Shown here piece by piece: positions 1-50,992 of a DNA stretch of 50,992 nt. The stretch covers positions 1-50,992 of the forward strand of contig CAKNLX010000004.1 in NCBI GenBank assembly GCA_930989465.1. The letters are read 5' to 3'. The translations under genes and the position numbers were made by a program. The notes beneath the pieces were generated by a model. It did no database searches. It was given only the letters and a program-made list of their open reading frames with translations, and was not told the origin of the DNA. The first letter of the stretch is position 1. Every line of letters begins with the position of its first letter. Origin of the DNA: an uncultured Lactobacillus sp. (GTDB lineage: Bacteria > Bacillota > Bacilli > Lactobacillales > Lactobacillaceae).

Positions 1-72
1 AAAATTCTCCGCTAATAATTAACAAAATTTGGGACATTTTCCCTTATTATTGACATAAAAACAAAGCAGATA

Positions 73-1440
73 TTAGTTATCTTTTGCTTCTTTATAGTCA
101 ATTGTTTGTGTTCCCTCGTAAGCAGGTAATTTATTTTCCGCACGATATAGTGCTCTTTCAAATGACCTATAACCTTTTGATGACGAAACTGCAAATTTCA
201 CCCCATATTTTGAAGCAAATTCTTGAATATTCCAAGTCGCATCATGAGCAGCATATGCTGTCATCAAAATCACAATATCAAGATCTTTAATTTGGCGTTC
301 CATGACCTTCTTTTTACCTTCAAAGGCATCAATTGGAATCGGAATGCCATTATAACGATTAACTATTCCCTCTAAAACTCCTTCGTTTTGATTATCACCA
401 ATTGCAATACCTACTCGTTGATAGTGCAGATTCATATCTAATTTAGTTAATTCTTCTGCTGCTTTATCTTTGCTCTTGTCTTTCTTCTTATAAGAAAGGT
501 CTGATTGTTTAGGTGGATCTACTTGATAAATCCAGCGAATTTGTACGGCATCAGCAGGATTTTTCTTAATGCGAACATCCCCAGTATACCAAGCTAAATC
601 AACAATTGAGCCATCTTCCAAATGAATATTTTCACCTTGATAATAGCTTGAATCTACTGGAATGGTTATTGCCTTACCTCTGATGCGTAATTTTTGTCCT
701 TTAATATTACGCGTAATTGCCAATTGTCCAGTTCGACCTTGCACAACCGCATAACGAAATTCCTCAATAGGATCATAATCTCGCGTACGTAATTTGCGAT
801 AGCCAACAACACGCAAAATTTCAGCTTCAAAATGAGGATTCTCTCGATCTTCTAGTGCTTCTACAATATCTCCGCTTTTCAAATTAAGCGAATGAATTTG
901 TGATTCCTTAATGCGATAAACAATTTGACCATCATCATTAATTAAATTGCAACCAGAAAGTGCACGGATAACTGTATAGCGTCTACCTTTACGATAATCA
1001 CGCTTAGGTTGCTCTTTAGGCTTCATCGCATCTTCAAAAATCTTTTTATTGACTGCCTCTTTAGTAGTCTTTGACTTTTGAATCGCTTGGTCTAGTTTGC
1101 CTAAAACATTGCCATAACGTTTACCCACACCAGGAACAAAAGTTAATTTATGTAGAGCTTCCAATGAAGTTTTCTTAGCTTTTTCATTCCCTGGTGTTTC
1201 GATTAAATTAGTTAATCCCATCAATAGTTGCTTAAATTGCTTCAAATCTGCATTTCGTTGGGCAATTGATTGAGTATTGGCATTTTTCTTTGGAGCGCTT
1301 TTTACTTTTGGTTTGTCCACATTTCCGCCATCAGCCATAGCAATAATTGCTTTGATGGCATTTAAACTGTTGGCTAAACTTTTGTCGTCTGCCTCCGTTT
1401 TATTTAAAATTACTTTGATATTATTACGATAATCGTACAT
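73..1440 (-). CDS. DUF2325-like protein with basic linker, function unknown
   Basis: 455 residues, ATG preceded by a weak GGTG. The first 130 residues are Lys/Asn-rich and helical in composition. A middle part (about 150-330) has beta-rich stretches. The last 110 residues, beginning near GIAIGDNQNEGVLEG and passing through DLDIVILMTAYAAHDATWNIQ, look like a DUF2325 domain: a Rossmann-like fold that names the gene product, then an aspartate-rich beta strand, a conserved His, and a final SSSKGYRSFERAL. DUF2325 proteins are uncharacterised; a nucleotide- or nucleic-acid-associated role has been guessed for them. The gene stands alone and is transcribed away from ilvE. Family assignment is by pattern memory and is moderate; the function is not known. 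Confidence 0.6.
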   Translation of the reverse strand: MYDYRNNIKVILNKTEADDKSLANSLNAIKAIIAMADGGNVDKPKVKSAPKKNANTQSIAQRNADLKQFKQLLMGLTNLIETPGNEKAKKTSLEALHKLTFVPGVGKRYGNVLGKLDQAIQKSKTTKEAVNKKIFEDAMKPKEQPKRDYRKGRRYTVIRALSGCNLINDDGQIVYRIKESQIHSLNLKSGDIVEALEDRENPHFEAEILRVVGYRKLRTRDYDPIEEFRYAVVQGRTGQLAITRNIKGQKLRIRGKAITIPVDSSYYQGENIHLEDGSIVDLAWYTGDVRIKKNPADAVQIRWIYQVDPPKQSDLSYKKKDKSKDKAAEELTKLDMNLHYQRVGIAIGDNQNEGVLEGIVNRYNGIPIPIDAFEGKKKVMERQIKDLDIVILMTAYAAHDATWNIQEFASKYGVKFAVSSSKGYRSFERALYRAENKLPAYEGTQTIDYKEAKDN

Positions 1441-1509
1441 ATTTTCACCACTTTTTCAATTTAGCTATATTGTTTTATTTTTACTTACTTTAAGTATATA
1501 TCAAACCTT

Positions 1510-1538
1510 TTGCTTTTTAAGTTAAGTCTCACTATAAT
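1510..1538 (+). promoter_or_regulatory. ilvE promoter
   Basis: TTGCTT at 1510-1515, a 17-base spacer and a perfect TATAAT at 1533-1538, 39 bases before the ilvE start. An imperfect inverted repeat (GTCTCA at 1526-1531, TGAGAC at 1555-1560) spans the -10 box and the transcription start. Confidence 0.7.
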
Positions 1539-1576
1539 CTAATAAAAATGATATTGAGACAACGAGGAGGACAATT

Positions 1577-2602
1577 ATGGCTAAAACTCATCCCGAAGAC
1601 TTAGACTGGAATAAACTCGGCTTTAAGTATCACGATTTGCCTTATCGCTGGGTTGATGAATTTAAAGATGGTAAATGGCAAGGCGGCCACTTAACCCAAG
1701 ACTCATCAATTACCTTTAATGAAGCAGCTGAAGAACTGCACTATGGCCAAGAGGTCTTTGAAGGACTTAAAGCTTATCGCAGAAAAGATGATGGCATTAA
1801 TTTATTTAGACCTGAACAAAATGCTAAAAGAATGGCTAACTCTGCAAAACGACTATTAATGGAGCCTTATCCTGAAGACGAATTTATTAAAGCCGTTAAG
1901 GAGGTTGTTAAAGCTAACCAAGACTTTGTTCCTCCTTATGGTTCTGGCGGAACGCTCTATATTCGCCCATTCATGATGGGGATGCAGCCAATTGTCGGCG
2001 TGTCACCATCTGAGACTTATCAATTTAGAATTTATGCCACTCCAGTCGGAGCTTATATTAAAGGACTTAAGCCAATGCCTTATGAGGTCAGCGATTACGA
2101 CCGTGCAGCTCCAGCCGGTACTGGCCAAGCAAAAACTGCCGGTAATTATGCCAGCAGCTTAATGCCATCATTAATTGCCAAGAAAAATGGATTTGCGGAT
2201 GCTCTTTATTTGGATCCTAAAGAACACAAATACATTGATGAATTTGGTGGTGCCAATTTCTTCGGTATTACTAAAGATGGTCAATTCCAAACACCTAAAT
2301 CAGATTCTATCTTGCCATCTATTACTAAGCGTTCAATTTTAAAGATTGCGGAAGAGCTTGGACTTAATCCAATTGAAACAAAAATTCCAATCGATGATGT
2401 TGATCGCTTCGTTGAAGCAGGTGCAATGGGAACGGCCGCAGTTATTTCACCAGTCGGCTCACTTACCTACCAAGGTAAAAAGCATGCCTTCGGTGACGAA
2501 ACCAAAGTAGGCCCAATTACACAAAAACTTTATGATACGTTATTTGGCATCCAAGTCGGCGATTTAGAAGACAAATATAATTGGATAGTTAAGTTAAATT
2601 AA
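1577..2602 (+). CDS. ilvE: Branched-chain amino acid aminotransferase
   Basis: 341 residues, full length for the class IV PLP aminotransferases (IlvE/BCAT). It transfers the amino group between Leu, Ile or Val and 2-oxoglutarate in the cytoplasm. Seen: HYGQEVFEGLKAYR near residue 55 (substrate-side signature), the PAGTGQAKTAGNYA stretch with the PLP Schiff-base Lys region near 190-200, and the late GAMGTAAVISPVG segment. ATG follows GAGGAGG with good spacing. The gene is monocistronic, with its own promoter and a strong terminator directly downstream. In lactobacilli lacking full branched-chain synthesis the enzyme mainly serves catabolism and aroma formation; that role is inferred. Confidence 0.93.
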   Translation: MAKTHPEDLDWNKLGFKYHDLPYRWVDEFKDGKWQGGHLTQDSSITFNEAAEELHYGQEVFEGLKAYRRKDDGINLFRPEQNAKRMANSAKRLLMEPYPEDEFIKAVKEVVKANQDFVPPYGSGGTLYIRPFMMGMQPIVGVSPSETYQFRIYATPVGAYIKGLKPMPYEVSDYDRAAPAGTGQAKTAGNYASSLMPSLIAKKNGFADALYLDPKEHKYIDEFGGANFFGITKDGQFQTPKSDSILPSITKRSILKIAEELGLNPIETKIPIDDVDRFVEAGAMGTAAVISPVGSLTYQGKKHAFGDETKVGPITQKLYDTLFGIQVGDLEDKYNWIVKLN

Positions 2603-2609
2603 TTTTATC

Positions 2610-2653
2610 AAGGATTTATCTCGATATTTTATCGAAGTAAGTCCTTATTTTTT
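2610..2653 (+). terminator. Terminator after ilvE
   Basis: Arms 2610-2625 and 2631-2646 pair at 15 of 16 positions, followed by a run of T. The T run overlaps the stop codon of the convergent gene at 2645, so the hairpin separates the two converging units. Confidence 0.85.
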
Positions 2654-3307
2654 ATCCAAATTTTCATACAATGGCGCCAAGTCCATAATTGCCTGTGTAA
2701 TAAAGTCTTCCATATTAACATCATGTTGCTGATCTCTAAAAATAAATTTCCCTATCAAAAACGTTGCATCTTTGAGATCTGATTTAAATTGTGTCTGAAT
2801 ATCGCTTTGCTTTAAATAATCATTTAATTTTGTATGCTTATCAAATTCAGAAGACATTTCGCCATTCCAAATATACCAGTCTTGCAAATCAATTTGCTTA
2901 CTCCAACTAGGAATGTCAGTCAATAATTTATTATATTGTTCAGGAGCCATTCTTCTTTTTTCACTCTTATAATGCTGAAACATCAAATATACTTGCAATT
3001 GTTTCTTATCCAGCATTACGCCAATACAAGGATTAGCATCTGCTAAGTCTTGCAAACGATATGAAGCCCAGTAATGATCGCGCAAATTCCAACCATTAGT
3101 CCAGCTCTCTACATGAACTTTAGCAAATTCGCCCGCTGGCAATTTTTTTGCTACAGCCTGATTAACAGCCTTCCAAGTTTGCCATACGCCTTTAAATTTG
3201 TCCTTTAATTCTGCTACTTCTGCTTCAGTGTGCTGCATTTTGATCTTCTTAAAAGAAAATTCTGGTTGATCAAAAATTTGAAACATTTCATCAGTTAATT
3301 GCGTCAT
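2645..3307 (-). CDS. HI_0552-like protein of unknown function
   Basis: 220 residues, soluble and rich in Trp and aromatic residues (ESWTNGWNLRDHYWASYR near 65-85; IGVMLDKKQLQVYLMFQHYKSE near 95-115). These blocks resemble the HI_0552 family (PF10786), annotated in databases as possibly glucose-6-phosphate dehydrogenase related without good experimental basis; no Rossmann motif GxGxxG is visible here, so I do not assign that activity. ATG follows GGGGAT. No signal peptide or membrane segment. Its neighbour on the left is the convergent ilvE, on the right a tautomerase gene with its own terminator, so it is probably a single-gene unit. Confidence 0.6.
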   Translation of the reverse strand: MTQLTDEMFQIFDQPEFSFKKIKMQHTEAEVAELKDKFKGVWQTWKAVNQAVAKKLPAGEFAKVHVESWTNGWNLRDHYWASYRLQDLADANPCIGVMLDKKQLQVYLMFQHYKSEKRRMAPEQYNKLLTDIPSWSKQIDLQDWYIWNGEMSSEFDKHTKLNDYLKQSDIQTQFKSDLKDATFLIGKFIFRDQQHDVNMEDFITQAIMDLAPLYENLDKK

Positions 3308-3330
3308 ATTTATCCCCTAATCCTAAAACG

Positions 3331-3363
3331 AAAAAATAATCTTTCGCCGATGCAAAAGATTAT
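3331..3363 (-). terminator. Terminator after the tautomerase gene
   Basis: On the minus strand ATAATCTTT pairs with AAAGATTAT and is followed by TTTTTT. It lies about 10 bases past the stop of the tautomerase gene. Confidence 0.75.
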
Positions 3364-3373
3364 CTTCAAATTA

Positions 3374-3553
3374 TTAAGCCCTCCATTCTCCGCCTTGACC
3401 GTATGAATGCTTACCTAATTCATTAATAATGACATGAATATGTTCCTTAGGAGCGCCTGTATTTTTATGAACGGCTTCAGTAACATCCTTCATTAAGTTA
3501 GTAATTTGTTCGTCAGAACGACCTTTAATTAATTCAATGTGTACAAATGGCAT
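3374..3553 (-). CDS. 4-oxalocrotonate tautomerase family protein
   Basis: A 59-residue ORF beginning [16 protein letters not shown]. After removal of Met, Pro1 would be the catalytic base of the tautomerase superfamily (2-hydroxymuconate tautomerase/DmpI type). The length and the ending [18 protein letters not shown] match the small hexameric members of the family. Start is an ATG preceded by AAGAAGGATGA, a usable ribosome binding site. Lactobacilli carry this gene outside any aromatic degradation pathway, so the natural substrate is unknown. The gene stands between the HI_0552-like gene and the DUF2207-like gene and has its own terminator. Confidence 0.88.
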
Positions 3554-3624
3554 AATTCATCCTTCTTTCTTTTTTCCTTTAATTATACAAGTTTTTTCAT
3601 CGCTTTGTTTCTAAAATTCTCCGA

Positions 3625-5421
3625 TTAAAAAGCACCTCCGCCGCTGCCGCTACCTACACCGCCGGAGGAGCCACCGGAAAAGCCGCCACTGCCGCCAGAT
3701 GAGGACGACGAACCATAAGATACACCTTCAGAAAAACTACTAGTAAAGTTTCTTTCAAAGCCATCACTACCCGTACTATAGAAAGAACTGCCAACGATGA
3801 AGCCAGTCGCATTCAATTCATCTTCAGAGAATTCAAGTCTTAATTGCTTTAAAACTTTTTTCGACAAACCAAAGGCAACCGCGTATGGCATAATATCTTC
3901 CCATAAAATCAGGTCACCGATATCTTTCATTTTAAATCTGCCAATGTCATCTAGCATCTTTTCAAATCCACGCACTTGACCAGTTTCAAGCGCGCCTTTT
4001 TTTGTATACAGACTAATCTTATTATTGCCGATAAAGAAAGCGATAAATTCAATGATAATTAGTAAAATTCCACCACCAACAACACTAGCTGTAGATGAAC
4101 CAAGTTGGAATATTGCAATCGCCCAGGCAGCAATACTAATCATAATTCCTATGATAGCTAGACTACGATAGTGACTTCTAACCATTTTTAATCCATGATC
4201 TAAAAATCCATCTTTTTCGGTCTGTTTATATCTTTTCTTGCACCAGCTATCGAATTTTTTGCCTAATTTTCTGGAAGTATAATTCCTTAATCCCTTGGTT
4301 GTAAAAGATTTTCCATCTCCTACCTGTTTAAAGAGAAAATATAACAAATCATCATCTAAGATACTTTCATCTACAATAGAAATTCGATAATTGGTCTTCT
4401 TTAAGTGCTTTGTCTTAAACTCCTCAATTTTAATTTTCTTTTTACCAGCAAGTTGCATTAAATATGCTGTAAATGCCTTTGTATCTGGCCAGGCAGCATT
4501 ATCTAAAACCTGAGCAGTTACTGGATCCACATTAGGAATTTCATAATTATGAGCAAGATCCCGCTCCTTTTTAGGTTTAAAACCTAATTTTTTACCAAAG
4601 AATCCCTTGATAATAACTGCTAACCCACTAATCAAAGAAACAAAGGCTAAGCCCCAACCAAAGTATGATTCTCTTTTTCTTCTTTCATTAGCTTCTTTGG
4701 CTAGTTGCGCCTCTTGCTTTTCAATCGCTGCTTTTTTATTCTGATCAACAAAATTTTTATTTGCTGCTGTGACAGCGGTAGGGAAAATCGCATGCACTTC
4801 GATTCCAACATCACCTGCTACGCCGTCTGCTTTCATAATGACTTTACCCTTTTGTGGCAAAACTTGAGTATAGCCATCTAACGAGCCATGAGCCCATGCT
4901 TTTAGCCCTTTTACCGGTTCAGGAAAAACAACTGTAGCTTGAGCATGATCAATGTCGGCATCCCAACCATTCCCAATAATTTTAAAATTTAATTCAGCAG
5001 TATCTTTATAATTAGTGATTAAATTTAAAATTTTATAAGAGTATTCAACTTTAATCCGGCTATCTTCCGAAATTCGATGAAAAACCTTAAACCTATAGGA
5101 ATTATCTTCCTTGGTTAATTGATAAGTATTATTTTTCTTGTTATTTGTAGCAACCACCGGTTGATTATTTACCTTTACTTGAATATCCTTAATTTGCTGT
5201 TTTTGCGTTAAATTTTGTCGATAAAAAACGCCATGTGCATCGCTGTCAAAATCATAATATATCTTTCGATGGATCATAACTGAACCATCACGATTAACCT
5301 TAGCAGTAACATTCATATCAGTAATGTCATAATCAACATCAGCCTTTACAGGTTGAGTCCAAATTACAAAAATACTTATTAAACTAAGTATTCCTATTAA
5401 GTTTAGAAGTTTCTTTTTCAT
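3625..5421 (-). CDS. DUF2207-type membrane protein with Gly/Ser-rich tail
   Basis: 598 residues from the ATG at 5421, chosen because GGAGG sits just before it; an in-frame extension to 5463 has no such site. Order: signal peptide or anchor (MKKKLLNLIGILSLISIFVIW), an extracellular beta-rich DUF2207-like domain of about 220 residues (DYDITDMNVTAKVNRDGSVMIHRKI), a membrane segment near residue 255, a cytoplasmic stretch, a pair of membrane segments near 425-470, then a low-complexity C terminus made almost only of Ser and Gly ending GSGSGGGAF. DUF2207 proteins are widespread in Firmicutes and have no settled function. The gene is single, with converging or same-strand neighbours separated by terminators. 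Confidence 0.75.
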   Translation of the reverse strand: MKKKLLNLIGILSLISIFVIWTQPVKADVDYDITDMNVTAKVNRDGSVMIHRKIYYDFDSDAHGVFYRQNLTQKQQIKDIQVKVNNQPVVATNNKKNNTYQLTKEDNSYRFKVFHRISEDSRIKVEYSYKILNLITNYKDTAELNFKIIGNGWDADIDHAQATVVFPEPVKGLKAWAHGSLDGYTQVLPQKGKVIMKADGVAGDVGIEVHAIFPTAVTAANKNFVDQNKKAAIEKQEAQLAKEANERRKRESYFGWGLAFVSLISGLAVIIKGFFGKKLGFKPKKERDLAHNYEIPNVDPVTAQVLDNAAWPDTKAFTAYLMQLAGKKKIKIEEFKTKHLKKTNYRISIVDESILDDDLLYFLFKQVGDGKSFTTKGLRNYTSRKLGKKFDSWCKKRYKQTEKDGFLDHGLKMVRSHYRSLAIIGIMISIAAWAIAIFQLGSSTASVVGGGILLIIIEFIAFFIGNNKISLYTKKGALETGQVRGFEKMLDDIGRFKMKDIGDLILWEDIMPYAVAFGLSKKVLKQLRLEFSEDELNATGFIVGSSFYSTGSDGFERNFTSSFSEGVSYGSSSSSGGSGGFSGGSSGGVGSGSGGGAF

Positions 5422-5474
5422 TATTTCCCTCCTTACTTTTTCCAATTTATTTGAAATAATCATATCTTACCAAC

Positions 5475-5520
5475 ACAAAAAAGCGCAAGCAAATTCTGAT
5501 AAACGAATTCACTTGCGCTT
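5475..5520 (-). terminator. Terminator after the GH25 lysozyme gene
   Basis: AAGCGCAAG at 5481-5489 pairs with CTTGCGCTT at 5512-5520; on the minus strand the hairpin is followed by TTTTTT. It separates the lysozyme gene from the DUF2207-type gene. Confidence 0.85.
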
Positions 5521-5538
5521 ATATTTATTTTTTATTAA

Positions 5539-6732
5539 TTAAAAGTTACCACACTTAACATACATGTTTTTACCAATACGGTAATAGCTCTTACCATTAA
5601 TGTGGAATTTTGAACCATATGTCTTAATTGGAGTGCCTTTTCTTAATATACGCCAGCTAGCACGAGAATAACCATTATTCTTATAAACATAGGCATTATG
5701 CTTTAAGACACGAGAGTTACCTAAAACATTGCTTGCCATAATGTAACGGTCTGTGCCAACTCTAATAGCGGTCTTACCATTATCAAGCTTAGTTGCTCCA
5801 CCATAATAATTAATATTGGTATATGCAGCATATGAACCACTTACACGTTCACCCTTCTTATTGTAAACGTATGACTTCTTCATAATGTAGCCAGTAGTTG
5901 TTGGTTCATTGTTAGCTGGTTTTGAACTAGCAGTAGGCTTACTTGGAGCTTGAGAAATAGCACCATTGTTTGAAGTTACATTTCCATCAATTGACAATGG
6001 AAGAACTGCAACATTACCGTCAACGTTTAGGCCACGCCAGTTATCAGTAAATTGCCAAATTGATACACCGTCCATTGATGGGAAGTAATTAAAGTTAGGA
6101 TTATCAATTCTACCTGAAATAGCATATGAAGCTACCCATAATGAGTTAGGGTACTTAGCAATTACGCTGCTGGTATCAATGTTGTTTTGCAAAACAGATG
6201 AACTTGCGTAAAGAAGTGGTTGGTAACCAGCTGCCTTAATTGTGTCCATGAATGCAATGATTGCGTTAGCAGTTGGCGTCTTACCACCATAAATGTTGTT
6301 GCCTTGGCCAGTTTCATAGTCACAAGCAATATATGAACCCTTTGGCAAACCAAATGCTTGCGCTGCCTTAACAGCGTAATTTGCTTCAGCAACTGCTGCA
6401 TTAGCATTTGAACTAAATGTAGCAAAATGATATGCCATTGGCATCATATTATTAGAAATAGCTGTTGAGATTTGGTTAGATGCTTTTGGATTACGATAAG
6501 AGGTTCCTTCACTTACCTTAACAATAGCAAATTGTGAACCAGCTTGAGCGTGACTTGATAAATCAGCACTTTGGTAACTAGCAACGTCAACCCCAAGAGC
6601 ACGAGCTGCTACAGAAGTAGTTGCAGCATTAACAGTAACTTGTGGTCTATTTACTTGAGTTACTGCTACTCCTGCAGTTCCTAATACGGTTGCACATGCC
6701 AATTTAATAATTAATTTTTTGGTTGTAGTCAA
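5539..6732 (-). CDS. Secreted GH25 lysozyme with SLAP cell-wall domain
   Basis: 397 residues. N-terminal signal peptide (about 1-37, ending VNAA), then a GH25 domain (about 45-250): GVDVASYQ, the DYETGQGN active-site block near 140 with the Asp-x-Glu pair, and SIWQFTDNW near the end. A Ser/Pro/Asn-rich linker follows (about 260-280), then two SLAP-like modules (YVYNKKGERVSGSY; AYVYKNNGYSR) that attach lactobacillar proteins to the wall. GH25 enzymes cleave the MurNAc-GlcNAc bond of peptidoglycan. The start is TTG (TTGACTACAACC), 9 bases after GGAGG; no ATG is closer. The role is probably wall turnover or cell separation rather than phage lysis, since no holin is nearby. Confidence 0.92.
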   Translation of the reverse strand: MTTTKKLIIKLACATVLGTAGVAVTQVNRPQVTVNAATTSVAARALGVDVASYQSADLSSHAQAGSQFAIVKVSEGTSYRNPKASNQISTAISNNMMPMAYHFATFSSNANAAVAEANYAVKAAQAFGLPKGSYIACDYETGQGNNIYGGKTPTANAIIAFMDTIKAAGYQPLLYASSSVLQNNIDTSSVIAKYPNSLWVASYAISGRIDNPNFNYFPSMDGVSIWQFTDNWRGLNVDGNVAVLPLSIDGNVTSNNGAISQAPSKPTASSKPANNEPTTTGYIMKKSYVYNKKGERVSGSYAAYTNINYYGGATKLDNGKTAIRVGTDRYIMASNVLGNSRVLKHNAYVYKNNGYSRASWRILRKGTPIKTYGSKFHINGKSYYRIGKNMYVKCGNF

Positions 6733-6806
6733 TCTTCTTTTCCTCCACTATGTGAAAAATCTAAATTCACACTTGTTGATCTTCTTAATAATACGAAATC
6801 AAATTT

Positions 6807-6835
6807 AGAATAAGCTCGTTTGAGATTTTAGTCAA
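6807..6835 (-). promoter_or_regulatory. Promoter of the GH25 lysozyme gene
   Basis: Minus strand TTGACT (6835-6830), 17-base spacer, TATTCT (6812-6807), giving a leader of about 70 bases. The leader contains a TGTGAA/TTCACA inverted repeat around 6752-6771. Confidence 0.6.
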
Positions 6836-6904
6836 TAGATTCGCTTTAGATGTAAGGTTAGCTTAATTTTTGTCATAATTTTGTATCATACAAAGCTGGT
6901 AGAT

Positions 6905-7261
6905 TTACAGCCAAGTTTCTTCATAAATATTTTCTTTAAAACCGCAGGTCAAATGATCATCATCAACGACAAGTGGACGCTTAATCAACTTACCATCTTT
7001 AGACATCATCTCGGCAGCTTCTTCAATCGTCATATCAGGAATCTTATCCTTCAGTTTTTGCTGGCGGTAATGTTGACCAGATGTATTGAAAAAGTATCTC
7101 AAACCGCGATCTTGGTACTTATTCATCCACTTAATCAAGTCTTCTTTTTTAGGTGGCTCTTCAACTAAATCTTGGAATTCATATTTTACACCATGATCGT
7201 CTAACCATTTTTGAGCTTTCTTTGAAGTAGAACAACGTTTATAGCCATAAAATTTAATCAT
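6905..7261 (-). CDS. ArsC/Spx-family thioredoxin-fold protein
   Basis: 118 residues. Begins MIKFYGYKRCSTSKKAQKWL: an ArsC/Spx-type thioredoxin-like fold with a single N-terminal Cys in the motif CSTS, unlike the CxxC of true Spx. The conserved KRPLVVDD segment near residue 93 (Arg of the RP motif) is also present. It resembles the YusI/YfgD branch, with uncertain role in thiol redox or arsenate-type chemistry; without ars genes nearby arsenate reduction is unlikely. It follows the hydrolase gene by one base with AAGGA inside the end of that gene, so the two form an operon. Confidence 0.82.
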   Translation of the reverse strand: MIKFYGYKRCSTSKKAQKWLDDHGVKYEFQDLVEEPPKKEDLIKWMNKYQDRGLRYFFNTSGQHYRQQKLKDKIPDMTIEEAAEMMSKDGKLIKRPLVVDDDHLTCGFKENIYEETWL

Positions 7262-7262
7262 A

Positions 7263-8159
7263 TTAATCCTTCTTCATATGTTCTCTAAAGAATTCAATTT
7301 CTTCATCATTAGCAATATCAGCTATTTCATCTTTTTGATTTACGAAAAAGACGTGGTGGCGAGAATGATCTTTATCGCCGTAGGATTTACAAATTGCATG
7401 TACACCGCGACCTAGCAAGAAACCGAACAAGGTAAATTGCATATCATGCAAGAAATCTTCATTAGAAGTAATTAAAAATGTTGGTAAGAAATTGGAATCA
7501 ATGTATTTTTCAACGTCAAGTTGCTCGCGGTGCTTATTTACTGACTCTGGAGTAAAGTAAAGACTTTCAAGACCTTCAAGGCTTTCTGGCGTTAAAACGA
7601 ATGAAGCAGCGCAGTTAAGCCCGACTGCTCTAAATTTTAAGTTAAGTGGCTTATATGGGAACAATTTAGCATAATCTGGATTAGTTAAAATCGTTACATA
7701 TTGTTCAGCCATTTGACCACCGGCACTGTCGCCAACAATAAAGACATTATTTCTATCTAAACGATATTCTTCTGCATGGTCATCGACCCAGTGCATATAG
7801 CGGTCGACATCGTCCAACTCATCAGGAAATTCAGCATTTTCTGGAGCAAGACGATAATTAGGGTTAATAAAGGCAAAACCACGTTTAGCTAAGCCCATAC
7901 CATAATATTGATAGGTTTCTTTAGTACCATAAACCCAGCCACCACCGTGGATATTAATAATTACAGGGAAAGGCTTGTCAGCTTTTTTAGGTAGATAAAC
8001 ATCTAATGTATGCCACTTATCCGGACCGTAAGACAAATCATCAATTCGTTCAACTTCGGGAATATCATGAGGCAAGTCTTTATCACGTTCATCGTCGCTC
8101 TTCTTGCATCCCGCTCGATATTCTGCGACAAATTTTTCAAGTCTCTGTGAAAGTTCCAT
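7263..8159 (-). CDS. Alpha/beta hydrolase (esterase/lipase, HSL-like)
   Basis: 298 residues, cytoplasmic, no signal peptide. Seen: the oxyanion-hole motif HGGGWVYG near residue 70, the nucleophile elbow GDSAGG near 143, and a C-terminal KDHSRHHVFF that supplies the catalytic His. This is the layout of the HSL/GDXG family of carboxylesterases, which in lactobacilli cleave short-chain esters, including feruloyl or cinnamoyl esters. The exact substrate cannot be read from the sequence. First gene of a two-gene unit with the ArsC/Spx-like gene. Confidence 0.85.
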   Translation of the reverse strand: MELSQRLEKFVAEYRAGCKKSDDERDKDLPHDIPEVERIDDLSYGPDKWHTLDVYLPKKADKPFPVIINIHGGGWVYGTKETYQYYGMGLAKRGFAFINPNYRLAPENAEFPDELDDVDRYMHWVDDHAEEYRLDRNNVFIVGDSAGGQMAEQYVTILTNPDYAKLFPYKPLNLKFRAVGLNCAASFVLTPESLEGLESLYFTPESVNKHREQLDVEKYIDSNFLPTFLITSNEDFLHDMQFTLFGFLLGRGVHAICKSYGDKDHSRHHVFFVNQKDEIADIANDEEIEFFREHMKKD

Positions 8160-8196
8160 ATTGCTTCTCTTTTCTATTATTATTGATCACAAATCC

Positions 8197-8202
8197 ATTA
8201 TA
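8197..8202 (-). promoter_or_regulatory. -10 box before the hydrolase gene
   Basis: Minus-strand TATAAT at 8202-8197, 38 bases before the hydrolase start. No good -35 hexamer is visible at 17 bases, so the promoter is likely but not certain. Confidence 0.45.
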
Positions 8203-8243
8203 CTTGCTTTGAAAACAAAAGAATAAATTTTTCAAAAAATTCC

Positions 8244-8272
8244 TTGCATTTTAAATAGATATTCCCTATAAT
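8244..8272 (+). promoter_or_regulatory. tRNA-Arg promoter
   Basis: TTGCAT at 8244-8249, 17-base spacer, TATAAT at 8267-8272, ending 38 bases before the tRNA. Confidence 0.75.
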
Positions 8273-8310
8273 AGTTTATGTTCTGTTGAGGACATGCAAA
8301 ACATACAAAT

Positions 8311-8387
8311 GGTCTGGTAGCTCAGCTGGATAGAGCAACAGTCTTCTAAACTGTGGGTCGTGGGTTCGAATCTCACCCGGATCACCA
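8311..8387 (+). tRNA. tRNA-Arg (anticodon UCU), CCA encoded
   Basis: Full cloverleaf. Acceptor arm GGTCTGG pairs with CCGGATC (two G-U pairs), the D arm is AGCTCAGCTGGATAGAGC, the anticodon arm ACAGT-CTTCTAA-ACTGT gives anticodon TCT, the T arm carries GGTTCGAATC, and CCA is encoded at 8385-8387. It reads AGA and AGG arginine codons. It is a single tRNA unit with its own promoter and terminator. Confidence 0.97.
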
Positions 8388-8391
8388 AAGT

Positions 8392-8418
8392 AGCAACGCT
8401 TGTGGGCGTTGCTTTTTT
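8392..8418 (+). terminator. Terminator after tRNA-Arg
   Basis: AGCAACGC at 8392-8399 pairs with GCGTTGCT at 8406-8413, followed by a T run. Confidence 0.85.
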
Positions 8419-8490
8419 GTTGCCAAAAATAGCCTAAAGAAAAATGCTGAAAATCTTTGCTTAATGCATTGATTGTCAGCATTTTTTGTT

Positions 8491-10071
8491 TTATATAGTT
8501 AAACAAATCTCACGATCAAAAATATTCCGCATTTCTTCATTAAAGTTATGTGCAATAAAGATAATCGTGGCATCGGTTTTAACTAATCGTTTCAAAATTC
8601 TCATTGTTGCAGCTTGGTCAATTGCACTTGTTCCTTCATCAATCAAGATTAGCTTACTATCATGAACCTTACTACGAGCTAAAACTATTTTTTGCCTTTG
8701 ACCACCTGAAACGTTTAATTTATTCAAATCAATTTCTGTTTCAATTCCATCTGGAAACTTCGATACGTCACTAGCTAGCTGCACATCGTTAATTGCTCCA
8801 GAAACAAATTGTTCTAGTTTATCATTAAACATCGTAATATTCTCGGCAATCGTCGCTGGGAACAGCACTGGAGATTGTGGCAAATAACCAATTTCGGCTA
8901 AATCTGGCTTAACTACTTTCCCACTCTCATCAAAGTATTCAATTTCACCATGAGTGGCTTTTTCTTCGCCTAAAATCAACTTAAATAAAGTACTCTTACC
9001 AGAACCAGAGTCACCAGTAAGTAAGACCTTTTCACCAGCATTAACTTGAATATCAGGGAAAGCTACTTCTTCACCGTTCTTAAATTTGATAGCTAAACCT
9101 TTAGTTGAAAACGACACTGGCTGTTTCAAATCAACCGATTTTTCATCAATGATCTTTTTCCTGGCCTGTAAAATTTGCTTACGCAAATCCTTAGTTGCCT
9201 TCATTCGACCGCCATAATCAGCTATTCCTTGAAGCGAAGCAAACATTGCTGAACTAAAGTTACCAATACTTGCAATTAAACCAAAAGCAGCCCAATTATT
9301 AACCACCAAAAATCCAGTTAACAGGAAAATCAATGCATCCCCAACTGAATAAGCCAATTGATTTAAATAGTCCAGTTTTTGATCTACCTTTTGTTTTTCA
9401 ACGTTAGCATTTTCCAATTTACCTGAACCCTTAGCAATCACGTCAAACAACTTTTGTCCTGCTAAATATCTGCGCAGTTCTGAAAGACCAATGAGCCAAT
9501 CACCCAATGTCTTCAGATACTTTTTATTTGCATCAGATACTAGACTGGTAACCTTCTGTAATTGCTTATCCATCAGTTTAGGCAAATAAATCTGCACTGC
9601 CGCAAAAATTAAACACGCAAGAAGTAAGCTCCATTGAAATGTAAACAGTGTAAGGGCTACGCTAAACACGCTAACGAGCATCCCTGCCACATAACGAAAT
9701 GAGTTTAGATAATCATTGTGTAGCAACGTTAAATCATTAGTCATTCTGTTCTGCACGCTGCCCGCATGATGACTCTTACCATCTTCAAAATAATGATCCG
9801 TCAATTCTTGCCTAATCAAATGAAGATACCTTTGCACGTGCTTTTGCCAGATAATTCCCGCAACATTATAAAAAAGATAGACTAAAACGTAACAGACAAT
9901 CTGCAAAACGGTCCAAAAGATGAACATCTGTAAGTTGCGATTACGTACTGCATTAAATTGCAGCGTTAAAAAGTAAGCTACCCCAATTTCACCTGCTGCA
10001 CCGGCCATTTGAAGTAAAAGTGCAATGCTAAAACTCCACGGATTTAATTTGAACAATTCTTTCCAGCTCAT
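8491..10071 (-). CDS. ABC exporter half-transporter (membrane and ATPase domains), second of a pair
   Basis: 526 residues: a type I exporter membrane domain with about six helices (1-285), then an ATPase domain. Seen: Walker A GDSGSGKST near 350, signature NVSGGQRQK near 457, Walker B LILIDEGTSA with Glu present, and the switch His in IFIAHN near 505. Both key catalytic residues look intact. The start ATG overlaps the stop of the upstream paralogue by one base (TAATG), so the two are translationally coupled and should form a heterodimer. Such pairs export peptides, drugs or lipids; the substrate cannot be read from the sequence. Confidence 0.9.
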   Translation of the reverse strand: MSWKELFKLNPWSFSIALLLQMAGAAGEIGVAYFLTLQFNAVRNRNLQMFIFWTVLQIVCYVLVYLFYNVAGIIWQKHVQRYLHLIRQELTDHYFEDGKSHHAGSVQNRMTNDLTLLHNDYLNSFRYVAGMLVSVFSVALTLFTFQWSLLLACLIFAAVQIYLPKLMDKQLQKVTSLVSDANKKYLKTLGDWLIGLSELRRYLAGQKLFDVIAKGSGKLENANVEKQKVDQKLDYLNQLAYSVGDALIFLLTGFLVVNNWAAFGLIASIGNFSSAMFASLQGIADYGGRMKATKDLRKQILQARKKIIDEKSVDLKQPVSFSTKGLAIKFKNGEEVAFPDIQVNAGEKVLLTGDSGSGKSTLFKLILGEEKATHGEIEYFDESGKVVKPDLAEIGYLPQSPVLFPATIAENITMFNDKLEQFVSGAINDVQLASDVSKFPDGIETEIDLNKLNVSGGQRQKIVLARSKVHDSKLILIDEGTSAIDQAATMRILKRLVKTDATIIFIAHNFNEEMRNIFDREICLTI

Positions 10072-11648
10072 TATTTACCCTCCAAGTGAATTTCACGATC
10101 AAACAACGCCCTTTGCTCTTCACTCAAGTTGTGTGCAATCATCAAAAGTGTTTCTTTGCCCTGCGTTAAATTACGTAAAATCTTCGTCGCACCCTTTTGA
10201 TCAATCGCACTAGTTGCTTCATCTAAATATAAAATTGACTTTTCATGAACCATTGCCCGCATTAAGACGACTTTTTGTTGCTGTCCGCCTGAAAGCAAAT
10301 TATGCTTTACTTCAATTTCAGTAGCTAATCCATCCTTTAGTTTTTCTTCATCATGAACAAAAGCATTTGCTTCAACTGCAGAATTAACACGATCGTTCAA
10401 TTTTGAATTAAACATTGTGATATTCTCCAAAATTGATGCGTCAAACATCGTTAAATCCTGTGCTAGATAGCCTATTTGATTAAAATCTGGATGAATAAGC
10501 TCATCATTTTTATTCTTATAAATTACCTCACCACTGCTTAGCTTAATTTGTCCTAACAATACTTTTAATAAAGTAGACTTACCGGTACCGCTATCGCCTA
10601 TAAGCAGAACTTTTTCACCACGGTTAATGACAAAATTAGGATAAGCAATCTTCTCACCATGCTCATATTGAACAGACAAACCTCTTACTTCAATTGAAGC
10701 AATTTCATCAATCGAATCATATTTCTTATCTGCTTCAATTTTTTGCAATTTGGCTAGCTGATCTCTCAAGGTCTTAGTTGATTTAAGCTGAATACACTTA
10801 GTTACACAACTATTTACACTGTAAAAGATCCCATTAGCAAAATAGCCAGCAGTTAGAATTGCACCTAAGCTCACTTGATGATTGAAAAACAAAATTCCTG
10901 CAATGACTGGTACGCCAACTCGGCCCATAACATCAAAGATGGCTGCAACCATCTCTACATAAATCATTGCTTTATCACGTTGATATTCACTTTGTTCAAG
11001 TTGATGGCTTGATTTGCCTATTTTCTTTTTTAAAACCGATTTATTTTTATATCTTCGAAGTTCTTCCAAACCATTGAACCAATTTTCAATTAGATTCAGA
11101 AATTGTGCATTCTTAGTAGAAACTCTTTTAGTTGCTTTGTTGGTATATTTTTCCAGCAACTTTGGCACTGCAATTGCGAAAAACGAAATCACCAGACTAT
11201 ATGCCACCAATATCCAATGGAAGGTAAACAAAGTCCCAATCGTTAAAATGACATAGATCAAATCACAAACAAAATAAAAATAAACATCATAGTAGTTTGT
11301 CTGGATCATTTGTAAATCGTTGCCCAAATGATTTTCCATATCTGCCACTTTATCTGGTTTCTGATAATAATGTTTAGCAATATTTTGCCGCACCTGATGA
11401 AATAAATTCTGCGTTTGCTTAGTATTTTGAACATTAGCAATATTGAAACTTGAATTGCAGATTTGACCAAAGACAAATTGCACAGCAATTAATTCAATAA
11501 ATAAAGCAAAGTTTCTTTGTGAAATTGCATTAAGTTCTGGACTAGTCAAGTACGTATAAAAAGTAGTCGTAGCTTGTGTGAGCGTGATTAAAAACAGTAC
11601 TAAAAATGCACGCTGATAGTTTGTTTTAAGATAATCTTTTAGACCCAT
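10071..11648 (-). CDS. ABC exporter half-transporter (membrane and ATPase domains), first of a pair
   Basis: 525 residues, same layout as its downstream partner: about six membrane helices (1-290), then Walker A GDSGTGKST near 350, signature LLSGGQQQK near 455, Walker B SILYLDEATSA, and LLMIAHN with the switch His. No peptidase C39 domain precedes the membrane domain, so it is not a bacteriocin-processing exporter. ATG follows CGAGGAAAAATA. It is preceded by a 330-base leader that contains a promoter, a seven-codon ORF and a strong terminator, which points to controlled read-through. Confidence 0.9.
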   Translation of the reverse strand: MGLKDYLKTNYQRAFLVLFLITLTQATTTFYTYLTSPELNAISQRNFALFIELIAVQFVFGQICNSSFNIANVQNTKQTQNLFHQVRQNIAKHYYQKPDKVADMENHLGNDLQMIQTNYYDVYFYFVCDLIYVILTIGTLFTFHWILVAYSLVISFFAIAVPKLLEKYTNKATKRVSTKNAQFLNLIENWFNGLEELRRYKNKSVLKKKIGKSSHQLEQSEYQRDKAMIYVEMVAAIFDVMGRVGVPVIAGILFFNHQVSLGAILTAGYFANGIFYSVNSCVTKCIQLKSTKTLRDQLAKLQKIEADKKYDSIDEIASIEVRGLSVQYEHGEKIAYPNFVINRGEKVLLIGDSGTGKSTLLKVLLGQIKLSSGEVIYKNKNDELIHPDFNQIGYLAQDLTMFDASILENITMFNSKLNDRVNSAVEANAFVHDEEKLKDGLATEIEVKHNLLSGGQQQKVVLMRAMVHEKSILYLDEATSAIDQKGATKILRNLTQGKETLLMIAHNLSEEQRALFDREIHLEGK

Positions 11649-11721
11649 TATTTTTCCTCGTTATTACTTTTACAACAAATTGACGAACTGTTTTACATCC
11701 CTAATCTGATTTGCCGCAAAG

Positions 11722-11757
11722 AAAAAGCACTGTCATTCGCATTCGAATTAACAGTGC
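11722..11757 (-). terminator. Strong hairpin terminator inside the ABC exporter leader
   Basis: Minus strand GCACTGT (11757-11751) pairs with ACAGTGC (11733-11727), with an inner ATTCG/CGAAT stem and an AATG loop, followed by TTTTT. It lies 74 bases before the exporter start and about 220 bases after the HAD gene stop. It may end HAD transcripts, or act as an attenuator for the exporter, or both. Confidence 0.8.
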
Positions 11758-11880
11758 AACAAATAAAGGTCGATTTTATAAAAAATCGCCTTAGATTCGC
11801 CTACTGCTAATACTGATTGCAAAAAATGGGTACATTAAATAAAGTGTCGCTAGTTCATTTTCTAATTAACAAATCAAGTA

Positions 11881-11904
11881 TTAGAGATTCAATAAGCGAA
11901 TCAT
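11881..11904 (-). CDS. Candidate 7-codon leader peptide
   Basis: ATG at 11904-11902, reading M-I-R-L-L-N-L then TAA at 11883-11881. AGAGG at 11920-11916 is an 11-base-spaced ribosome binding site. The ATTCGC of codons 2-3 can pair with GCGAAT in the terminator loop region or with GCGAATC at 11800-11794. Such a short ORF can arise by chance; the promoter and terminator on either side are what make it worth listing. Confidence 0.3.
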   Translation of the reverse strand: MIRLLNL

Positions 11905-11939
11905 AAAGCAATTTTCCTCTTTTTCTATAAGTTAATTAA

Positions 11940-11967
11940 ACTATAGCATGTATTTTTAATTTTACAA
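11940..11967 (-). promoter_or_regulatory. Candidate promoter of the ABC exporter leader
   Basis: Minus strand TTGTAA (11967-11962), 16-base spacer, TATAGT (11945-11940). Transcription would begin near 11933 and give a leader of about 285 bases. Confidence 0.5.
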
Positions 11968-11975
11968 GATAATTT

Positions 11976-12791
11976 TTATTTTTCTTCATCCAAGTACTTT
12001 TGCAATACTCTAAACACACCATTTTCGGTGTTGGCTGGAGCAATAAACTTAGCATGTTTCTTGACATTATCCATACCGTTAGCCATTGCATATGAATACT
12101 TAGCAAAATCAAGCATTGGAATATCATTACCGCCATCACCAAAGGCAATTAAGTCATCGCCGGTCATGCCCATTTTAGCAAGCAGACGCTCAAGACCACT
12201 ACCTTTACTTACGCCCTTAACATTAACGTCAATTGCAAAAGTAGCTGAAGCAAATGCTGAAATCTTATTATCATGATTCTTATTAAAGGCTTCTTCAACA
12301 TCAGCTGCATGCTTACTATCCATGCCAAAAGTAATTTGATAAATATCATCTTCTGGCAAATCATCCCAGTCATCAATCACATCACTATTACCAGCAAAAT
12401 ATGCCAAGAAGTCACGTTCATCCTTATCAATTTCACTGTGCAAGTAAGCAATATCTTTTTGAAAGACCATGGTTGCCATCTTGCCATACTTGGCTAGAAC
12501 CTCGTCGAGCAATTCTAAGACGTCTTGTCTATTCATTGGGTAGCTTGCGGCATCCTTGCCCTTAATGATCAAACGTGAACCGTTCAAGGTTACAAAATCC
12601 ATTCTATTGGCAAAGCTCTTGAAGTCTTGCTTTAAACGTACATAAGGTCTGTCTGAAGCAACGATAAAATGAACTCCACGCTTTTCAAATTCAGTTAAAA
12701 GTTGATCGAATTGTTCATGATCAAATTGCTTACGATCATCCAAAAAGGTACCATCCATGTCAACTGCGACTGCTTTAAATGGTAATGTCAT
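11976..12791 (-). CDS. Cof-type HAD-IIB phosphatase
   Basis: 271 residues from the ATG at 12791. An upstream in-frame TTG at 12818 is less likely because the conserved fold begins at once after this ATG (FKAVAVDMDGTFLDD). Seen: motif I DMDGTFLDD with the catalytic Asp pair near residue 12, a motif II Ser/Thr region (HFIVASDRP) near 50, and motif III/IV LIAFGDGGNDIPML near 215. The middle cap is of the Cof type. These enzymes dephosphorylate small phosphorylated metabolites such as sugar phosphates or flavin precursors; the substrate is not predictable here. It is followed by the exporter leader region on the same strand. Confidence 0.9.
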   Translation of the reverse strand: MTLPFKAVAVDMDGTFLDDRKQFDHEQFDQLLTEFEKRGVHFIVASDRPYVRLKQDFKSFANRMDFVTLNGSRLIIKGKDAASYPMNRQDVLELLDEVLAKYGKMATMVFQKDIAYLHSEIDKDERDFLAYFAGNSDVIDDWDDLPEDDIYQITFGMDSKHAADVEEAFNKNHDNKISAFASATFAIDVNVKGVSKGSGLERLLAKMGMTGDDLIAFGDGGNDIPMLDFAKYSYAMANGMDNVKKHAKFIAPANTENGVFRVLQKYLDEEK

Positions 12792-12862
12792 TCTCTTCAC
12801 TTCAAAAAATTTTTTCAACGGGTTTTATCTTATCATCTAAAGCCGCTCTCATGGCAAATATT

Positions 12863-13192
12863 TTATCTAATTTTCAACTGCATCCTCCTGCTCCTACGCC
12901 AAATTAGTATATTCATCGCAATCAAAACCACCGTGGTAATGACAAAGATCACATTATCATTCCAAAATTCCATCCAACCATACTTAGTAAGCGAACTTGG
13001 CGTAACTAGTTCAAGCACAAAGGCATAAATATAAGACACACCAAAAATGCCGGCAATCACACAATTAATTCCTGCTAAAAAGTACACCAAATATGCGCCA
13101 ATTTTTGCTCGATCTTTGAGTAAATGAATGCCAATGAGCATCAACACAAATGAAATGCATAATGGCAACACGTAAAATGTCCAAAAGCCCAT
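12863..13192 (-). CDS. Small integral membrane protein, unknown function
   Basis: 109 residues with three strongly hydrophobic segments: about 5-25 (FYVLPLCISFVLMLIGIHLL), 32-60, and 80-100 (VIFVITTVVLIAMNILIW), ending in a basic tail RRSRRMQLKIR that should lie in the cytoplasm. ATG follows GGAGGATATGTT, a strong site. No family recognised. It lies 70 bases upstream of the HAD gene on the same strand, so the two may be cotranscribed. Confidence 0.7.
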   Translation of the reverse strand: MGFWTFYVLPLCISFVLMLIGIHLLKDRAKIGAYLVYFLAGINCVIAGIFGVSYIYAFVLELVTPSSLTKYGWMEFWNDNVIFVITTVVLIAMNILIWRRSRRMQLKIR

Positions 13193-13417
13193 AACATATC
13201 CTCCATTTTTTTGAGATCATTATGTCCAACATTTTTAAATTTTTGGTTAAGCCGCGGTTAATTTTGCTTAAATTGTCAGGCAAACTTTTCAGAAGCTGTT
13301 ATCTTTTCTATACATTTTTTATCAAACTATAATAGGAATTAAAGGGAAAAGAAGGCGATCAGCTTGTACCAATGAAAGACAATATTATTAATATAGATGT
13401 AGATTGAAGGCATTTTT
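13193..13417. other. Intergenic region with possible divergent promoters
   Basis: No coding region is supported here. A TATAAT near 13328 on the plus strand is a possible -10 box for the broken gene that follows, but no clear -35 partner is visible. The stretch holds no hairpin with a T run. Confidence 0.4.
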
Positions 13418-14748
13418 ATGAAACCAGAAAAAGCTCTTGCACCAAAATAGGCATAAGCTTTCGAAGAATCACGTTAAAGAAGATCAATTAAATATTAGCT
13501 ATGTAAAAATAAATGATTTAAAAACAGCAAATAAGGCATCGGCCTTTAATATCGAACGAAGTCATCGATGAACAGCTCAATAAATATATGCATCCCAACT
13601 CTATCCACATTCGCTTAAAGCCTTACTTTGACTCTGGCACTTGGATCAAATGGATCGGTGTCTTGGGGGATGTAACTTTGCCGAATAAAACCAATCTCAA
13701 TGGCTCATTGTTGATCGATAAAATCTCCTGCTATTCAGATAAGGTGGAAATTCTCGACTACCATGCTTGGCTGAATGAGGTTAAAGACGTCAAGGTCGTT
13801 GATAGCGGTCGCTTGGTCTTTGCTAGATATTCCTTGCCTTATGTGGGCGACATTAAGAAGCTAGGTGAATTGCGCACTGATGATCAAATCAGCTTCTATA
13901 GCGAAGCTGCACCAAATAGCAGCAATTCGTTCAATATGGTAACCAACTTTGAATTGCTTACAGAGCATGATTTTATCCCGCTTCCATCTAACCCAAATGC
14001 CTTTTTAGGCTACATTATGTGGCGCCACCCAGAAGAAGGCGAATCGACTTACATCGCCAACTACCAAAACTGGGCTTTGGCTAAGCAGATCCATACTGAA
14101 GAGATCGATCATGAGATCGATTCAATTCGCCCTACTTCCAATTTAACTGAGCTTGAATTAGCCACCAATTTAAATATCGATCAAAAATTGATTGCCAACG
14201 CAAGAAAGCAAGGCTTGATCAAACCGGTTACCAGCAATGGACTAACCAGACGTTACGATAGCAATGCCTGGAACTTGCTTAGACAGGTTATCGGTGCCCA
14301 AGATAGTACGACGATTTATACTACGGATGATATCGTGAAAAAGACTGGCGTGGTCACTAAGCGTGAAATTCCGGTTAATAAGTCGCTGCATGAAGTAATT
14401 GAAAAAGCTGAAGCTGAAAATAAAGAAAAGCAAAAAGCTGAAGTAACTGAACCTAAGAAGCCAGCGATCAAGTTCATCAAGAGAGCTGAGCCAAAGCCAC
14501 AAATTACGGAACCTCAACCTAAAGTTGAAGAATCTACTCCAGCAGTTACAAGCTCTATCATTATTATTTCTACCTTTGCCGATGAAAAATATGACTATGT
14601 TGCAGCTGATGCCAATAAGGCAATCGCTGAAATCATGGCGGCTGCTGAAAAAACGATGGTTAACAAGATGCTGCAAGTTAAAGACCACACTACAGGTCAG
14701 CCTGCAATCATCTCTGTCAAGGCCATCATGAAGATGGAATGTAAGTAA
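13418..14748 (+). pseudogene. Unrecognised gene, frameshifted near the 5' end and cut by IS66 at the 3' end
   Basis: A start ATG at 13418 follows GAAGGC and reads MKPEKALAPK then stop. Coding sense resumes in a second frame (NHVKEDQLNISYVKINDLKT, to about 13550) and then in a third frame that stays open to 14748 (VIDEQLNKYMHPNSIHIRLK). The longest open part is 386 residues. Its N-terminal 200 residues match no family I know. A short helical stretch near 190-230 (LTELELATNLNIDQKLIANA) resembles a helix-turn-helix. A Lys/Glu/Pro-rich linker (about 270-320) and a short folded tail follow. The last sense codons and the TAA stop lie on the first bases of the IS66 terminal repeat at 14745, so the true C terminus is lost. 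Confidence 0.6.
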
Positions 14749-14770
14749 GCGTAAAAAACTGAAGTATCTT
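14745..14770 (+). repeat. Left terminal inverted repeat of IS66 element
   Basis: 26 bases beginning GTAAGCG, the hallmark of IS66-family ends, and a perfect reverse complement of 16133-16158. Confidence 0.9.
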
Positions 14771-14802
14771 AAAATACCGCCTTAGCTTGTGCTAAGATGG
14801 GG

Positions 14803-15810
14803 TTAATTATATTCAAAATTTATCTGCAGCTTGCCTGCACTTGCTTTGTCTGTCAGAGCTGATTCATTGGGTAATTTATAGAGCAAATATTTTAGATATT
14901 TTTCTGGATCTAAATCATTGCGTTTTGCAGTTTCAATCAAACTAAGAATGATAGAAGATTTGGCTCCGTTAAAACTCTGAGAGAATAACCAGTTCTTGCG
15001 CCCAATTACTAGCGTCTTGATTGCCCGTTCAGCTAAATTGTTGGATAAAACCGGCCGGCCATCTAATAAAGCATGCTTGAATGTTGTTTCATGATTCAAA
15101 GAATAAGCAAAAGCTTTTCCCAACTTGGAATTAAGCAGAGTCATTGCTTTATGTTTACGACACCAGTTAAAGAACTCTTCCATGAGTGGGGCTAGTTTCT
15201 TCTGACGTAACTGTAGACGCTCTTGGTTAGATAGGTTTTCCCAGTCTTTTTCTAGGGCAAACATTCTATCGCAATAACGTACGCCTTGATTAAATATTGA
15301 CTTGTTTGAGGCTTCGGGCGGAACGGCTTCGAAAAATTTTCTTCTGACATGAGCCCAGCAGCCAACTAAGGTAGCTTGGGCCAATTGACCACTGCGATGT
15401 GGATCATGATGATATAGAGTAATTGGTTTTTTCGCCTGCTTATCAGATAAAAAAGTCCAATAAAAAGTTTTTACTGTCTCACTTTCCAAGACGCGATAAG
15501 TGGTTTCATCTGCATGCAAGAACTTTTGCTCTAGCAGCTTTTCTTTAAGCAATTGATAAAGCGGCTCAAAGTAGTATTCTGTGGATTTAGTCTGCCAGTT
15601 AATAATATCTTGGCGCGTTACTGACAGCCCCATTTTTTGCCAGTCGTTCTCTTGACGATAGGCTGGTACTTTCAATTTATACTTTTGATAGAGAGTGTGA
15701 GCAATGATTGAAGCTGAGCCGTAACTGTGAGCCAGCGATGCTTTAGGTACCGGAGCCTTGACAATCTTCAGCAGCTCTTGACGAACTGACCAAGAGCCAA
15801 TTTCCTTCAT
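14803..15810 (-). pseudogene. tnpC: IS66 transposase TnpC, 5'-truncated
   Basis: 335 residues remain of a protein usually above 500. Visible: LHADETTYRVLE (first catalytic Asp region), the TLVGCWAHVRRKFFEA block, GRPVLSNNLAERAIKTLVIGRKNWLFS with the DDE glutamate region, and the final SLIETAKRNDLDPEKYLKYLL. The N-terminal helical and zinc-binding regions are gone: the open frame continues upstream as CQKEMKEIGSWSVRQELL, and after ELLKI another junction leads straight into the catalytic part, so at least two deletions are likely. It cannot move by itself. Confidence 0.88.
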
Positions 15811-15902
15811 TTCCTTTTGGCAGCCAGGCTATCGATTCCGCGCCTGATGTCAGTTCGGCCACAAACAATATAGACCTGTCCTAGGTCATAGAGGTTAATC
15901 AT
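15807..15902 (-). pseudogene. tnpB: IS66 TnpB fragment
   Basis: 31 codons beginning MINLYDLGQVYIVCGRTDIR, followed by RGIDSLAAK, the highly conserved start of IS66 Orf2 (TnpB). The rest is lost by fusion to the remains of tnpC near 15820; the frame stops at TGA 15809-15807, which overlaps the tnpC remnant ATG. Confidence 0.8.
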
Positions 15903-16076
15903 GATAAAACCTTACTCAAAATCTTGTTCAGGATATCAGAATCAATGGAACTATATAGATTGAGTTCAAGATTATTCTTTTTTTAAGCTGAGCAGCAAGT
16001 TATTACGTGGTGGACGTGTCTTTTTAGGCTTTTGTGGATGATCTAGAACCACAATAGGCTGTTGTTTTTCAAGCAT
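15899..16076 (-). pseudogene. IS66 first ORF, frameshifted at an A7 run
   Basis: ATG at 16076 after GGAGGCAAAGAAC. Reads MLEKQQPIVVLDHPQKPKKT and stops soon after a run of seven A. In the frame reached by one base shift the reading continues NNLELNLYSSIDSDILNKIL to a TGA that overlaps the tnpB ATG (ATGA), the typical coupling of IS66 genes. The A run indel, or a sequencing error there, is the simplest explanation; a programmed shift is possible but unsupported. Confidence 0.65.
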
Positions 16077-16132
16077 GTTCTTTGCCTCCTTAAGTTTATT
16101 AACTAAGAATAGCCGAAAAATGGAAGCTAAGA

Positions 16133-16158
16133 AAGATACTTCAGTTTTTTACGCTTAC
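16133..16158 (-). repeat. Right terminal inverted repeat of IS66 element
   Basis: 26 bases, the exact reverse complement of 14745-14770, ending CGCTTAC. Confidence 0.9.
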
Positions 16159-16181
16159 CACAAAACCAATAAGCAGGCAGC

Positions 16182-16225
16182 AAAAAGGCGGATGCCCTCA
16201 ATTCTTGAGATCATCTGCCTTTTTC
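16182..16225 (-). terminator. Terminator after the mucus-binding protein gene
   Basis: Arms 16187-16194 and 16212-16220 pair with one mismatch, with an inner CTCAA/TTGAG stem; runs of A and T on the two sides make it functional in both directions. It lies just after the stop of the adhesin gene. Confidence 0.8.
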
Positions 16226-16233
16226 TGGTTTAT

Positions 16234-19200
16234 TTAGTTTTCCTTCTTCTTGCGCTTGAAAGCACCCAGGATGCCGATTCCGCCAAGGATGGAAGCAAGT
16301 CCTAAGCCCAAGGCGGCCTTGGAATTGTCTTCACCGGTTTGCGGCAGCTGGTCTTGAGCTTGCGCAGACTCCTTGATGCTGATCGTCTTGGCCGGTTCAG
16401 CGGTCTTGACTACCTTGCCGTTCTTGTCCTTGTAGACGTAGGTTACGGTCTGCTTGCCTTCTACCTTAGGATCGCTTGTAGTCTTGGTATGGTCGTATGG
16501 AACCTCAGTGTCCTTGGTTGGATCGCTTGGCTTCACTGTGTCGCCGTTCTTTGGCGTCCAGTTTGGAACTTCTGGTACCTTGCCGTCCACTACCTTGGTT
16601 GGGTCTGTTGGATCAGTTTCATAAGGAACTGGGTTGGTCCCTGGAATTGGGTTGCCGTTTGGATCTATCGGTACGATGCTGCCGTTTTGAGTGTAGACAA
16701 CGGTGTAGCTGCGGTTTGGATTATCCGGAGTTACGGTCTCACCGCCTACGATCTTCTTGTCGGCAGTGTAGCCTGGCTCTACTGGAGTATTTACAGGTTT
16801 GTAGGTATGATTCTTCTGTTCCCAAGTAGTCGTGGTTTCACCAGTGACTTCGTCCTTGGTGGTCTTGCCAGTGAAGGTTGTATCTTGCTCAACCGTCTTG
16901 GTCTTGACCACCTTGCCGTTCTTGTCCTTGTAGACGTAGGTTACGGTCTGCTTGCCTTCTACTTGGGTATAGCCTGTAGTCATGGTGTGATCGTATGGAA
17001 CCTCAGTGTCCTTGGTTGGATCGCTTGGCTTTACTGGGTCGCCTGGCTTGCCGTTCTTTGGCGTCCAGCTTGGAACTTCTGGTACCTTGCCGTCCACTAC
17101 CTTGGTTGGGTCATTTGGATCGGTTTCGTAAGGAACTGATGGCGTGTTTGGAATTGGGTTGCCGTTTGGATCTACCGGTACGATGCTGCCGTTTTGAGTG
17201 TAGACAACGGTGTAGCTGCGGTTTGGATCATCCGGAGTTACGGTCTCGCCGCCCACGATCTTCTTGTCGGCAGTGTAGCCTGGCTCTACTGGAGTATTTA
17301 CAGGTTTGTAGGTATGATTCTTCTGTTCCCAAGTAGTCGTGGTTTCACCAGTGACTTCGTCCTTGGTGGTGTTGCCAGTGAAGGTTGTATCTTGCTCATC
17401 CTTCTTGGTCTTGACTACCTTGCCGTCCTTGTCCTTGTAGACGTAGGTTACGGTCTGCTTGCCTGGGTTTTCCGGATCAACGGTGATGGTGTCGTGGATA
17501 AAGTGGACGGTGTAGCTTTGATCCACCTTGTCATCGTCTTTGTCGTCAAAGACGACGTTCTTGCCTTCGGTTGAGTCGCTCACCAAGGCATAGCCGAGGC
17601 TCTTGTAGCCGTCGATCTTCTGCTGGGTGTTGTAGCCGGAGTCAGCGTGCGTCTTGCCGTCAAGCTTGTCGGTCTTCAAGGTCTTGCCGGTAGTCTTGTC
17701 AAAGTACACAACCTTTGCCTTTTGGTCGTTGGCAGTGTATTTGACCGTTTCAACGATGTCCTTGGCGTCGTGTGCCACGTCCTTGTTGGAGACGACGGCC
17801 GGGTCAACCGTGTAGCCCTTGATAGGTGTACTCTCTACGTCGTTGAAGTTCTTGGCGGTATCCCAAGTCGTCTTGGTGACTTCGCCGGTCACCTTGTCGA
17901 TCAAGGCGCTGGCCTCAAAGTGAAGCTTGTCGTGGACGCTGGCCGGAGCTGGATCGTTTCCGCCGACAACCACGTAGTTGATGGTGCGGTTGACGTCGTG
18001 CTGCAGTGCCTCAGGCGTAGCGCCTTTAGGGTAGCCGGAACTGCCCTCGCCTGGGTTGATCTTCTTGCCCTCTGGGATATTGTCCTTAGGGGTGACCGTC
18101 ACGAAGGTGTGTTCCAGAGTGACGGTGTAGCTTTGATCCACCTTGTCATCGTCTTTGTCGTCAAAGACGACGTTCTTGCCTTCGGTTGAGTCGCTCACCA
18201 AGGCATAGCCGAGGCTCTTGTAGCCGTCGATCGTCTGCTTGGTGTTGTAGCCGGAGTCAGCGTGCGTCTTGCCGTCAAACTCGTCGGTCTTCAAGTTCTT
18301 GCCGGTAGTCTTGTCAAAGTACACAACCTTTGCCTTTTGAGCGTCTGGGGTGTAGACAACCTTAGTATCTTCACCTGGATCAGTTGGAATGAAGCCATCT
18401 GGACCTACAGGTACACCATTAATCTTTGGTGTATATCCTTTGTATTGAGGAATAACAACCTTTCCGGCTTTAGTCGGGTCATTAGGGTCATTAGGATATT
18501 GGGTTGGTGTGTTCCCCATGAATGGTTTATTATCCTCATCAACAAGAACAGTATTCCCTAACTTTTTATATACATACTTAATATCAATTGTCTGTGGAAC
18601 GTAAATACTTCTCAAGTAGATACCATCCACGCCTGAAGGTATGTCAGTATCTCCAGGTTTAATAGTCTTCGGCTGCCGGGTGGCAAGAAATCTGTCGCCG
18701 TATCGGTCTTCATAATACATCTGAGCAGACATAGTACCGTCATTGTCGATTTGCGTAAATACAGCACTGTAGCCATTGTGCATATTTATTTCATACGTGC
18801 TGTCAATCTTACCATAAGGTGACATTGTTCCCTGAGCATTAGACGGCGCTTTAGCATAATAACCATCGATGACTTTCGTACCAGCAGTTGTATACTTTTG
18901 GCCGTCTAAGCCTGATTGGACAACCGGTTCGATCTTTTCCCCGTTTTTATCAATGATGTCGTTACCGCTTTCATCGTGATATGAGGTTACTTGCTTATTC
19001 AGCCGCGGAACAATAAAACTGATGCTATTCACTGGCTGATCAGTCTTGCCACCTGAAACCTCATATTTTAGTGTCAATCCTCCTGATGAGCCGGCCTGAA
19101 CCAGTCCGGCGTATTTGTCGTTATAGTATGTGAGTCCTGTCCGTCGGGACCAGTGGCTATGATTTTTATCCAAATCAAATTCATAGATAAAGCCGTTGCT

Positions 19201-20004
19201 CTGATCCAATTCAAAGACGTGAATTTGGCCATCACCATTCCTATTAGTTGAAATTACAGTTTGGTAGCCATTATCTTTCTGGCCAACCCAGTAGAATGTA
19301 TAGTGTTCCGGATCTGGATCGCGATACATTTCACTGGGATAGTCTGGATCCGTTACTGAAAAGCCAGGAACGGCTGTAGTATCTTCATTTGCTTTCTCCA
19401 ACTCACTGATAGAGCTAGCCATATTCGGCCTAGCTAGACTTGCCATAACCATCTTCTTATTAATGGGCATCTCAAAGGCTTGTCTTACGTCAAGGGTGGT
19501 TGAAGCTTGTCTTTCCGCTGACGCTGGGACTTGAGCTTGCGGAGCAGTTTGCTGACTTTGAGCAGCAAGTTCTTGCTTTGCCACATCAACTTGCGCATGC
19601 GCATCGTTTGCAGTTGGCGTTTGCGCTTCAGCATTGGCGCTATCGACTTTTTGTGCTTGCTTTTTTTCAGCCTGATTTGCATTAGCCACTGCTACTTGAG
19701 CTTGCCCCTTCTGAGCTTCCCCGTTCTGCTTTTCAGCACTTGCTACGGAAGCTTGGCTAGTTGACTCGGCAGTCTGAGCTTGCGTTTGATCCTTATGCGT
19801 CTCTGATGGATCTAACTTATCCTCAACTTTTTCGGCAACAGTTGCGTTGTTATTCGTATCAGCACGCGCTACAGAGCCATTAGCACCCATCCACAACGTG
19901 GTTGAAAGCAGAACTGACGCTACACCAACGGACAGCTTTCTCAAGCTGTAGTGTGGTGTTCGATCAGCACTGTCAACGAACATCTTATTTTTCTTTCTTA
20001 CCAT
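16234..20004 (-). CDS. YSIRK/LPxTG mucus-binding-type surface adhesin with tandem repeats
   Basis: 1256 residues. YSIRK-type signal peptide (HYSLRKLSVGVASVLL at about 18-33, processing near ARADT). Then a Gln/Ala/Glu-rich low-complexity region (about 50-190), a unique N-terminal domain (about 200-500, YWVGQKDNGYQT onward), MucBP/Mub-type modules, and the sortase signal LPQTGEDN at 1220, a hydrophobic span and the tail KRKKKEN. Repeated modules are a VVYFDKTTGK block twice and a KQTVTYVYKDK block twice plus a partial third. Such proteins are covalently fixed to peptidoglycan and bind mucus glycans. ATG follows AGAAGGGA. The repeat part is far richer in G+C than the N-terminal part and than its neighbours, a sign of transfer or module exchange. 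Confidence 0.92.
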   Translation of the reverse strand: MVRKKNKMFVDSADRTPHYSLRKLSVGVASVLLSTTLWMGANGSVARADTNNNATVAEKVEDKLDPSETHKDQTQAQTAESTSQASVASAEKQNGEAQKGQAQVAVANANQAEKKQAQKVDSANAEAQTPTANDAHAQVDVAKQELAAQSQQTAPQAQVPASAERQASTTLDVRQAFEMPINKKMVMASLARPNMASSISELEKANEDTTAVPGFSVTDPDYPSEMYRDPDPEHYTFYWVGQKDNGYQTVISTNRNGDGQIHVFELDQSNGFIYEFDLDKNHSHWSRRTGLTYYNDKYAGLVQAGSSGGLTLKYEVSGGKTDQPVNSISFIVPRLNKQVTSYHDESGNDIIDKNGEKIEPVVQSGLDGQKYTTAGTKVIDGYYAKAPSNAQGTMSPYGKIDSTYEINMHNGYSAVFTQIDNDGTMSAQMYYEDRYGDRFLATRQPKTIKPGDTDIPSGVDGIYLRSIYVPQTIDIKYVYKKLGNTVLVDEDNKPFMGNTPTQYPNDPNDPTKAGKVVIPQYKGYTPKINGVPVGPDGFIPTDPGEDTKVVYTPDAQKAKVVYFDKTTGKNLKTDEFDGKTHADSGYNTKQTIDGYKSLGYALVSDSTEGKNVVFDDKDDDKVDQSYTVTLEHTFVTVTPKDNIPEGKKINPGEGSSGYPKGATPEALQHDVNRTINYVVVGGNDPAPASVHDKLHFEASALIDKVTGEVTKTTWDTAKNFNDVESTPIKGYTVDPAVVSNKDVAHDAKDIVETVKYTANDQKAKVVYFDKTTGKTLKTDKLDGKTHADSGYNTQQKIDGYKSLGYALVSDSTEGKNVVFDDKDDDKVDQSYTVHFIHDTITVDPENPGKQTVTYVYKDKDGKVVKTKKDEQDTTFTGNTTKDEVTGETTTTWEQKNHTYKPVNTPVEPGYTADKKIVGGETVTPDDPNRSYTVVYTQNGSIVPVDPNGNPIPNTPSVPYETDPNDPTKVVDGKVPEVPSWTPKNGKPGDPVKPSDPTKDTEVPYDHTMTTGYTQVEGKQTVTYVYKDKNGKVVKTKTVEQDTTFTGKTTKDEVTGETTTTWEQKNHTYKPVNTPVEPGYTADKKIVGGETVTPDNPNRSYTVVYTQNGSIVPIDPNGNPIPGTNPVPYETDPTDPTKVVDGKVPEVPNWTPKNGDTVKPSDPTKDTEVPYDHTKTTSDPKVEGKQTVTYVYKDKNGKVVKTAEPAKTISIKESAQAQDQLPQTGEDNSKAALGLGLASILGGIGILGAFKRKKKEN
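16484..17464 (-). repeat. Two long tandem repeats in the adhesin gene (plus partial third)
   Basis: Unit at about 16484-16957 repeats at about 16982-17464 with offset 498 at its left side and 507 at its right side, i.e. a 9-base length difference. Both encode KQTVTYVYKDK...NGSIVP...PYETDP...VPYDHT. A third, partial unit at about 16395-16470 encodes only the KQTVTYVYKDKNGKVVKT start. Protein-level identity is high, suggesting recent duplication. Confidence 0.9.
17506..17724 (-). repeat. 219-base module repeat, copy 1
   Basis: Nearly identical to 18121-18339 at a fixed offset of 615 bases. It encodes the module starting VVYFDKTTGKTLKTD and ending DDDKVDQSYTV. Confidence 0.9.
18121..18339 (-). 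repeat. 219-base module repeat, copy 2
   Basis: Nearly identical to 17506-17724 with only a handful of substitutions; encodes VVYFDKTTGKNLKTD through KVDQSYTV. Base composition falls sharply just beyond its outer edge at about 18345. Confidence 0.9.
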
Positions 20005-20017
20005 ATCGCTTTCCCTT

Positions 20018-20072
20018 CTAAAGCATAACTGAATTCACTTGTAACTTTCCCTTCTAAAACATAACTGAGTTA
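20018..20072. repeat. Tandem duplication of the adhesin leader
   Basis: The segment CTTTCCCTTCTAAAGCATAA (about 20018) is repeated with one change as CTTTCCCTTCTAAAACATAA (about 20046), each followed by CTGA(A/G)TT. On the minus strand this duplicates the AGAAGGGAAAG ribosome binding site region. Confidence 0.75.
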
Positions 20073-20107
20073 ATACTCAAATACATGTTTTAAAAAAGCA
20101 AGAATAA

Positions 20108-20159
20108 TTAAAACTGGGATATTAATTTTGACAAACTAAAATTAATATCCCAGTTTTAA
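20108..20159. terminator. Perfect 22-base inverted repeat, likely bidirectional terminator
   Basis: Arms 20108-20129 and 20138-20159 are perfectly complementary (TTAAAACTGGGATATTAATT...), loop of 8 bases. A/T-rich ends supply T runs on both strands. It lies between the adhesin leader and the IS30 end; the gene it once terminated is not present in the window. Confidence 0.65.
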
Positions 20160-20168
20160 CTCTTTTCT

Positions 20169-20208
20169 ATTGTAAAATCAAGTCGATTGTAAAATCAAGT
20201 TGAACACT
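20169..20208. repeat. IS30 left end with a tandem 17-base copy
   Basis: 20169-20185 and 20186-20202 differ at one base (ATTGTAAAATCAAGTCG / ATTGTAAAATCAAGTTG). The second begins the IS30 terminal inverted repeat (20186-20208), matching 18 of 23 bases of the reverse complement of 21336-21358. Confidence 0.75.
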
Positions 20209-21358
20209 GCTCCGATCTAGTGAAAAAAGTCGTTTTCACTGGATCAGAGCACAAAAAATCCATTTCAACCTTCTGGTAGAATATGAATTATCACAAAACA
20301 TTTCTAGAGAGGTTAAAATGGATTATTCATATTCTAACACTAAACCACACCAAAAGGAAAATCCATTTCAAAGGATGATCGAATTACAATTCAAGTGATG
20401 CATTCTATTGACTGCTCAAATCGTGTATGATCAAAAGAGGCACTGTATCCTTTATACTGGCAATGTGAAACGCGATACAAAGTTGTCAAGGGGTAAATGA
20501 CTTATGAGCGCCATAGACGCGAAGGCAGCCGTAAGAGCTTGTTCCTTCATCGAAGCAAGTTCATCAACTATGTTTCCCAGGTTTCCATAAGCGAGGCTGG
20601 TCTCTTGATGCCTGCGTTGGCTATGCTTTCCTTCCCCAAGGATCAGGTCGTGTCTACCAAGACTCTATACAACTACGTTGACCTTGTCCTTATGTACATC
20701 AAGAGCATCTACCTCCCAGAAAAGGTAAAGTGCAATACCAAGGCTCGTCGTGTTCGTGCAAACAAGCGCATTCTAGGCAGAAACATCGATGAACGCAGTC
20801 CTAGAATCGATAACCGTAAGGACTTTGGACACTGGGAATGCGACCTGGTTCTTGGGCACAAGACCAAAGATAATGTGTTGCTTACTCCGTGTGAACGGAA
20901 GACACGTCGCTTCTTCATGATCAAGATTGAAGATAAGACTTCAACTAGCATCATGAAGGTATTTGACAAGCTTCACGAGTTCTATGGATCCAAATGGAAT
21001 AAAATCTTTAAGTCTATCACAACCGACAACGGCTCCGAGTTCGCAGATCTATCAAATCTTGAGCAAGTTTCCAAGACGCTTGTGTACTATGCTCACCCTT
21101 ATACATTCTGTAATAAAGGTAGCGTAGAAGGCCGCATCGAGCTTATCAGACGCTATATTCCTAAGGGAGATCGCATGGATAAATGCAGCGCGGAAGACAT
21201 TGCTAAGATCGAAGTATGGTGCAACTCTCTTCCTCGAAAGATCTTAAACTACAAGACTCCAAAAGAGTGCTTTGACGTAGAGCTTGACCATATTTATCGG
21301 CGCAGATAGTCAAAATCTACCAGATGTTATTGGTAAGTGTTCAATTTATTCTTGCAAT
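20186..21358 (+). mobile_element. IS30-family element, decayed
   Basis: Imperfect terminal repeats at 20186-20208 and 21336-21358 (18 of 23 bases) enclose a transposase gene that starts at 20318 and is broken by several frameshifts in its DNA-binding part. Size 1173 bases is close to a complete IS30-like element. The same family occurs again, also broken, at 39035. Confidence 0.8.
20318..21309 (+). pseudogene. IS30-family transposase, N-terminal part frameshifted
   Basis: ATG at 20318 after GAGAGGTTAAA reads MDYSYSNTKPHQKENPFQRM then stops. A shifted frame continues GKSISKDDRITIQVMHSIDC, then further shifts follow before the open part from 20497. That part (270 residues) holds the DDE core: DFGHWECDLVLGHKTKDN (first Asp), SITTDNGSEFADL (second Asp) and NKGSVEGRIELIRRYIPKG with the Glu. 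The helix-turn-helix that recognises the ends cannot be made in one piece, so the element is inactive. Confidence 0.85.
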
Positions 21359-21460
21359 TGGCGTTAATTTTCTTTTTCCTTTCGTGCTGCAATTTTCGTT
21401 ACACCAATTGTGATCACAAAAGAGTGGGTTTATACATAAAAATGGTAGCATCAAAACAAT

Positions 21461-22123
21461 GTAAGCGCCCAATAGCACAGTATATTAAAATCCCATCCTA
21501 GCAATGCTAAGTTGGGATTTATCAGTTTATAGGACTTTACTTACAGTGGAGCTGAACATTTTCAGATCATGGTAAATAGGCTTCCAGACGTTGATTATCT
21601 AATAAGGACGGCTCATTGGGCAACTTGTCTAGAAGATAGTTGATATATTTGAATTGGTCCAAGCCATTTTGCTTGGCAGTTTCGAGTATGCTCATAATGA
21701 TGGCCATGGCTTTGGCGCCAGTGCTGCTCTGTTGTTGGACAGTTCAAGTCGACCATCTTTCAGAATGTTCATGAACTTGCCCATATGGTTTAAGCAGTAC
21801 TGGAAGGCTGCCCCCAGCTTACCTGAAGGCAGCACGGAGACTGATTTCTTGTAGCACCAGTCGGAAAACTTCTTAAGCAGAGTCTTTAATTCAGACTGGT
21901 GTTTCTTGTGTCTTTCTTCAGCTGAAAGGTCCTTCCAGGAGCGCTCAAGGCTAAATATTTGATCACAGTAGTGGATCCCTTGTCTGGCAACTGAAGTCGC
22001 GTCGGACTCTCTGACCTTGTCTTTAGGCAAGGAGTCAAAGAACTTTCGCCTTGCATGAGCCATACAGCCAACATACTTAGACGAGATTCTCAATTGAATG
22101 GTGAAGCTGCAAGTTTCGCTTAC
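21461..22123 (-). mobile_element. Second IS66 remnant
   Basis: Left end begins GTAAGCGCCC at 21461, as IS66 ends do, followed by a hairpin (21486-21518) similar to that in the first IS66. A possible right end CGCTTAC lies at 22117-22123 but matches the left end only over GTAAGCG, so this border is uncertain. Contents: part of tnpC. Confidence 0.6.
21567..22093 (-). pseudogene. tnpC: IS66 TnpC fragment with deletion
   Basis: Reads KYVGCMAHARRKFFDSL...LGAAFQYCLNHMGKFMNI...RLELSNNRA, then a deletion removes the ERAIKTLVMGRKNWLF part and puts the rest out of frame. In the other frame GAKAMAIIMSILETAKQNGL and LLDKLPNEPSLLDN continue to TGA at 21567. The N-terminal two thirds of the transposase are missing. 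Confidence 0.8.
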
Positions 22124-22177
22124 GACATCATGTGTCCAAGAGCCCTACGGCATTGGCTTCATCTCCACTTTACATAA

Positions 22178-22226
22178 TAAAAGAAAAGGTGTTGAACGAC
22201 TACTCCGTCGAGTAATCATCCAACAC
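22178..22226 (-). terminator. Terminator after the PH/SHOCT-type gene
   Basis: GTGTTG/CAACAC outer stem with an inner GACTACTC/GAGTAATC stem (one mismatch); minus-strand T-rich tail CCTTTTCTTTT. It lies 24 bases past the stop at 22250. Confidence 0.75.
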
Positions 22227-22249
22227 TAGATTAGTATGTTTCGTTTACT

Positions 22250-22849
22250 CTAAATTTTCAAAATTTGCTTTTTCTTAGCTTGAAATTCTTCTTCAGTCAG
22301 AAGCCCTTGATCAAGCAAATCTTTCAACTTCTTAATCTGCTCTACTTGCTTATCAAGGTTATCATCATTTCGCGACCATTTCTTAATCGTTGCTGTCAAA
22401 AGTGCCGCAGTTGTCTTATTAAGTAAGTTAATGTTAACTTGTTCATTATTCACTATTAACGTTAATTCTTCAGATATAATTTGCTGCTGTAAGAGCACGC
22501 TCATAATCTCTGTTAACGGGATCACACGGCTATTTTCACTAGGATGTTTTTTACTCAAAATAATCAAATTTTGATTAGTACATGTCAGCATTACATCTTC
22601 GCCCTGATCAGTAATTCCGAGCGCTGCATACTCGATTTTTTCATGATCACTCAGTAGATTACTAAGCGGCGCTAAATCCTTACTGTTAAACCAAATGTCA
22701 TAAACTTTAGCGTTAATCAGTTGTTGTTTAAGTTCAGCTGGCAAATCTAGTTTTTTAATCTTAGCAATAACTTGTTGGCTGCGCTGGTCGGCCAAAAACG
22801 CTTGATTCGCTTCTCTTTGTTTTTTACTAAATAAATCAAAAAGTCCCAT
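22250..22849 (-). CDS. PH-like and SHOCT domain protein
   Basis: 199 residues, cytoplasmic. An N-terminal helical part (MGLFDLFSKKQREANQAF), a central beta-rich block (about 70-155: EDVMLTCTNQNLIILSKK) that looks like a bacterial PH domain, and a C-terminal SHOCT motif (EQIKKLKDLLDQGLLTEEEF, about 168-187, then KKKQIL). SHOCT is a short oligomerisation motif common in Firmicutes proteins. Function is unknown; phage- or membrane-linked roles are known for relatives. ATG follows AAGGAAAATATCT. Single-gene unit with its own terminator. Confidence 0.75.
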   Translation of the reverse strand: MGLFDLFSKKQREANQAFLADQRSQQVIAKIKKLDLPAELKQQLINAKVYDIWFNSKDLAPLSNLLSDHEKIEYAALGITDQGEDVMLTCTNQNLIILSKKHPSENSRVIPLTEIMSVLLQQQIISEELTLIVNNEQVNINLLNKTTAALLTATIKKWSRNDDNLDKQVEQIKKLKDLLDQGLLTEEEFQAKKKQILKI

Positions 22850-22921
22850 AGATATTTTCCTTAATACATAAATATTTACTTATATTATGAACTAAATTTA
22901 CCTAAAAAACATCTATCTAAC

Positions 22922-23718
22922 TCACTCGAAAACTTTCTTAAATTCATTCACTGCGCGATTTTGTCGCCGCTCATCCGGGATCACTGCATAAACGACCTTT
23001 GAAATACTGGTTGGCTGCTCGAACGTCCTCCGCCACATCTTGGCAACTTCGGCTGGCTTAAAGCCAAAGACGCCGGCGCCCCATGCACCAAGGATCAATA
23101 CATCAACTTTTTGATCTTCAGCTATTTTTTTAACAAAATTCATTCGACTAAGCATTGCGCTGTCAGCATCACTGTAAAACTTCATCTGCTCTTCTGGCTC
23201 ACGCAAGGTGCGACGACCAGCAGTCTTATTAGGTGCGGCACATGTGAGCACACCACTTTGAACATCCCCATCCCAGATAATATCAGGCGAATAAAGCCCG
23301 CGGTTCATATATAGGCCGCGATTTCTATGCTGTTTATTTCAAGCATAAAAATCACGTTGACTTGCAATAATCGGATAAAGGTCTGACTGCGTACAAATCG
23401 CTTCTTCTTGCGCCATTGCACCGTTTAAAAAACCACCACCAGGATTAACATATGAAGCAAAATTCAAAGCAGCTACTTTTTGTTGCGGATAATCTTGGCA
23501 GGCCTTAATCACGGCTTGATTGGTAGCAAGGGCCAGACAATTTGCTTAGCTTTTTGAGTAAAATCATCAACTTCTTTATCGGCAAAAGCATCAACACTAT
23601 AAACCTTGGCACCTTTAATTGAAGCTCGAATTTGAGATTGATATTTTTGCTCGATCATCGCTTCATGTTTGCGGGCCACATTGCGATAATGTTCACGTTT
23701 AGAGTTATAATTTGCCAT
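22922..23718 (-). pseudogene. PARG-like (TIGR02452 family) gene with a frameshift and a nonsense codon
   Basis: The first part (23718 to about 23530) reads MANYNSKREHYRNVARKHEA and then leaves frame. The next frame carries [11 protein letters not shown] and the catalytic PARG-type motif [20 protein letters not shown] with the Gly triplet and Glu pair. A TGA at 23341-23339 interrupts before NKQHRNRGLYMNRGLY, after which the last 128 residues are open (LILGAWGAGVFGFKP). This family resembles poly(ADP-ribose) glycohydrolase/macrodomain enzymes that remove ADP-ribose. Two separate lesions argue for a dead gene rather than one sequencing error. Confidence 0.85.
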
Positions 23719-23811
23719 CAGTTTTCCTTTCTAAAATAGATCGTAATTTGAACATTTGTTTGATATAATTTTAATAAAAAACTAGCACAAATACAACTAA
23801 GAGGAATAAGA

Positions 23812-24027
23812 ATGAGAACTCTAAATATTATCGGTATCAGCATTTATCTGATCATTGCAGTCGTTCTAGCGGTCAGACGTATTCAGCTCACCCAGGCATT
23901 TCACCAAAATAAAATTAAGGAAGAAGATTACGATCGTCTAACTAAGCGAAACATGATTGAATTAATCGTAGTCGTTGCTCTAGCATTGCTTTACGTTTAT
24001 ACGCCATTTAAAATTTTTATCTTTTAA
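23812..24027 (+). CDS. Small membrane protein, unknown function
   Basis: 71 residues with two hydrophobic spans, about 6-24 (IIGISIYLIIAVVLAV) and 49-66 (IELIVVVALALLYVYTPF), joined by a charged loop HQNKIKEEDYDRLTKR. ATG follows AAGAGGAATAAG. A good terminator follows directly. No family recognised. Confidence 0.65.
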   Translation: MRTLNIIGISIYLIIAVVLAVRRIQLTQAFHQNKIKEEDYDRLTKRNMIELIVVVALALLYVYTPFKIFIF

Positions 24028-24032
24028 CGAAA

Positions 24033-24058
24033 AAAAGCCGGCAAAATCGCCGACTTTT
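24033..24058 (+). terminator. Terminator after the small membrane protein gene
   Basis: AGCCGGC pairs with GCCGACT (one mismatch), followed by TTTTTC. A run of A on the other side lets it act on the minus strand too. Confidence 0.7.
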
Positions 24059-24061
24059 TCA

Positions 24062-24383
24062 TTATATAAACTTAACATACTTCGTATTAAGCATCACATA
24101 CTTGCGTCCTAATTTAATCTGCGCATAACTACGCTTGCCATCTTAAACACACGATTTACATGATACTTAACACCTGGCTTAGCCTTGCGTGAATTCTTCA
24201 CCAACTTACCCTTTTTATTAATCGTGACAAATCTTCTGCTTTAGCTTTATTCAAGTTCTTTAAAGCCGTTTGAGTACTAATGCTGGTCTTAACTTCAGTA
24301 GGCTTTACGCTAAAAATTCCGCTACTAACTGTCGTCGCTACCAACAATGCAGCCGCAGTCTTCTTGAAAGTCTCTTTTTTCAT
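24062..24383 (-). pseudogene. Secreted SLAP-domain protein, twice frameshifted
   Basis: Start ATG at 24383 (after GGAAAGAATTG) gives a signal peptide MKKETFKKTAAALLVATTV. Near 24225 the frame is lost; the next frame reads TINKKGKLVKNSRKAKPGVK, and near 24143 it is lost again, with GKRSYAQIKLGRKYVMLNTK continuing to TAA at 24062. Joined together this is a signal peptide plus one SLAP module, the kind of small wall-associated protein found elsewhere in this window. Two independent shifts make it a decayed gene. Confidence 0.75.
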
Positions 24384-24537
24384 CAATTCAATTCTTTCCA
24401 TTATTAATTTCCAATCGTAATATTAGTACTCTTTTTTATAATTAAAAATAAAATTGCACTGATACTTATATAAGAGGACTCTAAAATTAACTTAATCTCA
24501 TCTTTTTTGATTGCGCTGTCACCTTAAACAGGTAAAC

Positions 24538-24543
24538 TATAAT
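24538..24543 (+). promoter_or_regulatory. -10 box before pepX
   Basis: TATAAT 26 bases before the pepX start. A weak CTGTCA lies 16 bases upstream as a possible -35. Confidence 0.5.
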
Positions 24544-24568
24544 TATAAGAAAAAAAGGAGCGAAATAA

Positions 24569-26950
24569 ATGAAATACAATCAATATGCCTACGTCAAAAC
24601 TGGCTTCAACCAACAAGTCAAAGAATTAATCGATATCAACTTCCTGCCTAGAAACTACGAAGATTGGTCATTCAGTGACCTACTCGCAAAACTTGTTAAA
24701 AATGCAATCGCTGAAGCAAAAAATGATGCTGCTAAAACGGCCAAGTTGAACGAATTCGCTGTTTCAGATCATGAAACTTTAGCAGATTTCTTAAAAGAAA
24801 AGCCTGAATCCATCGGCACCGAACAATTCTACAACGTTGCTTTGCAACTGCTCGGCTATCACGTTCACTACGACTATCAATTTGATGACCCAACTGGTTT
24901 TATGCAAAAGAATGCTTTGCCCTTTGTCCAAGACATCAGCGACACCAACAAATTGATCTCAGCCTTCTACCGTTTACTCAATACTCGTAGTAAGAACGGT
25001 CAAATCTTGCTTGATGTAATGGCAGGCAAGGGCTACTTCACTCAGTTCTGGGGTCAAAACAAGTTCAAATTCTTCAATGGCAAATCTATCCCTGTTTTTG
25101 ACACAAACAAAGTCATCCGCGAAGTCGTTTATGTCGAAACTGATCTTGACACTGATCATGACGGTAAGAGCGATTTAATCCAAGTTACTGTTTTCCGTCC
25201 TGCAGAAACCAATAAGGGATTAAAAGTACCCGCACTTTACACCGCATCCCCATACTTTGGCGGAATCATTGCCAACGAAAAGCGTAACCACAATGTTGAC
25301 GAAAATCTTTCTGATTCTACCACTTGGGATGACCCACAATACGTTCACTCACCAATCGTTAAGGCAGAAAAGCCAGATGGTTCAAGCCACCCAGCAACTG
25401 AAGAAGCAGTTCACAAGTCATCTTACCCATTAAACGAATATATGCTTGCTCGTGGTTTTGCTAGCGTCTTTGCTGGTGCCATCGGTACGCGCGGCAGTGA
25501 CGGTGTCCGCATCACCGGTGCACCTGAAGAAACTGAATCAGCTGCTGCAGTTATCGAATGGCTGCATGGCGATCGTATTGCCTACACTGACAGAACTAGA
25601 ACTGTTCAAACTAAGGCTGACTGGTGCAACGGCAACATCGGGATGACTGGTCGTTCATACTTGGGTACTTTGCAAATCGCTATTGCAACTACTGGCGTCA
25701 AGGGTCTGAAGACTGTTGTTTCTGAAGCTGCTATTTCATCATGGTACGACTACTACCGTGAACACGGTTTGGTTATTGCTCCTGAGGCTTGCCAAGGTGA
25801 AGATTTAGATTTACTTGCTGAAACTTGTCAATCTAACTTGTGGGATGCCGGTTCCTACCTCAAGATCAAGCCAGAATACGACAAGATGCAAAAGGAATTA
25901 CTTGAAAAAGAAGACCGTAAAACTGGTCAATATTCTGACTTCTGGGAAGCAAGAAATTACCGTCATCACGCAGATGGCATCAAGTGCTCATGGATCTCAG
26001 TTCATGGTTTAAACGACTGGAACGTTAAGCCAAAGAACGTCTACAAGATCTGGCAACTAGTATCCAAGATGCCAATGAAGCATCATCTCTTCTTGCACCA
26101 AGGCCCACACTACAACATGAACAATTTCGTCTCAATCGACTTCACAGATTTAATGAATCTTTGGTTTGTTCATGAATTGCTTGGTCTTGAAAACAATGCC
26201 TACAATCAATGGCCAACGGTCATGATTCAAGATAACCTGCAAGCTGATAAGTGGCATGAAGAAAAAGACTGGAGCGATGAATTAGGTCAAGAAAAGATCT
26301 ACTATCCAACAGATGACCATGAACTTTACCAAGATGGTAACGGCAAGGCAAAGATGAGCTTCACCGATGTTGGTGGCACTGAATTTAAGAAATCTGGCAT
26401 CTCAGAAAGCGACTGGCAATACAAGTTTATCTGCGGCGACGAAAAATGGACTAAACCAAGTCTACGTTTTGAAACAGATGAATTTATTCATCCTACTACG
26501 ATCGTGGGTCGCCCAGAAGTCAAAGTAAGAGTCTCTGGTAGCCTTCCAAAGGGTGAAATCTCCGTTGCTTTAGTTGAACTTGGTGAAAGACAACGATTAA
26601 CTGCTACTCCTAAGTTCTTAATGCGCGGCGGACAAGAATTAGGCTACCGTTTTGGCACTGACACTTTGCAAGAATTTGTTCCAGACAAGAAGACCAAGGC
26701 TAAGTTGATCACTAAGGCCCACATGAACATGCAAAACTACAAGGACATGAAGAAGCCTGAAGCAATTGAAGCTGACAAGTTCTACGATTTGGACTTCTTG
26801 CTTCAACCTACCTACTACACTATCCCATCTGGTAGCAAACTTGCTTTAATCATCTACTCAACTGATCAGGGCATGACTAAGCGTCCACTTGAAGATGAGA
26901 CCTACACCGTTGATTTAGCTAATACCGAGATTAAGTTTTACGAAAAATAA
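24569..26950 (+). CDS. pepX: Xaa-Pro dipeptidyl-peptidase
   Basis: 793 residues, the length known for PepX of thermophilic lactobacilli. A serine peptidase of family S15 that releases X-Pro dipeptides from the N terminus of peptides, central to casein use. Seen: the N-terminal helical dimerisation domain (1-150), the nucleophile motif [10 protein letters not shown] near residue 348, DWNVKPKNV with the Asp region near 480, HQGPHYN with the catalytic His near 510, and a C-terminal jelly-roll domain. Cytoplasmic, no signal peptide. ATG follows AAAAAAGGAGCG. Own promoter and terminator. Confidence 0.97.
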
Positions 26951-26964
26951 TTAATAGTAAATAA

Positions 26965-27001
26965 AGAGACAGATATTCGTATTGGAATACCTGTCTTTTT
27001 T
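26965..27001 (+). terminator. Terminator between pepX and msrB
   Basis: AGACAG-ATATTC pairs with GGAATA-CCTGTCT, followed by TTTTTT on the plus strand. The convergent msrB gene ends two bases further on. Confidence 0.8.
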
Positions 27002-27002
27002 A

Positions 27003-27428
27003 TTATTTAAATATTTTTTTATATTCTCCGTATCCAGCCTGATCAAGCTTATCATACGGAATAAATTTTAACGCAGCCGAATTAATGCAGTATCGCAATC
27101 CGCCTTTGTCAACTGGTCCATCAGTAAAGACATGGCCCAAATGTGAATCAGCTTCGGGGCTTTTCACTTCTGTTCGCTCCATTCCGTGAGATTGATCACG
27201 ATGATATGTCAATTTCTTAATCGGTTTAGTAAAGCTAGGCCAGCCGCACCCTGCATCATATTTATCTTCACTAGAGAAAAGCGGCTCACCGGACACCACA
27301 TCAACGTAGATTCCTTTGTCATAAAAATTATCATATTTTCCTGTAAAAGGGTACTCGGTCGCAGCTTTTTGGGTAACGTTGTATTCTTCTTCGCTTAACT
27401 TTTTTAACGCTTCTTCTTTATTAAACAT
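27003..27428 (-). CDS. msrB: Peptide-methionine (R)-S-oxide reductase
   Basis: 141 residues from the ATG at 27428, chosen because AGGAGG lies 9 bases before it; the frame is open further upstream without a site. Repairs oxidised Met-R-sulfoxide in proteins using thioredoxin. Seen: [12 protein letters not shown] near residue 60, GHVFTDGP near 100, and [11 protein letters not shown] with the catalytic Cys near 115. The two CxxC zinc ligand pairs of some MsrB proteins are absent. The start overlaps the end of the upstream 93-residue gene by 8 bases, so the two are translationally coupled. Confidence 0.95.
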
Positions 27429-27702
27429 GTTCCGTTCCTCCTGGAAAGAAATTATCGATTTTCTTTTCATAGATATCGAAACGATATCTAGTCAAAAATT
27501 CATTAGCAGGATCATAGATTCTTACTTGCAGCATTTCATCTTTGCCATTCATATGTACTTCTTTATTTGGCATATCTAAAAATGGTTTAAAGGCGGCAAT
27601 CACATTTTGATATGAACTATAAACATGGACGTTTTGTTCAATTACTTCACCATTTTTAGCATATCGCCGTGCACAGATTACATATACAACGTTGTCATTC
27701 AT
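27421..27702 (-). CDS. Unknown small protein coupled to msrB
   Basis: 93 residues, soluble, with Tyr-rich beta-like stretches ([27 protein letters not shown]). ATG follows AGGAG at good spacing. It overlaps the msrB start by 8 bases, hence the same transcript and coupled translation. No family recognised and no motif or signal peptide seen. Confidence 0.6.
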
Positions 27703-27770
27703 AGAAGAGGCTCCTAACTTTTACTTTTCTTGTTTCTTACTATTTTAATTCATTTGCTTACTAAGTAGAT

Positions 27771-27808
27771 AAAAAAAGCAACAAATATCTAAATTAGATA
27801 TCTGTTGC
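27771..27808 (-). terminator. Terminator after the GlcU-type porter gene
   Basis: GCAACAAATATCT pairs with AGATATCTGTTGC; minus-strand tail of seven T. Eight bases past the stop at 27816. Confidence 0.85.
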
Positions 27809-27815
27809 CAATTTG

Positions 27816-28679
27816 TTAAAATACTGAAGTTAAGACAGCACCAGCTACAATTAATACCAAACCAATTGCAGTATAGATGTAACCCTTCTTGGTCTTTTGT
27901 TCATGTAAGAAGATAATACCACCAAGAGTTGAAATAACCACGCAAAGTTGTGACATGACGAAAGCTAAGTTAACACCGTTCATCTTTACTGAAACGATAT
28001 ATGCAAGTGCAGCTACGGCATAAATCAAACCTGCAGGAATAACTTGGTAGCTTTCCTTTTCTTTAACAACGTCAACTTTCTTAGTTGCAAGTAAGTAAAT
28101 CACAGTGGTGATCAACATACCAATGGTTTCACCAAAGAAAATCATGGTGTTATCACCCTTCAAAGCCTTAGGAATTGAGCTTGATGTGATGTAACCCAAA
28201 GTAGTCAAAACCAAAACAATCATAGTAGTTGTTTGGTTCTTCTTGCCACCTTCGGCAGTACCCTTATCAGTCAATGAAGTACATGCAACACCGATGATCA
28301 AGGCCAAAATACCTAAGAAACCAAAGATCTTAGATTGAGTACTTGCCCATTCACCGAAGATTAATACTCCGACAAGTGGTACACCAATTAATTGCAAACC
28401 GGTTGAAATTGGCATTGTTTCAGAAACACCAACTTTAGAATAACTGTAATACTGTCCGACCTGACCAATTACCCAGGCAGCTCCAGCAAGCATTGCTAAC
28501 ATAAATGTAGTGCCATCAAAAGTTGGACGTTTAATGAGAGTCATTACAGCACCAAAGATAAATGCACCGAGCACAGTACCTAAAATTTGGTGGTAAATGT
28601 TACTCTTCTTGACCCCAGCAACGAACATCGGCATAAGTCCCCAGCCGATTGCTGGAATGAATAGAAATAAATAACTCAT
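27816..28679 (-). CDS. GRP-family sugar porter (GlcU/RbsU type)
   Basis: 287 residues with about ten hydrophobic helices throughout. Starts MSYLFLFIPAIGWGLMPMFV and carries ISTGLQLIGVPLVGVLIFGEW in the middle, as in the glucose/ribose uptake (GRP) branch of the DMT superfamily. These take up glucose, or ribose in the RbsU case, with protons. ATG follows GGGGAG. The promoter carries a cre-like site between -35 and -10, which agrees with a sugar transport role. Single-gene unit. Confidence 0.88.
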   Translation of the reverse strand: MSYLFLFIPAIGWGLMPMFVAGVKKSNIYHQILGTVLGAFIFGAVMTLIKRPTFDGTTFMLAMLAGAAWVIGQVGQYYSYSKVGVSETMPISTGLQLIGVPLVGVLIFGEWASTQSKIFGFLGILALIIGVACTSLTDKGTAEGGKKNQTTTMIVLVLTTLGYITSSSIPKALKGDNTMIFFGETIGMLITTVIYLLATKKVDVVKEKESYQVIPAGLIYAVAALAYIVSVKMNGVNLAFVMSQLCVVISTLGGIIFLHEQKTKKGYIYTAIGLVLIVAGAVLTSVF

Positions 28680-28720
28680 TATTTTTCTCCCCTATATTTG
28701 TAAAAAAGTCACAAGGAGCA

Positions 28721-28750
28721 TTGTATCAATGAAAGCGGATACGTTGCAAA
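28721..28750 (-). promoter_or_regulatory. Promoter with cre-like site before the sugar porter gene
   Basis: Minus strand TTGCAA, 18-base spacer, TACAAT. ATGAAAGCGGATACG at 28729-28743 (plus strand) matches the CcpA site consensus WTGNAANCGNWNNCW at all but the last base and fills the spacer, so binding should block RNA polymerase. Confidence 0.55.
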
Positions 28751-28769
28751 CGAAAAACAAGTGCGAGTT

Positions 28770-28799
28770 AAAAAAGATGATCTTTCGATCATCTTTTTT
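28770..28799 (-). terminator. Terminator of the pyr/car operon
   Basis: AAAAAAGATGATC at 28770-28782 pairs perfectly with GATCATCTTTTTT at 28787-28799, loop of 4; works on either strand. Confidence 0.85.
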
Positions 28800-28814
28800 A
28801 CTTCTTATTTACCT

Positions 28815-31800
28815 TTAATCCAAACTCTTAGTCGCAAATGATATATTTTCTAGCGATTTAAGCAAGGCATCCGCAGTGTCCAAAGCTGTTAATAACGGAA
28901 CGTTTTGTTGGATTGCCATTTGTCTAATAATGAAGCCATCTGAATTCTTTTCAATATCATGTCCCATCGTATTGATCACTAAATCAATTTGACCATCGCG
29001 TAATTCGTTCAGGATGTTATCGTCAGCATGCTCATCATCATGTACTTTCGTCACGAGTTCTACGTGCAAGTCGTTCTTTTTAAGGAAGTTGGCTGTACCC
29101 TTAGTTGCAAAGATTCTGTAACCAATTCGTGCAAAGCGCTTCGCAATTGGCAAAATCTTTTCTTTATCTCTATCTTCAATAGTAAGAAGAACATTGCCAT
29201 TCTCAGGTAGTTGCATCTTAGCACCCGCAAATGCCTTGTATAATGCCTTGGCAAAAGTATGATCACTACCCATTACTTCACCAGTTGATTTCATTTCTGG
29301 TCCAAGGTATGAGTCAACATCAGCTAACTTACTAAAGCTGAAGACTGGTGCCTTAACTGAGATCATATCAGGTTCTGGTGCCAAGCCATCACTGTAGCCT
29401 TGTTCAGCCAAGGTTTCACCCATAATTACACGCGTAGCAACTTGAGCCATTTCAATACCAGTAATCTTACTCAAGAATGGAACAGTTCTACTTGCTCGCG
29501 GATTTACCTCAATTACATAGACATCCCCATCGCGCACAATAAACTGGATGTTCATAATTCCCTTACAGTTCAGAGTCAAAGCCAATTTTCTAGTTACGTC
29601 GGTAATCTTTTCCTTAACTTCTTCAGTGAAGGTTTGTGGTGGGTAAACTGCCATTGAGTCACCTGAGTGAACACCAGCGTGTTCGATGTGTTCCATAATA
29701 CCTGGTAAAAGCACATCCTTACCGTCACAGATCGCATCAACATCACATTCACGACCATCCAAGTAGTCATCGACCAAGATCGGGTGATCAGCCGCAATAT
29801 CTACGTGGTCTTGCAAGTATTCTTCAAGTTCATCCTTGCTGTAGACAATTTCCATTGCCTTACCACCCAAGACATAACTTGGACGAACCAAAACTGGGTA
29901 GCCTAATTTTTCTGCAGCTTCGATAACGCCTTCGTGAGTAGTTGCAGTTAAACCCTTTGGTTGATTAAGCTTCAAGTCCTTGATGATTTCATCGAATAAC
30001 TCACGGTCTTCTGCACGGTTAACGTCCTTAACCTCGGTACCCAAGATCTTAACGCCATGCTTTTCAAGACCAGCTGCCAAGTTGATTGAAGTTTGACCAC
30101 CGAATTGAACGATTGTACCTACTGGCTTTTCCAAGTCACAGACGTTCAAAACATCTTCAAGAGTCAATGGTTCAAAGTAAAGCTTGTCAGAGACTGAGAA
30201 GTCAGTTGAAACAGTTTCAGGGTTTGAGTTAATAACAATAGCTTCATAACCCATCTTTTGTAAAGCCTTAACACAGTGAACAGTTGCGTAGTCAAATTCT
30301 ACACCTTGACCGATTCTGATTGGGCCTGAACCAATTACGACAACTGATTTCTTACCTGACTTATGTGATTCGTTTTCTGCATCATAAGTTGAGTAGAAGT
30401 ATGGGGTCTTTGATTCAAATTCTGCGGCACAGGTATCAACCATCTTGTAGACTGGAATGATGCCGTTAGCTTTTCTGAAGTTTCTTACATCATCTGCGGT
30501 TTCGCCCCACAAGTTGGCAATGGTTGGATCGCTGAAGCCGTATTTCTTAGCAAGGCGCAGTGTATCTACATCGTCTTTGTTTTCTTGCAAAGTCTTTTCC
30601 ATTTCGACCATGTGCTTTACGATATCCAAGAAGTAGAAGTTAATCTTAGTTAATTCATGCACATCTTCCAATGTATAGCCACGTCTGAATGCTTCAGCTA
30701 AGTAGAATAAACGGTCGTCTTGTGCTTTTACTAGTTTTTGTTCAAGCTTATCATCACTAGCTACATGAGCTTCTTCAGAGTAAAGATCCTTTTCATCGAT
30801 TTCAAGAGATCTAACAGCCTTTTGCATAGCTTCTTCTGCGGTTCTACCGATGGCCATAACTTCACCGGTAGCCTTCATTTGAGTACCTAAAACTCTGTCA
30901 GCCTTAGGGAACTTATCGAATGGCCAGCGAGGGATCTTGCAGACAACGTAATCAAGAGCTGGTTCAAATTCGGCATAAGTAGTACCAGTTACAGGGTTCT
31001 TGATTTCGTCCAAAGTCATACCAACGGCAATCTTGGCAGCCATCTTAGCAATTGGATAACCAGTAGCCTTTGAAGCCAAGGCGCTTGATCTAGAAACTCT
31101 TGGATTAACTTCGATAACGTCATAGTTAAAGCTGTTAGGATCAAGGGCAAGCTGTACGTTACATCCCCCTTCAATCTTAAGCGCACGAATCAAACGGAGT
31201 GAACAATCACGAAGCATTTGGTATTCCTTGTCTGACAAGGTTTGACTTGGTGAGAAGACAATTGAGTCACCGGTGTGAATACCAACTGGATCGAAGTTTT
31301 CCATACAGCAGACGATCATCGCATTGTCATCGTGGTCACGTATTACTTCAAATTCGATTTCCTTGTAACCAGCAATGGATTTTTCAATCAAACATTCAGT
31401 TACTGGTGAAAGTTCCAAACCGTTCTTTGCAATTTCAGCTAATTCTTCACGGTTGTGACAAATACCACCACCAGTACCACCCATTGTGAAGGCAGGACGT
31501 ACAATGATTGGGTAGCCGATTTCGTCACCAAATGCCAAAGCATCTTTAACTGTATTAACAGTCTTTGATGGTGGCACAGGTTCGCCTAACTTCTTACATA
31601 ATTCCTTGAACTTCTCACGGTCTTCAGCTTGTTCAATTGAATCAAGCTTAGTACCCAAAAGTTCAATGTGAAGTTCATCCAAGATACCAGTTTTTGCAAG
31701 AGCCAATGCCATATTTAAACCTACTTGACCACCCAAGGTTGGCAAAATAGCATCTGGGTATTCTTGACGAATGATTCTTGAAATTGATTCAACAGTCAAA

Positions 31801-32003
31801 GGTTCAATGTAGACTTTGTCAGCGATTGTCGTATCAGTCATGATAGTTGCTGGGTTGGAGTTAACCAAAACCACTTCGTAACCTTCTTCGCGAAGAGCCA
31901 AACAAGCCTGAGTACCAGAATAGTCAAATTCTGCGGCCTGACCAATAATAATTGGACCAGAACCAATCACCATAATCTTATGAATATCTTTTCTCTTAGG
32001 CAT
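28815..32003 (-). CDS. carB: Carbamoyl phosphate synthase large subunit
   Basis: 1062 residues from the ATG at 32003; the frame is open to 32030 but [20 protein letters not shown] is the family start and AAAGGAAGAAGAG precedes it. Makes carbamoyl phosphate from bicarbonate, ammonia (from CarA) and two ATP. Two homologous halves, each beginning with a GSGPIxIGQ motif (residues 14 and about 555) and carrying an ATP-grasp domain ([25 protein letters not shown]), with a C-terminal regulatory MGS-like domain from about 930. The start overlaps the carA stop by 8 bases. Last gene of the operon. Confidence 0.97.
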
Positions 32004-33093
32004 GACGCTCTTCTTCCTTTCTTTGGTCAATCATTGACATAAAGTCATCAAATAGTGAAACCTCATCGTGTGGTCCTGGAGTTGCATCTGGGTGGAACTG
32101 TACTGAAAATGCTGGATACTTTTTGTGGCGAAGACCTTCAACAGTACCGTCGTTTACTTCAACGTGAGTAATCATTAAGTTGTCTTTATCAACTGAGTCA
32201 GCATCTACAGCATAGCCGTGGTTTTGTGAAGTAAAGCCGATGTTGCCCGTAGCAATTTCACGAACTGGATGGTTGAAACCACGGTGACCGAACTTCATCT
32301 TGTAGGTATTAGCACCGTTGGCTAAAGCAAAGACTTGGTGTCCCATACAGATACCCATCAATGGCACATATTTTTCTACTTCACGAACCATGTTTGTAGC
32401 ACCATTTGCGGCCATTTCTTCTGGGTCACCAGGGCCGTTTGAAAGAAGAACACCATCTGGATGAAGGTTTAAGACTTCTTCAGCAGTTGCAGTATATGGC
32501 AAGACGATACAGTTACAGTCACGTTCGGCAAGTTCACGTAAAATACTGTGCTTGATACCAAAGTCGATCACTACGATGTTGCGCTTTGAACCTGGAACCG
32601 GATATGGACTCTTAGTTGATACGCGGCTGATTATGCCTTGAGTTACATTTTCAGTTTGTAAAATCTTGGTGATCTTTTCTGCATCTTCCTTAGAATCTAC
32701 AATCTTACCTCTTAAAGTACCGTGAACACGGAGCTTTTTAACTAAAGCACGTGTATCGATGCCTTGAATACCTGGGATATCCAAGTGCTCTAAGAATTTA
32801 GGCAAAGTAGTTTGCATTCTCCAGTTATCTGGGTGACGTGCTACTTGGTGGCAAATCACACCCTTGATCTTTGGTTCAAGTGATTCATAGTCAGCTAAGG
32901 TAATACCGTAGTTACCAATCAATGGGTTAGTGAAAACCAAAATTTGGTCTGCATAACTTTGATCAGTAATTGCTTCTTGATAGCCGGTCATCCCTGTTGT
33001 GAATACAACTTCACCGGTTGTTTCACGATCGGCGCCAAAGCCTTCACCGGCATAAACACTGCCGTCTTCTAAAATTAAATAGCGCATTGACAT
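31996..33093 (-). CDS. carA: Carbamoyl phosphate synthase small subunit (glutaminase)
   Basis: 365 residues. Splits glutamine and channels ammonia to CarB. Seen: N-terminal domain starting [19 protein letters not shown], and a class I amidotransferase domain with [18 protein letters not shown] (nucleophile Cys) and [15 protein letters not shown] (catalytic His and Glu region). The ATG follows the pyrC stop directly (TAAATG) with AGGAG 8 bases before; a second ATG two codons later is less well spaced. Confidence 0.96.
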
Positions 33094-34371
33094 TTACTCT
33101 GCTCCTTCCTGGTATACAACCTTACCATCAACCATTGTCATCACAGTTGAGCCATAAACCTTATGACCAGTAAATGGAGTGTTAACTCCCTTAGACTTGA
33201 AGTCTGCTTCCTTGATTTCTTTTTCATGTTCCAAATCAAAGATTGCGATATCAGCTGGCTTGCCTGGTTCAAGAACGCCGGCGTCTTTAAGACCAAAGGT
33301 CTTAGCTGGTTTATCGCTAAGCCATGACAATAATTGTTCGAGAGTAAAGACCTTTTCGTTTTTTACAAACTTAGTATATAGCGTACTGAAAGCAGTTTCA
33401 CTACCTGTGATACCAAAAGCCGCACCTTTCATTCCGCCTTGCTTTTCTTTCTTAGCATGGGGCGCATGGTCAGTAGCAATCAGATCAATTGTGCCATCAA
33501 GAAGTCCTACTAAAAGTGCTGCTTGATCTTCCTTAGTTCTTAGTGGTGGGTTCATCTTGAAGTAGCCGTTGTCTTTTGGAATATCGTCACCGGTTAAAAG
33601 AATGTGGTGAGGAGCAACTTCACAAGTAACATTGATTCCGCGAGCCTTTGCCATGCGGACAAGTTCAACGCTAGTCTTAGTTGAAACGTGGCAGATGTGG
33701 TAGTGAACGCCAGTCTTTTGAGCCAAGAGCAAGTCACGAGCAATTTGCGTGGTTTCAGCAAGTTCAGTGACAGGTGGTAAGTTCAATCTTTCTGCAGTCT
33801 TACCTGCGTTAACGGTACCGTGATTAAAGAGTGAATCGTCTTGTGCGTGGGTCGCAACGATCAAGTTATTTTTCTTAGCTTTTTGCATAGCCAAGTACAT
33901 GGTTTGAGCTGTTTGTACACCGTGGCCATCATTACTCAAAGCAAAGGCACCAGCTTTTTTCAAGGCTGCATAGTCAGGAATGACATCGGTTGTCTCATCA
34001 TTGGTAATTGGACCATATTGGAAAATGTGAACTACGCCTTTTTCCTTGTTTTCCTCAACCATTTTCTCCATTAATTCTGGAGTGTTAGGCACAGGAGTTA
34101 CGTTAGGCATAGCACCTACTGTGGTAAAGCCGCCGCGAGCAGCTGCTTCACTACCTGTTCTAATATCTTCCTTATATGTTTGACCAGGATCACGGTAGTG
34201 AACGTGGACATCAACTAAACCTGGGCTGACCAACTTACCTTTGGTATCAATTACTTTATCGCCTGTTAAATCAGTACCGATTGCCTTAATTTTGTCATTT
34301 TCAATTAAAACGTCTGCTTTAACTAAGTGACCATTTTGATAAACGGTACCGTTCTTAATTACTGTTGTCAT
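33094..34371 (-). CDS. pyrC: Dihydroorotase
   Basis: 425 residues, type I. Cyclises carbamoyl aspartate to dihydroorotate. Seen: metal-binding DVHVHYRDPGQ near residue 55, the SNDGHGVQ region near 150, VATHAQDD and HICHVST His ligands, and IATDHAPHAKKEKQ near 300. The ATG overlaps the pyrB stop by one base (TAATG), so the two are coupled; the stop abuts carA. Confidence 0.96.
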   Translation of the reverse strand: MTTVIKNGTVYQNGHLVKADVLIENDKIKAIGTDLTGDKVIDTKGKLVSPGLVDVHVHYRDPGQTYKEDIRTGSEAAARGGFTTVGAMPNVTPVPNTPELMEKMVEENKEKGVVHIFQYGPITNDETTDVIPDYAALKKAGAFALSNDGHGVQTAQTMYLAMQKAKKNNLIVATHAQDDSLFNHGTVNAGKTAERLNLPPVTELAETTQIARDLLLAQKTGVHYHICHVSTKTSVELVRMAKARGINVTCEVAPHHILLTGDDIPKDNGYFKMNPPLRTKEDQAALLVGLLDGTIDLIATDHAPHAKKEKQGGMKGAAFGITGSETAFSTLYTKFVKNEKVFTLEQLLSWLSDKPAKTFGLKDAGVLEPGKPADIAIFDLEHEKEIKEADFKSKGVNTPFTGHKVYGSTVMTMVDGKVVYQEGAE

Positions 34372-35327
34372 TATTCGAGACCTCCGAGCTTTCTTCCGCG
34401 TAATACTGCTTCAATCATGGCCATTCTCATAAATACACCATTTTGCATTTGACGGACAAACATGCACTTGTCGCTTTCTACCAAGTCACCGCTAAGTTCA
34501 ACGTCGTGGTTGATTGGACCTGGATGCATGATGATTGTGTCAGGCTTTAATTCGTTGTAGCGTTTATGGTTGATGCCGTATTTTTCATGGTAAGCTTTAG
34601 CATCAAATTTCTTTTCATTAGGATCACCTGCGTGACGTTCATGTTGTACTCTTAAAAGCATCATGACATCCATGTCAGGGATTAATTTATCTAATTCTTC
34701 ATACTTGCCGTATTTATCAAATTTTTTGTCGTACCAGTAGCTTGGACCTGAGAAGTAAACTTCTGCACCTAATCTAGTAAGAAGTTCCATGTTACTCTTA
34801 GCTACTCTTGAGTTAGTGATGTCGCCGACGATGGCTACCTTCAAGCCCTTAAAGTGGCCGAAGTGTTCGTGAATAGTCATCATGTCGAGCATACATTGAC
34901 TTGGGTGTTGGCCACTGCCATCACCTGCGTTGATCACACCGATGTTTAAGTGTTGGTGTTCTTTCAAGTTGATCAAATCGTTGTAGTATTCATTTTGTGA
35001 GTGGCGGATCACTTCAAGATCGACGCCCAAAGCGTTCATGATTAATGAAGTGTCGTATAAAGTTTCACCTTTGTTAACAGATGAGTGAGCTGGATCAAAT
35101 GGGATAACTGTTAAGCCCAATTTTCTTTCAGCCATTTCAAAACTCGTATGCGTTCTGCTTGAGTCTTCGAAAAACATGTTGGTTACGTAAACCGGCTTAG
35201 TTAAGCGAGGCATTGCACCGCCCTTTTTGAAGTATTCAGCTCGTTTGATTAAAGCTTCAACTTCATCGACATGCAAATTTTCAACACTAACAAAATGTGG
35301 TAAACTGACAAGATTTAAATTTTCCAT
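34371..35327 (-). CDS. pyrB: Aspartate carbamoyltransferase catalytic chain
   Basis: 318 residues, typical. Joins carbamoyl phosphate and aspartate. Seen: carbamoyl phosphate motif [20 protein letters not shown] near 53, the [11 protein letters not shown] block near 140, and [11 protein letters not shown] near 270. No regulatory subunit gene (pyrI) is nearby, as usual in Firmicutes. First gene after the second attenuator. ATG follows AGAAAG at 35341-35333 region, a weak site. Confidence 0.96.
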
Positions 35328-35344
35328 TTTCTATTCTTTCTATC

Positions 35345-35381
35345 AAAAAAGCCTGAAGCATTTAATTGCTCCAGGCTTTTT
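35345..35381 (-). terminator. Attenuator terminator between pyrR and pyrB
   Basis: AGCCTGGAGCA pairs with TGCTTCAGGCT on the minus strand, followed by TTTTTT, 18 bases before pyrB. It is preceded by a PyrR-box-like sequence at 35422-35435. Confidence 0.85.
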
Positions 35382-35421
35382 CTTCGCACTTTTGTATACG
35401 AAAAACTAAGCAACCCTTCTG

Positions 35422-35435
35422 GCCCTCTCTGGAGT
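35422..35435 (-). promoter_or_regulatory. PyrR-binding-like box before pyrB
   Basis: Minus strand ACTCCAGAGAGGGC resembles the PyrR RNA consensus ARUCCNGNGAGGYU with the loop core CNGNGAGG intact. With bound uridine nucleotides PyrR would favour the terminator downstream. Confidence 0.7.
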
Positions 35436-35471
35436 CAATTAAATGGTTGAATTATTTACTTTTTCTATTTT

Positions 35472-36014
35472 TTATTTTGGCAAAGCCTTCAATTCAACTG
35501 AATCTTTACCGTCCTTTTCAACTACATTAACAGCGACTTGTTCGTCGGCAGAAGTTGGAATGTTTTTACCAACAAAGTCGGCACGGATTGGCAATTCACG
35601 GTGACCACGGTCAACCAAAACTGCCACTCTGATCGAACTTGGTCGACCAACGTGCATCAAAGCATCCATCGCAGCTCTAATTGTTCTACCAGTGTAAATA
35701 ACATCGTCGATCAAGACAACGTGCTTGTCATCGATGTTAACACCAACTTGATCAGAGTTAACAACTGGATCTTGCTTTAAGGATGCATCATGACGATCAT
35801 CACGGTAAAGGGTGATGTCAAGTTGACCAACTGGAACATCAACACCTTCAAGTTTTTGAATTCTGTCATGGATGCGATTAGCCAAGTAAACGCCTCGCGT
35901 CTTAATTCCAACTAATACTAGATCATCGGTACCCTTATTTTGTTCGATGATTTCGTAAGTAATACGCGTAAGCGCACGCTTCATTGCAAGTGCATCCCAA
36001 ATTTCTTTTGCCAA
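35472..36014 (-). CDS. pyrR: PyrR bifunctional attenuator protein/uracil phosphoribosyltransferase
   Basis: 180 residues from a TTG at 36014, preceded by GGGAGG with 8-base spacing, giving [20 protein letters not shown], the usual start of the family. The open frame extends to an ATG at 36056, but that codon lies inside the attenuator terminator, so I reject it. Seen: PRPP-binding [18 protein letters not shown] near 110-127 and [16 protein letters not shown] near 145-160. PyrR binds pyr leader RNA in the presence of UMP and ends transcription early; it also has weak uracil phosphoribosyltransferase activity. First gene of the operon. Confidence 0.95.
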
Positions 36015-36042
36015 TTTAATAGCCTCCCAATTTTTGCCCATT

Positions 36043-36079
36043 AAAAAAGCTCCCATTCTTCTCTGAGACTAGGAGCTTT
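36043..36079 (-). terminator. Attenuator terminator before pyrR
   Basis: Minus strand AAAGCTCC pairs with GGAGCTTT, followed by TTTT, 29 bases before the pyrR TTG start. Confidence 0.85.
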
Positions 36080-36115
36080 CTGTAAAGTCGAAACTTAATT
36101 TAAGCCTGCCTTGCT

Positions 36116-36129
36116 AGCCTCACGGGACT
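36116..36129 (-). promoter_or_regulatory. PyrR-binding box before pyrR
   Basis: Minus strand AGTCCCGTGAGGCT matches the PyrR consensus ARUCCNGNGAGGYU at every position. It precedes the attenuator terminator by about 37 bases. Confidence 0.9.
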
Positions 36130-36155
36130 AATTTTAAAGGACATTCATTGCTTTA

Positions 36156-36184
36156 AAGTTACTGTAAATGACAGCGTTTGTCAA
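36156..36184 (-). promoter_or_regulatory. Promoter of the pyrR operon
   Basis: Minus strand perfect TTGACA (36184-36179), 17-base spacer, weak TAACTT (36161-36156). It begins 5 bases after the pyrD stop. Confidence 0.6.
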
Positions 36185-36188
36185 GAGA

Positions 36189-37112
36189 TTAATTGAGTTT
36201 AACTTGTCCAACTAAATCATTGATATCATCGACGCCTAATTCTTCAAGTTCTGCAGGTAAACTATCAGCGATATGCTTGGATGCGATGCTGTCGTGGAAA
36301 TGTGCAGTACCTACTGCTACGGCACTTGCACCGGCAAGCATGAATTTAACGACGTCTTCAGCTGAGCTAATTCCGCCCATACCAATGATTGGTAAATCGA
36401 CTGCTTGGTGAACCTGCGCAATCATGCGAAGAGCAACCGGTCTCACAGCTTCACCTGACAAACCGCCCATGTTGTGACCAAGGACTGGCTTTCTAGTTTT
36501 CACATCGATTTCCATGCCAAGCAAAGTGTTGATCATGGAAATACCATCTGCACCGCCCTTTTCGGCAGCTTTTGCGATAGTAACGACATCAGTTACGTTT
36601 GGCGTTAATTTGACGTAGATTGGAACGTTAACCACGTTTTTGATTTTTTTGGTTAATTCTTCAACTACGTCGGGATGCACACCAAAACTCATGCCGCCGC
36701 GATCAACGTTAGGGCAAGAAACGTTGATCTCTAGTGCGTTGACTAATCCTGAAACAGATAACTTCTTTGCAACTTCAACATAGTCATCTTCACTGTCGCC
36801 ACCCACACTAGCCATAATTGGCAAGTCTGGATATTGCTTTCTAAGCGGTGTTAATTTTTCACTAATTACTGCGTCAACACCAGGATTAGTTAAACCAACT
36901 GAGTTAAGTACCCCATCGTCTAAAACAGCAATCTGAGGTTGCGGATTACCTGTTGTTGCGTGTGGCGTGGTTGTCTTAATTACCATTGCACCTAAGTCAT
37001 TCAAATCGAACTTCTTAGCTGCTGGCACATCGCCAAAACCAAAGGTACCACTTGCTGGCATCACCGGGTTCTTCAAATTTAATCCTGGTAACTTTACGCG
37101 TGTATTTGTCAT
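36189..37112 (-). CDS. pyrD: Dihydroorotate dehydrogenase, class 1B-like catalytic chain
   Basis: 307 residues from the ATG at 37112, preceded by TTGGAGG; the open frame to 37145 runs through a leader hairpin and is rejected. FMN enzyme that oxidises dihydroorotate to orotate. Seen: [11 protein letters not shown] near 20, [12 protein letters not shown] near 67, [11 protein letters not shown] with the catalytic Cys near 130, and [11 protein letters not shown] with the FMN phosphate site near 250. Class 1B enzymes work with the iron-sulfur flavoprotein PyrK, but no pyrK is in the window; it could lie elsewhere or the enzyme may use another acceptor. Divergent from pyrF. Confidence 0.94.
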
Positions 37113-37129
37113 AATTTTCCTCCAAAAAT

Positions 37130-37147
37130 GAATGCTCACGGACATTC
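37130..37147 (-). promoter_or_regulatory. Hairpin next to the pyrD ribosome binding site, PyrR-like loop
   Basis: Minus strand GAATG pairs with CATTC around the loop TCCGTGAG, 7 bases upstream of GGAGG. The loop shares CCGTGAG with the canonical PyrR box at 36116-36129. No terminator follows, so any control would be at translation. Confidence 0.4.
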
Positions 37148-37260
37148 GCTTATTTTTTTAGAACAGATTGTACACGCCTTTTTTGATTTTTAAAAGTCTA
37201 AAATTTTATTTGTATTTTATTTTCGATGGTGTTAAACTTCGTTTTGATCAAACTTTAAAC

Positions 37261-37274
37261 GGTACAGAGAGACC
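37261..37274 (+). promoter_or_regulatory. PyrR-box-like sequence before pyrF
   Basis: GGTACAGAGAGACC shares CAGAGAG with the box before pyrB and can form a small CGGT/ACCG hairpin. CAGAGAGAC (37265-37273) is the exact complement of GTCTCTCTG (37325-37333) in the terminator loop. Confidence 0.55.
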
Positions 37275-37308
37275 GCAAGTTCAAAATATTGACTTAAATT
37301 ATCTGGGG

Positions 37309-37354
37309 AAAGTCTATACCTGGTGTCTCTCTGCGCCACGTATAGACTTTTTTT
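37309..37354 (+). terminator. Attenuator terminator before pyrF
   Basis: AAAGTCTATAC (37309-37319) pairs with GTATAGACTTT (37340-37350), followed by a T run ending 11 bases before the pyrF start. Confidence 0.85.
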
Positions 37355-37365
37355 GTGGAGGAAAA

Positions 37366-38073
37366 ATGACTAGACCTGTTATCGTTGCCCTCGACTTGGA
37401 CAATGAAGAAAAATTACACGAAATTTTGTCAAAACTAGGCAAACCGGAAAATGTTTTTATCAAAGTTGGCATGGAATTGTTCTATAATGCCGGCATTGAT
37501 GTAGTTAAAAAATTAGCTGATCAAGGCTACAAGATCTTCTTAGACCTTAAGATGCATGACATTCCAAACACTGTTTATAACGGTGCAAAGGCTTTGGCAA
37601 AACTCGGCATCACCTTTACTACGGTTCACGCACTTGGTGGCAGCCAAATGATCAAGGCCGCTAAAGATGGTTTAATCGCTGGCACACCCGCTGGCAAGAG
37701 CGTACCTAAGCTTTTGGCTGTCACTGAATTGACTTCAATTTCAGACGATGTTTTAGCCCACGAACAAAACTGTTCTTTACCAATGGACAAACAAGTACTC
37801 AGCCTGGCCAAGATGGCAAAAGCTGCCGGTGCAGACGGCGTTATCTGTTCACCACTTGAAGTCAAAGAATTGCACGAAGCAATCGGCGACGATTTCTTAT
37901 ATGTCACTCCCGGCATTCGTCCAAAGGGCAACGCCAAGGATGACCAATCAAGAGTTGCAACACCAGCCGATGCTAAGGAATGGGGTTCAAGTGCCATCGT
38001 TGTTGGCCGCCCTATCACTTTAGCCAGTGATCCAGAAGCTGCTTATGAAGCAATCAAGAAGGAGTTTAATTAA
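37366..38073 (+). CDS. pyrF: Orotidine 5'-phosphate decarboxylase
   Basis: 235 residues from the ATG at 37366 after GTGGAGGAAAA; the open frame reaches back to 37168, but that part is the attenuator. Decarboxylates OMP to UMP. Seen: PVIVALDLDNEEK near 5, the catalytic FLDLKMHDIPNTV (Lys/Asp charge cluster) near 60, VICSPLEVKEL near 160 and TPGIRPKGN near 185. Its stop is one base before the pyrE start, with pyrE's AAGGAG inside its last codons. Confidence 0.96.
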   Translation: MTRPVIVALDLDNEEKLHEILSKLGKPENVFIKVGMELFYNAGIDVVKKLADQGYKIFLDLKMHDIPNTVYNGAKALAKLGITFTTVHALGGSQMIKAAKDGLIAGTPAGKSVPKLLAVTELTSISDDVLAHEQNCSLPMDKQVLSLAKMAKAAGADGVICSPLEVKELHEAIGDDFLYVTPGIRPKGNAKDDQSRVATPADAKEWGSSAIVVGRPITLASDPEAAYEAIKKEFN

Positions 38074-38074
38074 A

Positions 38075-38713
38075 ATGCATAAAGATCAAATTATTTCTCA
38101 ACTTATCCAAGAAAAAATCATCACTATCTCACCTGACAAACCATTTACCTATGCAAGTGGGATGCTTTCACCAATCTACACTGACTTGCGTTTGACTGTA
38201 TCTTACCCAGAATTACGCGACATGATTGCCAGCGACTTAGCCAACTTGATTGCCAAGGAATTCCCTGAAGCAACCATTATCGGTGGTGTTGCAACTGCCG
38301 GCATCCCTCACGCAGCTTGGGTTGCTGACAAGTTACACCTTCCAATGATTTATGTTCGTCCAAAGCCAAAGGATCACGGTAAGGGTCGTCAAATTGAAGG
38401 TCGTTTCTCAAAGGATGATAAGATTGTTTTAATCGACGACTTGATCACTACTGGTGGTTCAGTTTTGAACGCTGTTAAGGCAACTGAAAAAGACGGTGGC
38501 AACGTAATCGGCGTATCTTCAATCTTCACCTACTACTTGCCAGACGCAAAAGAAAACTTTGCCAAGAGCGGCGTTAAATATGCTCCACTTCTTTCTTACC
38601 CAGAACTTCTTAAGAAGGAAAATGAATCAGGCCATATCTCAAGCAAACAATACGATGTATTGAAGACTTGGCACGAAGACCCATGGGCTTGGGGCAAGAA
38701 GTTTGAAAAGTAA
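38075..38713 (+). CDS. pyrE: Orotate phosphoribosyltransferase
   Basis: 212 residues from the ATG at 38075, the start right after pyrF and its AAGGAG; an upstream in-frame ATG at 38027 lies inside pyrF and is rejected. Joins orotate and PRPP to OMP. Seen: FTYASGMLSPIYTDLR near 22, KPKDHGKGRQIEG near 105 (catalytic loop) and the PRPP motif VLIDDLITTGGSVLNA near 125. Its last 75 bases are also the 3' end of a gene on the opposite strand. Confidence 0.96.
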   Translation: MHKDQIISQLIQEKIITISPDKPFTYASGMLSPIYTDLRLTVSYPELRDMIASDLANLIAKEFPEATIIGGVATAGIPHAAWVADKLHLPMIYVRPKPKDHGKGRQIEGRFSKDDKIVLIDDLITTGGSVLNAVKATEKDGGNVIGVSSIFTYYLPDAKENFAKSGVKYAPLLSYPELLKKENESGHISSKQYDVLKTWHEDPWAWGKKFEK

Positions 38714-38998
38714 TAAATAATTACCCGTTGCTAACCAGACATCAATGAAATAACCGCTAAACAGCCAGAGAGTTATCCAGCGAGTAATCTCATGATTAAG
38801 CTTGCTAGGATTTTTACGCTTAAATTGAACGTAAAAATTTAAACCAATGACTAAGCATAAGAATACTAACTGAAAAATATTACCTGCAGTGTGTCCTCGC
38901 TTAGGAATCATTTCTAAAATTGTTACAATTAGTGCAAAAATCATTTGCACGTTAAAGATCTGTTGCCAGCGTTTGCGCGGCAAAATCACCTCATTCAT
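38639..38998 (-). CDS. Small membrane protein, unknown function, overlapping pyrE
   Basis: 119 residues with three or four hydrophobic spans (VQMIFALIVTILEMIP; IFQLVFLCLVIGLNFYVQF; ITLWLFSGYFIDVWLA). ATG follows GGAGGGGAAAAT. The C-terminal 25 residues are read from the antisense of the end of pyrE, an unusual 75-base convergent overlap. Either the gene truly ends there or its own 3' end was lost and the frame now runs into pyrE. No family recognised. Confidence 0.6.
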   Translation of the reverse strand: MNEVILPRKRWQQIFNVQMIFALIVTILEMIPKRGHTAGNIFQLVFLCLVIGLNFYVQFKRKNPSKLNHEITRWITLWLFSGYFIDVWLATGNYLLLFKLLAPSPWVFVPSLQYIVLFA

Positions 38999-39034
38999 AT
39001 TTTCCCCTCCAATTCATGATTTTTAATTACGCCG

Positions 39035-40010
39035 ATTGTAAAATTAAATTGAACACTTGATAAAAAATAAAAAGTCCATTCGGACCTGTTTGATAGAATG
39101 TTAATAACCACAAAAACTTCTATTGGAGGTCACAAATGGACTCTTTATATTCTACCATGAATCAGCACATTAAAGGCAAACACTTATCATTCGAAGAGCG
39201 GGTTATTATCCAAACTCGTATCAAAGACGGCTTCTCTCTTAGAGCTACTGCACGTGAACTTGGTTGTTCCCCGTCTACCATCAGCTATGAAGTCAAACGC
39301 GGTACTGTTTCTCTTTATCATGGCAAACAGAGGCGGTACAAGGCTGATCACGGTCAAAGCGTTTATCAGGCTAATCGATACCATTGTGGCCGCAAATCAG
39401 GCTTCTTGAAGAAATCTGATTTTATCTAATATGTTAACAAGCATTTCTCTGAAGACGACTGGTCGCTTGATGTATGTGCCAATCGCAGTTTGACTATAGG
39501 AGAATTTTCTAGTAATCAAACAGTTTGTACTAGAACCCTGTATAACTATGTCGATCAAGGATTAATGGATATCAGAAACTGTGATTTGCCTGAAAAGTTA
39601 AAACGCAACACTAAAATTCATCGCATCCGCAAAAATAAGAGAAAGCCTGGCCGAAGCATTGAAGAACGTCCACAAGAGATCAACGATCGAAAAGAGTTCG
39701 GCCATTGAGAATGCGACCTGGTTTTAGGACATAAGACTAGAGATGATCAAGTACTGCTGACTTTGTCTGAGCGAATGAATCGCGAGTTTTTAATCTTGCG
39801 GATTCCCGATAAGACCGCTGCCAGTGTCATGCATGCTTTTAGAACGCTTCAAAAACAATACAGCGAGCACTGGAACGACATCTTCAAGACATCATTAATA
39901 TTGAAACCTGGTGCAATTTACTGCCGAGAAAGATCTTAGCATATCATACCCCAGATGAAATCTTTGAAAAGAAGTTGGACAAGTCGAGGAAGTTAAAAAT
40001 GTTGACGTAG
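39035..40010 (+). mobile_element. Second IS30-family element, decayed
   Basis: Left end at 39035-39057 (ATTGTAAAATTAAATTGAAC then ACT) matches the IS30 end at 20186. The transposase gene has two nonsense codons and an internal deletion, and no right terminal repeat is found, so the right border is placed at the end of the coding remnant. Confidence 0.75.
39136..40010 (+). pseudogene. IS30 transposase with two nonsense codons and a deletion
   Basis: ATG after TTGGAGGTCACAA reads MDSLYSTMNQHIKGKHLSFE, with a helix-turn-helix (SLRATARELGCSPSTISYEV). TAA at 39427-39429 and TGA at 39706-39708 (GH-stop-ECDLVLGHKT, where W is expected) break one continuous frame. After WNDIFKT a deletion removes the TTDNGSEF and ERG/Glu blocks; the rest (IINIETWCNLLPRKILAYHT) goes on in another frame to TAG at 40008. 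Inactive. Confidence 0.85.
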
Positions 40011-40021
40011 AATTCGTTTGA

Positions 40022-40084
40022 TACCCGGTCTGGTCACCTAATAAGATGAGCGACGCGGCTAAAAAATACTTTGGCATAGAATAA
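40022..40084 (+). pseudogene. 3' remnant of a gene disrupted at the IS30 side
   Basis: 21 codons reading YPVWSPNKMSDAAKKYFGIE and stop, preceded in frame by DVEFV and a TGA, then followed by a good terminator. The ending vaguely resembles that of LysR-type regulators. Too short for an assignment. Confidence 0.3.
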
Positions 40085-40119
40085 AGAGAAGTAATTCCAA
40101 GTTTGAATTACTTCTCTTT
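40083..40119 (-). terminator. Terminator of the amino acid ABC operon
   Basis: Perfect 15-base stem (40083-40097 with 40105-40119, AAAGAGAAGTAATTC) with a 7-base loop and T-rich flanks on both strands; it can end transcripts from both sides. Confidence 0.85.
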
Positions 40120-40130
40120 TCATTTTTGAT

Positions 40131-40991
40131 TTACTTTAATAAAATGTCGCTAGGCACAATTCCTTTACCAAAGTATGGTTTAAGTTCAATTTGGTAATCT
40201 TTCTTGAAGAAACTTTCAGCAGTCAAACGATTGATTTGTTTATTAGTCCACTTCAATAAAGATTTGTTTCCCTTCTTAACAGCAGGTGCAATAAATTGGT
40301 GAGGACCAATGGATCTAATTCCTACTACATATTGCGGATTCTTTTTAATCCAGGCATATAAGTAGGAGTTATCATCAGCTAATGCAGCTCCTCGCTTATT
40401 TTTCATTGCATTAAATTGCTGGGTTTCTGAATCAAAACGTAAAAGCTTTATTCCAGGACGGTTAGCAAAGTAATTTTCACCCGTTGATCCCTTCAAAAGA
40501 ATCAATTGTTTCCCTCGCAATTGCTTTTCACTGGTAATCGGGTGACTCTTAGGTGAAACGACACCAGTTGATACTTTCATGTAAGGATGGGCAAAATCTA
40601 CTACTTCTGCTCTTTCTGGAGTCTTGGTAAAGTTGGCTAAGACCATATCTACTTTATTAGAATTCAATGCGTCAACCCGGTTATTTCCGTTAAGTTGGGT
40701 AAATCGTGGTTTCACACCTAATTCTTTAGCTAATTCTCGTGCAAGTCGCAAATCAAAACCAACCCGTTTACCTTGAGAGTTAACCCAACCATATGGTGGT
40801 AAGTCGCCATAAACACCAATTCGAATATAACCTCGACGCTTAATTTGGGTCACACTATTATTGTTACTCCAACCGCTACCACCAGCAGAACGAGCTAGAT
40901 ATGGTTTAGTTAAACCCATATAAGCTGAAGCTAACACTACGACAGCGGCAATTACACTAATAATAGTGTTGAATATCTTTCGTCCACTCAT
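40131..40991 (-). CDS. Polar amino acid ABC transporter substrate-binding protein, membrane-anchored
   Basis: 286 residues, family 3 solute-binding fold. Seen: GYIRIGVYGDLPPYGWVNSQ near 53, VGFDLRLARELAKELG near 78, FTKTPERAEVVDFAHPYM near 125 and KGSTGENYF near 165. The N terminus has one hydrophobic span (NTIISVIAAVVVLASAYMGL) but no lipobox Cys, so the protein is probably held by an uncleaved helix or released, unlike the usual lipoprotein. The partner genes suggest uptake of glutamine, glutamate or a similar polar amino acid. Last gene of a four-gene operon. Confidence 0.9.
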   Translation of the reverse strand: MSGRKIFNTIISVIAAVVVLASAYMGLTKPYLARSAGGSGWSNNNSVTQIKRRGYIRIGVYGDLPPYGWVNSQGKRVGFDLRLARELAKELGVKPRFTQLNGNNRVDALNSNKVDMVLANFTKTPERAEVVDFAHPYMKVSTGVVSPKSHPITSEKQLRGKQLILLKGSTGENYFANRPGIKLLRFDSETQQFNAMKNKRGAALADDNSYLYAWIKKNPQYVVGIRSIGPHQFIAPAVKKGNKSLLKWTNKQINRLTAESFFKKDYQIELKPYFGKGIVPSDILLK

Positions 40992-41003
40992 AGTTTCATC
41001 CCC

Positions 41004-41744
41004 CTAGAAGTCCATATCAGTGAGGAATTGCTGAGCTCTTTCAGATTGTGGTTCAGTAAAGAACTGTTCACAAGGAGTTTTTTCAATAATCCTGCCTTTT
41101 TCCAAAAAGAGGACTTGATCAGCGACACGTTTAGCAAAGTTCATTTGGTGAGTAACTAAAATCATTGTCATATGATCATTTTCTGAAAGTTTTTTAACAA
41201 TATCTTCAATACCACGAACCATTTCAGGGTCAAGAGATGCAGTAATTTCATCAAGTAGAATAACTTCAGGCTTCATAGCTAAAGTACGGACAATTGCCAC
41301 TCTTTGTTGTTGACCACCAGATAATTCTCGAGGATACGTGTCAGCATATTGATCCATATTTACCCGTTTTAACAAATGATGTGCTTCTTGTTCTACTTCT
41401 GCTCGATCCCGTTTTTGGACCTTTGTAGGTGCCAAAAGAATATTTTGCATTACTGTTAGGTTTGGAAAAAGATCATATGATTGAAAAACCATGCCAATCT
41501 TTTGTCGAATAGCTTGCCATTCTTTTGGAGAGGGCTGGACCTTTTTACCATGAAAGACAATCTCACCATTTTTATAATTTTCCAAACCATTCAGTGTTCT
41601 TAAGAGTGTTGATTTACCTGAACCTGAGGGACCCAGAATCGCCAAAACTTCACCCTTTTTCAAATTAAAGCTAATATCGTGAAGTGCTTGCCAGTCACCA
41701 TAAAACTTGTTTAGATGTTCCACTTTTAAAATTTCTTCAGTCAT
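41004..41744 (-). CDS. Polar amino acid ABC transporter ATP-binding protein
   Basis: 246 residues from the ATG at 41744, which has AGGTGAG just before it; an in-frame GTG at 41753 is less likely. Seen: Walker A GPSGSGKST near 36, signature ELSGGQQQR near 140, Walker B VILLDEITASLDPE near 162 (with Ile where Pro or Ala is usual) and ILVTHQ with the switch His. Energises uptake through the two permeases upstream. Its ribosome binding site overlaps the stop of the permease gene. Confidence 0.95.
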   Translation of the reverse strand: MTEEILKVEHLNKFYGDWQALHDISFNLKKGEVLAILGPSGSGKSTLLRTLNGLENYKNGEIVFHGKKVQPSPKEWQAIRQKIGMVFQSYDLFPNLTVMQNILLAPTKVQKRDRAEVEQEAHHLLKRVNMDQYADTYPRELSGGQQQRVAIVRTLAMKPEVILLDEITASLDPEMVRGIEDIVKKLSENDHMTMILVTHQMNFAKRVADQVLFLEKGRIIEKTPCEQFFTEPQSERAQQFLTDMDF

Positions 41745-41753
41745 TTTTCTCAC

Positions 41754-42428
41754 CTATTTTTGCTTTGCCATTAAACTCTTTGCCCATACTGATAAAGGAT
41801 AATCCAGGATAAAGTAAAAGAAGAAAATCAAACCATAAACCCAGAAAACACCTGTTGGGAATTTTTGATTATTTGCTTCAATAATTTGTTGTCCCACATT
41901 GATAACATCCATTACACTGATCAACATTAAAACAGAAGTTGTTTTAATTACTCTTGTTGCTAAGTTGATCGTAGCTGGTAACTCTAATTTGAATGCTTGA
42001 GGCAACAAAACATACAAGAAAAGCTGCATCTTACTCAAACCCAATGCCAAGCCACTTTCCTTTTGAGCTAATGGCACGGATTGCAAAGCCCCACGAACAA
42101 TATCGCTGAACTCTGCTGCTACCCAAAGCGAAAAAGCTAAGACTGCCATCCAAGTACCCGGCCAATTAATATGCAAGCTACGAGGCAAAATATAATAAAC
42201 CAAATAAAGTAGAACTACACTAGGTAAAATCCTAAAGATCTCCATGTAGACTCTTAAAATGCAACGAATTATTTTATTCGGCATTGTCCGAAGAACACCG
42301 AATATAGTTCCAATAAGCAATCCAATGATAATTGACAAAGCAGCAATCCAAATAGAGGTCCATAAACCAACTAATAGCCGATCAAAGTTGCTGCCGCTAA
42401 ATAAGACATTAATCCCCGAATGCGCCAT
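41754..42428 (-). CDS. Polar amino acid ABC transporter permease, second
   Basis: 224 residues with about five membrane helices. Starts MAHSGINVLFSGSNFDRLLV and has the EAA-type loop (ESGLALGLSKMQLFLYVLLP near 140) that docks on the ATPase. Its start overlaps the end of the other permease by 20 bases, so translation is coupled. Forms a heterodimeric channel with that permease. Confidence 0.93.
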   Translation of the reverse strand: MAHSGINVLFSGSNFDRLLVGLWTSIWIAALSIIIGLLIGTIFGVLRTMPNKIIRCILRVYMEIFRILPSVVLLYLVYYILPRSLHINWPGTWMAVLAFSLWVAAEFSDIVRGALQSVPLAQKESGLALGLSKMQLFLYVLLPQAFKLELPATINLATRVIKTTSVLMLISVMDVINVGQQIIEANNQKFPTGVFWVYGLIFFFYFILDYPLSVWAKSLMAKQK

Positions 42429-43068
42429 AACGAACTTTCCTTTCTAGCCAGTTTAAAAGCAAAATTACTGGAATCATAATAATCGCATAGCCGATAACCA
42501 ACATTAAAAGATATTCGTTAGACCGGTAATACATTCCTATTAGGTCCAATGCGGTATTAGTCAATTCTGGAATCGCAATCACTGTAAAGATAGATGTTTC
42601 CTTAATAAGAAAAATCACATTAGCTGCCAAAGCTGGCATACTTAAGGCAAATCCTTGCGGGAACACAACGTATCTTGCTAATTGAAAGCGATTCATTCCT
42701 AAAGCTTCGCCAGAATTGATTTGACTATCCGTTACCCCTTGGAAGCCACCGGTGAACCCTTCAGCCATGTAGCCTCCCCCAAGGAAAATCAAACCAATAA
42801 TTCCGGCAGTAATTGATGACATTCGCCAACCAATTACTGGAAATGCATAATACAAAAAGAAAAGTTGAATTAAAAGCGGTGTATTGCGTGCCAATTCGAC
42901 ATAAGCTGTTGCAATCTGACTTAAGATCGGGGTCTTAAAGTATTGCAGCAAACTTGCAATGACTCCAACAATGATTGAGCCAATAATCCCAACCAATGAG
43001 AGCCAAACAGTAAGAACGAAGCCATGCCCATATGCTGGCAATGCCTGCTGTATAATAGTCCAGTCCAT
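42409..43068 (-). CDS. Polar amino acid ABC transporter permease, first
   Basis: 219 residues with about five membrane helices (HisM/GlnP type). Seen: ARNTPLLIQLFFLYYAFP near 60 and the EAA loop SGEALGMNRFQLARYVVFP near 140. First gene of the operon; the gene order permease, permease, ATPase, binding protein. ATG follows GAGAGGTATATAA. Confidence 0.93.
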   Translation of the reverse strand: MDWTIIQQALPAYGHGFVLTVWLSLVGIIGSIIVGVIASLLQYFKTPILSQIATAYVELARNTPLLIQLFFLYYAFPVIGWRMSSITAGIIGLIFLGGGYMAEGFTGGFQGVTDSQINSGEALGMNRFQLARYVVFPQGFALSMPALAANVIFLIKETSIFTVIAIPELTNTALDLIGMYYRSNEYLLMLVIGYAIIMIPVILLLNWLERKVRYGAFGD

Positions 43069-43109
43069 TTATATACCTCTCATTCATGAAACATCATACT
43101 TTAGTGTGA

Positions 43110-43138
43110 ATAATAATAGACTTATTAATATAAGTCAA
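43110..43138 (-). promoter_or_regulatory. Promoter of the amino acid ABC operon with operator-like palindrome
   Basis: Minus strand TTGACT (43138-43133), 17-base spacer, TATTAT (43115-43110). The palindrome GACTTAT-taat-ATAAGTC at 43119-43136 covers most of the -35 box and the spacer. Confidence 0.6.
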
Positions 43139-43153
43139 ATTTAATTTTAATTT

Positions 43154-43181
43154 TTGTTTATTATTCAAAAAATCATATAAT
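43154..43181 (+). promoter_or_regulatory. Promoter of the small membrane protein gene at 43216
   Basis: TTGTTT (43154-43159), 16-base spacer, TATAAT (43176-43181), about 35 bases before the start; divergent from the ABC operon promoter. Confidence 0.6.
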
Positions 43182-43215
43182 ATTTAACAGATTTAAAAAG
43201 ACTGGGGAAAAGTTG

Positions 43216-43449
43216 ATGTATGTTTTTTACCAAATCGGTATCTCAATAGGGATGATTGTAGTAGCATTTGCTATTCACATTTTACGTCAAGCTATTAATG
43301 GGAATTCTCCGTTCATTATGTTTAATTATCTTTTTGCCTTATCAATTTCCATTGGTGGAATTTTTATTATTGTCGCTAGTTTAGCAGCTATGCAACCGCA
43401 GAATTGGTACACTAGCAGCCCTCTTTGGAAGATTTTAATTGTAAGTTAA
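43216..43449 (+). CDS. Small two-helix membrane protein, unknown function
   Basis: 77 residues from the ATG at 43216 after GGGGAAAAG; the frame also opens with a TTG one codon earlier. Two long hydrophobic spans (IGISIGMIVVAFAIHILRQA; FNYLFALSISIGGIFIIVAS) and little else. A strong bidirectional terminator follows. No family recognised. Confidence 0.65.
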   Translation: MYVFYQIGISIGMIVVAFAIHILRQAINGNSPFIMFNYLFALSISIGGIFIIVASLAAMQPQNWYTSSPLWKILIVS

Positions 43450-43450
43450 A

Positions 43451-43487
43451 AAATGATCCATTACCTTAATTGGTAGTGGATCATTTT
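43451..43487. terminator. Bidirectional terminator between the small membrane protein and nuclease genes
   Basis: AAAATGATCCA pairs with TGGATCATTTT, with an inner TTACC/GGTAG stem; A run on one side, T run on the other, so it serves both converging genes. Confidence 0.85.
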
Positions 43488-43491
43488 ACTT

Positions 43492-44346
43492 TTATTTTAT
43501 TTGACTGGTACCTGTTGCGTAATTCAAACGAACGCCATTTTCAACATTAAAGATATAAACGTTGAAATGAACCGTATTTGAACTAACTGACTGTCCTTCC
43601 ATTTCTACTCCTCGAGCTAATAATTCATCACCACGGAAAACAGGCGTTACTCGATAGCGAACGTAATTGTTACCCGATTCCTTGAGATATTCTGCTACTT
43701 CATCTTCATAACGTAGCATATCCGGATCATTAAGCTGCCTAGTTCCTGTCATCAGGTTCTTCAAATTATTGTTTTGTCCAGTTAATTGAAACCCTATTAG
43801 ATGACAACGATTATAAAGCCAGCCACCAGCAATTCTCTTATTATGCCAACCTGTCGGATCAACGTGGAGCGGTTCACGTGGACTATTAGGCATCAATGAC
43901 TTATTGAGTAATGCGTTAGCAGTAGTAACTCGATTTAAGCCATCAAGATTGCCATAACGTTGCCATGCACCGTCTGCTGTACTCAAGTCTGTTTTGGAGA
44001 AACTAGGATCATTATTATTAACAATAATAATATCTTTCCCTGTATAAGTGAGAGTAGCAAGCTTAGCAGCACTTACTGATTCAACTGCATGTGCACTCGA
44101 ATATTTCTTAAGTTGCCTTCTTAATTTAGCAATCTTTTTATCTAATGTTTTTATTTTTTGTTCAGTTTTACGATTCTTAACCTCAATTTTAGTAGCTTTT
44201 ATTTTAGCAGTTCGATTATATTTAACTACCGTTTTAGGTGCTTTTGCTAAAACAGTTCCTTGACTACTTTGAGCATTCGAGCAACCTGAAAGTGTCAAAA
44301 GCATCAAAAAGCTAGAAAAAATCGTAACAAATTTACGTTTATTCAT
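43492..44346 (-). CDS. DNA/RNA non-specific endonuclease, lipoprotein
   Basis: 284 residues. Lipoprotein signal MNKRKFVTIFSSFLMLLTLS ending in the lipobox SGC at about 22, so the mature enzyme is tethered outside the membrane. A coiled, Lys/Arg-rich region (45-85), then the nuclease domain (about 105-280): DGLNRVTTANALLN, GWLYNRCHLIGFQLTGQ with the catalytic His in the NRCH motif (DRGH in many relatives), and NLKNLMTGTRQLN with the metal-binding Asn. This matches the EndA-like Endonuclea_NS_2 family, which degrades DNA and RNA for nutrition or DNA uptake. ATG overlaps the previous gene stop by one base. Confidence 0.9.
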   Translation of the reverse strand: MNKRKFVTIFSSFLMLLTLSGCSNAQSSQGTVLAKAPKTVVKYNRTAKIKATKIEVKNRKTEQKIKTLDKKIAKLRRQLKKYSSAHAVESVSAAKLATLTYTGKDIIIVNNNDPSFSKTDLSTADGAWQRYGNLDGLNRVTTANALLNKSLMPNSPREPLHVDPTGWHNKRIAGGWLYNRCHLIGFQLTGQNNNLKNLMTGTRQLNDPDMLRYEDEVAEYLKESGNNYVRYRVTPVFRGDELLARGVEMEGQSVSSNTVHFNVYIFNVENGVRLNYATGTSQIK

Positions 44347-45011
44347 TATCTCAATGCCTTTCTATAGCCAGCAGCTTTAGCTTCTGCTTCAGAATCAAAG
44401 TAAACTGCATTTGCGGAATTCATTCGATATCCCGCTTGCCCTGGAACATGGTAAATTTTAGAGTTACGATTACCAACAATTTTACCTGAATCTGTGGTAT
44501 TCATATCTCCATGATTGCCAGCGGGTGCTCCTGAATTATGATGATGTTCAGTTTTAATTGATTGAGATGAATTAGCTGAATAATTATCATGCTTCGCCTC
44601 TTTAGCCGCTTTTTTCTCAGCTTTTTCTTCAGCTAATTTTTCTTTTTTAGCTTTAGTTTTTGCAATAGCCAAAGCAGCTACTAACTTTTCATATTCTGCT
44701 TCTTCTTTTTTCTCTTCTTTATCTAAAACTTTTTCTTTAGCCTGTGCTTTAACTAGCTCTTTTTGTCCAACTTTTTTCACTACATAATGAACTTTAGGTT
44801 CTGTAGTACTGGTTGACGAATCATCATCGGGCAAACTATTTACCCAGCAACAAAACAGTATGAAAACAATGACAACTGAACTCAGACTCGACCATAATCG
44901 ATCTCGTTTACTATGTTTAAAAACATACTTTTTTAATAAATAATACGGAGTAAAGTAATACCAAAACAAAATCCAGAGAATTACTTTTCCGATTTTTTCT
45001 AAGGTATTCAT
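44346..45011 (-). CDS. Membrane-anchored companion of the nuclease, with KIYHVPG domain
   Basis: 221 residues. A membrane span near 38-58 (LSSVVIVFILFCCWV), a long Lys/Glu/Ala-rich coiled region (about 75-145, DKEEKKEEAEYEKLVAALAI), a His/Ser-rich linker, and a C-terminal domain GNRNSKIYHVPGQAGYRMNS...DSEAEAKAAGYR. That domain resembles the small Ada-metal-binding-like unit often found at the C terminus of secreted nucleases, but its Cys ligands are absent. The stop overlaps the nuclease start (TAATG), so the two are coupled. Probably holds or guides the nuclease at the membrane; this is inferred. Confidence 0.65.
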   Translation of the reverse strand: MNTLEKIGKVILWILFWYYFTPYYLLKKYVFKHSKRDRLWSSLSSVVIVFILFCCWVNSLPDDDSSTSTTEPKVHYVVKKVGQKELVKAQAKEKVLDKEEKKEEAEYEKLVAALAIAKTKAKKEKLAEEKAEKKAAKEAKHDNYSANSSQSIKTEHHHNSGAPAGNHGDMNTTDSGKIVGNRNSKIYHVPGQAGYRMNSANAVYFDSEAEAKAAGYRKALR

Positions 45012-45013
45012 AC

Positions 45014-45343
45014 TTATCTCTTCGATTCACGATAACCCGCTGCTCGTGCTGCAGCCTTGCTCTTAAAAAATACAGCATTTTCACGGTTCATACGGTAACT
45101 ATGACCTCTTATTACATGAAAGATCTTACTCTTTTTATTACCTACAATCCGATAATCACCAGTCCAAATCTTTGCTTTACTATGTTTATGCTTTTTAACA
45201 TGTCTTCTAGGATGACGTTTAGCTCTATGAACTGTAGCTAAAACAGTATCACAATTATTAAAAGTGGAAGGAATAACTGCCACTTCACCTAGCACCATCA
45301 GAATTGCACTGATTAGGACTAGTAATCTTCTTCCTTTTTTCAT
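45014..45343 (-). CDS. Secreted companion of the nuclease, with KIFHVIRG domain
   Basis: 109 residues from the ATG at 45343, which follows GAGAGG; an ATG five codons earlier has no site. Signal peptide (MKKGRRLLVLISAILMVLGE), a His/Lys/Arg-rich basic part (RAKRHPRRHVKKHKHSK), and a C-terminal domain GNKKSKIFHVIRGHSYRMNRENAVFF...AAGYR, clearly paralogous to that of the next gene. The start of the next gene is two bases past this stop, so the three genes form one operon. The basic part could bind nucleic acid; this is inferred. Confidence 0.65.
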   Translation of the reverse strand: MKKGRRLLVLISAILMVLGEVAVIPSTFNNCDTVLATVHRAKRHPRRHVKKHKHSKAKIWTGDYRIVGNKKSKIFHVIRGHSYRMNRENAVFFKSKAAARAAGYRESKR

Positions 45344-45421
45344 AAAATAACCTCTCATTCACACAAAAAAATATACATTTATAGTTTTAGTTTACACCTA
45401 AACAATATTAATAGAAGCGAC

Positions 45422-45450
45422 AAAAAAGGCATTATCTCTGAGATAATGCC
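45422..45450 (-). terminator. Terminator after the gene at 45467
   Basis: GGCATTATCT pairs with AGATAATGCC with a 3-base loop; minus-strand tail TTTTTT. Confidence 0.85.
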
Positions 45451-45466
45451 TAATGATTAAAATAAT

Positions 45467-45874
45467 TTAAATTGAATACTTAACAGCGTTTCTTAAATCG
45501 ACTACAAAGCAAATCGCATAGATGAAACAGATAAACTCAATCAGACCATACTGTGATAACTTAACTAAGCCGAACAATAGCACAACAGCCAGACTAATAA
45601 AAAATAAAGTCGAAACAATTGTTAATCCTCGACTATCAAAAGGATCAGGAAATTTATCTAATTCTTCACTTATTTCTTTAAGTTCTTGTGCCGATAGATG
45701 TCTAATTTGTTTATATTCCTTTGAAGCTACGAAAAAATTACCTGAAATTATTAAAATCAAAGCTAGTGTATTTAAAATACACGTCCAAATCATGAGTGAG
45801 AGATTATTTTGAACTCGTGCATGGGCTAAGAAGATAACACTAATTAAACCCAACGCATCCCCAAAAAGGCTCAC
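45467..45874 (-). CDS. Small membrane protein, unknown function
   Basis: 135 residues from a GTG at 45874, with four hydrophobic spans (LGLISVIFLAHARV; IWTCILNTLALILIISGNFF; IVSTLFFISLAVVLLFGLV; FICFIYAICFVVDL). The GTG has no clear ribosome binding site. Upstream the same frame stays open (IDVENKDFRKKLRRKYLVSLFGD) to a TAA at 45931, which is codon 4 after an ATG at 45940. The gene may therefore have lost its normal start by a nonsense mutation, or begin internally. No family recognised. Confidence 0.5.
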   Translation of the reverse strand: MSLFGDALGLISVIFLAHARVQNNLSLMIWTCILNTLALILIISGNFFVASKEYKQIRHLSAQELKEISEELDKFPDPFDSRGLTIVSTLFFISLAVVLLFGLVKLSQYGLIEFICFIYAICFVVDLRNAVKYSI

Positions 45875-46038
45875 TAAATACTTTCTACGTAATTTCTTTC
45901 TAAAATCTTTATTTTCAACATCAATTGTTTATTTCTTCATAATCACTAAACCTACCCTTAAAAGTCATTACAAGTTAAATTATAATGCGAACATATGTAT
46001 AGATCTAGTGATTAGAGCCATCTTTTTCTATTCACAAT

Positions 46039-47784
46039 TTATTTAGCATAGCCAACCTTGTACCAAACATTATTTGCAGCTGCTGGTTTTAACGAGTAGT
46101 TCACGATCTTATTATTAACAGCTTGAATCGCATAAGAGTTAGTCATTGGTACAATATAAGCTTCATCATTCATATATTGCTGCCACTTATGAAAAGCTGC
46201 TACCCGGTACTTATGATTGAATGCCTTAGTAGAATCAATTTCATCAAGCAATTTATTGTTTTCCTTGGTAACGAATCTAGAGTCATTCATTGGGTTAGTT
46301 TCGCTGTACATCCCTCTTGGTGAAGGCTCTGATGACAATGACCAAGCTGCCATAAACATATCGACATTTTTATCATCGTGGTCCAGTTTGTCGTAGAAGG
46401 AATTGAACTCAATTAATCTGCCACCAGTTAAGCTGACATGCAAGCCGATTTTATGCCACTGTTGAATATAATTCTGAATAATCGGCTCTTGCACTGCGGA
46501 ACCTGTCATTGCGGCCAAGTGAATACTCAAAGGCTTGCCATTAGGTTGAACCCTCCATTTGCCTTTCTTCTTGTAGCCAGCTTTATCCAATAATTGGTTG
46601 GCTTTCTTTAAATTGTATGGAAAACCTTTAGCATTCTTATCGAAGTAATCGCCAAATTGAGCAGGAATCAAAGTTGGCACTCTGAAAGTCAAACCTTGCG
46701 TGTATCTCTTTTCAACTTGATTAATATTCATGGCATAGGCAATTGCCTGACGCAAAGATTTATTGTTCATCTTGGCATTCTTATCCATGACATTCTTGCC
46801 ATTCTCCCACTTCCCGACTTTGAAGCCTAAGTAACTATATGCAAGAGGGATCTTAGCAATAAAGTTAGTATTCTTAGCGTTCTTAACGGCTTGCCAATCA
46901 GAGTTAACTATCTCTGCAATATCAAACTTGTGACTCTTAATTGCTTGACTGGCTGATTTAGTCGAAACAACTTGCGCCACAATCTTATTCAACTTTGGTT
47001 TACCCCTCCAATAATATTTATTGGGAACCCAAGTTACTGACTGACCTCTGACAACTTTGCTAACTTTATATGGTCCAAAGAATAATGGATCTTTTCTGAT
47101 TTGATCTGATGAAACTAATTTACTGAAAGGTACATCCTTTAAATGATGATATGGAGCTGCCGTTTCAATAAAATAGTCATTACCAGATTGCAACATCCCT
47201 GGCTTCATTGCTAAAAAATGAATGACAATAGTTCTGCCATTTTCACCATCAGGATAAGTTATGTCTGAAATAGTTTTCGCTTTGCCATTGTGATAGGCTT
47301 TCATTCCTACGATATTAGCTAGAGAATCTGAGTACCGTAGACTGTTGGTAGCTTTATTGGCAGTCATTTCATATGGATATTCCAAATCCTTAGCAACCAC
47401 TTGCTTGCCATCGGACCACTTAACTCCTTTCTTAACAGTAATTGTTACTGTCTTGGCTTTCTTGTCTAGTTTAAAAGTAGCTGGGCCTTTATTAGTAATC
47501 TTATATTGATTATCAGTATCGAACAAAGCCTCATTACCAAATTGCATTACGTCTGAATCCACTTGATCAACTGATAACTGACTATCAAAAATCCCTTTAA
47601 AAGGAGTATCAGTTTCAATAGCATAGGTTAAAGTCCCGCCCTGTTTTGCTGTTTTTTGTGGGGGTTGTTCAGGAAACTTATTCGCAGTCTTGGCTGCATT
47701 CTTATTATTTTGACCACATGCAGTTAAACTTAAAGCTGCACCAATAAGTAAACCGGTAGTACTGATAAATTTAATAGCTTTCAT
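46039..47784 (-). CDS. Oligopeptide ABC transporter substrate-binding lipoprotein (OppA-like)
   Basis: 581 residues. Lipobox LTACGQNN (Cys at about 23), then a family 5 solute-binding fold: KGPATFKLDKKAKTVTITVK, the KWSDGKQVVAKDLEYPYEMT signature near 125, FGPYKVSKVVRGQSV near 245, NKSLRQAIAYAMNINQVEKR near 345. It binds peptides outside the membrane and hands them to an Opp-type permease, which is not in the window, so this is an orphan binding protein. It is preceded by a strong promoter, a 32-codon leader ORF and a terminator, suggesting controlled expression. ATG follows AGAAAAGAG. Confidence 0.93.
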   Translation of the reverse strand: MKAIKFISTTGLLIGAALSLTACGQNNKNAAKTANKFPEQPPQKTAKQGGTLTYAIETDTPFKGIFDSQLSVDQVDSDVMQFGNEALFDTDNQYKITNKGPATFKLDKKAKTVTITVKKGVKWSDGKQVVAKDLEYPYEMTANKATNSLRYSDSLANIVGMKAYHNGKAKTISDITYPDGENGRTIVIHFLAMKPGMLQSGNDYFIETAAPYHHLKDVPFSKLVSSDQIRKDPLFFGPYKVSKVVRGQSVTWVPNKYYWRGKPKLNKIVAQVVSTKSASQAIKSHKFDIAEIVNSDWQAVKNAKNTNFIAKIPLAYSYLGFKVGKWENGKNVMDKNAKMNNKSLRQAIAYAMNINQVEKRYTQGLTFRVPTLIPAQFGDYFDKNAKGFPYNLKKANQLLDKAGYKKKGKWRVQPNGKPLSIHLAAMTGSAVQEPIIQNYIQQWHKIGLHVSLTGGRLIEFNSFYDKLDHDDKNVDMFMAAWSLSSEPSPRGMYSETNPMNDSRFVTKENNKLLDEIDSTKAFNHKYRVAAFHKWQQYMNDEAYIVPMTNSYAIQAVNNKIVNYSLKPAAANNVWYKVGYAK

Positions 47785-47808
47785 AGTCGTTTCTCTTTTC
47801 TAAAAAAT

Positions 47809-47845
47809 AAAAAAAGGCCCACATCCCAATTAAGGAATGTGAACC
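47809..47845 (-). terminator. Attenuator-like terminator before the OppA-like gene
   Basis: Minus strand GGTTCACATTCC pairs with GGGATGTGGGCC over 12 pairs (some G-U), loop of 6, followed by seven T. It lies 35 bases after the leader ORF stop and 25 bases before the lipoprotein start. Confidence 0.85.
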
Positions 47846-47879
47846 TTCATAGAATAATTAGTAAATCAATTATCTGAGA

Positions 47880-47978
47880 TTAGGATCGCCGCACACCATA
47901 ATTTAGGATCACAAATAAACCATCATTTTGGTGGCGGCGTCGTAATTCTACTGTTAATGCGCTTTGTGATTCTAACAT
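47880..47978 (-). CDS. 32-codon leader ORF
   Basis: ATG at 47978, TAA at 47882-47880; starts MLESQSALTVELRRRHQNDG and ends FVILNYGVRRS. AAAGGAG (47994-47988) lies 9 bases before the ATG, as strong as any in the window. The coding RNA itself can fold: CGCCGCCACC pairs with GGTG(T)GCGGCG, and ATCACAAA near the start pairs with TTTGTGAT, and the two pairings exclude one another. This fits a ribosome-sensing leader peptide; a short functional peptide is also possible. Confidence 0.65.
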   Translation of the reverse strand: MLESQSALTVELRRRHQNDGLFVILNYGVRRS

Positions 47979-48013
47979 GATATGTGACTCCTTTCTTAAA
48001 TGAATTTAATGTT

Positions 48014-48042
48014 ATATTAAAATTTCTTTTAGCTGTTGTCAA
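48014..48042 (-). promoter_or_regulatory. Strong promoter of the leader/OppA-like unit
   Basis: Minus strand perfect TTGACA (48042-48037), 17-base spacer, TAATAT (48019-48014). Transcription would begin near 48007, giving a 220-base leader. Confidence 0.75.
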
Positions 48043-48070
48043 TAAATATTTTAGAATTTTTTATTGACAT

Positions 48071-48096
48071 AAAAAGCACCGTCAAACGACAGTGCT
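48071..48096 (-). terminator. Terminator after the SLAP-repeat protein gene
   Basis: AGCACCGTC pairs with GACAGTGCT (one mismatch), loop AAAC; minus-strand tail TTTTT. Confidence 0.8.
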
Positions 48097-48107
48097 TCAA
48101 TATTTTT

Positions 48108-49616
48108 CTACTTTTCAGCTAACTTGGTAGCCTCTTCTGCAGTATTTTGAGTCTTAACTTTTAAACCTTTGAAAGTAACATCACTTGCCTTTACATAAAC
48201 ACTACCAATTTTTTGCTTAACCCAAGTGTATTCATATTTACTATGTGGATCACGCATTGAAAAAGTAGTACCAATTAAGTGATAGAAAAGTTCTGCTTTC
48301 TTTTCACTAGGTACCCAAATGTAACGAGCATAATCAACCTGATAGTTGTTCTCAGGCAAAAAGTTGCCACGAGCTGCCTTTTCCAAATATTTGCCACCTA
48401 AATCAACTAACTGACCTTGATCATTGTAAAGTGGTGTAGTCTTTTCTAGGCCTTGTTTAAAAGTAACCAACGATTGAGTTGATTCCGCAAAATTATGATT
48501 ATTATCCATGAAGAATCTAAAGCTAAAATTACCCTCATCTTCATCTGGATAATCACCTGCATCAGTCCAGTACAAGAATTGGTCCTTGGTGCCAGCTATT
48601 CTGACGTACAATTGTGGGTCAGTGTAGTCAGTATCGATCAAAACCTGATCAATCTTAACTTTGCTACCAGCACGAACAACTTTAGAAGTTTCCTTTAAAT
48701 CTTTGTTCAAAACATACATATCGGCACGGGGAATTACATAAGTTGGTTGCTTCGTGAAGACATATTGACCATTGATTTTACTTACATTCACTGCCTTAAC
48801 GTAGCGACCGCCACCTAAAGCGTAGTAAACTTTCCCTTTAATCTTGTATTGTTTCAAAGCTTGTGGATCTTTATTAGAAGATTCACTTGGGTAGAAGAAG
48901 AAATCATCTGATGAACTAGCAGCTTTGACACTACCACTGTATGTCACTAAAGTACCTTTTCTTAAAGTACCTTGTTTCTTGATACGTTGACCCTTCTTGT
49001 TGTAGATATAAGTGTTGGTTTTCAAGAACATTACATTTTTACCGGCAACTTGGCTTACATCTTTTGCCTTAACATAAGCACCGCTGCCAACGTAATAGTA
49101 AAGTTCACGTGAAGTTTCTGTCAATTTGCCAGCATATTTAATCTTTTGATTACGAGTTACAGTTGCCTTGCCACCACGATATGATTTCAAACGCTTGCCG
49201 TTTTTGTCATAAACGTAACCTTTACGAGCAATATTAATTACACCCTTGTTGCTAATACTGCCTAAGCAATTAGACTTAATATAACCATTGTCACCAAGCC
49301 ACACGTAATTTTGACCATTATTAATTCTGATTATTGGAAAACTATCGCTTGACAGAAGTGAAATGCGACTAGTAATCCAAACAGGCTTACCATAAGTCTT
49401 AATTGTGCTATTACTCTTAACTTTTTTCTTGCCAGTATAAAAATTACCCTTTTTGTTATAAAGCGTGATACCATTTGCACTAGTTTTAATTGTTTTTTTG
49501 GTGGCTTTCTTGCTAGCTGCAAAAACCGGCTCATTGTTTTGAGTCAAAGCGATAGCTGGACTCAATGCCATTAAAGCTGCAGCTGAAACTAAGATGATTT
49601 TTTTATTGAGTTTCAT
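48108..49616 (-). CDS. Secreted multi-SLAP-domain wall protein
   Basis: 502 residues. Signal peptide (MKLNKKIILVSAAALMALSP, cleavage near VFAAS at about 34). The mature part consists of repeated SLAP-like modules, each with a tyrosine or leucine followed by KKGxR or similar: ITLYNKKGNFYTGKKKV, GYVYDKNGKRLKSYRGG, TYIYNKKGQRIKKQG and later variants. SLAP domains bind wall polymers through charged surfaces. No catalytic domain is seen, so it is likely structural or an adhesin. ATG follows CGAGGTAAAATT. The later part (about 290-450) is more divergent. Confidence 0.85.
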   Translation of the reverse strand: MKLNKKIILVSAAALMALSPAIALTQNNEPVFAASKKATKKTIKTSANGITLYNKKGNFYTGKKKVKSNSTIKTYGKPVWITSRISLLSSDSFPIIRINNGQNYVWLGDNGYIKSNCLGSISNKGVINIARKGYVYDKNGKRLKSYRGGKATVTRNQKIKYAGKLTETSRELYYYVGSGAYVKAKDVSQVAGKNVMFLKTNTYIYNKKGQRIKKQGTLRKGTLVTYSGSVKAASSSDDFFFYPSESSNKDPQALKQYKIKGKVYYALGGGRYVKAVNVSKINGQYVFTKQPTYVIPRADMYVLNKDLKETSKVVRAGSKVKIDQVLIDTDYTDPQLYVRIAGTKDQFLYWTDAGDYPDEDEGNFSFRFFMDNNHNFAESTQSLVTFKQGLEKTTPLYNDQGQLVDLGGKYLEKAARGNFLPENNYQVDYARYIWVPSEKKAELFYHLIGTTFSMRDPHSKYEYTWVKQKIGSVYVKASDVTFKGLKVKTQNTAEEATKLAEK

Positions 49617-49792
49617 AATTTTACCTCGTAAAATATATACCTTTAATTTTTATTTTAGTTTTTCTTATGAATATAGTCTATCTTTATGCCCTCTATAAAT
49701 TTTTATACATTCAATACCTAAAGAACTACAATAGTGGTGTATAGAGGTACAGCCAAAGTACTTGCGCTCTGAATAACAGAAAGGAAGATTTC

Positions 49793-50005
49793 ATGAAATA
49801 TCTATCAAGAAATCAAGCAGAACAATGGCTGAATCAACATACGCTTTATGGGCAAAAGAAAAAATTATTTACTAACAAGTTTATGAAGAGATTGAAGAAC
49901 TCCTATCGTTTGGTTCCCGACAAACACACCATCTTCGGGAAAAAATACAGCTTGTGGGAACTAAAAGAATATGCTCACGATGTAAATCCTAGACTATTTG
50001 CTTAA
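49793..50005 (+). CDS. Small basic protein, unknown function
   Basis: 70 residues, rich in Lys/Arg/Tyr with one helical stretch (SRNQAEQWLNQHTLYGQKKK) and the tail KKYSLWELKEYAHDVNPRLF. ATG follows AAAGGAAGATTTC. No membrane span. A GGCAC/GTGCC hairpin (50007-50036) follows. No family recognised; its size and charge allow a nucleic-acid-binding role but nothing supports it directly. Confidence 0.55.
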   Translation: MKYLSRNQAEQWLNQHTLYGQKKKLFTNKFMKRLKNSYRLVPDKHTIFGKKYSLWELKEYAHDVNPRLFA

Positions 50006-50119
50006 GCAAAAAGGCACCACTTAAATGCAGTGCCTCTTATTATACATATTTTTACTAAAATGACAGGTTGATACCTTTCATCAAATGATGCAAGATTATA
50101 TTATAATTAAGGAGAACTT

Positions 50120-50428
50120 ATGAAAAAAGTAACAGACTTACCTGATAAAAATAAACGACCAAAGAATAAACCGCGAAAACAGATTAAAGTTAATAGTTTT
50201 GCAACGGCAATGTTGGCTAAGGCTGAACAAGATAAGTACAAAGGTCCACAAGTCGTTGATGAGAACGGTCATATGAAAGAAGATCCCAAAGAAAAATATG
50301 AAAATGATGCTATTACGGAATTCTGGAATGCTCTCTTTCCTAAAATTGATTCTGAAATAGCGAAAAAGGATAAGCGTAGAACTAAAATTGATCCTTCTAA
50401 GGTGATTAATTTCAAAGATAAAAAATGA
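50120..50428 (+). CDS. Small charged protein, unknown function
   Basis: 102 residues, very rich in Lys, Asp and Glu with a short hydrophobic core (ITEFWNALFPKID). ATG follows AAGGAGAACTT. No signal peptide or membrane span. Composition suggests partial disorder. No family recognised. Confidence 0.55.
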   Translation: MKKVTDLPDKNKRPKNKPRKQIKVNSFATAMLAKAEQDKYKGPQVVDENGHMKEDPKEKYENDAITEFWNALFPKIDSEIAKKDKRRTKIDPSKVINFKDKK

Positions 50429-50515
50429 GACTTTAAAGTAATTTCACATATACTCTTTCTGTACTCACAAAATAGACTATATACTAATACATAGTCATTT
50501 TAGGAGGACGTAAAA

Positions 50516-50932
50516 ATGAAGAGAAAAATTATTACTGTAGTTTTAAGCATACTCGCAGCTATTAGTTTTATCACTATATTCAACAACGGCCTTAATAATA
50601 AAAAGGTTGAAGCAACTCGGCTTCATCGTTATACCATACCTGCACGTTATCGTGGACATTGGCAGAATAAAAAACACAAATGGCAATGGATAAATATCAC
50701 TAAACATACTATTTGTGGTGAATATCTGTCAAAGCATCCAATGACTACTTATCATGGTTCTAATGCTTTGAACATGAGAATGAAACCATCTACACATTAC
50801 TATTTAGCTTGGCGAGGTGGAAAAAATCTTTGGTTCTGTTGTCCAGGTGGTGAAGAAAGTAATGTCTATCGTAGTGGATCTAAACTAAAATTTCGTGTTG
50901 ATACATGGACAATGACTTTACAACGTCGTTAA
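50516..50932 (+). CDS. Small secreted protein, unknown function
   Basis: 138 residues with a signal peptide or anchor (KIITVVLSILAAISFITIF) and a basic, Trp/Tyr/His-rich mature part: YTIPARYRGHWQNKKHKWQW near 40-60, then HTICGEYLSKHP with one Cys and NLWFCCPGGE with two. ATG follows TTAGGAGGACG. Similar small exported proteins whose sequence starts with a phrase like PARYRGHW are common in lactobacilli and of unknown function. Confidence 0.65.
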   Translation: MKRKIITVVLSILAAISFITIFNNGLNNKKVEATRLHRYTIPARYRGHWQNKKHKWQWINITKHTICGEYLSKHPMTTYHGSNALNMRMKPSTHYYLAWRGGKNLWFCCPGGEESNVYRSGSKLKFRVDTWTMTLQRR

Positions 50933-50939
50933 ACAAATG

Positions 50940-50967
50940 TGTCTGGGAAAAAACTAATTCTCAGACA
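50940..50967 (+). terminator. Possible hairpin after the last gene
   Basis: TGTCTGGGAA pairs with TTCTCAGACA (one G-U); no T run follows, so a terminator role is weak. Confidence 0.35.
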
Positions 50968-50992
50968 GGAAAAAAGAACGATGATTTCCTAA

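Follow-up and report, generated by a model that had tools for sequence, protein, structure and literature searches.

A candidate ribosome-mediated transcription attenuator before an oppA-like lipoprotein gene in Lactobacillus

We analysed a stretch of Lactobacillus DNA of 50,992 nt (the window) and found on its minus strand, upstream of a gene for an OppA-family peptide-binding lipoprotein, a leader that is probably a classical ribosome-mediated transcription attenuator. Computation establishes the anatomy of this leader, its conservation and its competing RNA pairings, from which we infer translation of the leader ORF, ribosome stalling, the amino acids sensed and read-through into the gene. 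The first-pass annotation had proposed that ribosome progress on the leader decides read-through; this idea is supported by folding scans, shuffles and conservation, although an antiterminator had to be added to it.

Anatomy and conservation of the leader

All features described here lie on the minus strand. The leader begins with a promoter-like site, TTGACA-17-TAATAT (48014..48042), with 10/12 matches. Its TTGACA (48042-48037), annotated as a perfect -35, is indeed so and is invariant in the eight aligned leaders, while the -10 annotated as good is present as a TAATAT at 17-base spacing, ending at 48014, but is poorly conserved among the homologs. Since a 4-kb scan gave 22 promoter-like sites against 14.7 expected and the -10 hexamer is variable, the promoter call depends on where the site lies and on its unvarying TTGACA. 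The annotated 32-codon ORF and its AAAGGAG site are both in place: the Shine-Dalgarno (SD) sequence (47988..47994) lies in AAGAAAGGAG, identical in all eight leaders, and the ORF (47880..47978) encodes MLESQSALTVELRRRHQNDGLFVILNYGVRRS, which matches no Pfam or NCBIfam family. In its frame, codons 13–16 (CGA CGC CGC CAC, 47931..47942) specify Arg-Arg-Arg-His and are the proposed control codons. An intrinsic terminator (47809..47848) separates the leader ORF from the gene; it carries the seven T first described, running to 47809, but its stem (47848-47813) has 15 pairs with G-U allowed, not 12. The terminator scan found five terminator-like sites against 2.0 expected, and the stem is kept in the homologs, with one pair changed on both sides. 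The downstream gene (46039..47784, ATG at 47784) encodes a lipoprotein of 581 aa that matches Pfam SBP_bac_5 at E 1.5e-58; its best NCBIfam model, Opp4A, scores 506.8 bits, under the cut-off of 650.

A search for the ORF upstream of oppA-like genes across Lactobacillus had been proposed as a check, and it does recur there. A blastn search of 75 Lactobacillus genomes, in which only first-look candidates were scored, gave eight homologous leaders in seven genomes, with the same oppA or its remains directly 3' of every one and varying genes upstream. The carriers include L. ultunensis (G072), L. gallinarum (G013), L. kitasatonis (G029, with two copies, G029a and G029b) and an uncultured Lactobacillus MAG (G068). 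The oppA gene is full-length and stop-free after five leaders (window, G013, G072, G005 and G003) and broken after three, with a large internal loss in G068 (locus L007), stops after G029a (L005), and the C-terminal part only, in one open frame, after G029b (L014), whose leader ORF has a stop at codon 5. Weak short blastn matches occurred in six further genomes, and those in G052, G062 and G028 were inspected. A covariance model run on the 75 genomes of the genus gave eight strong matches in seven genomes and three weak ones (G023, G024 and G054; E 0.0036 to 0.18), which were rejected: by eye, the matches in G023 and G024 look like one locus without the leader layout, and that in G054 is partial. 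Among sampled genomes of the family, the RNA model under stricter filters matched 2 of 251, both Lactobacillus, and the 22-residue leader peptide matched 3 of 301, all Lactobacillus. Other oppA paralogs showed no similar leader by eye in the six of 24 loci (L025-L048) for which a scripted search for a lipoprotein start gave output (L025, L026, L028, L031, L041 and L047), which is not a census, L031 being in the wrong frame and L025 starting far inside the locus.

The surroundings of the leader-oppA unit differ between genomes. The upstream neighbour is an SlpA-domain gene in the window and other genes in G005, G003, G029b and G068 (L004, L006, L014 and L007), and the alignment with the G005 leader, otherwise 97% identical, does not start until base 27 of the query (48020, at the -10 box). 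Because the neighbours differ and the G005 match starts at the -10 box, the unit appears to have moved or had its upstream side replaced. An origin from a mobile element or plasmid was considered and rejected, the host assembly (57.64% complete) holding one copy and 72,556 plasmid records none. Elsewhere on the minus strand, the window encodes a protein whose C-terminus carries a sunset domain (44346-45011; NF051437, 49.0 bits, cut-off 27). Its neighbours are a protein that matches an Ada-type metal-binding model (45014-45358; 27.7 bits, cut-off 23) and, at 43492-44346, a DNA/RNA non-specific endonuclease; by eye, similar-looking genes lie on the opposite side of the leader in G068.

Besides the SD sequence, the ATG is identical in all eight leaders and the 110 bases after it are, for the most part, almost unchanged, the independent sequences being few, with four of the eight leaders nearly identical in the core. 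Over leader codons 1–21, the window shares 20/21 first, 20/21 second and 21/21 third positions with G003, and 19/21, 18/21 and 20/21 with G068, whereas the 581 codons of oppA keep 90.5, 95.2 and 52.3% of these positions between the window and G003. With third positions kept at 21/21 in the leader against 52.3% in oppA, the leader is therefore constrained by more than the peptide it encodes. Residues 1–22 of the peptide are similar (MLESQS...TVELRR(R/H)HQNDGLF), and RR(R/H)H is present in the seven leader ORFs compared. Past residue 22, the sequence is VILNYGVRRS in the window, G013, G072 and G005, and C(D/N)(S/P)KLWCA in G003, G068 and G029a, which have one more T; this one-base difference puts four of the eight copies in another frame. 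Because the frame differs between copies, the C-terminal peptide sequence hardly matters as protein, and the GVRRS end noted earlier is not meaningful. Conservation at the amino acid level, proposed as a check on the ORF, thus holds for residues 1–22 and not for the C-terminal part.

Competing pairings and ribosome position

Folding predicts a three-way switch around segment 2, TGGTGTGCGGCG (47898-47887). This switching strand can pair with the SD/start region, or with segment 1, CGCCGCCACC (47930..47939), a protector strand that overlaps codons Arg13-Arg-Arg-His16, or, together with its neighbour TGTGATCCT (47913-47905), with the terminator 5' arm, where the antiterminator partner is the core of segment 3, CACATT (47836..47841). 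The first-pass annotation had described a switch of two mutually exclusive stems; both stems exist and exclude each other by folding, but the pairing of this region to the terminator 5' arm was missed, and the stem of ATCACAAA and TTTGTGAT is just part of a longer hairpin that includes the start codon. In RNAalifold and most single folds, this long hairpin extends from the SD/start region to GGTGTG; its 5' arm (47963..47986) spans the start codon, its 3' arm (47892..47915) contains TGTGATCCT, which doubles as an antiterminator strand in leaders of the window type, and CACATATCATG pairs with TATGGTGTG. The shorter G029b fragment folds differently. The covariation that had been sought in the stems is slight: in RNAalifold, 2 of 69 pairs are changed on both sides, and the protector has no compensatory change.

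When a ribosome occupies the start codon, the fragment that begins past it folds segment 1 onto segment 2; the energy of the whole fragment is -32.2 kcal/mol for the window and -32.8 kcal/mol for G003, and that of the protector duplex alone -21.4 kcal/mol. With the P site at codon 13 and the terminator 3' arm absent, the terminator 5' arm pairs upstream in the window, G003 and G068 (-12.6, -15.6 and -14.4 kcal/mol), its partner being segment 2 in G003 and G068 and TGTGATCCT in the window. Specifically, in the window leader segment 2 itself pairs with the terminator arm at a probability of 0.03-0.11 at codons 12–18 and 0.54-0.57 at codons 19–23, so that at the RRRH codons the window uses another partner than G003 and G068. 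When the terminator 3' arm is present, the terminator hairpin wins in all folds compared, and the switch thus needs co-transcriptional folding; the decision would be kinetic. A kinetic decision between alternative hairpins is a feature of the classical attenuation model. Protector, antiterminator and terminator are mutually exclusive by folding in the window, G003 and G068 (leaky), and weakly so in G029a.

For each P-site codon of a ribosome on the leader, we calculated the probability that the terminator 5' arm pairs upstream. In the window, this value is 0.00-0.05 at codons 1–9, 0.26-0.33 at codons 10–11, 0.50-0.65 at codons 12–23 and 0.00 from codon 27; G003 shows 0.02-0.04 at codons 1–9, 0.71 at codon 11, 0.81-0.91 at codons 12–23 and 0.00 from codon 27, and G003 fragments starting around the start codon (positions -5 to -3) are ON at 0.66-0.79. 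The G068 leader reaches 0.83-0.92 at codons 10–23, yet also 0.61-0.77 at codons 1–5, and leaks at the start (0.50) and the end (0.46), and G029a reaches 0.67-0.73 only at codons 19–23. Without a ribosome the value is 0.35 in the window, 0.07 in G003, 0.48 in G068 and 0.03 in G029a, and the segment-2-specific pairing in this state is 0.00. Dinucleotide shuffles of the whole stretch that separates the start codon from the terminator arm (n=300) reached the observed contrast in 5 cases for the window, none for G003, none for G068 and 24 for G029a, where the contrast is weak. For the window and G003, the scan stays stable when the footprint is varied from 11 to 17 nt and when three different transcript ends are used. 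Shuffles confined to the spacer from segment 2 to the terminator kept the ON value in 41/200 cases for the window, 5/200 for G003, 22/200 for G068 and 138/200 for G029a; because the ON value is often kept, the switching signal must reside chiefly in the core and in the arm of the terminator. Much the same scan on E. coli trpL, as a control, gave 0.40-0.48 at codons 2–5, 0.50-0.64 at codons 6–12 and 0.01-0.07 at codons 13–16, while hisL was ON at codons 0 to 13, fell to 0.20 at codon 14 and was ON again (0.56-0.76) at codons 15–18. Because these controls are imperfect, the position scan is indicative and not proof.

These data suggest the following mechanism. Without a ribosome, the long hairpin would hold segment 2 and hide the leader start codon, so that the terminator forms and oppA is off. 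A ribosome near the start would let segment 2 pair with segment 1, again leaving the terminator to form and oppA off. A ribosome stalled at about codons 12–23 would cover segment 1 and free an antiterminator strand, predicted to be segment 2 itself in G003 and G068 and, in the window-type leader, mainly TGTGATCCT at codons 12–18 and segment 2 at codons 19–23; the freed strand would pair with the terminator 5' arm, and RNA polymerase would read into the lipoprotein gene. A ribosome at the stop codon would cover segment 2, and the terminator would form.

Two other readings of the leader deserve weighing against attenuation. The element might be a ligand- or protein-sensing RNA of the riboswitch kind, with an incidental ORF, as could be argued from nucleotide conservation beyond coding needs and from a peptide whose C-terminal part shifts frame while the RNA is kept. 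We consider this unlikely: the window leader matches no Rfam family at the gathering score, on which ground a known riboswitch family was rejected (for L006 and L007, the one Rfam match at E 1 or better was to L006 and reached 24.2 bits, the cut-off being 80); the SD sequence and ATG are kept in 8/8 copies, though both lie in or beside the long hairpin; and the pairing profile follows ribosome position, as in trpL. Still less probable, in our judgement, is a small trans-acting RNA of about 200 nt, made from the promoter and ended by the terminator, with oppA served by another promoter. Its own promoter-like site, a terminator and strong core conservation would all suit such an RNA, but all eight copies immediately precede the same oppA, or what is left of it, even though their upstream genes differ, and the protector is weaker where oppA is broken: -21.4 kcal/mol in the five leaders with full-length oppA, and -12.1, -16.0 and -16.0 kcal/mol in the three with broken oppA. 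G068 and G029a, both with broken oppA, also switch more leakily or weakly in the shuffle-tested scans. Weaker protectors before broken oppA fit a cis-acting role, in three copies only, two of them from one genome.

The candidate signal

Granted an attenuator, the most likely signal would be a shortage of charged tRNA-Arg and/or tRNA-His, to which we give, from the position of the codons, slightly less than an even chance. Codons 13–16 fall inside the ON range of the scan and overlap segment 1, the GC-rich protector. At least four Arg or His in 14 codons has a chance of 0.007 given the residue usage of 37 window ORFs, a modest enrichment, with the same bases forming the GC-rich protector. The hosts seem, from their gene content, unable to make Arg and His and hence auxotrophic: histidinol dehydrogenase was found in none of the seven leader-carrying genomes (the window's own assembly being 57.64% complete), and argininosuccinate synthase above the family cut-off in none of the seven, six weaker matches in frames of 523-526 codons falling below it. 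A need for external Arg and His would suit a target gene whose product binds peptides.

The same attenuator could answer to another signal, namely any slowdown of elongation, whether from lack of other amino acids or from ribosome-targeting drugs, with the Arg/His codons being there because segment 1 has to be GC-rich. This is possible, although we do not favour it. The ON range covers about 12 codons and many residues, the RRRH run is encoded by GC-rich segment 1 itself, and CGC and CGA, at 5.9 and 4.1 per 1000 codons in the window, are not extremely rare. On the other hand, three Arg in a row have a chance of about 0.0006 in 12 starts at the Arg usage of the window, and residue 15 is only R or H in the seven ORFs compared; both points are weakened by the GC-rich stem. 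The fuller version of the Arg/His reading, in which the leader would sense both amino acids together, and its own translation initiation through the 5' hairpin, in order to control peptide scavenging, is put forward tentatively, as we think it less likely than not.

The usual Firmicutes sensor is abundant in these cells, with 14-26 T-box (RF00230) matches per genome at E 0.001 or better in the seven genomes, but the T-box covariance model has no match at the leader; the cell thus seems to rely on a different design at this site. The genus also has a further leader ORF, MQQSLQAIQRYYAGVFYTYYG, which contains five Tyr codons and stands before a terminator (L067, L068, L069 and L070; first L008, G052:C1). 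It was found in four of the 75 genomes; in G053 its start differs (MQHLLPTIKRYYAGVFYTYYGK) and RYYAGVFYTYYG is unchanged. The gene after it is presumably, from its sequence, amino-acid-permease-like. This leader is possibly Tyr-responsive, and the position scan of L008 showed no clear switch (0.54-0.89 throughout). If the fuller Arg/His reading holds, the leader described here, with the Tyr-rich one, would mean that these lactobacilli, rich in T-boxes, maintain alongside them a set of leader-peptide attenuators that serves nutrient uptake. An attenuator before the oppA-like gene would tie tRNA charging to peptide uptake in amino-acid-dependent lactobacilli, and would be a reason to survey systematically the conserved short ORFs found upstream of transporter genes.

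Comparison with known attenuators

Leader-peptide attenuation is textbook biology in enterobacteria. In the features tested, the predicted anatomy of the present leader corresponds to a trp/his-type attenuator: as is generally known for trpL and hisL of E. coli, control codons of the leader ORF, here proposed ones, overlap a protector, and antiterminator and terminator exclude each other. The ON range of trpL in our scan is also similar. Unlike trpL and hisL, this leader precedes a gene for a peptide-binding lipoprotein and not biosynthesis genes, has mixed Arg/His codons, and carries a long 5' hairpin that takes in the start codon of its ORF. It is likewise not a T-box, the common sensor of uncharged tRNA in the same genomes.

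Searches of the open-access literature listed no title on this leader, on an oppA attenuator or on Arg/His leaders in Lactobacillus. Regular leader peptides in Firmicutes were presented as new by a 2010 survey, which also covers attenuators of hisS paralogs in bacilli (PMC2965389), and leader-peptide attenuators are also described for ilv-leu of Staphylococcus aureus (PMC5794164) and for his operons in three Firmicutes lineages (PMC9413887). These cases share with the present leader transcription attenuation by a leader peptide in Gram-positives and differ in that their codons are for His or Leu/Ile and their genes are biosynthetic or of the synthetase family, whereas here, in Lactobacillus, Arg/His codons stand before a transport-related gene. 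The Salmonella speF leader has Arg codons and alternative mRNA conformations, as here, but controls ornithine decarboxylase in an enterobacterium (PMC6386406). Similar in setting is the ABC-leader of two lactobacilli, L. gasseri and L. johnsonii, where an attenuator is predicted upstream of a gene for an ABC transporter; unlike the leader of the oppA-like gene here, it precedes a multidrug export operon (PMC2965389).
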